DNA of 33,431 nt from assembly GCA_016211995.1 (NCBI GenBank), contig JACRHU010000047.1, positions 1 to 33,431 on the forward strand, read 5' to 3'. Source of the stretch: Candidatus Pacearchaeota archaeon. GTDB lineage: Archaea; Nanobdellota; Nanobdellia; Pacearchaeales; DTIR01. Both the position numbers and the translations under genes were made by a program. This document shows, one piece after another, positions 1 through 33,431 of this stretch. The first letter of the stretch is position 1. Each line of letters starts with the position of its first letter. The notes under the pieces were generated by a model that did not search any database, was not told where the DNA came from, and was given only the letters and a program-made list of their open reading frames with translations.

Positions 1-71
1 CTCTCTATCAGTCATGGATTTATTTAAATGACTGCCAAATTGCGTTTAAAAAGCTTTCGGAGAAAGTTTTT

Positions 72-1037
72 TTAGAAATAGCTGAATTTGTGCTCGCGAA
101 TTATTATTATTGTGTCTATTGTTTTTATTATGTCTGAAAAATTATCCCTTATTTCTACAAGAATTTTAAAAAATTCTTCATTACCTGAAACTTCGAATTC
201 AGGTTCTAAGTCCCATTCTCCAAGCACTCTAACAAAATGGATTATATTCGGATGCATTTTACAATAGTTCATGAATTCTTTTATTCTCTCGCTTGTTGGT
301 TTTTTAATTTTAATAAAACTTTTAAAAAATTTATAATCGAGCTTTTCATAATTAATAGCTATTTTAGTTCCTAAAATTATGCCTTGCTTTTCAAGTTGTT
401 TTATCCTATAGCTCACTATTCTTTCTGTTGTTTTCAATTTAGTAGCAATATCAATAACAGAAGCTCTCCCATTTCTTGCTAGTTTTTTGAGTATTTCCAA
501 ATCTATTTTATCTATATCTATCTCTCCTTGTTTACCAAGAATATTTGCTTCATCTTGTAGGCTGCCTTTTTTTCCAACAATATAATTTCTTCTGTAAGTT
601 ATTGCCTCTATTAATTGGCTTATCTCATTTTTGTATATAAAATCACTTAGTTTAGAAATTATTTCATTCTTAATTTTATCAAATTCCTCAAGAGTTTTTG
701 TTTCGATCGCTATAATCATGTCAAAAATACCGAAACAGGAAACAATCCATTTAACCACTGGCAGACTTTTAAAGTAAGTAATTATCTTATCTTCTGCTTC
801 TCTTGTTAGGTTTTCAAATTTAAGATAAATTTTGAACTGCTTTATTCCTAGTTTAGCTAAGTCAAGCATAACCATGTAATTACTTATTATTCCTTTTTTT
901 TCAAGTTGCTTTATTCTGTAATGTACAACTTCTGTTGGAAGCCCAACTTTCTTGCCTATTTGAGAAGCGCTCTGTCGTGCCTCAAAATCTAGCTCATAGA
1001 GTATTTTTCTATCTTTCAAATCAAGTTTAATTACCAT
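72..1037 (-). CDS. Lrp/AsnC-family transcriptional regulator with two tandem HTH modules
   Basis: Two AsnC-type HTH segments (LDLKDRKILYELDFEARQSASQIGKKVGL..YRIKQLEKKGII and IDKIDLEILKKLARNGRASVIDIATKLK..YRIKQLEKQGII). Confidence 0.85.
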   Translation of the reverse strand: MVIKLDLKDRKILYELDFEARQSASQIGKKVGLPTEVVHYRIKQLEKKGIISNYMVMLDLAKLGIKQFKIYLKFENLTREAEDKIITYFKSLPVVKWIVSCFGIFDMIIAIETKTLEEFDKIKNEIISKLSDFIYKNEISQLIEAITYRRNYIVGKKGSLQDEANILGKQGEIDIDKIDLEILKKLARNGRASVIDIATKLKTTERIVSYRIKQLEKQGIILGTKIAINYEKLDYKFFKSFIKIKKPTSERIKEFMNYCKMHPNIIHFVRVLGEWDLEPEFEVSGNEEFFKILVEIRDNFSDIIKTIDTIIIIREHKFSYF

Positions 1038-1150
1038 ATTTTAATAAAGCAACATTTTCTTTATAAATTTTGTGGTTTTCTTAAAAATTAAGCCAAAAAG
1101 TTTTAAATATCCATCTTACCATTTAACAGTAACAACAATCAAGAAATGTT

Positions 1151-2716
1151 ATGGGGAAAAATAAAATGAAGAAAAAAATAATGTTTATTAAACCTGCATT
1201 AGAAACAACTGCTGTGTGGGATCCTATAAGGACATGCAGCTATTTGGGAATGTGGTTTCTAGCGTCTCATCTGAAAGAGAAAGGGCATGATGTCAGATAT
1301 CTAGATGAGGTTGTTAGAAATAATGGGCTTAATAAAAGGCAATTATTTAGAAGAATACTAGAAGGAGATAAAATTACAGAAATTCCCTTGGATATTTCTT
1401 TTGAAGAATACCATGCTCGGAAAATGGATGATTATCATAAAATGACTCCTAAAGAATTTGTAGAAAAATATACTGCTTTTAGGGATGGAAAGGTTACTAG
1501 AGATATGGTAAGGACTGGAAACTCTATTGAGGATACTTTATCAGAAATTGAAAAATATCAGCCAGAATTTGTAGGAATACCTATTATCGCAAGTGCCAAT
1601 CATATCCCTTCGCTTAAACTTATACAAGCAATAAAAGAGAGATTTCCAAGAGTTAAAATAATGATTGGAGGACAACATGTAACTGCTTTTTATAATGAAT
1701 TCGCAAAAAATCCAAATGTAGATTATATTTTCACAGGAGATGCAATAACAAATATAGAAGATGTGATAGAAGGAAAGAGAACCGAGAGAGTTATTCATGG
1801 AGGTTTTCAGACAATGGATAATTTTCCATTACTTGACCCTTCTATTATTGAGGAGAATGATTATCCGAGAGAACCTACCTACACCTACACAACTCAGGGA
1901 AGAAAATCAGCAGATTATATGTTTTCAAAAGGATGCTTTAGGAAATGTGAATTTTGCGTTGCGGGAAGCCAAAAAGGAAATCATGTTACTGCTATAGATT
2001 ATAATAAAGTAGATGAGCAATTAAGAATTTTCAAGGAATACGGAATAGAGGAAATAATTGTTCAGGATGATGCTTTTTTATGGGATAGAAACCACGTAAG
2101 AGAGCATCTTCCTAAAATACTTGGATTAATGAAGAAATATGGTTTTTACTGGCAGAATAACGGCGGAGTAGAATTTGAAGCAATAGATGATTTTGTTACA
2201 GAGCAGCTTATTAAATACAATCAAGAAGGTGAAGGAAGATGCACTTCTTTATATGTTCCATTTAATCCAAGAGCATGGAATAAAGGAAAAAGTGCAGCTG
2301 GAACAATGTCTCAGAGATATCACTATAACTTTGAAAACTTAAAAAGATTAAGAGAAGAAGCAGGAATTTATGTTTTCTCAAGTCAAATAATTGGAACACC
2401 AGAAGATACAGTGGAGATTATGGAATCAGATATTGAACTTCATAAAAAGATTATTTCAGAGGGCTATCTTGATGCAGACTTAACATTAACTGCAACTTTA
2501 TTACCAGGAACAAGATGGTATGATAATAACAAACAAAATCTTGTAAACCCTAATGACTGGGCAGGATATAGCCTTTTTGTATCACATTATGGAACAGAAA
2601 ATATTCCTAACCCAAAAGTTATGGAATATTTTATGGTAAAGAGAGTAAAAGAATTAGATAAATATCAGAGAACATATAATTGGGGAACAGCTTTTCCAAG
2701 CGAGAAAAAAGGTTAA
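1151..2716 (+). CDS. Radical SAM protein with N-terminal B12-binding-like domain (B12-binding-like/radical SAM family)
   Basis: CFRKCEFC matches CxxxCxxC; N-terminal Rossmann-like region with IMIGGQHVT; the start may be the internal ATG at 1166. Confidence 0.85.
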   Translation: MGKNKMKKKIMFIKPALETTAVWDPIRTCSYLGMWFLASHLKEKGHDVRYLDEVVRNNGLNKRQLFRRILEGDKITEIPLDISFEEYHARKMDDYHKMTPKEFVEKYTAFRDGKVTRDMVRTGNSIEDTLSEIEKYQPEFVGIPIIASANHIPSLKLIQAIKERFPRVKIMIGGQHVTAFYNEFAKNPNVDYIFTGDAITNIEDVIEGKRTERVIHGGFQTMDNFPLLDPSIIEENDYPREPTYTYTTQGRKSADYMFSKGCFRKCEFCVAGSQKGNHVTAIDYNKVDEQLRIFKEYGIEEIIVQDDAFLWDRNHVREHLPKILGLMKKYGFYWQNNGGVEFEAIDDFVTEQLIKYNQEGEGRCTSLYVPFNPRAWNKGKSAAGTMSQRYHYNFENLKRLREEAGIYVFSSQIIGTPEDTVEIMESDIELHKKIISEGYLDADLTLTATLLPGTRWYDNNKQNLVNPNDWAGYSLFVSHYGTENIPNPKVMEYFMVKRVKELDKYQRTYNWGTAFPSEKKG

Positions 2717-2738
2717 TTATCTCCGCCTAACTTCAACT

Positions 2739-3146
2739 TCATCTTTGTTTAATCTTCTTAGTAAATTCAATCACATCTTTTCTAAGCTCCTCTGTAATAG
2801 AATGAAAAACCATTTCATTGTCTACCTCTCAATACTCATGCGCAAGGATATTTCTCATCCCTTTTGCTTCTTTTAATTTTTCTGCCAATTCTCCAGAAAT
2901 TATCTTTTCCTTTGCAAGAATATCAAATGCTTCTTTATCCCCTTCTGGAATCCTGAACCCCTTTTCTCTAATAATCAAAAAGGCGAGATCAACAACCGCC
3001 TCTATAATTCTTTCAGTATATCTCTCGCAAGCTGCCTTTGTTTTAAAATCTTTGATATATTCTTTTAAATTGTTTGGTTTTATCTCGCCAAGTTCATCAA
3101 GATATTTTTCTATTTCTTCAATTTTATCCTTGATTCTTTTGTTCAT
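2739..3146 (-). pseudogene. HepT-like HEPN toxin (DUF86), interrupted by in-frame TGA at 2829-2831
   Basis: ORF ends ..RNILAHEY*; the same frame continues EVDNEMVFHSITEELRKDVIEFTKKIKQR* to a TGA at 2739-2741, which completes a normal-length HepT of ~135 codons. Confidence 0.8.
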
Positions 3147-3636
3147 ATATAACCCTCCCTTTCAAATCAATTTCTTTTTGAATCTTATGCGGTAGAATAT
3201 TATAAACTTGTATATCTATTTTTTCATTCACTTTTTTTAACATATCAAGCCTAAATTGTGTCGCTTCTTTTTTTGTTGTGCCAACAAATTCAACTGCGAT
3301 GTCTATATCAGATCTGAGCGTTAATTGATTTTCTGTTACAGAACCAAATAATACAATTCTTTTTATTTTTGGTAAATATTTGCTTTCAAGAATAATCTCT
3401 CTTGCTTCATTAATCATATCTTTAATTAGTAGTCCATGTTTAAGCTGAAAATCTTGATTAAATGGTATGAGCGCACTAATTGCCTCGAATTTTTTTCTTA
3501 TATCCCTTGAAAGCCGCATTTTTTCTGATGCTTTTAATCTTACTCCCAGTAATTGTTTCTCAATAATGAATAGCTCTCGCCTTCCGAATATCTTTCTCAT
3601 ATTTTTATTCTTTTTGATAATGTCTAATAAGGTCAT
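3124..3636 (-). CDS. MNT-type nucleotidyltransferase (antitoxin partner of HepT) with N-terminal helical extension
   Basis: IVLFGSVTENQLTLRSDIDIAVEF matches the GSxxx..DxD nucleotidyltransferase motif; overlaps the HepT start. Confidence 0.85.
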   Translation of the reverse strand: MTLLDIIKKNKNMRKIFGRRELFIIEKQLLGVRLKASEKMRLSRDIRKKFEAISALIPFNQDFQLKHGLLIKDMINEAREIILESKYLPKIKRIVLFGSVTENQLTLRSDIDIAVEFVGTTKKEATQFRLDMLKKVNEKIDIQVYNILPHKIQKEIDLKGRVIYEQKNQG

Positions 3637-3640
3637 ATTG

Positions 3641-3678
3641 TTATCACCATTCTGATAATAGTTATCATAATAATGATA
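3641..3678 (-). promoter_or_regulatory. Two adjacent palindromes upstream of the MNT/HepT operon (possible autoregulatory operator)
   Basis: TTATCA-CCATTC-TGATAA (3641-3658) and TATCAT-AATA-ATGATA (3663-3678), between an AT-rich TATA-like box (minus strand tttaaatata) and the MNT ATG. Confidence 0.5.
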
Positions 3679-3702
3679 TATTTAAATCTTTCGTCTACCA
3701 AC

Positions 3703-4674
3703 CTATTTCCAACTTATCTCAACATCATCAGTCCTCTCGCGAGGATTGATATTGGCCTTTTCAGGTGCAATTGAAATTCCAGCTTTGAACATTTTTTCTC
3801 CAAGATATGCAATCATAGCGCCGTTGTCCGTTAAAAGGTCGTTAGGAGGACAAAAGAATTTTGCTCCTCTCTCAAAACACATAATTTTTGCCATCTCTTG
3901 AAGCCGAGAATTGCAAGCAACTCCTCCTCCAAGAAGCAATTCTTTTTTATTAAGATGTGCTAAAGCTCTTTCAGCAGCTTCAATCAGCATTGAAAAAGCT
4001 GTTTCTTGCAATGAGTATGCAAGATTTTCAATTTTTTCTCCTTTGTCATATTTTTGTTTCAAGTTTGTTAGCAAACCAGAAAAAGCAACATCCATTCCTT
4101 TAATTGAATAAGGCAATTCTATGTACTTGCCATTTTTTGCAAGTTGTTCTATCTTAGGACCAGCAGGAAATCCTAGCCCACAATGTCGAGCAAATGTATC
4201 AATAAAATTTCCTGTTCCAATATCAAGTGTTTCTCCAAATATCCTGTACTTGCCAGCAGAATATGAAATAATCTGAGTATTCGCACCAGAAGCATAAAGC
4301 AAAACAGGGTCTTTTGCTCCAGTCAGTTCACCAATTTCTAGATGAGCAATACAATGATTAACAGGAATTAAAGGCTTATTCAATTTTTCAGAAAGTTTTT
4401 TAGCAAATTTTAATCCCTCAAGCAAGCAAGGTGCAAGTCCTGGTCCATGTGAATAAGCAATTGCGTCTATATCATTAATTCTTATCTTCGCCAGGTTTAT
4501 TGCTTCATTTAAAATCACTTCACTTACCTCTGCATGATGTTTTGCAGCTTCCATTGGAATTATTCCCCCTTTCTCAGTTTTATAAGCAGAAATCACATTA
4601 ACAAGAATTTTTTTATCTTTAACAATACCAATTCCAAATGTGTGTGCAGTACTTTCAATTCCTAAGATTATCAT
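3703..4674 (-). CDS. kae1: Kae1/TsaD, tRNA threonylcarbamoyladenosine modification protein (no fused Bud32 kinase)
   Basis: MIILGIESTAHTFGIGIV..., GPGLAPCLLEGLKFAK, HCIAHLEIG, GGGVACNSRLQ motifs. Confidence 0.95.
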   Translation of the reverse strand: MIILGIESTAHTFGIGIVKDKKILVNVISAYKTEKGGIIPMEAAKHHAEVSEVILNEAINLAKIRINDIDAIAYSHGPGLAPCLLEGLKFAKKLSEKLNKPLIPVNHCIAHLEIGELTGAKDPVLLYASGANTQIISYSAGKYRIFGETLDIGTGNFIDTFARHCGLGFPAGPKIEQLAKNGKYIELPYSIKGMDVAFSGLLTNLKQKYDKGEKIENLAYSLQETAFSMLIEAAERALAHLNKKELLLGGGVACNSRLQEMAKIMCFERGAKFFCPPNDLLTDNGAMIAYLGEKMFKAGISIAPEKANINPRERTDDVEISWK

Positions 4675-4768
4675 TATAAAATATTAATTAGAAGATATAT
4701 AAAATTTACCTCATCTAATTTTTACTAAAAAGCCGTTATATTCAATTTACCCTACGGCGACTTAGAAA

Positions 4769-4784
4769 TAAAAAAATTGGGCTT
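4769..4784 (+). repeat. Left arm of 16-bp perfect inverted repeat (taaaaaaattgggctt)
   Basis: Reverse complement of 5830-5845. Confidence 0.7.
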
Positions 4785-4787
4785 TAA

Positions 4788-5756
4788 TTATCTCAGATTA
4801 AATCTTACAATAGTTGTATTATTGTCATTTTCAAAGTCTTTAATTAACTTTTTCAAATCACTCTCTGTTAGTCCTCTTAGTGCATATTGAGAGTTAGATG
4901 TACAGGAATAGACCCCCAAGTCTTGTTTAAACTGGGGTTTATAGCCTCTTACGAGTTCCCGTGCTTCGGCTTCACTTTTTGATTCAATTATAACAAAAAT
5001 AGTTTCAAGTGGACTGCTCCACATCTCATCAACCGGTTCTTTAAATCCTTGATAGGTATCACAATAATATTTTATCAGTTCATAAATAGTTAACATAACA
5101 TCATGATGGTGTTCAGAATTTGTTTCATACTTAAGGTGCCTTGTCTTGACTAAGAAATCCGGGGTAATGCCTTCAGAAGAAAGTTCTTCTCTCACAGTAG
5201 GTGAAGGATCCTTAGCCTTTTTTTCTCCTGTTAAAGTATTAACCATCACTGCCAGTTCCCTTACTTTGCCCCCAGTGATAGAATAAAATTGTTCATCAAA
5301 TGCCTCTGGTCCTTGGGAGTCATGATCATGACATTTTCTTGTTAGGATAGATTCATCAACCACCGCTTCTTCAATATCAAATAAAGGGTGTGTCTGTTGC
5401 GCTATAATTTGTTCTAAGAAGGGGTATTTTGATCTGAGACCATACAATCTTTCAATTTTCAATCCCTCACTCTCCGGCCCAACATAAATAACAAGTTCAC
5501 AATCTAGATTTCCTCTTGGCGCATCTGTAACAAACTCATGAACAACAATCTTTTCAAATCTATGAATATTAGTCCAATATTCACCCCCCCAGTCATAGTG
5601 GAAATCCAATGCAGAACCAGTTGACATATTTTTTCTATCTTCTATTTTGATATCAATAATAGGGTGTTTTATACTCTCAATTAATCCCTCTAAAAAACCA
5701 AATTGTTTTTTCAATTCTCTAAGTTTTTCTTCCCTAACCCTCACATGTTCTGCCAT
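4788..5756 (-). CDS. Hypothetical protein, family not recognised
   Basis: 322-aa ORF, good start and stop, flanked by a perfect 16-bp inverted repeat. Confidence 0.75.
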   Translation of the reverse strand: MAEHVRVREEKLRELKKQFGFLEGLIESIKHPIIDIKIEDRKNMSTGSALDFHYDWGGEYWTNIHRFEKIVVHEFVTDAPRGNLDCELVIYVGPESEGLKIERLYGLRSKYPFLEQIIAQQTHPLFDIEEAVVDESILTRKCHDHDSQGPEAFDEQFYSITGGKVRELAVMVNTLTGEKKAKDPSPTVREELSSEGITPDFLVKTRHLKYETNSEHHHDVMLTIYELIKYYCDTYQGFKEPVDEMWSSPLETIFVIIESKSEAEARELVRGYKPQFKQDLGVYSCTSNSQYALRGLTESDLKKLIKDFENDNNTTIVRFNLR

Positions 5757-5829
5757 GTGTTATGGAATATTATCAAATTATTTAAACTTTTCCATTATAA
5801 CCACTTCAAAGTTAATAATCACACCTACT

Positions 5830-5845
5830 AAGCCCAATTTTTTTA
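5830..5845 (-). repeat. Right arm of 16-bp perfect inverted repeat (aagcccaattttttta)
   Basis: Reverse complement of 4769-4784. Confidence 0.7.
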
Positions 5846-6071
5846 AATATTGTCTCCTTCGCAGAAATTTATACGCGAGAACTCAACTTTGATTTTTTGC
5901 CTTAGGCATCATTGCACTAAAACTCAATCCCTCCAAGTATTCGGGACAGATAACAGCGATTATATCTAATTTAGAATTCGGGGTCAAAAATTAGAGGATA
6001 TCAAATATACATTTTGTTAGACATGCTTGCTCATCCAAAAACTTTAAGTATCTTCTGAGCTTATATCCTTC

Positions 6072-6797
6072 ATGAATAAACTGGGGAAAACAGCTTTAGC
6101 TATTGGGTTAACAGGACTACTTGCATTAGTAGTTCCAACAGGTTTGCGGGGAGAAGAAGCAAAGAATGAAGCAGGAAATCAGACAAAACCTGCTGCTACT
6201 GCAACGACTCAAACAAAGGTTCAAACTTTCCAAGATGTTCCGACTAATTACTGGGCATATGATGCTATTGAAAAAGTCTACAATGAGAAAATTATGAATG
6301 GATGTGCTGAAGATCCAAAAATGTTTTGTCCAGCAGGGAGGGTTACAAGAAGGTCTCTCATGAAGTATATAGAAAGATTATTTGGATATGATGAAAAATT
6401 TGAAGAATTCTATCCTCCTGTAAATCCTACATTTTCAGATATCTCCCAAGATGACGAAGAATTTTATAAGGCAGTTGAATATCTTATATATTTAGATGAT
6501 TTTTTTGCAGAATATGAACAAAATGAAAAACAGTTTATGCCGGATAAAGAAGCAACAAGATTGGACATTTCTTTGTTTTTAGTGGACATACTTAATCTTA
6601 AACCATTCTATCCAGATGCTCCCAGCTTTGAGGATATTTCTGTAACAAATAAGTATTATGGGAATATAGAGGCAATTGCAAAAAAAGGAATAGTTAATGG
6701 AATCATAAAGGATGACAAGAAATATTTTATGCCAGACAGAACTATAACAAGAGATGAAACAGCAACATTCATTTACAGAGCATTTTTTAAGAAATAA
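6072..6797 (+). CDS. Secreted S-layer homology (SLH) domain protein
   Basis: Signal peptide MNKLGKTALAIGLTGLLALVVPTGLRG; SLH-like repeats FQDVPTNYWAYDAIEKVYNEKIMNGC..., FSDISQDDEEFYKAVEYLIY..., FEDISVTNKYYGNIEAIAKKGIVNGI. Confidence 0.85.
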   Translation: MNKLGKTALAIGLTGLLALVVPTGLRGEEAKNEAGNQTKPAATATTQTKVQTFQDVPTNYWAYDAIEKVYNEKIMNGCAEDPKMFCPAGRVTRRSLMKYIERLFGYDEKFEEFYPPVNPTFSDISQDDEEFYKAVEYLIYLDDFFAEYEQNEKQFMPDKEATRLDISLFLVDILNLKPFYPDAPSFEDISVTNKYYGNIEAIAKKGIVNGIIKDDKKYFMPDRTITRDETATFIYRAFFKK

Positions 6798-6857
6798 CTA
6801 TTATAATATCTTTCTTAGAACATATAAATATTTATACTTCTTATCTATAGAATTTAA

Positions 6858-7217
6858 ATGAATCTTGAGCAAAAATTTAACCAGCTTATAGAACAGTGGA
6901 AAAAAGAAATTGATGAAGGGAATGTTTTGATTTATTCTTCTCCTCACCCATTGTTAAATTGTCCTGCATACAAGGAAATTATTGCTCTTGGCCCACATGT
7001 GCTTTTATTTATAAGAAGATTTTATGATTCTCCTGAAAAAGACATTACAACAGAGACAATAAAAGGGCATGGGTTATTATCTGCAGTTATAGAAATCGCA
7101 GGAGAAGATTTTTCTTCGTCAATTCCATGCCATTTACGAGGTAGGATTGATGAGTTAGAAGAACACACAAAAAAATGGCTTGACAACAATATGAAAAAAT
7201 ATTTTGGGGGGTCTTAG
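6858..7217 (+). CDS. Hypothetical protein
   Basis: 119-aa ORF preceded by an AT-rich promoter-like region. Confidence 0.65.
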   Translation: MNLEQKFNQLIEQWKKEIDEGNVLIYSSPHPLLNCPAYKEIIALGPHVLLFIRRFYDSPEKDITTETIKGHGLLSAVIEIAGEDFSSSIPCHLRGRIDELEEHTKKWLDNNMKKYFGGS

Positions 7218-7606
7218 TAAGCTAAAGCTTGTTCTAAAATATAAACAGGCGGTTTTTCTTTAAAATAAGTTCTTTTTATTAGAGTATGTCCTGTTTCAAT
7301 TCCTTTTTCTGTTAGTTCATCACACAACTTTTCTAAATCTTTCCCATGCCCAACAACTTTTTTATCATATATTGCAACCCATTGGTCGGGGTACTCTCTC
7401 CTTAATCTTTTATGATTATTTGTATAAAACTCCAAATCTTCTCGATTTCGTTTAAACTCATTTCTTATTTTTTCTATTATCTCCTTAGTACTCATGTTTT
7501 CATATCCCTTATATCCCTTTAATTCCTCTGCAAATTCTTCATATGTTATAAGTCTAAAGCCTCTTTTTTCTTTTTTATTCATCCTACTATTTCTCCGAAT
7601 TCCCAT
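7214..7606 (-). CDS. DUF5678-like domain protein
   Basis: C-terminal WVAIYDKKVVGHGKDLEKLCDELTEKGIETGHTLIKRTYFKEKPPVYIL. Confidence 0.6.
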   Translation of the reverse strand: MGIRRNSRMNKKEKRGFRLITYEEFAEELKGYKGYENMSTKEIIEKIRNEFKRNREDLEFYTNNHKRLRREYPDQWVAIYDKKVVGHGKDLEKLCDELTEKGIETGHTLIKRTYFKEKPPVYILEQALAY

Positions 7607-7663
7607 GACTATTAAGAGCTAAAGGAATATATAAATCTTTTTTATAGAAGAATAATCTAAGAA

Positions 7664-7800
7664 CCCGAAGCTGATACCTTCGGAGAATTGCAGGTGATCA
7701 AAAAACCTTTGGGTTTTTAGGATCCTGAAAACACCAAAAATTGATATTTTTGGATGCTGTCAAAAATCTTTGATTTTTGAAGTCTTTGATTTTCATGATG
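7664..7800 (+). repeat. Structured intergenic element, copy A (divergent)
   Basis: Hairpin ccgaag-ctgatac-cttcgg (7665-7683); hairpin aaaaacc-tttg-ggttttt; GGATCC at 7720-7725; hairpins ccaaaaat-tgat-atttttgg and caaaaatc-ttt-gatttttg. Confidence 0.55.
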
Positions 7801-7878
7801 TATAAATTTATATTTTTCTAAAGATAATTATGTGCAAAGCTTTCAAAAACCTTATAAAGCCTTAAGTCTGCATATTTT

Positions 7879-8142
7879 TGCAGACTAGACCGGCACGCCA
7901 GCCCTGTGCTGTCATGTCCGCGGGCTTTAAACAGGTCGCAAGGGAATGTGTCAATATTTTGTATACAGCCTTGTTTTTCAACTGCGAAGCTTTGTCCTGC
8001 TTGATCTTGCTTTTGCGAAACAGGTCAGGTCCGGAAGGAAGCAGCCTTAAACAATAGCTAAGGTGCTTGCAGGGTCGCAAAGTGGAGAAGAAATTCAAGT
8101 TAACTGTATAGGAAATATGCAGCTACTTCCCGAGTCTGCACT
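7879..8142 (+). ncRNA. ffs: Signal recognition particle RNA (archaeal 7S/SRP RNA)
   Basis: Helix 8 signature caggtcaggtccggaaggaagcagcc at 8021-8046; terminal helix tgcagact (7879-7886) pairs with agtctgca (8133-8140); followed by a T-rich tract. Confidence 0.88.
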
Positions 8143-8151
8143 TATTTTTTT
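8141..8151 (+). terminator. T-rich terminator after SRP RNA
   Basis: cttattttttt directly after the closing helix. Confidence 0.5.
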
Positions 8152-8164
8152 GAGTAATTAGTAT

Positions 8165-8290
8165 CACAAGTGATTGACATCACTTGCATTTGCTGGGCTA
8201 TTCGCGAAAATCTATGATTTTCGGGATCCCAAAAAGCTGGTTGCCTCCAGCAAAGCTGGAATGTTGAGCTTTTTGCGACAATCGCCCAAT
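8165..8290 (+). repeat. Structured intergenic element, copy B
   Basis: Hairpin caagtgattgacatcacttg; outer stem tgggc (8194-8198)/gccca (8284-8288); hairpin cgaaaatc-tat-gattttcg; GGATCC at 8224-8229; hairpin caaaaagct...agctttttg. Confidence 0.7.
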
Positions 8291-8363
8291 TATTTAGCAT
8301 TAAGTATATAGAGGGAATATTTAAAAATTAGGTATTCTATATATAATCAATAAAAGGGGTAGA

Positions 8364-8969
8364 ATGAAATCAAGAATAGCAAGAAAAGCACAATTCTATA
8401 TAATAGGAGCAGTCGCAATAGCAATTATTTTAGCTGGCTTAGTAACTCTTGTAAATTACAGTATAACAAAGCCAGAGCCTGTTAAATTCTATGATTTAAA
8501 CAAGCAACTGCATTATGAAACTACAAATATAATAAATTATGGAGTTTTGAATAATCAGGATGTGAATGCTACAATTAAAAAATTTATTGATGAGCAGTTT
8601 TTGCCATATATCAAACAAAAAGATCCTGATATTGAGTTAATTTACATTTATGGAAATAGCAGTGATGCTTCTGTTGTGAATTATGGTAAGGAGGCAATTT
8701 TTGTTTCAGGTTCTCAAATCTCTCCTGGGGGAGCAACAAGCACATCAACAGTTAGCATTGACATAGGTGGAACAACAGCAGAAAAAACAGTAGTACAAGC
8801 TACAAGATATTTCCAGCCCTTCTCAATGTTCTTGGCACCTTCAAGAGTTGTCAATGTTAAAATTGGCGATAAAAATTATGATTTCAAACTATCAGGCCAG
8901 CAACAATTTTTTGCAATACTAACAACAAAAAAAGGAAAAGAGACGTATGTTACAGCATCAGAAGGATAA
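8364..8969 (+). CDS. Pilin-like protein with class III-type N-terminal helix
   Basis: MKSRIARKAQFYIIGAVAIAIILAGLVTLV; first gene of pilin-rich cluster. Confidence 0.65.
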   Translation: MKSRIARKAQFYIIGAVAIAIILAGLVTLVNYSITKPEPVKFYDLNKQLHYETTNIINYGVLNNQDVNATIKKFIDEQFLPYIKQKDPDIELIYIYGNSSDASVVNYGKEAIFVSGSQISPGGATSTSTVSIDIGGTTAEKTVVQATRYFQPFSMFLAPSRVVNVKIGDKNYDFKLSGQQQFFAILTTKKGKETYVTASEG

Positions 8970-9005
8970 ATAAAAAAAGCTTATGTAACAATACTAGAAG
9001 GATAA
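8970..9005 (+). repeat. Diverged duplicate of the C-terminal tail of CDS 8364-8969
   Basis: KGKETYVTASEG* versus IKKAYVTILEG*, same frame, 36-nt period. Confidence 0.65.
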
Positions 9006-9044
9006 AAAGCAAGAATTTTAAAGCGCTAATGTTATAAATATAAA

Positions 9045-9578
9045 ATGAGAGAAAATAAAAGAGGCATTTCAGAGCTAATTGCTTATGCTCTATTAGTGGG
9101 TTTGGCTATTTCATTGAGTGTTATTGTTTACATGTGGCTCGAGGTTTATGTTAAGCCTTCGTCAATAAACGTTTGTCCGAGTGGAACTAGCCTTATAATA
9201 GAAGATTATTCTTGTAGTCTATCAGGCATTCTCACTCTAAAGGTAAAGAACAAAGGACTTTTTAATGTAAGTGGATTTATACTTAGAATTAACAACAGGT
9301 CAAAACTAGGAGAACCTTTAGGAAATCCTATTTATAGATTAAGACCAACGACCGGACCTGGTGCAGGAGGAGATTTTTTTGTGTTTGGAGGAGATAATGA
9401 ACCATTAGCTCCTGGGTTGAATAAAGAGTTTACAGATATAGCATATTGCGGAACACTAACTGAAATTGAAATTCAGCCAATTAGACTTGAAGAAGGGATA
9501 GATGAGCCAATCTTATGCGACAAGGCAGTTATAAGGCAGAAAGTTAGTTTGTCATCTGGTTGTAAAATAGAATGTTAA
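9045..9578 (+). CDS. Archaeal type IV pilin-like protein
   Basis: MRENKRGISELIAYALLVGLAISLSVIVYMW. Confidence 0.75.
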   Translation: MRENKRGISELIAYALLVGLAISLSVIVYMWLEVYVKPSSINVCPSGTSLIIEDYSCSLSGILTLKVKNKGLFNVSGFILRINNRSKLGEPLGNPIYRLRPTTGPGAGGDFFVFGGDNEPLAPGLNKEFTDIAYCGTLTEIEIQPIRLEEGIDEPILCDKAVIRQKVSLSSGCKIEC

Positions 9579-9615
9579 TAAAAAGATATTTAAATTATAT
9601 TAACTTGAAAATAAA

Positions 9616-10086
9616 ATGAAAAATAAAAAAGGGGTAGCTCCGGTTGTTGCAACAGTTCTTCTTGTTGCATTGACTATTGTATTAGCAGCAATAATATTCT
9701 TATGGGTTAGAGGATTTGTATCAGAGCAGATACTAAAATTTGGGCAGTCTGCAGAACAAGTATGCGATGAAATTAGTTTTGATGCTGCAATCACATCAGG
9801 TGAGGCAGGAGGTTTTATTTTAGATTTAACTAATAATGGACAGATTCCAATAAATGATTTTGATATAAAGAAGCAGCTAGACGGCAAATCAGAAATTGAA
9901 AGAATAACTGTTGGATTAGACAAAGGAGCCTCGCAACCAGTTAATATAAGATTTGATAGTGGCCTGCCAACCAGAATAACTGTGATTCCTGTTTTGCTTG
10001 GAACAGTTAAAGGAGGAGGAGCAAAATCCTTTAAATGTGCAGACAGCCTTGGAAAGATATTAGATGTCCCTCAATCTTGGGAATAG
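9616..10086 (+). CDS. Archaeal type IV pilin (archaellin/pilin N-terminal domain)
   Basis: MKNKKGVAPVVATVLLVALTIVLAAIIFLWVRGF. Confidence 0.85.
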   Translation: MKNKKGVAPVVATVLLVALTIVLAAIIFLWVRGFVSEQILKFGQSAEQVCDEISFDAAITSGEAGGFILDLTNNGQIPINDFDIKKQLDGKSEIERITVGLDKGASQPVNIRFDSGLPTRITVIPVLLGTVKGGGAKSFKCADSLGKILDVPQSWE

Positions 10087-10151
10087 CAAGAGAAAGGTTT
10101 TTAAATTAATCATTCTTATAATAATAAAATAAATAAAAGAGGAAACAAATA

Positions 10152-10688
10152 ATGAAAAAAAACAAAAGAGCAATTTCTACTTTAGTTGCGACAGTCTTGC
10201 TTATTTTGATAACAGTTGCTGCAGTTGGAATTATCTGGGGAGCAATAATGCCAGTGATTACAAGGACAATGGAAATCGGACAAGCTTGCTTGAATGCAAG
10301 AGTTACGATAAATACCGAGTCTGGATATACCTGTTATAAGACAGTAGGAGCTGATAAATTTGTGAACATAATGATTTCTCGTGGTTCAGAAGACTTTACA
10401 TTGTCTGGAATCAACTTGATTCTTATAGGCGGCGGAACATCTACTTCATGGAACATACAATCAGGAAAAGCAGAGACAACTGCTACTGTTTATAGTACTA
10501 CTCCAGTTTTCCCACATACATTTGCAGATAGTGAATTCCCAGCGCCAAATGAAGAGAAAACATATACTTTCAAGGTAACTACTCAACCAGATGAAGCAAA
10601 AGTTGCGCCAATTGTTAAAGTTGGAGCAACATTAAGAACATGTTCTGTTTCATCCTCAGTGCCAGTTCCAAAAACGTGCGCTATTTAA
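10152..10688 (+). CDS. Archaeal type IV pilin-like protein
   Basis: MKKNKRAISTLVATVLLILITVAAVGIIWGAIMPVI. Confidence 0.8.
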   Translation: MKKNKRAISTLVATVLLILITVAAVGIIWGAIMPVITRTMEIGQACLNARVTINTESGYTCYKTVGADKFVNIMISRGSEDFTLSGINLILIGGGTSTSWNIQSGKAETTATVYSTTPVFPHTFADSEFPAPNEEKTYTFKVTTQPDEAKVAPIVKVGATLRTCSVSSSVPVPKTCAI

Positions 10689-10822
10689 TAGTAGAATTGT
10701 AGTGGTATGAAAGAACATTTGGATAGTAGAATTTATAGTGATGGAGGTAGAGCGTACAAGGGGTAGAATATTTACTTAATTTTATTTTTAATTTAAAATT
10801 TCTTTAATTTTTATATTCAAAG

Positions 10823-11359
10823 ATGATAAACAAAAGAAAACTTGGGCAGATATGGGTTGAAACAGTTATATACACTCTAATCGGATTAGCTGTTATCGGC
10901 CTTCTTCTTGCTATTGCAAGGCCAAAAATAGCTCAAACCCAGGATGATTTTGTAATAAAGCAGACAATTAGTGCAATGAATGAACTTGACAAGAAAGTAA
11001 GTGAAGTTAAACAAGCAGTTGGCAATAGAAGGATTGTGGAATTCCAGCTTTCTAGAGGAACATTAACAATTGATTCTACAACAGAAACTATTTCTTGGGT
11101 GCTTACTGGAAGCAATTTTATGTTTAGCGAGCCTGGCACGCAAGCATCAATAGGCAGAATAAATGCACTAACAAAAAAAGTCTCAGATAAGTACGATGTT
11201 ACTTTAACAATGGATTACAATGGAATTATTTCAATGACTACTAATAATATAGATAATAAACTTGTAACTTTACAAACAGCAAAAACTCCTTATAACATAC
11301 TCATTGAAAATGTTGGTGAAGATAATGGAAAAGTAAAAATAGATATTTCTATTTCTTAA
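10823..11359 (+). CDS. Pilin-like protein
   Basis: MINKRKLGQIWVETVIYTLIGLAVIGLLLAIARPKI. Confidence 0.75.
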   Translation: MINKRKLGQIWVETVIYTLIGLAVIGLLLAIARPKIAQTQDDFVIKQTISAMNELDKKVSEVKQAVGNRRIVEFQLSRGTLTIDSTTETISWVLTGSNFMFSEPGTQASIGRINALTKKVSDKYDVTLTMDYNGIISMTTNNIDNKLVTLQTAKTPYNILIENVGEDNGKVKIDISIS

Positions 11360-11462
11360 TTTTTAAAAAGACAATGAAAAAATAAAAGTAGATACTACTA
11401 TTTCTTAATTTTTAAAAAGACAATGAAAAAATAAAAGTAGATACTACTATTTCTTAATTTTT
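11351..11462 (+). repeat. 49-bp tandem repeat (~2.3 units) derived from the 3' end of CDS 10823-11359
   Basis: atttcttaatttttaaaaagacaatgaaaaaataaaagtagatactact twice, plus a partial unit; encodes DNEKIKVDTTIS* twice versus gene tail DNGKVKIDISIS*. Confidence 0.85.
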
Positions 11463-11494
11463 CAACCAAGAAATAAAGAATCTTTTTTGATAAT

Positions 11495-11547
11495 AAGCTT
11501 TGCACATATTTTAGGTGAGATTATAGTCTCATTTATGTGCAAAGCTT
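11495..11547. repeat. Long inverted repeat/hairpin, family GCTTTGCACATA
   Basis: Perfect 14-bp arms aagctttgcacata (11495-11508)/tatgtgcaaagctt (11534-11547); same arms recur at 17325-17382. Confidence 0.8.
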
Positions 11548-11574
11548 TAAAAATTTGAAATTCTTAAGTGAAAT

Positions 11575-14500
11575 ATGAAAAAGGGAGTGGTAGAAGAGGT
11601 GGAAAAGATAGAAATTAATCTCTCTCCAGTTGTTCCTTCTCTTCCTAGATTTAAAGATAAAACACAAATTGATGTGAGGTATATGCTTATATCTCCTTAT
11701 GTTTCTGCTCACATATACTGGAACAAAGAGCTTTCAGAAGTTGCTTATGAAATCGAAGAGCCAATGCTAACAGAACTAGAAAAGCAGCAGCTGGAAAAAT
11801 TGGAAAAAGGGATGCGCGAGCTAATCAATGTCAACTTACTTGTAGAAAAAAATGTAGACGCTATTTTAGAGTACATTAACAAAACTGCAAAATTACTCGC
11901 TTCAGAGCTTGGTTTGAAAATGACAAAAGATACATATAAAAAATTGTTCTATTATATCTTCAGAGATTTTGTTGGGTTAAATGAAATTGAGCCATTCTTA
12001 AGAGATTATTTTATAGAGGATATAGAGTGTAACGGGGTTGACACTCCTATCTATATAATACATAGGGTATACAGAAATCTCCGTACAAATATTGCTTTCC
12101 ATAATATAGATAATCTAGCAAGCTTTGTTGAAAAGCTTGCTCAAAGATGTGGTAGATACATCAGTTACGCTACTCCATTATTAGATGGCACTCTTCCAGA
12201 CGGTTCTAGAGTAAATGCTACATATACAGCAGATATTACATCAAGAGGTCCGACTTTTTGTTTCAAAGATGGTTATGTTCAGCTAAGTGATGGACGAATA
12301 AAAAATATAAAAGAATTATTTGAAGAGAGCAAAAAAAATTTTGGATTTAGAATCGAGAATGGAAATGAGATTGTTAAAGTTGCCAATATTAATTGTTGCG
12401 GTGTGGGGGAGAGAGATTTACAGCAAAAAGATTCTAGAATTGAGTCTATTATCAAACTAAAAGCACCTAAAAAACTTGTTAAAATTCATTTTGAAGATGG
12501 CGGAGAAATAGAAGTAACCTTAAATCATTTGTTTCATGTTGCTGGCAATTCGTTAGATCTTATTGAGGCAAGGAATCTTAAAAAAGATATGCTGATTCCG
12601 ATGCCAAGAAAATTGGAAGTTTCAGGATACAGGCAAAAAATAGATGTCTATTCAATAATAAAAGATTTTTCTTATCTTAAAAAAATATGTATAATCAATA
12701 CCCCCGCGGTAAAAAATATTGTAACTAGCGAGATGAAATCAGGAGGGAGAAATTTCAGGCAGGTTTTATCTCAGAAATATGGCGTTGAAGATTCTTATTT
12801 CTATGGAATAGTACATAAAGGAAATTCAATCTCTTTTACTATTCTGGATGGGATATGTAAACAACAAAATCTTAATTTCAATGACCTTGAAGAAATTTCT
12901 GTTAATGTTTATGGTGGAGGAACAAAAAATAAAACAAAATCAGTCAAAGTTCCAAGAGAAATTGATGAAGAGTTGGCTTATCTTACCGGTGCGTTGATAA
13001 GCGATGGCCATTTATCAAAAGAATATATAGACTTTTCGTGCTATGAGGATGGATTCAAAAAATCTGTAAAAGAAAAACTCTTAAACAAATTCGGCAGATT
13101 TGATTCTTATTGCAATGATAATAGAATTTATGTGTGTAATTTATTTGTCCCTTTCTTTTTCAATAAGCTTTTTGGCATTCCTATAGGCAAAAAATCTCCT
13201 ATCGTCAAAATCCCCGAGCTGATCTTCAAATCAGACAATAGAGTTATAGCGTCATTTATAAGGGGGTTATTTGATGGTGATGCCACTTGCAGGGCTGGTT
13301 TGAGCTACAAAACATACTCTAAATCTCTTGCAGAAGGTTTGACTTATCTTCTTGCAAGATTAGGAATATACTCTTATTTAAGAAAAACTGAAAAAGAATA
13401 TAGGGTTAATATACCTTCACCATACTATAAAAGATACAGAGATATGATAGGTTTTGATAGCATAAGCAAGACGAGTGACTTGAAAAGATTAGTAGAAAAG
13501 CAAGTAGAACATAAAACATTTATTAGACATGATAGAATCCCTGGTGCGCCGGTTATGGCTATTATAAACAGATTGGGCATAAAAAAGAAAGAGTTACTTA
13601 AAAATTGTTGTTTTAGTTATAACAGATTCCTTTATATGTCATTTTCAAAGGATTTTGTTCAAAAATTATTCGAGGAGATTACTAAGGATGAGAATGTAGG
13701 ACTTGTTAAGAAAGAATTAGAATATATAGATTGGCTACTAAACTCTAAACAAGAGTTTGTTAAAATTAGCAATATAGAGATAATCGATAATAAGGAACAA
13801 GTATATGATATAGAACTAGAACCTTGTAAATTTTTCATAGCAGGCAATAAACCGATGAATATATTTGATACAATAAGAAAATTTACAAAAATTCCATGGA
13901 CTCCTATTCAGCTAATTAGTTTAAACACATTAAGCCCTGAAATGCTCGCATATTTCTGGATTCTTATCCAATATAAATGTAATATACTAATCACAGGAGG
14001 AACAGCTTCAGGAAAAACTACTTTGCTTAATGCATTGGCATTCTTTATTCCGCCAGAAGCAAGAGTTGTCAGCATTGAAGATACAAGGGAGTTGAATTTA
14101 CCAAGAGAAAACTGGCTGCCGAATGTTGCAAGAACAGGCATAGGTGTTGGAGGTATAGGAGAGGTTGATTTATTTAGCCTTCTTAAAAATTCTTTCAGGC
14201 AGAATCCAAACTATGTTATTGTAGGAGAGGTCAGGGGAAAAGAGGCTTTTGTTTTATTTCAGGGAATGGCATCAGGACATCCATCAATCAGCACAATTCA
14301 TGCAGATTCTGTTGATACAGTTATCAAAAGACTTGAAACTCCACCAATTGAGTTATCACCAACATTAGTCAATACATTAGATGTTGTAGGAGTAATGACA
14401 CATGCTATAGTAAACAAACAAGAAACCAGAAGATTGAGAGAAGTAATTGAAGTAGTTAATGTCACACCAGAAGGAATTGCTATAACCAACACTCCATTTA

Positions 14501-14736
14501 TATGGAATGCAGCAGATGACAGATTCTATTTCAAAAAAGACAGCAGAGTACTTGAAAAAATAATGAATAGATATGGACTTTCAAAAGAAGAATTGTTGCG
14601 TGAATTTGATATAAGAACAAGAATACTTTTTAAGATGTTTCAGAATAAGATATTTGGTTTTGATGAAGTCCAGAGAATGATTAATGAATATTATAAAAAT
14701 CCTAAAGACGTTCTTACAAAATTAGGCTTAGTATAA
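11575..14736 (+). CDS. Type II/IV secretion (pilus assembly) ATPase, GspE/TadA/VirB11-like, intein-containing
   Basis: Walker A ITGGTASGKTTLLNAL, Walker B-type NYVIVGEVRGKE, HADS motif; extein reads TSRGPTF/TIRKFTKIPW when the insert is removed. Confidence 0.95.
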   Translation: MKKGVVEEVEKIEINLSPVVPSLPRFKDKTQIDVRYMLISPYVSAHIYWNKELSEVAYEIEEPMLTELEKQQLEKLEKGMRELINVNLLVEKNVDAILEYINKTAKLLASELGLKMTKDTYKKLFYYIFRDFVGLNEIEPFLRDYFIEDIECNGVDTPIYIIHRVYRNLRTNIAFHNIDNLASFVEKLAQRCGRYISYATPLLDGTLPDGSRVNATYTADITSRGPTFCFKDGYVQLSDGRIKNIKELFEESKKNFGFRIENGNEIVKVANINCCGVGERDLQQKDSRIESIIKLKAPKKLVKIHFEDGGEIEVTLNHLFHVAGNSLDLIEARNLKKDMLIPMPRKLEVSGYRQKIDVYSIIKDFSYLKKICIINTPAVKNIVTSEMKSGGRNFRQVLSQKYGVEDSYFYGIVHKGNSISFTILDGICKQQNLNFNDLEEISVNVYGGGTKNKTKSVKVPREIDEELAYLTGALISDGHLSKEYIDFSCYEDGFKKSVKEKLLNKFGRFDSYCNDNRIYVCNLFVPFFFNKLFGIPIGKKSPIVKIPELIFKSDNRVIASFIRGLFDGDATCRAGLSYKTYSKSLAEGLTYLLARLGIYSYLRKTEKEYRVNIPSPYYKRYRDMIGFDSISKTSDLKRLVEKQVEHKTFIRHDRIPGAPVMAIINRLGIKKKELLKNCCFSYNRFLYMSFSKDFVQKLFEEITKDENVGLVKKELEYIDWLLNSKQEFVKISNIEIIDNKEQVYDIELEPCKFFIAGNKPMNIFDTIRKFTKIPWTPIQLISLNTLSPEMLAYFWILIQYKCNILITGGTASGKTTLLNALAFFIPPEARVVSIEDTRELNLPRENWLPNVARTGIGVGGIGEVDLFSLLKNSFRQNPNYVIVGEVRGKEAFVLFQGMASGHPSISTIHADSVDTVIKRLETPPIELSPTLVNTLDVVGVMTHAIVNKQETRRLREVIEVVNVTPEGIAITNTPFIWNAADDRFYFKKDSRVLEKIMNRYGLSKEELLREFDIRTRILFKMFQNKIFGFDEVQRMINEYYKNPKDVLTKLGLV
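12259..13869 (+). mobile_element. Intein with LAGLIDADG homing endonuclease domain (537 aa)
   Basis: Starts CFKDGYVQLSDGRIK; block B KIHFEDGGEIEVTLNHLFHV; LAGLIDADG-like motifs LAYLTGALISDGHL and IASFIRGLFDGDATC; ends VYDIELEPCKFFIAGNKPMNIFD before TIRKF. Confidence 0.9.
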
Positions 14737-14758
14737 CTAAAATTAATTAGAGACAAAA

Positions 14759-14932
14759 ATGATATCAAAAGAGAAAGCGCAATTTCTCGCCCAGCTTATT
14801 CAGAGTATGCAAGAAGCTGCTTATGAGCTAGATAAGGCTATAAGAGAGACAGATTTTGCTAAAATTAAACGTGTTAAAGATTTTATTCTTGCTTTACAAG
14901 TTAAAATAACAGAGGTTACAAGAGAAAAATGA
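14759..14932 (+). CDS. Small 57-aa protein between the ATPase and membrane protein genes (absent from ORF track)
   Basis: MISKEKAQFLAQLIQSMQEAAYELDKAIRETDFAKIKRVKDFILALQVKITEVTREK*; stop overlaps next start (ATGA). Confidence 0.7.
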   Translation: MISKEKAQFLAQLIQSMQEAAYELDKAIRETDFAKIKRVKDFILALQVKITEVTREK

Positions 14933-16233
14933 CAATAGAATCTTTAAGAACTAATCTAATGCAGGAAAAACAATTAGTAGATAATATTCTTGTATTATAT
15001 GAGCAGTTTGAAAATGCAGCAGGAACAGAAAAAAATTTCTTCGCGAATGCGATTATTTCTTTGCTTAATCAGGTCGATATTATAAATAATTCTGTTCCAA
15101 GAATTTTAGATGAGATTAAATCAGCTAAGCAGCTTCCAATAGTTATCCAGAGAGAAGCAGAGATACAAATAGCAATTATCGGCCAGATTACACTCGATAA
15201 AAAAGATAAAAAAAAGTATCTTAAAGAGCTTGAGATAAGCAAAAGAGCAATTAATGAGCTGAAAAAAAAGACAAAAGAACCGAAAACCAGGGAAATAGAG
15301 GTTTTTAAAAAACCAAATCAGCTTGCTTCAGCTTCTTCTAAATTATTTGGAAGAATGTCTTTCAATCTTGTTGAAAAGGGCTCTTTTAAATTTATTAATA
15401 CCCAACTAAGAAAAGCAAATATGCCCTATCTTTTGTCTACTTATCTTTCACTGATGTTTTTTTTCACGCTTGTGGTATTTATTGTTTCAATATTGGCTGC
15501 TGTTTTATTCACTTTTTTTAAAGTTGGATATTTAGCAGGGCAATTTTTTCCTTCTTTTTCTTTAAATCTAGAAAATATAGGTCAGAGACTTTTGACTAAT
15601 ATAATGTATTCACTCTCATTGCCAATACTCACTTTCGCAGCATTTCTCTTGTATCCTTCAGGGGAAGCATCTTCTATAAAAACAAGAATAGACAATGAAC
15701 TACCCTTCGCGGTCTTGCATATGTCATCAATTGCTGGAAGTGGTGTTGAACCAAGCAGAATTTTTAGAATAATTGCCATGAGTAAAGAATACCCCGCAAT
15801 TGGAAAAGAGATTAGGAAAATTGTTAATCAAATAAATTTGTATGGCTATGACCTCATAACAGCTTTACGAAACACAGCAAAATCAACTTCTAATGATAGC
15901 TTAGCCGCATTGCTAAATGGACTTGCAACAAACATTTCTTCAGGAGGAACTTTGAAAGACTATCTAGACAAAAAAGCTTCAGATACAATACTTGATTACA
16001 AACTTTCAAGAAAAAGATACAGTAATATGGCTGAAACTTCTATGGATATTTACATTGGTGTTTTAATTGCAGCACCTTTAATTTTCATGATTCTTTTGAT
16101 AATGATTAATGCAATCGGAATAGCATTTGTAGGATTAAATCTAATAACTATCTCACTTTTAATTGTCGGAGGCACTATCCTAATAAATATAGGTTTCCTG
16201 ATTTTCCTTAAATTCAGGCAACCACCACAATAA
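14929..16233 (+). CDS. Type II secretion/pilus assembly membrane protein (TadC/PilC/FlaJ-like)
   Basis: Follows the ATPase; multiple TM segments; ELPFAVLHMSSIAGSGVEPSRIFRIIA motif. Confidence 0.85.
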   Translation: MTIESLRTNLMQEKQLVDNILVLYEQFENAAGTEKNFFANAIISLLNQVDIINNSVPRILDEIKSAKQLPIVIQREAEIQIAIIGQITLDKKDKKKYLKELEISKRAINELKKKTKEPKTREIEVFKKPNQLASASSKLFGRMSFNLVEKGSFKFINTQLRKANMPYLLSTYLSLMFFFTLVVFIVSILAAVLFTFFKVGYLAGQFFPSFSLNLENIGQRLLTNIMYSLSLPILTFAAFLLYPSGEASSIKTRIDNELPFAVLHMSSIAGSGVEPSRIFRIIAMSKEYPAIGKEIRKIVNQINLYGYDLITALRNTAKSTSNDSLAALLNGLATNISSGGTLKDYLDKKASDTILDYKLSRKRYSNMAETSMDIYIGVLIAAPLIFMILLIMINAIGIAFVGLNLITISLLIVGGTILINIGFLIFLKFRQPPQ

Positions 16234-16251
16234 AAGTGATATCAATCACTT
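16234..16251. other. Intergenic hairpin aagtgat-atca-atcactt
   Basis: Perfect 7-bp inverted repeat between two TadC-like genes. Confidence 0.5.
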
Positions 16252-16279
16252 ATATTATAAATTTAAAAATAAATAAAAA

Positions 16280-17146
16280 ATGGAATTGCAAAAAAGCCAT
16301 TATGTAGGAATGGGATTTGCTATAGCAATCCTGCTAGTAGACTTGTTTGTTTTTGGGCTTAAAAGCAGGCTTGTATTTTTTGTTGCAGGCATAGCAGTGC
16401 TTGTTGGTGTTTTACCATTTTTAATAACAGTGATGATAGAAACAGGTAGGGCAAGAGAAAAAGAAATGATGTTCATAGAATTTACTAGAGATTTGGTAGA
16501 GTCTGTTAAAACTGGAACACCAATCAGCAAGGGAATCTTGCATGCAAAAGGCAAGGATTATGGAAGCTTAACACCACATATTTCTAAGCTTGTTAATCAG
16601 GTAGCTCTAGGAATTCCTGTTAAACAAGCCTTAAGAACATTCTCAAAAGATGTTAATAATCCAGTTATTGGAAGGTCAGTCACACTGATTGGAGAAGCAG
16701 AGGAAGCTGGCGGTTTAATAGATACTATTCTTGAATCTGTTGCAAAATCTGTAAGCGAGATAGAAGACATAAAAAAAGAACAGAAAGCTGCTGTGTATAA
16801 TCTTGTTGTTCAGGGCTATATCATCTTTTTTATTTTTATTATAATTATGCTTGTAACTGAAATTAAAATAATTCCAATGACTTTGAATTTGCCAGGAACA
16901 CAGGGTGGCATTGATATTCTTGGCGTACAGGCAGGCACTGGTGGAAGATTAACAGCAGAGCAGCTATCACTTCCATTTCTTATTTTATTGATAGTTCAAG
17001 GTCTTTTTGCTGGATTGGTCATAGGAAAACTTTCAGAAGGTTCAATAAAATCAGGAATAAAACATTCTGTTATACTTATATTCCTAGCATATCTTGTAAC
17101 AACTGGTGTACGAGTTATATTAGTCAAACCACCTGTGCCTACATAG
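16280..17146 (+). CDS. Type II secretion/pilus assembly membrane protein (TadC-like), second copy
   Basis: EFTRDLVESVKTGTPISKGILHAKGKDYGSLTPHISKLVNQVALGIPVKQAL...; GEAEEAGGLIDTILESVA. Confidence 0.8.
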   Translation: MELQKSHYVGMGFAIAILLVDLFVFGLKSRLVFFVAGIAVLVGVLPFLITVMIETGRAREKEMMFIEFTRDLVESVKTGTPISKGILHAKGKDYGSLTPHISKLVNQVALGIPVKQALRTFSKDVNNPVIGRSVTLIGEAEEAGGLIDTILESVAKSVSEIEDIKKEQKAAVYNLVVQGYIIFFIFIIIMLVTEIKIIPMTLNLPGTQGGIDILGVQAGTGGRLTAEQLSLPFLILLIVQGLFAGLVIGKLSEGSIKSGIKHSVILIFLAYLVTTGVRVILVKPPVPT

Positions 17147-17153
17147 CATCAAT

Positions 17154-17285
17154 AGTAACTTTTAGATTATGCTCTTAGTCAAACTTACTGTAACCACTTA
17201 ACTGATGACTAGCAACTTTTAAATTATACTCCTAGCCAAGCCTACTGTAACCACTTAACTGATGACTAGCAACTTTTAAATATAC
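17154..17285 (+). repeat. 57-bp tandem repeat (2.3 units) derived from the 3' end of CDS 16280-17146
   Basis: agtaactttt...ctgatgact (17154-17210) and agcaactttt...ctgatgact (17211-17267), plus partial third unit; encode MLLVKLTVTT* and ILLAKPTVTT* versus gene tail VILVKPPVPT*. Confidence 0.85.
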
Positions 17286-17324
17286 TTTTTTCTTTCTATA
17301 GTAATAAAAAGAGGTCTAAAATGG

Positions 17325-17382
17325 GCTTTGCACATAATCAACATAAAATTAATAGTCACTTACTCACATATATGTGCAAAGC
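17325..17382. repeat. Inverted repeat, second copy of the GCTTTGCACATA family
   Basis: Perfect 12-bp arms gctttgcacata (17325-17336)/tatgtgcaaagc (17371-17382). Confidence 0.75.
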
Positions 17383-17389
17383 ATCTAAA

Positions 17390-18115
17390 ATGTATAAAAA
17401 AAAGAAAGCAATCGGCCATTTAGAGATGATTACTTCTTTCTTAATATTTGGAGGCTTTTTATTTTTCTTGTTATTCTACCTTAATCCCCTAAAACATCAA
17501 AGCATTTCAAATGTAATTCTAGATGCTGTTAAAGCAGGTATTGATGATAATGCCACATTATACATGGTTAAGGTGCCTCTTACTGTTAGTGCAACAGGCT
17601 CTTGTTTTCAGGTCCCTATAGACGAGGTATTTAGTAATACAGATCCTAAAAAATTTTTAGTTCAAACAAACATTGGGGATACAGTGCCCTTCACAATAAC
17701 TGAGCCCAGTGGTAAGCATTATATGAATATAGAAAATAAAAATGGTATTGAAATTTATTATGTCTACTCAAGTGCAGAAGATCTATCTTCTCCTTTTCCA
17801 CCCTTACCTGCTTGTAGCCCTCCAGGTAAGTATTCTTTCACTAATCCTCTAGTTTATACTCCATATTCTGAAGCAAAATTAAACTATCTTCAACAAAAGT
17901 ACAAAATAGATTATAATGGCTTAAAAGATCAATTTAAAATTCCTAGAGCATATGATTTTGTAGTTAATATAACAGATATCTCAACTAAACAGGCTATAGT
18001 TGAAATGAAAGTTTCAAAACCTGCAAATATTGAAATAAGAGCAACAGAAATTCCTGTAGAAGTATGGACGAATAATAATATAGTAAATGCAATAATGAAT
18101 ATCCAGGCATGGTAA
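17390..18115 (+). CDS. Membrane-anchored pilus-cluster protein (pilin-like N-terminus)
   Basis: MYKKKKAIGHLEMITSFLIFGGFLFFLLFYLNPLKH; the track start at 17321 runs through the inverted repeat, so ATG 17390 is preferred. Confidence 0.7.
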   Translation: MYKKKKAIGHLEMITSFLIFGGFLFFLLFYLNPLKHQSISNVILDAVKAGIDDNATLYMVKVPLTVSATGSCFQVPIDEVFSNTDPKKFLVQTNIGDTVPFTITEPSGKHYMNIENKNGIEIYYVYSSAEDLSSPFPPLPACSPPGKYSFTNPLVYTPYSEAKLNYLQQKYKIDYNGLKDQFKIPRAYDFVVNITDISTKQAIVEMKVSKPANIEIRATEIPVEVWTNNNIVNAIMNIQAW

Positions 18116-18130
18116 CCATTAATTGTTATC

Positions 18131-18260
18131 GACTCGGCATTGACCAGCCGAGACAAATGGAAGCCTATCATCAAGAAAATCCTAAAGGATTTTCAGGATC
18201 CCAAAAAGCTGGTTGCCTCCAGCAAAGCTGGAATGTTGAGCTTTTTGCGAATCGGCTTCT
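18131..18260 (+). repeat. Structured intergenic element, copy C
   Basis: Hairpin ctcggc-attgacca-gccgag; outer stem gaagcc (18160-18165)/ggcttc (18254-18259); hairpin gaaaatcc-taaa-ggattttc; GGATCC at 18196-18201; 55-bp core identical to copy B. Confidence 0.75.
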
Positions 18261-18276
18261 ACCTTAGAAAAGAAAA

Positions 18277-18711
18277 ATGAGAAAAAATAAAAAAGCATGG
18301 ATCAGAATTGCAGAGGCTGTCTCTGCAATTTTACTTCTGACTAGCATTTTACTAATAATCTCACTGAGGGCAACAGAGAAAGAAGATATCTCTTCAAACA
18401 TGTACACTATTCAGAGGGCAATACTTGATGAGGTTTCGAGTAATGGAAATATGAGGTCAGTTATTTTATCGATAGACCCAGAAGATCCTTATAAAGATGA
18501 TTTTAAAGATGAGAACATCCAGATAAAAGATTTTCTCAAAAAAAGAGTACCACTTGGATTAAGTTTTAACTATACTGTCTGTAAGCCTTTAGAGAGCTGC
18601 TTTAATCCAACAGTTCCCAGAAATAAAGATGTTTATGTTGATGATGCTATAATAAGCACAGTCCCTACAGAATACTCCAGAAAATTTATATTTTATGTTT
18701 GGATTGATTAA
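18277..18711 (+). CDS. Pilin-like protein
   Basis: MRKNKKAWIRIAEAVSAILLLTSILLIISL N-terminal basic segment plus hydrophobic helix. Confidence 0.65.
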   Translation: MRKNKKAWIRIAEAVSAILLLTSILLIISLRATEKEDISSNMYTIQRAILDEVSSNGNMRSVILSIDPEDPYKDDFKDENIQIKDFLKKRVPLGLSFNYTVCKPLESCFNPTVPRNKDVYVDDAIISTVPTEYSRKFIFYVWID

Positions 18712-18756
18712 TGTCTTTAACATTGAATTTATAAAACCTAATTTCTTATTGTGCTT

Positions 18757-19170
18757 ATGAAATATAAATATCTTAAACATACAGCTGATATTAAATTCCA
18801 GGCTTTTGGCAAAACTCTTGCAGAATGCTTTGAAAATTCTAGCCTTGCCATGTTTAATGCTATGTATCAAGGAAATGTAAAAAGAAAAATCAAGAAAAAG
18901 ATAAAAGTTAAAGGTAGGGATTTAGAAAGTCTTTTATATAACTTTTTAGAAGAGCTTTTATTTCTGCTTGACTCAGAGAATTTTTTTCTTAGTAGAATTA
19001 AAGTATATATTAATGAAAAAAATTTATCTCTCAGCGCAGAGCTTGAAGGGGATGAAGCAAAGAATTATGCAATCTCTCTAGATGTAAAGGCAGTAACGTA
19101 TAATGAAATGTTTGTAAAACATCAAAGAGCAAAGAATAAATATATATGCCAGGTTGTGTTGGATGTGTAA
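18757..19170 (+). CDS. Archease (RtcB cofactor)
   Basis: MKYKYLKHTADIKFQAFGKTLAECFENSSLAMFNAMY; ORF track begins upstream at GTG 18751; TATA-like tttataaaa just upstream. Confidence 0.92.
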   Translation: MKYKYLKHTADIKFQAFGKTLAECFENSSLAMFNAMYQGNVKRKIKKKIKVKGRDLESLLYNFLEELLFLLDSENFFLSRIKVYINEKNLSLSAELEGDEAKNYAISLDVKAVTYNEMFVKHQRAKNKYICQVVLDV

Positions 19171-19172
19171 AA

Positions 19173-19574
19173 ATGAAACTAAAAAAAAGAAAATTATTTA
19201 TTATTATTTTTATAATCTTATTTTTATTGGGATTATTCGTAAACTTTTATTTTTGCAGATGTGATTTGGCTTTAGGGACCCCAGTTCTGAGGGATGATTG
19301 CAGTTTCTCTATTACTAATTTTTTTTCTTCTGTGTATAATATCTTATTTTTTCCCTCTAGCAAATATCTGACTTATTTAAGCATCATTCAATTTCCAGAA
19401 GGCAGCTGGTTTTTTGGGCATCTAGAGGTTTGTGAAGGATTTGATTATATTGGACCAAAGTATTTTCCTGTTTTATTCTGGCTTGTCACAATACTATATT
19501 GGTTCTTAATTTCTTATATCCTATCATTTATATACTTAAAATTAATTAAGCTTTTTAGAAATAAACTGAAATAA
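19173..19574 (+). CDS. Small membrane protein, unknown
   Basis: MKLKKRKLFIIIFIILFLLGLFVNFYF...; the internal ATG 19173 is preferred over 19146, which overlaps archease. Confidence 0.6.
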   Translation: MKLKKRKLFIIIFIILFLLGLFVNFYFCRCDLALGTPVLRDDCSFSITNFFSSVYNILFFPSSKYLTYLSIIQFPEGSWFFGHLEVCEGFDYIGPKYFPVLFWLVTILYWFLISYILSFIYLKLIKLFRNKLK

Positions 19575-19597
19575 AAATATCAAAGAATACATATAAA

Positions 19598-22240
19598 ATG
19601 GTAGAAATAAAAAAAATTTCAAAATATGAATGGTTGATTCCAAAAGAAGGAGCAATGAATGTTCCTGTTGTAATTTTTGCAAGCGAGAAGCTTCTTGAAA
19701 AAATGAAGGAAGATATAACTTTACAGCAAGCTATGAATGTTGCCCAACTTCCAGGAATTGTTGAAAAAAGTATTGTGCTTCCTGACGCCCACCAAGGATA
19801 TGGAATGAGTATTGGGGGAGTTGCTGCCTTTGATTTAAATTCTGGAGTAATCAGCCCCGGTTGTGTAGGTTATGATATCGACTGCTCGGTCAGGCTTTTA
19901 TCTACAAATCTAAACAATAAAGATATTAAAGGTAAAGAGGAGCAAATTTCTTCTCAATTATTTAGGGATGTTCCTTCAGGGGTAGGTGAAAAAGGAAGAA
20001 TTAGGCTTACAAAAGAAGAGTTAGATGAAGTTCTAAAAAATGGGGCTCAATGGGCTGTGAAAAAAGGTTACGGAGAAAAAGAAGATTATGTGCATACTGA
20101 AGAAGAAGGAAAAATGAAAGAGGCAAATCCTGAATATGTTAGTGAAAGGGCCAAAATAAGAGGCATGCCACAATTAGGAAGTTTAGGGGCTGGAAATCAC
20201 TTCTTAGAAGTTCAGGAAGTGGATGAGATTTATGACAAGGAAATAGCCAGGAAATTTGGGATTAAAGAGAAAGGACAAGTAACAATTATGATTCATTGTG
20301 GGAGCAGGGGATTAGGACATCAAGTAGCTTCTGATTACATAAAATTAATGGAAGATGAATATGGTTTTGAAAATTTGCCAGACAGAGAATTAATTAATGC
20401 TCCTATTTCAAGCGAGTTAGGAAAGAAATATTTTGGGGCTATGGCTGCTGCAGTTAATTTTGCATTTGCAAATAAACAGCTTATAACTCATTGGGTACGA
20501 GAAGCTATGAAAAGAATTTTCCCTAATTTTAAGGCAGAGGTTATATATGAAGTTTGCCATAACATAGCAAAGTTTGAAACACATAACATAAATGGAGAAG
20601 AAAAGAAAGTTCTTATAATGAGAAAGGGAGCTACTAGGTCTTTTGGTCCAGGAAGAAAAGAACTGCCAAAGGATTATATAGATATTGGGCAACCAGTATT
20701 GATACCTGGAAGCATGGGAACATCAAGCTACATTTTAGTAGGAACGAAAAAAGCAGAAGAATTAACTTTTGGGAGCACGTGTTTTACTGGTGATACTAAA
20801 ATAATAACAGATAAAGGAATAATAACCTTAAAAGAAATTAATGAAAGATTTCAAAATGGAGAAAAATTTCTTGCTCTATCAATAAATGAGTCTAATTTAG
20901 AATTAGAATGGAAACCTATAATGAATACATTCAAAAGAAAATCAGATGTCGTAGAAATTTCTATTTCTCAGACAAACCGTTCAAACTTAAGCAAACTAAG
21001 AACTACAAGAGACCATAATTTCTTGACATTAAAAAATTTTAATTTGATTGGTGAGGAAATTGAAAAAATTATTTCAAAAGAAAAAATGTTGATTGCAGTT
21101 GATTCTTTAAAAAGTGATATTCAAAAGAGTATAAATCCCAATTTAGCATATCTTGTTGGAGCTTTAGTTACAGATGGGTATGTTTATTTGGATAAGAGAA
21201 GAGGAAAGATAACATTTACCCAAAAGAAAGTCGCCAAAAAACTCGATTTTATTTATCACGTACAAAATTGTTTTAGAGAGTGTTTTAATACAGAATTGAG
21301 AGAGTATAAAACAAAATTTGGGGGGGGAACTATAAGAGGCAGGCAAATTTATGGGGAGGGAACAGATTTTATTTGTTGCCAGAAAAATCCAGCAATTGAA
21401 ATTTTAAATATAACTTCTAATCTTCCTAAGTGGGTTATGGAGCTTGATAAAGAAGCAAATTTTAACTTTTTAGCTGGAATTATTGACGGTGATGGTGCTT
21501 GGAATCCTAATAGACAAGTTTTAGATATCTTTACAGGGGATGAAAATGTTGCTGAAGCAATACTTCTATCATGTTTGAAAATGGGGATTTTACCATACAT
21601 CTCAAAACAAAGGGGCTCTTGTTTTGTAATTCAAATATCAGAAAAAGAAGATTTAATTTTTGGGTATACAAAGAGAGTTAAAGGAATTTTTAGAAAAAGG
21701 AAATACGGACAAAAATTATTTTCTGCAAAACAAATGTTTGAGGGTGTTGAAGTTAGATGGCCATTTTTACATAAAGCAATAAGAAATAATTTGATAAGTT
21801 ATGAGCAAATTCTAAAACATATTCATAAATATCCTGAAATTAAAAAAGAAGTTAAAAAGCTAATAGAGTCCCCTATTAGAATGTTAAGAGTTAAAAAATT
21901 AAAAGATGTTGGTATTAGTGAATTGTATAATATTGAGGTAGCAGACAATCATAATTATGTTGTTCTTACTGATATGTTTATGCCTATTTTTGTTAAAAAT
22001 TGTCATGGAGCAGGTAGAGTTATGAGTAGACATGAAGCCTTAAGACATCAAAGGGGGGAAGAAGTAAAATCTAATCTAAAAAAACTGGGAATAGAAGTAA
22101 AGTCTGGAAGCTGGAAAGGATTGGCAGAAGAGGCTCCTGAATCATATAAAGACATTGAAGAGGTAGTAAAAACAAGTCATGAGCTGGGTATAGGCCGATT
22201 AGTAGCAAAGGTTAAGCCATTAATTGTCATTAAGGGCTAG
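19598..22240 (+). CDS. rtcB: RtcB RNA ligase, intein-containing
   Basis: LPDAHQGYGMSIGGVAAFD, GYDIDCSVRLL, HCGSRGLGHQVASDY; extein FGST/CHGAGRVMSRHEALR; ends KPLIVIKG*. Confidence 0.97.
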   Translation: MVEIKKISKYEWLIPKEGAMNVPVVIFASEKLLEKMKEDITLQQAMNVAQLPGIVEKSIVLPDAHQGYGMSIGGVAAFDLNSGVISPGCVGYDIDCSVRLLSTNLNNKDIKGKEEQISSQLFRDVPSGVGEKGRIRLTKEELDEVLKNGAQWAVKKGYGEKEDYVHTEEEGKMKEANPEYVSERAKIRGMPQLGSLGAGNHFLEVQEVDEIYDKEIARKFGIKEKGQVTIMIHCGSRGLGHQVASDYIKLMEDEYGFENLPDRELINAPISSELGKKYFGAMAAAVNFAFANKQLITHWVREAMKRIFPNFKAEVIYEVCHNIAKFETHNINGEEKKVLIMRKGATRSFGPGRKELPKDYIDIGQPVLIPGSMGTSSYILVGTKKAEELTFGSTCFTGDTKIITDKGIITLKEINERFQNGEKFLALSINESNLELEWKPIMNTFKRKSDVVEISISQTNRSNLSKLRTTRDHNFLTLKNFNLIGEEIEKIISKEKMLIAVDSLKSDIQKSINPNLAYLVGALVTDGYVYLDKRRGKITFTQKKVAKKLDFIYHVQNCFRECFNTELREYKTKFGGGTIRGRQIYGEGTDFICCQKNPAIEILNITSNLPKWVMELDKEANFNFLAGIIDGDGAWNPNRQVLDIFTGDENVAEAILLSCLKMGILPYISKQRGSCFVIQISEKEDLIFGYTKRVKGIFRKRKYGQKLFSAKQMFEGVEVRWPFLHKAIRNNLISYEQILKHIHKYPEIKKEVKKLIESPIRMLRVKKLKDVGISELYNIEVADNHNYVVLTDMFMPIFVKNCHGAGRVMSRHEALRHQRGEEVKSNLKKLGIEVKSGSWKGLAEEAPESYKDIEEVVKTSHELGIGRLVAKVKPLIVIKG
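20780..22000 (+). mobile_element. Intein with LAGLIDADG homing endonuclease domain in RtcB (407 aa)
   Basis: Starts CFTGDTKIITDKGIITLKEI; LAYLVGALVTDGYV and FLAGIIDGDGAW motifs; ends YNIEVADNHNYVVLTDMFMPIFVKN before CHGAGR. Confidence 0.95.
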
Positions 22241-22241
22241 A

Positions 22242-22271
22242 TTAAAAATAGTAGCTGTTATGAAAGGTTAA
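22242..22271 (+). repeat. Diverged duplicate of the RtcB C-terminal tail
   Basis: tta aaa ata gta gct gtt atg aaa ggt taa (LKIVAVMKG*) versus RtcB end KPLIVIKG*. Confidence 0.55.
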
Positions 22272-22273
22272 AA

Positions 22274-22966
22274 TCAGGGAGATATACAATCATTATCTAT
22301 AACTCCATCACAATCATTATCAAGGCCATCACATATTTCATCAACAGGGCCAATATCTCCTTCACATTCACTCCATGTTCCATTAACACAAGGACTATCC
22401 CCAAACTCACATTCACCAATGTCACTTCCACAATTTTGTATTTCTCCATCAATACAATTGCATCCTTCATCTGCAATGCCGTTACAATCATTATCTTCTC
22501 CATCGCAAATCTCTAGAGAAGGAATACATTCTTCAGTTATATTTTCTACAATTTCTTCAGATTGATTCTCACTTTCTTCTGGATAATTTATCTCTGGAGG
22601 GGTGGGAGCATAAACAGGGCTATATCTAGGTGCAATCTCTATTAATTCTTCATAATAAGAAGTTGTTATATTGATAGTCTTTTTTCTATCAACCAGTATT
22701 TCGAGAGTGTAATTTTCAGTTTTTCCTGGCAGAAGGGGAATCTTACCTTCGTATCTTATCTTCTTTCCATTCATATCTCTGAAATTTATTTCATTTAATG
22801 GAAGAATTCCTATATTTTTTATTATAATAACATTACCATCTGTAAAAACTACCTCAAATTTTTGTGCATCACCATATTTCAAAAATAAAGATAATCCAAC
22901 AGATAAAATAACAAGAGCTGCAACAAGTACAAAATAGATTAACGGCAATGCCCCCTTTTTATTCAT
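22274..22966 (-). CDS. Pilin-like anchored protein with MopE-type Cys/Asp-rich motifs
   Basis: MNKKGALPLIYFVLVAALVILSVGLSL start is preferred over the track start at 23146; EICDGEDNDCNGIADEGC and DEICDGLDNDCDGVIDNDC. Confidence 0.75.
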   Translation of the reverse strand: MNKKGALPLIYFVLVAALVILSVGLSLFLKYGDAQKFEVVFTDGNVIIIKNIGILPLNEINFRDMNGKKIRYEGKIPLLPGKTENYTLEILVDRKKTINITTSYYEELIEIAPRYSPVYAPTPPEINYPEESENQSEEIVENITEECIPSLEICDGEDNDCNGIADEGCNCIDGEIQNCGSDIGECEFGDSPCVNGTWSECEGDIGPVDEICDGLDNDCDGVIDNDCISP

Positions 22967-23085
22967 AACTAGAATAATCCAATATCGTATAAAAACCTTA
23001 TCTTTCTCGAGAATAAAAAACTTTATAAACATCTTATTCCTAATTCTAGACATAATAAAAACATAAAAATAAAGGAGGAAAAAAG

Positions 23086-23262
23086 ATGGTTGGTATTTCA
23101 ACTGGTGCTTGGCTTTGGGCTCTAATATCTTCATTATTTGTGCCAATATTTATGCTAGTAACCGGAACAGTTATCTTCAAAAAAGTTTCAAAAACAGCAG
23201 GTATTGTTTTATTACTTTTAGGATTAATCCAAGTAATAGGGGTAATTAGCACATTTATTTAG
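23086..23262 (+). CDS. Small 58-aa two-TM membrane protein (absent from ORF track)
   Basis: MVGISTGAWLWALISSLFVPIFMLVTGTVIFKKVSKTAGIVLLLLGLIQVIGVISTFI*; RBS-like aaaggagg upstream. Confidence 0.75.
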   Translation: MVGISTGAWLWALISSLFVPIFMLVTGTVIFKKVSKTAGIVLLLLGLIQVIGVISTFI

Positions 23263-23294
23263 TCTAAACATAGAATAAATCTATCAAAAAGAAG

Positions 23295-26200
23295 ATGGTT
23301 TCAAAAAAGGCAATAACTTTTATATTTTTAAGTTCTCTAATTATTTCTTCAGTCTTTTTAATTTTAATTTCGCAAAATATTGCCAAAGCAGTTTTGCCAA
23401 CCACAGAGCCAGGAGAAAGTTTTTCATTTACTATAGCTGCAGATGAAAGCTGGGATGATCCGAGGACTACACCTGCAGGGCAGCCATTTAATTTGACTTT
23501 ATTTACTATTGATACTCCGCACAATAGAGATGGGATTTCTAGCACAACTAACCCAGGATATCCTGGAATCTTTGCATATACTTATAATGAAGGTATCTTT
23601 TTTAATAATAAATCTCAGATGACTATAATCCCTTCAGCTTGGGGGTATAATACGAATACTCATGGAATCTATGATTTAGTCTATGGAGCATCATCGGGAT
23701 GGTATCCTGATACAAGAAGGTCTTGCACCACATCTGCACCATGCACTTTAGATTATCTTAATCCTTATCCAGACAGCAAACATATAATTGAGATGAATGT
23801 TTCATGCATTAATAGAGGATTTACTTTAAGAATAGGCTCTACTAACTTTGAAGGAAGATGTCCCTATACTACAAATCTTTCTATAATTTCTAATATTAAT
23901 AATATTACGCAAATGAGGGGATTAGATTCATCTACAGGTGCTTATCAAAATACAGCATTCTTTTTTATTAATGTTACATATAGAATGAATCATACACAGC
24001 CAATAGTATCTGATATACAAAATGGAGAGGTTAGTTTGAGTGATGGCAAAAAATCTTTAGGTAGTGTTAGCAGTTTTCTTGCCTCAAAATTAACTCATGG
24101 TGGAAATGTTATAAATCCTTCTGTGAGTTCTAGTGATGAATTTGTTAAATTGACTATTGAAAATGTTGCAGGAACTCCAACAGTTTTTGCATGTCTTGAT
24201 GGAGACAGGAACACAGTTTGCGACAAAGATGAACAATGCCCAAGTGCAGAATACATAAATATTGATGATGCAAGAAATGTGCCTGAAACGGATTATTCAA
24301 GCCCTTTATATAGAAAACAAGTATTTTTTGATATATGCAAAGATACAGATAGTGCCCATCCAGAAAGAAATGGATATTTTAATGAGTCATGGCAACTTTT
24401 TGCTAAAAATGTAACTCAAGGTTGTGTTATAACCTCAAATAGATTTTTATATTATTGCCCAGGACCTTTATTAACAAGGGCAGTAGTAGCAATTTTTCTG
24501 CATAACGCATATGATTTTAAATCTCTTCCTAATAAATTTGGAAGCGATTATTTTGATGATATCTTAGCTTCTGGAATAAGTAATACAATGAATAGAAGTA
24601 TTGGTTTTATATGGGAAAAAAAGGTTACATTAGGATGCTGTGCTGGAGCAGAATGCTCAGGTGGAACTGGTACTCTTTTTTATTGCCCTAATAATTATTT
24701 AACAAGAGTAGAGTTAGCTGTATTTATTGTAAGAACTGCTAATTCAACTGATTCTCATAGAAGTGACTCTGTTTGCTCAAACAGGGTTGTATGTTTTAAT
24801 GACATACCTTCATCAATTCAATTTACAGACATGACTCTTAATGGTGATCCAAGTTGTGGTACTGGCAGCCCTCCAAAAGTATGTTATGACCCTGAATTTA
24901 TTAATTCAACGAGATGGATTAAATGGAAAGGTATAACTACAGGTTGTACAGCAACTACTTTCTGTCCAACTGTACAAGCTAGCAGGGGAATGGTTGCTAA
25001 AATGTTAGGCAGTGGGCTTCAATATATAAATATCCAACAGGTTATTCCGAGTCAGGGTGACTTAATCTGGGCAGATATGCACATTCCTCCAATATATGGG
25101 ATAATTTCAGCAGAAAGAAATGATTCTGTGCAACTTATTTGGAAGAATATGGATCCAACATTTGAAAACAATAAAATTAAATTCACTATCAATGATTTTG
25201 ACACAAGCACTTCTAATCCTGACTGTACTACATCATGGGGAGATAAAATATTTTATACTACTGCAACAAAACTGCCAGATAATACTGTTCAGGCAAATAT
25301 CACCTGGAGAGCAAGAACTTGTTTTAACCCGACTGAAAGAAATCCAACCAACTTAAATTTCAGTGTACAAAGAGTAGACTCTTCTTTACAACCTATTTCT
25401 TCTAGCATTGATTCATCATCAATCACAATAAACTCGCCAGATAATGATGCTAGCCCAACAGCAGTAATAAAGGTCCCAAAATATAACTTTCCTTTGACAA
25501 TATATGGGCCAACAAATTTGGATGGAAATATTTTTAATATAGAGCCTCCGCAGACATCAGTTTCTGTCGGTTTCCAGTCAGATTCACAGGATGCTGATGA
25601 TTATTTAATCGAGCAGTGGAAAATATGGAATGACTCAACAGCTGATAACCCAATCACAGGAACAGGAAGGCAATTTTCAAGCACATTTTCAAAATACGTG
25701 AGCGGGCAATATTGGGTTAATTTAACTGTAACAGAAGATGGAGCATCATACAACAGAAACAAAAAAGCAAGCGCACTTTCATTATTTTATGTAAATCAGA
25801 CCAATGCAAATGATCCTCCATTTACTTGGATAAGCAATCCAAAAGAAGGAGAAGAATTTGAAGCTAATCCAATATGGTTTAATGCAACTTATAGCTGGGA
25901 TGATGAAACTCCATTCATTAATCTAAATTTCTCATGGCTATTTGATGATGGTGTTAAGTATTCTGCAAAAGGATTTGTAGGAGCAAACCTCTCAAAGAAT
26001 TTCTCATCACCAGGGCCGCACTGGGCAAAGTTAAAAGTAATAGATAATAATCCAATTCCATTGTCTTCTAAAGCTAGTGTTAATTTTTTAATTAAAGGTT
26101 GCAAGTTAGGCGATATTTATGAGTTTAAGAATTCTTGCTTCTCTGATAGGATTCACTATTGCACCTCAACTCTTGAGATTAAGAACACAATGAATGATTT

Positions 26201-26837
26201 AGGTGCTTGTAAAGGTGCAGATAATACATATAACACAGCAGATGATTGTTGCCCTAGAGACTATAAATGTGATCCTGATCCAACAATCAATAAATGTATT
26301 CCACGAACAACAGAGTGCAGTGGCTGGACAGATGAAGCTACTTGTATAGCTAATGGCTGTTTCTGGAAAGATGGCATCTGCCAGCCTAGTTCAGTTATGT
26401 TATCATGCTCTGATTATTTAACTCAAGAGTTATGTGAGACAGATCCTTTAACACTTGGAAAAGAAGGAGGAGTTGGTTTAGGAACAGAAATCTGTGGAAC
26501 AACACAAGGAAATTATATTATAACTAGCTGTGCATGCAAGTGGGTAAACAATTTATGCCAATTGAATTATCTTTTACAAAAGGCAATTAATCCATATGAG
26601 CCACCAACAGCGGTATGTGACAAATATTTTTCATTGACTCCTTGTGTAGATGGAAAAAGAATAGAGAGCTGGATTGCTACAAGAGACCCAACAGCTTCAG
26701 AAGACCCATTATGTTCTGATGGATCCAAAGAGATTACTTGTGGATTTGCTTCATCAAAACTTCCTTTCTTTGGAACAATTAGCTTCATAATTGCTGTTGC
26801 ATTAATAGTTCTGTATTATTCTTTGAGAAGAAGATAA
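23295..26837 (+). CDS. Large surface protein with SLH-like and PKD-like regions and a C-terminal TM anchor
   Basis: N-terminal signal; SLH-like TRAVVAIFLHNAYDF.., LTRVELAVFIVRTAN; C-terminal GTISFIIAVALIVLYYSLRRR*. Confidence 0.8.
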   Translation: MVSKKAITFIFLSSLIISSVFLILISQNIAKAVLPTTEPGESFSFTIAADESWDDPRTTPAGQPFNLTLFTIDTPHNRDGISSTTNPGYPGIFAYTYNEGIFFNNKSQMTIIPSAWGYNTNTHGIYDLVYGASSGWYPDTRRSCTTSAPCTLDYLNPYPDSKHIIEMNVSCINRGFTLRIGSTNFEGRCPYTTNLSIISNINNITQMRGLDSSTGAYQNTAFFFINVTYRMNHTQPIVSDIQNGEVSLSDGKKSLGSVSSFLASKLTHGGNVINPSVSSSDEFVKLTIENVAGTPTVFACLDGDRNTVCDKDEQCPSAEYINIDDARNVPETDYSSPLYRKQVFFDICKDTDSAHPERNGYFNESWQLFAKNVTQGCVITSNRFLYYCPGPLLTRAVVAIFLHNAYDFKSLPNKFGSDYFDDILASGISNTMNRSIGFIWEKKVTLGCCAGAECSGGTGTLFYCPNNYLTRVELAVFIVRTANSTDSHRSDSVCSNRVVCFNDIPSSIQFTDMTLNGDPSCGTGSPPKVCYDPEFINSTRWIKWKGITTGCTATTFCPTVQASRGMVAKMLGSGLQYINIQQVIPSQGDLIWADMHIPPIYGIISAERNDSVQLIWKNMDPTFENNKIKFTINDFDTSTSNPDCTTSWGDKIFYTTATKLPDNTVQANITWRARTCFNPTERNPTNLNFSVQRVDSSLQPISSSIDSSSITINSPDNDASPTAVIKVPKYNFPLTIYGPTNLDGNIFNIEPPQTSVSVGFQSDSQDADDYLIEQWKIWNDSTADNPITGTGRQFSSTFSKYVSGQYWVNLTVTEDGASYNRNKKASALSLFYVNQTNANDPPFTWISNPKEGEEFEANPIWFNATYSWDDETPFINLNFSWLFDDGVKYSAKGFVGANLSKNFSSPGPHWAKLKVIDNNPIPLSSKASVNFLIKGCKLGDIYEFKNSCFSDRIHYCTSTLEIKNTMNDLGACKGADNTYNTADDCCPRDYKCDPDPTINKCIPRTTECSGWTDEATCIANGCFWKDGICQPSSVMLSCSDYLTQELCETDPLTLGKEGGVGLGTEICGTTQGNYIITSCACKWVNNLCQLNYLLQKAINPYEPPTAVCDKYFSLTPCVDGKRIESWIATRDPTASEDPLCSDGSKEITCGFASSKLPFFGTISFIIAVALIVLYYSLRRR

Positions 26838-26878
26838 TAGTAGTTCTATATTATTCTTTAAGGCAAAGAAGAAAATAA
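26837..26878 (+). repeat. Diverged duplicate of the C-terminal tail of CDS 23295-26837
   Basis: IVVLYYSLRQRRK* versus LIVLYYSLRRR*; differences in VLYYSLR are synonymous. Confidence 0.8.
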
Positions 26879-27137
26879 TACTTGGTGAAAATTCTAAATT
26901 ATGATAAGGCGAGTAGAACAAATAGATATTTTTATTAAGTATTAGCTTAAGTGATGGAATTTAGGTGATAGAGAAAATCAGGAAAGAGAAAGAAGATAAA
27001 TCAAGATAGGAGATCAGGATAGGAAGGAGAGATATTCTATCTACCTGTTATTTTTAATTTTCATTTTTATCCTGTTTTTTCCTCGAAATCTTTATAAATA
27101 TCATTTTTGTATTACTATAAAGATAAAAGGGGTTTGA

Positions 27138-29930
27138 ATGAAAAGAACATTTATGTCAGAAATACAAAGCATTTCTGAGCATCCTAAAAACCAGACTAAC
27201 AAATCACACTCTAAAGAACGTGGTAAAAATCAAAAGGTTTTTTTGATTTTGATAATTTTAGTAGGCATAGCTTTTCTAAGTCTTGCAAATGCACTTGTTA
27301 TTACTGGTGCTCTGAATACATTTAATTTAACTAAAACAAGCTATGCTCCGGGGGAGTTACTGCAAGGAACAATGAATATAAGCTTGAGAGATGAGCTGAT
27401 TGATAGCATTGTGAAAACAAGTTTGATTAATTTTCAGACAAAACTTATTGATTTTTTAAATAATACTGACCTAGTTGCAGGAAAAGATTATATATGCAAT
27501 CCTGCCAGTTGTGGAAGTTTCTATGATGTTAGAGGAACTCCAGAAAAAATCAAGACAATAATGAGTAAGATAGTCGGTCCCATGGTTGTAGGCAAGAATC
27601 TAGAAATCAAACCCCAAGCATTAACATTTAATGTTTCAGCAGCAGAAACTAGCTCTTTAATATTCACAAGCAGCCCTGTTAAAATTGATTTGCTCAATGA
27701 TGGAACAATAGACTGGATGTATCTTGATGCATCAGATTCTTTTGCTGCAAAATTATACAGCCCTTGTTACACAGAAGTGAATGCTACAAGAGACTTTTTA
27801 ATTGATGCAAATGGTTTTTGCCAGAAAATAAATTTACCAGAATCTTCAAAATTTAAGATTAATGCATTAGTCAGAAAAACAGGAACAGCAGAAGGAAATT
27901 TATATGTTTCGCTATATGACAAGGAAGCAGATTATGCAAGTGACTGGTGTGATATGCCAGAGCCTACTTCTACAACTTATTCAGAGATAAGCTGTATAGC
28001 AGATTTTACTTCTACTGGTGACGGAGAGTATTATGTATGTATAAAAGATACAGAGTCAGATTATGCTTACAAGATAAAAGGTGAAACAACTGATGAAAAA
28101 ATATCCAAGGAAGCATGTCCTGGAGGATATAGGGGATTGCCTCAGGATGCTAGTTCAGATAAAGCAGATGTTGCAATATCCGTGAATGCAGCGTATATTG
28201 CTCCATTTACAAAAACCCTTGTATTTAATTCAGAAGAATTTGATAAAACACATTCTGGAACATTACGAGAGTACTTGCAAGATTATATTTCAAACAAATA
28301 TGGAAATGATTGCATTACAAATAAATGCATAATTCCAATAAATATAACATCAAAAATTTCTATTAGGATAAGCAATTTAGATATTGCTTATTGCTCTGGC
28401 TCTTTATGCGAAACAACTGAATATATGTATGATGTTGTAACGAGCAATGCGAAAATTAAGATGAATTATACAATGCTACCAATTCAAGCTGCAAATCTTT
28501 CTGCTCCAAAAACTCCGGCAAATTACACTGCCAGAGTTTTTATAGGAGACAAAGAAATAGGCACAGCAGAGATAACTGTAGAAAAAGTTCCTATTGTTGT
28601 GGCAATTACCCCTAAAATAATTCCTGCTGCGACACCCACAATAATTATTGCGCTTGTAAATTCTACATTCAATGTAACTAAATTTGAATGGACTTTTGGT
28701 GACGATAGCAGTGAAACAACAACATCAAATACTGTCAGCCATACCTACACAAGCACAGGAACATTCAAAATTTCTGTTAAAGTAACTGATATTAGAGATA
28801 AGAGTTCAACAAGTTATTTCACAGTCATAGCAGGCTCACCAAAAGATATGATTAACTCTTCAATAACTCAGAAAACTAAGCAAGTTGATGATTTTGTTTC
28901 TACATTAAACAGCTATCCTGATTGGGAAATTCCTATAATAAAACAGGTAGCAGGGATAGATGGGATTAAAGCTACGATAAATACAGCCAAGACAAGTTTT
29001 AGTACAGCAACAACAGAAGAAGAATATTTACAAATCATGTCTACCTTATCTTCTTTATCAATCCCTGTAACTATATCGGCTGTATCAACTACTAGTGAAT
29101 TTGAATATCCTGTTGACCCTAATAAAGTTGATCCAGATTTGGTAAGCAAGGCTGGAGCAGGAAGTTATGATCCAGAAAAGACAGATGAAGTAAGAAACGC
29201 AATTGCAGGATGGGCAACAGATAATTTGAATATCAAATTACAAGGGACTGTTTTTGATATCAAAAAAGAAGATAAAACTGATGATTATGTTTCTGTAATC
29301 AATCTGAAAGTAAACCCTAAAACAAGCATAAATGATTCTTTTCTTATTATTTTAGCTGACTACCAAAAAACAAAATTTGCAGATAATTATAATCAGAAGA
29401 ATATCGACGGTTATATAGCAATTACATTAAAATCTGGCAATTTTGAATTTGCAATTCCTGGCAGAATAGACCTTTCTGATTTTGACTTATTTATCTCTCC
29501 AAACTTTGAGGATTTAGGGGCAGGGATAGTAATAGAATGCAATGACAATGGAATATGCGAGTCAGATTTAGGAGAGAATTACAAGAACTGCAGAGTGGAC
29601 TGCAAACCAATTGGTATAGGCATTTTCCTGGCAATAGGATTAATTGTATTTGTTTTTATTCTTTATTTATTCTTAGGCTGGTGGTATGAAACTAAATATG
29701 AATCTTATTTATTCAAGAACAGGCAGGATTTAGCTAATATAATCTTATTCGTTTCTAATGCATTGAATCGTGGAGTAGATGAAAAAGAGATGCGGGAAAA
29801 ACTGAAAAAAGCAGGATGGAATGGCGAGCAGATAGAATATGCAATAAATAAAGTTAAAGGGAAAAAGATGGGAATGCCTGCTTTAAGAAGAGGAATAAAA
29901 AAGAAGCAAATAGAGCTAGGAAGAAGATAG
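27138..29930 (+). CDS. Large surface protein with PKD-like domain and C-terminal TM plus cytoplasmic tail
   Basis: FEWTFGDDSSETTTSNTVSHTYTSTGTFKISVKVTD (PKD); TM IGIFLAIGLIVFVFILYLFLGWW; basic tail. Confidence 0.8.
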   Translation: MKRTFMSEIQSISEHPKNQTNKSHSKERGKNQKVFLILIILVGIAFLSLANALVITGALNTFNLTKTSYAPGELLQGTMNISLRDELIDSIVKTSLINFQTKLIDFLNNTDLVAGKDYICNPASCGSFYDVRGTPEKIKTIMSKIVGPMVVGKNLEIKPQALTFNVSAAETSSLIFTSSPVKIDLLNDGTIDWMYLDASDSFAAKLYSPCYTEVNATRDFLIDANGFCQKINLPESSKFKINALVRKTGTAEGNLYVSLYDKEADYASDWCDMPEPTSTTYSEISCIADFTSTGDGEYYVCIKDTESDYAYKIKGETTDEKISKEACPGGYRGLPQDASSDKADVAISVNAAYIAPFTKTLVFNSEEFDKTHSGTLREYLQDYISNKYGNDCITNKCIIPINITSKISIRISNLDIAYCSGSLCETTEYMYDVVTSNAKIKMNYTMLPIQAANLSAPKTPANYTARVFIGDKEIGTAEITVEKVPIVVAITPKIIPAATPTIIIALVNSTFNVTKFEWTFGDDSSETTTSNTVSHTYTSTGTFKISVKVTDIRDKSSTSYFTVIAGSPKDMINSSITQKTKQVDDFVSTLNSYPDWEIPIIKQVAGIDGIKATINTAKTSFSTATTEEEYLQIMSTLSSLSIPVTISAVSTTSEFEYPVDPNKVDPDLVSKAGAGSYDPEKTDEVRNAIAGWATDNLNIKLQGTVFDIKKEDKTDDYVSVINLKVNPKTSINDSFLIILADYQKTKFADNYNQKNIDGYIAITLKSGNFEFAIPGRIDLSDFDLFISPNFEDLGAGIVIECNDNGICESDLGENYKNCRVDCKPIGIGIFLAIGLIVFVFILYLFLGWWYETKYESYLFKNRQDLANIILFVSNALNRGVDEKEMREKLKKAGWNGEQIEYAINKVKGKKMGMPALRRGIKKKQIELGRR

Positions 29931-30001
29931 AGAGAAATAAAGAGAGATAAAATAGAATAAAAAATAGAAAAACGAAAGATTTAATAATCATAATTGGCAA
30001 G

Positions 30002-30068
30002 ATTAAAACTTAAACAAAAGAAAGAGAGTAGAAATAGATAACCAAATAAAATTAAAACTTAAACAAAA
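30002..30068 (+). repeat. Short direct repeat attaaaacttaaacaaaa (two copies, 49 bp apart)
   Basis: 30002-30019 and 30051-30068. Confidence 0.6.
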
Positions 30069-30084
30069 AATAAAAAGGTGAAAA

Positions 30085-30732
30085 ATGCAGATAAAAATAA
30101 TCCCGAATTTTTTTAAGAGAATTTTCGCTTCATTATTCAAGAAAAAGAAGCACATTCAGCTTGGTTTTTATGGACCTCCAAATGCAGGAAAAACCTCTCT
30201 TGCTAACAGAATATGCAAAGATTGGACAGGCGAAGAGCTAGGAACAGTTACAAAGATTCCTCATGAAACAAGAGAGATACAAATCAAAGAGAAAGTGGAT
30301 ATTAATTTTAAAGGAAGACAGCTGACTTTCAAGCTTGTAGACACACCAGGGATTGCTACAAAAATAGATTACGAAGAGTTTTTGAAATTCGGCCTAACAA
30401 AAAAAGAAGCTAAAGGTAGAGCAAAAGAGGCAACAAAAGGAGTCATTGAAGCAATTAAATGGCTTGATGACATGGATGCTATTATTGTTGTCTTGGACGC
30501 AACATTAAACCCATATAGCCAAGTTAATATAACTATAATCGGAAATATTGTTGCAAGAAGAATTCCTGTGCTTATAGTTGCTAATAAAATTGATTTGCAT
30601 AAAGCAGATACTAAGAAGATTGAGGCTGCTTTTCCAGAATACGAGGTAGTTGGAATAAGCGCAAAGTTAGGGAAGAATATGGAAGAATTTTACGAATCAC
30701 TTTTCAGGCTTTCAAAAAAGAGGAAAGGATAA
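30085..30732 (+). CDS. Era-like small GTPase (archaeal ArvA/OapA-like)
   Basis: G1 GPPNAGKTS, G3 VDTPGIA, G4 NKID; adjacent DUF2073 gene. Confidence 0.85.
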   Translation: MQIKIIPNFFKRIFASLFKKKKHIQLGFYGPPNAGKTSLANRICKDWTGEELGTVTKIPHETREIQIKEKVDINFKGRQLTFKLVDTPGIATKIDYEEFLKFGLTKKEAKGRAKEATKGVIEAIKWLDDMDAIIVVLDATLNPYSQVNITIIGNIVARRIPVLIVANKIDLHKADTKKIEAAFPEYEVVGISAKLGKNMEEFYESLFRLSKKRKG

Positions 30733-30783
30733 AAGGAGGTTGAAAGATAAAAGCAAATGCATTAGTAGCTAATGTGACAATAA

Positions 30784-30883
30784 GCGAGCCATGACAAGCT
30801 CGCACATTTGCAAGCAATCATAAAAACTAAAATGTTTTTAGGATCCTAAAAATCGTAAGATTTTTATGATGTCAATTGCTTGG
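30784..30883 (+). repeat. Structured intergenic element, copy D
   Basis: Hairpin gcgagc-catgacaa-gctcgc; outer stem caagcaat (30811-30818)/attgcttg (30875-30882); hairpin taaaaac-taaaat-gttttta; GGATCC at 30841-30846; hairpin taaaaatc-gtaa-gattttta. Confidence 0.7.
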
Positions 30884-30910
30884 GGCTTATTAAATATCTA
30901 ATAATAAAAA

Positions 30911-31297
30911 ATGGCTAAACTATCTTTAACAATTCAGTTTATACCTTATTCAGAGATAGAATCTTTAACTCCAACAGAAAGAATAAAGAAACTGCTGAAA
31001 ATAGTCCTTGACAATAAAATTGTGTTACTACAAGGAAAACTTAAAGCAGAGGAAGAAGCTAGGCTCATAGAAGATACAATGGTCTTGATAGGTAATGTTA
31101 AAGGTTTCAAAGGTGTAGAGCTTGCAGTGCTTGCACCAAAAGCAGGTACTTCTCCTATATTTAGCAGGATGAGGAAAGGAATTGCTAAACTTCTTGTAGG
31201 AGCACAAGATGTTATAACAATAATCGGACCAGCAACACTTGTAAGAGAAATTAAAAAAGATCCAAGCAAGATAGAATTGTTCTTGAAAGGCAAGTAA
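30911..31297 (+). CDS. DUF2073 family protein (archaeal, Era-like GTPase neighbour; ArvB/OapB-like)
   Basis: LTIQFIPYSEIESLTPTERIKKLLKIVLDNKIVLLQGKLKAEEEARLIEDTM..GVELAVL. Confidence 0.8.
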   Translation: MAKLSLTIQFIPYSEIESLTPTERIKKLLKIVLDNKIVLLQGKLKAEEEARLIEDTMVLIGNVKGFKGVELAVLAPKAGTSPIFSRMRKGIAKLLVGAQDVITIIGPATLVREIKKDPSKIELFLKGK

Positions 31298-31310
31298 TTA
31301 GTTCTTAAGA

Positions 31311-31676
31311 TTATTTATAATTTTTTATTCTATTCAAGACATTAAGAAAACCTTGGTGATTTAATTCATTTCCGTCTCTTTTATCGCTTATCTGCTTGAG
31401 AATACTTATTTCTTTGTCAATGCAATCAACATATTTTTGATAGCCTGGACATTCTGATAAAGATATCCATTCTTTGATTGTTTCTAAATCGAATATGAAA
31501 CCAGTATGATTTAAGTCAGAGCCATTTCTTCTTTCACTTATTCTATTGAGTTTTTCAGTTTCTTGTTTAATTAACTCATTGACTACTTCTGAAATTTTCA
31601 TAGTTTCCATAGAATGGTGTGCATAACTAAAGTTTATAAACCTTATGATGAAAAAGGATTTTTTATTATTTCTCAC
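31311..31676 (-). CDS. Hypothetical protein with internal ~28-aa duplication
   Basis: LNRISERRNGSDLNHTGFIFDLETIKEW and LKQISDKRDGNELNHQGFLNVLNRIKNY; GTG start overlaps upstream TGA, or METMK start at 31610. Confidence 0.6.
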   Translation of the reverse strand: MRNNKKSFFIIRFINFSYAHHSMETMKISEVVNELIKQETEKLNRISERRNGSDLNHTGFIFDLETIKEWISLSECPGYQKYVDCIDKEISILKQISDKRDGNELNHQGFLNVLNRIKNYK

Positions 31677-32332
31677 CTCTTAAGTTCTTTAAGTGTTGGT
31701 AGAAGCCTGTCTATTTCATAACCTATTCCTGGGTATAAAACAAATCCTGTCTTGAAAATATGCCTTGTAAAATAATCTTCGTCTTCTGGAATTCTTTCTA
31801 CTTCGTCTGTAAAGTTTTGGGTTAGTCTTTCCAGCAAACCCATTGCAATATCTGCGTCTATTGGATATTCTTTTACAAATTCTTTTGAAATCTTTTCTAT
31901 CTTTTTATCTCCTGGATCCAGAGTAAATATTCTATATATCTCATTTAGATAACGAGCGACCCTTGTATTGTGTTCACGTACTGCTCTCAGCATTTTCTGA
32001 TTTGATATTATTGAAGCCATGACAACTCCTGTTTGTAGAGCAAGAGATTCATTACCGTGTCTGGTATCTACTTTTCCTTTTTCGTATTTTGGATCATGTT
32101 CCCCTAGATATTCACAAAGAACTTTTCCAATTTCCTGCATGTCTGGTTTTTCAAGTCTAAAAGTTATATAATTTCTTAATTCACTCTCAAAATTTTGTAA
32201 TATCTCCAGAGCACCTTTTTTACCTGTATCTACATATGTATCTTTATCATAAACATGATCTCTTAAGAAAAATGCTGCTTTGTCTATATCTTCATGAAAA
32301 TTATGCACTAACCCTCTTATTAAATTTCTCAT
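31673..32332 (-). CDS. Hypothetical protein
   Basis: 219-aa ORF; no family recognised. Confidence 0.7.
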   Translation of the reverse strand: MRNLIRGLVHNFHEDIDKAAFFLRDHVYDKDTYVDTGKKGALEILQNFESELRNYITFRLEKPDMQEIGKVLCEYLGEHDPKYEKGKVDTRHGNESLALQTGVVMASIISNQKMLRAVREHNTRVARYLNEIYRIFTLDPGDKKIEKISKEFVKEYPIDADIAMGLLERLTQNFTDEVERIPEDEDYFTRHIFKTGFVLYPGIGYEIDRLLPTLKELKR

Positions 32333-32380
32333 TCTAAGGAGTTAAAAATACTTTATATTTTTAAAGATTTATGTTAGAAA

Positions 32381-33142
32381 TCATACATTTCTGAGTGGAA
32401 GATTAAAAAATTCTATTGCATTTTCTGCTGTTTTTCTCCAGACTTCTTCAAAACTTATTTTTTTGATTTCTGCTATTTTCTCTGCAACTGACCTTATTGC
32501 AAGCGGTGTATTTCTTTTTCCAAAACCAAACCAAGGAGAATCAGTTTCAAGCATTATTTTATCAAGTGGAATGTCTCTTGCTATTTTTTTTATGTCTTTT
32601 GAAGTATAGACAGAAGGCCCTATTGATACACTCCAGCCATTTTTCAGTACATAATCAATATGTTTCCTTGAAGAAAATAAATGCATTAACACTTTTGTTT
32701 TTGCATTCTCCTCAAGTATTTTTAGACAATCATCAAAAGCATCCCTGCAATGCACTACAAGAGGCTTTTCTAATTCATTTGCAAGATCTATGAATTCAAG
32801 AAAGATTTCTTTTTGCCTCTGTTTTGTTTCTTCATCTTTAACATGAAAATACTCTAACCCTGTCTCCCCTACTGCGCAAATTTTTTCTTTATTCTGCCTT
32901 ATGAATGAAATTGCATTCTCTATTCCAGAATCTTTTATTTTAGATGCATAAACTGGATGAACAGCCAGAGAAATAAAAACAAAATTCTTGTATTTTTCAT
33001 GCATTTCTAAGGCTAGTTTAAAGTGGGGCATATATGGAGAAGAGCTTATCACTGCTCTTAATTCTTTTTTACAATCTTCAATAACTTTATCTCTATCTGA
33101 ATCATAATCTTTTTGTTCAAGATGGCAATGTACATCTATCAT
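32381..33142 (-). CDS. TatD family hydrolase
   Basis: MIDVHCHL, CAVGETGLEYF, PLVVHCRDA, LETDSPW motifs. Confidence 0.93.
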   Translation of the reverse strand: MIDVHCHLEQKDYDSDRDKVIEDCKKELRAVISSSPYMPHFKLALEMHEKYKNFVFISLAVHPVYASKIKDSGIENAISFIRQNKEKICAVGETGLEYFHVKDEETKQRQKEIFLEFIDLANELEKPLVVHCRDAFDDCLKILEENAKTKVLMHLFSSRKHIDYVLKNGWSVSIGPSVYTSKDIKKIARDIPLDKIMLETDSPWFGFGKRNTPLAIRSVAEKIAEIKKISFEEVWRKTAENAIEFFNLPLRNV

Positions 33143-33281
33143 TCTTTTTCCAGTGTATATGAATTTAAAAACATTTCAGCAGCAGCTTTAAAGTGAGTAT
33201 AATTCATATTTTTCTAAAGTTAATTATATATAAAGATTTCAGCGGCAAAAGTTTTATATATCCTACCTATTTAATCCAGGC

Positions 33282-33431
33282 ATGACACATCAATGCGTGC
33301 ATTGTGGAAAATTGTATCCTACTGCGTCTAAAGAGTTACTTTCAGGATGCAGTTGTGGAAGTCATTTCTTTTTCTTTGTCAGAGAGGAAGCTCTGCCGGC
33401 GCTTCAGGAAGAAACAGCAGACTTAACAACA
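33282..33431 (+). CDS. Zinc-ribbon protein (DUF2072/ArvC/OapC-like), truncated by window end
   Basis: MTHQCVHCGKLYPTASKELLSGCSCGSHFFFFVREEAL. Confidence 0.8.
   Translation, partial: MTHQCVHCGKLYPTASKELLSGCSCGSHFFFFVREEALPALQEETADLTT

Follow-up and report, generated by a model that had tools for sequence, protein, structure and literature searches.

A stop-spanning tandem duplication behind an archaeal surface-protein gene and the genome-wide class of ~49-bp duplications to which it belongs

The end of a gene for a 1180-aa surface protein in the window (the whole stretch of DNA analysed, 33,431 nt) has been duplicated in tandem, and this duplication is one of a genome-wide class of short head-to-tail arrays that have a narrow unit length, are concentrated at gene 3′ ends, are rare in related genomes, and keep the reading frame where they lie inside genes. 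The lone echo is ordinary; the interest lies in the class of ~49-bp duplications, which is ~5-9x denser than in relatives, offers a view of how gene ends can be harmlessly rebuilt, and may be read as a record, left by nature in an uncultured and little-studied archaeal lineage, of an unusual error of replication or repair. It is quite probable that a lineage-specific, near-blunt process generates duplications of ~49 bp, the products of which survive where they are harmless, at gene ends.

The duplicated end of the 1180-aa gene

By direct reading, the gene tail is ATA (26805-26807) GTT CTG TAT TAT TCT TTG AGA AGA AGA TAA (26835-26837), and the echo is ATA (26837-26839) GTA GTT CTA TAT TAT TCT TTA AGG CAA AGA AGA AAA TAA (26876-26878). 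The echo copies the last ~32-35 nt of the tail: positions 26803-26837 and 26838-26872 were matched by a repeat finder over 35 nt at 77% identity without gaps, and the gapped score of the tail against the downstream DNA was 41, compared with 15.3 (sd 2.7) in 200 dinucleotide-preserving shuffles of the DNA 3′ of the gene, none of which scored as high (0/200; z 9.6). Chance is excluded as the source of the similarity. The echo that the initial annotation had described behind the stop codon is thus borne out, as is the exact end of the interval it had given (26787-26878); the start of that interval has to be moved, with homology beginning at ~26803, ~16 nt further downstream.

The motif TAATAG stands at 26803 and again at 26835, with TAATAC at 26876, and the copies run from TAATA to TAATA, spanning 32 and 41 nt, respectively (Table 1). 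The 9-nt difference in length may be expressed as three indels of 3 nt, although the A/G-rich part aligns ambiguously. Because both copies end in a homologous TAATA(G/C), the stop codon lies within the unit of two adjacent direct copies, and the arrangement is a tandem duplication spanning the 3′ end of the gene. The unit carries its own stop; therefore, the downstream copy was untranslated from birth, and only its source was translated. The initial annotation had read the echoed tail as once translated, which holds for its descent from a translated tail and is not supported for the downstream copy itself, given the stop within the unit, a -1 frame relative to the gene, the lack of a start codon, and relatives that are free of the echo.

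The VLYYSLR core differs at three sites (CTG/CTA, TTG/TTA, AGA/AGG), all synonymous, as previously noted from the sequence. When the real tail codons were used to simulate a neutral echo diverging from a gene under purifying selection, 36% of differences were synonymous, and three of three had p ~0.05; the core, which had been offered as the clearest sign of translation, is therefore weak evidence of it at this locus, although divergence pooled over the genome is coding-like (described below). A recent duplication blurred by sequencing errors, the counter-case named in the initial annotation, is not the pattern observed. Such post-stop echoes call for caution before they are taken for fossils of translation.

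Homologs of the 1180-aa protein were found in 7 of the 91 genomes searched (its own genome counted), the best of them in a genome of the same family (G001), with 42% over residues 744-1176 and an alignment reaching residue 1175 of 1180. The homologs with readable ends (G001, G069, G036, G084, and G059 examined) share the same kind of C-terminus, with one LPFF-type membrane segment and one basic tail; none ends in VVLYYSLRQRRK and none is followed by an echo, which therefore belongs to this genome or its close kin alone. No second genome from the same species or genus turned up. Searches for paralogs were likewise negative, in that a 37-aa tail query matched itself alone in the genome and a 117-nt DNA query returned no second real copy, and a paralog was rejected as the source of the echo. 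A scan of the genome contigs with the whole 1180-aa protein gave no match. Separately, residues ~360-580 of the protein resemble, by eye, cysteine-bearing S-layer-homology-type repeats (CP..TR..A motif), and stretches related to these putative repeats lie at G000:C7:6483-6872, C59:8817-9164, and C79:1458-1775.

Two further readings of the locus were weighed. If the protein had once held both copies in frame and a frameshift or a new stop in copy 1 had later shortened it, the echo would be the fossil of a longer protein; copy 2 is indeed open to its own stop, with its VLYYSLR core kept, one base out of frame. However, the stop motif stands at homologous positions in both copies, and the single membrane segment and basic tail of the five homologs also speak against such a history, which is highly improbable. 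Alternatively, the echo might function now by adding an alternative basic tail through -1 frameshifting or readthrough, and the -1 frame does stay open up to 26878, starting in the final codons of the gene. Read directly, the AGA AGA AGA TAA end has no recognised slippery heptamer, and stop-spanning periods across the genome represent every residue class modulo 3, such that frame is not kept, making present function exceedingly unlikely.

Table 1. Coordinates of the duplicated gene end, other arrays in the window, and MITE-like elements
Feature	Position	Strand	Description
Surface-protein ORF, 1180 aa	23295..26837	+	PKD-like; C-terminal membrane segment, basic tail (..CGFASSKLPFFGTISFIIAVALIVLYYSLRRR)
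Copy 1 of unit	26803..26834	+	Translated tail, from first TAATAG to just before stop TAA
Junction TAATAG	26835..26840	+	Stop TAA of gene (26835-26837) plus start of copy 2; direct reading
Copy 2 of unit	26838..26878	+	Untranslated, degenerate echo directly 3′ of stop; would read IVVLYYSLRQRRK-stop in -1 frame from 26837
TAATAC closing copy 2	26876..26881	+	Homologous to junction TAATAG; direct reading
Second tail echo	11317..11462	+	49-bp unit x3 across stop of pilin-like ORF 10823-11359
Third array	17153..17286	+	57-bp unit x2.4, directly 3′ of stop of FlaJ C-terminal-half ORF 16280-17146
Fourth array	30002..30068	+	Noncoding gap preceding ORF 30085-30732; period 49 bp, with 18 nt matching exactly
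MITE-like elements (positions include)	window 17325-17382, 11497-11545; L074:1804-1861; L060:14655-14709; L037:10124-10175
Array plus MITE-like element	window 11319-11545, 17153-17382; L059:2678-2821; L074:1804-1946; L037:10108-10185

Among the 29 window ORFs tested for tail echoes, only the pilin-like ORF had one as strong as that of the surface-protein gene. A diverged partial copy of the 57-bp unit of the third array seems to overlap the last codons of the ORF upstream of it. That ORF and its neighbour (14929-16233) match the C- and N-terminal halves, respectively, of a FlaJ/ArlJ-like membrane protein that is split here. A FlaJ-like protein of the window has 38-39% matches in metagenome-assembled archaea, one of them labelled Nanoarchaeota, and the window is therefore probably from a DPANN archaeon. 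In addition, RtcB (19598-22240) and a type II/IV secretion ATPase (11575-14736) of the window carry LAGLIDADG inteins.

A genome-wide class of ~49-bp duplications

Arrays were defined as ungapped tandem repeats with a period of 30-65 bp in noncoding or gene-border DNA, with genes called by a simple longest-ORF rule (at least 80 aa) under which some borders may be off. A sample of 450 kb out of the 925 kb of the genome, window included, was compared with 280 kb of G001 and 700 kb from other families of the order. The genome itself yielded 40 locus-private arrays (8.9 per 100 kb), compared with 5 in G001 (1.8 per 100 kb) and 7 in the other families (1.0 per 100 kb); with all periods counted, 58 arrays were observed in the genome's sample vs. 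~2 per shuffled copy of it. Unit length was narrowly distributed (median 48.5, IQR 43-50, 40 arrays), and the unit behind the 1180-aa gene (35 nt; 32 and 41 nt by its anchors) lies at the short edge of that distribution. A shared repeat family was rejected after an all-against-all blastn of the 40 arrays gave only short, AT-rich matches of 16-30 nt.

Arrays spanning stop codons numbered 22 for 463 genes in this genome and 3 for 1027 genes in the relatives (Fisher p 4e-9). Random placement in noncoding and border DNA predicted 12.2 (sd 2.7) of them, with none of 300 placements reaching 22, whereas start-spanning arrays numbered 10 against 13.6 (sd 2.9) expected from the same kind of placement. 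The stop-codon bias may in part reflect purifying selection on the coding copy, by which pairs stay recognisable for longer, and in part selection against arrays across start codons.

An origin of the arrays in assembly, with strain variants concatenated at contig joins, would suit a genome in 86 contigs, 78% complete, that resembles a draft metagenome bin, and a unit length close to the k-mer scale. Several properties of the arrays make it very unlikely. They avoid gene interiors, yet ~78% of random placements are fully coding; the repeats that do lie in coding interiors have a period divisible by 3 in 13 of 14 cases (10 of 40 in border or noncoding DNA), whereas strain-variant joins would break the frame; several arrays hold 3-4 near-identical copies; and relatives of the same order have few arrays. 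Additionally, most of the stop-spanning genes with a sampled homolog match it to, or near, their own C-terminus, and the duplications have therefore left those genes unbroken.

Divergence of the copies and a possible mechanism

Echo and gene were compared at the 21 stop-spanning loci where the echo has noncoding positions; these provide near-equal numbers of sites per codon position. The differences were distributed 20:7:28 over codon positions 1, 2, and 3, and 26 of the 55 were synonymous. A neutral-echo model predicted 28% at second positions (p ~0.005 with equal rates and 0.018 with the gene lineage twice as fast, both computed on 56 differences with our own substitution model), and a bootstrap over loci placed the second-position fraction at 0.05-0.20 vs. 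0.28 expected. At L057 4811-5485, all five differences were synonymous, and the echo likewise closes with a stop codon, TAG in place of TAA. These patterns hint at divergence of some copies at a time when both were coding. Within one genome this is impossible for a copy behind a stop, but it would be natural if alleles of two strains had recombined unequally.

Unequal recombination between diverged strains is thus the main rival explanation for the locus: copy 2 would be the once-translated tail of another allele, joined at a shared TAATA, and the copies would have differed in a coding-like fashion before they became neighbours. The three synonymous core substitutions and the length difference writable in 3-nt steps agree with it, as does the pooled divergence. 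It is nevertheless rather unlikely, since other arrays are near-identical and multi-copy or diverge nonsynonymously (five of six differences in the window 49-bp array at 11319-11462), echoes at L039 and L068 contain internal stops by direct reading, and the pooled test comprises 55 differences evaluated with our own model in the genome of one strain. A combined scheme, in which an active process with a ~49-bp ruler prefers gene 3′ ends (e.g., transcription termination sites) and strain recombination swaps tails, is distinctly unlikely; if true, recombination between strains at the arrays would give rise to C-terminal variation.

A separate case was seen at L023:696-1670 (-), where echo and gene have only a final YKLLKI-stop in common. 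By direct reading, the DNA before this echo is open as ALERAIDILEEYKLLKI-stop and gives the impression of a second gene tail, distinct from the first.

According to the preferred reading, a lineage-specific duplication process, the end of the 1180-aa gene, its stop codon included, would have been doubled by a tandem duplication of ~32-41 bp; the first copy would have remained the functional C-terminus, rendering the event harmless, and the second, untranslated copy would have been left to drift. The process would produce head-to-tail duplications, mostly of ~41-57 bp and with little or no microhomology, that survive mainly where nothing is damaged, above all across gene 3′ ends. The molecular step may be that breaks with nicks offset by ~49 nt are filled in and their ends then joined, which is likelier than slippage between direct repeats because the match run in two-copy arrays is close to the period (run minus period mostly -1 to +4). 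However, the TAATA anchors could represent a 5-nt microhomology, favouring slippage for this particular copy, and the avoidance of second positions is not predicted by a purely neutral echo. The ~49-bp ruler is putative, being proposed from sequence scars. Ku was not found in the genome (G000, 78% complete), and a reverse transcriptase was looked for as a special feature of the genome and not found. Loss of FEN1 was considered and rejected, with an XPG_I match at G000:C5:6890-7165 (E 3.5e-25).

Known systems and neighbouring elements

Yeast deficient in FEN1/rad27 accumulates short tandem duplications flanked by short direct repeats. The arrays described here are likewise short tandem duplications, but they show little excess matching beyond the period, apart from the TAATA at the 1180-aa locus, and FEN1 is present in the genome. 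Prokaryotic minisatellites (VNTRs) resemble them in that units some tens of bases long, particular to each locus, are repeated head to tail, mostly between genes; in contrast, the present arrays mostly consist of two diverged copies and are distinguished by their narrow unit length and the excess at stop codons.

The mycobacterial MIRUs are also short, intergenic repeats, and they too overlap gene ends at little cost to their neighbours, but they form one dispersed, apparently mobile family that inserts at start codons (PMC12548453), whereas the units here are locus-private, with no homology of that kind between loci by blastn and with more than twice as many stop-spanning as start-spanning arrays (22 vs. 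10). In mammalian cells, small tandem duplications arise from fill-in of complementary overhangs and near-blunt joining, as shown with Pol alpha-primase, CST, and NHEJ (PMC8355091). The present duplications are similarly short and in tandem, and their match runs would be compatible with fill-in, although the copies are old and their edges blurred; unlike the mammalian ones, they are known from the scar alone, in a genome where no Ku was found. No account of such arrays in DPANN archaea turned up in literature searches, an absence that is not thereby proven.

Palindromic, MITE-like elements, 49-58 bp long and bounded by inverted GCTTTGCACATAA ends, were also observed (14 paired copies in 450 kb), 9 of the 14 with flanking direct repeats of 8-11 bp (one mismatch allowed), and their end motif is nearly absent from the relatives. 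Five of the 40 arrays lie ≤120 bp from such an element, compared with 1.56 (sd 1.22) expected, and 8 of 300 random placements reach five; at L037, the "array" is the flanking repeat of the MITE-like element itself.
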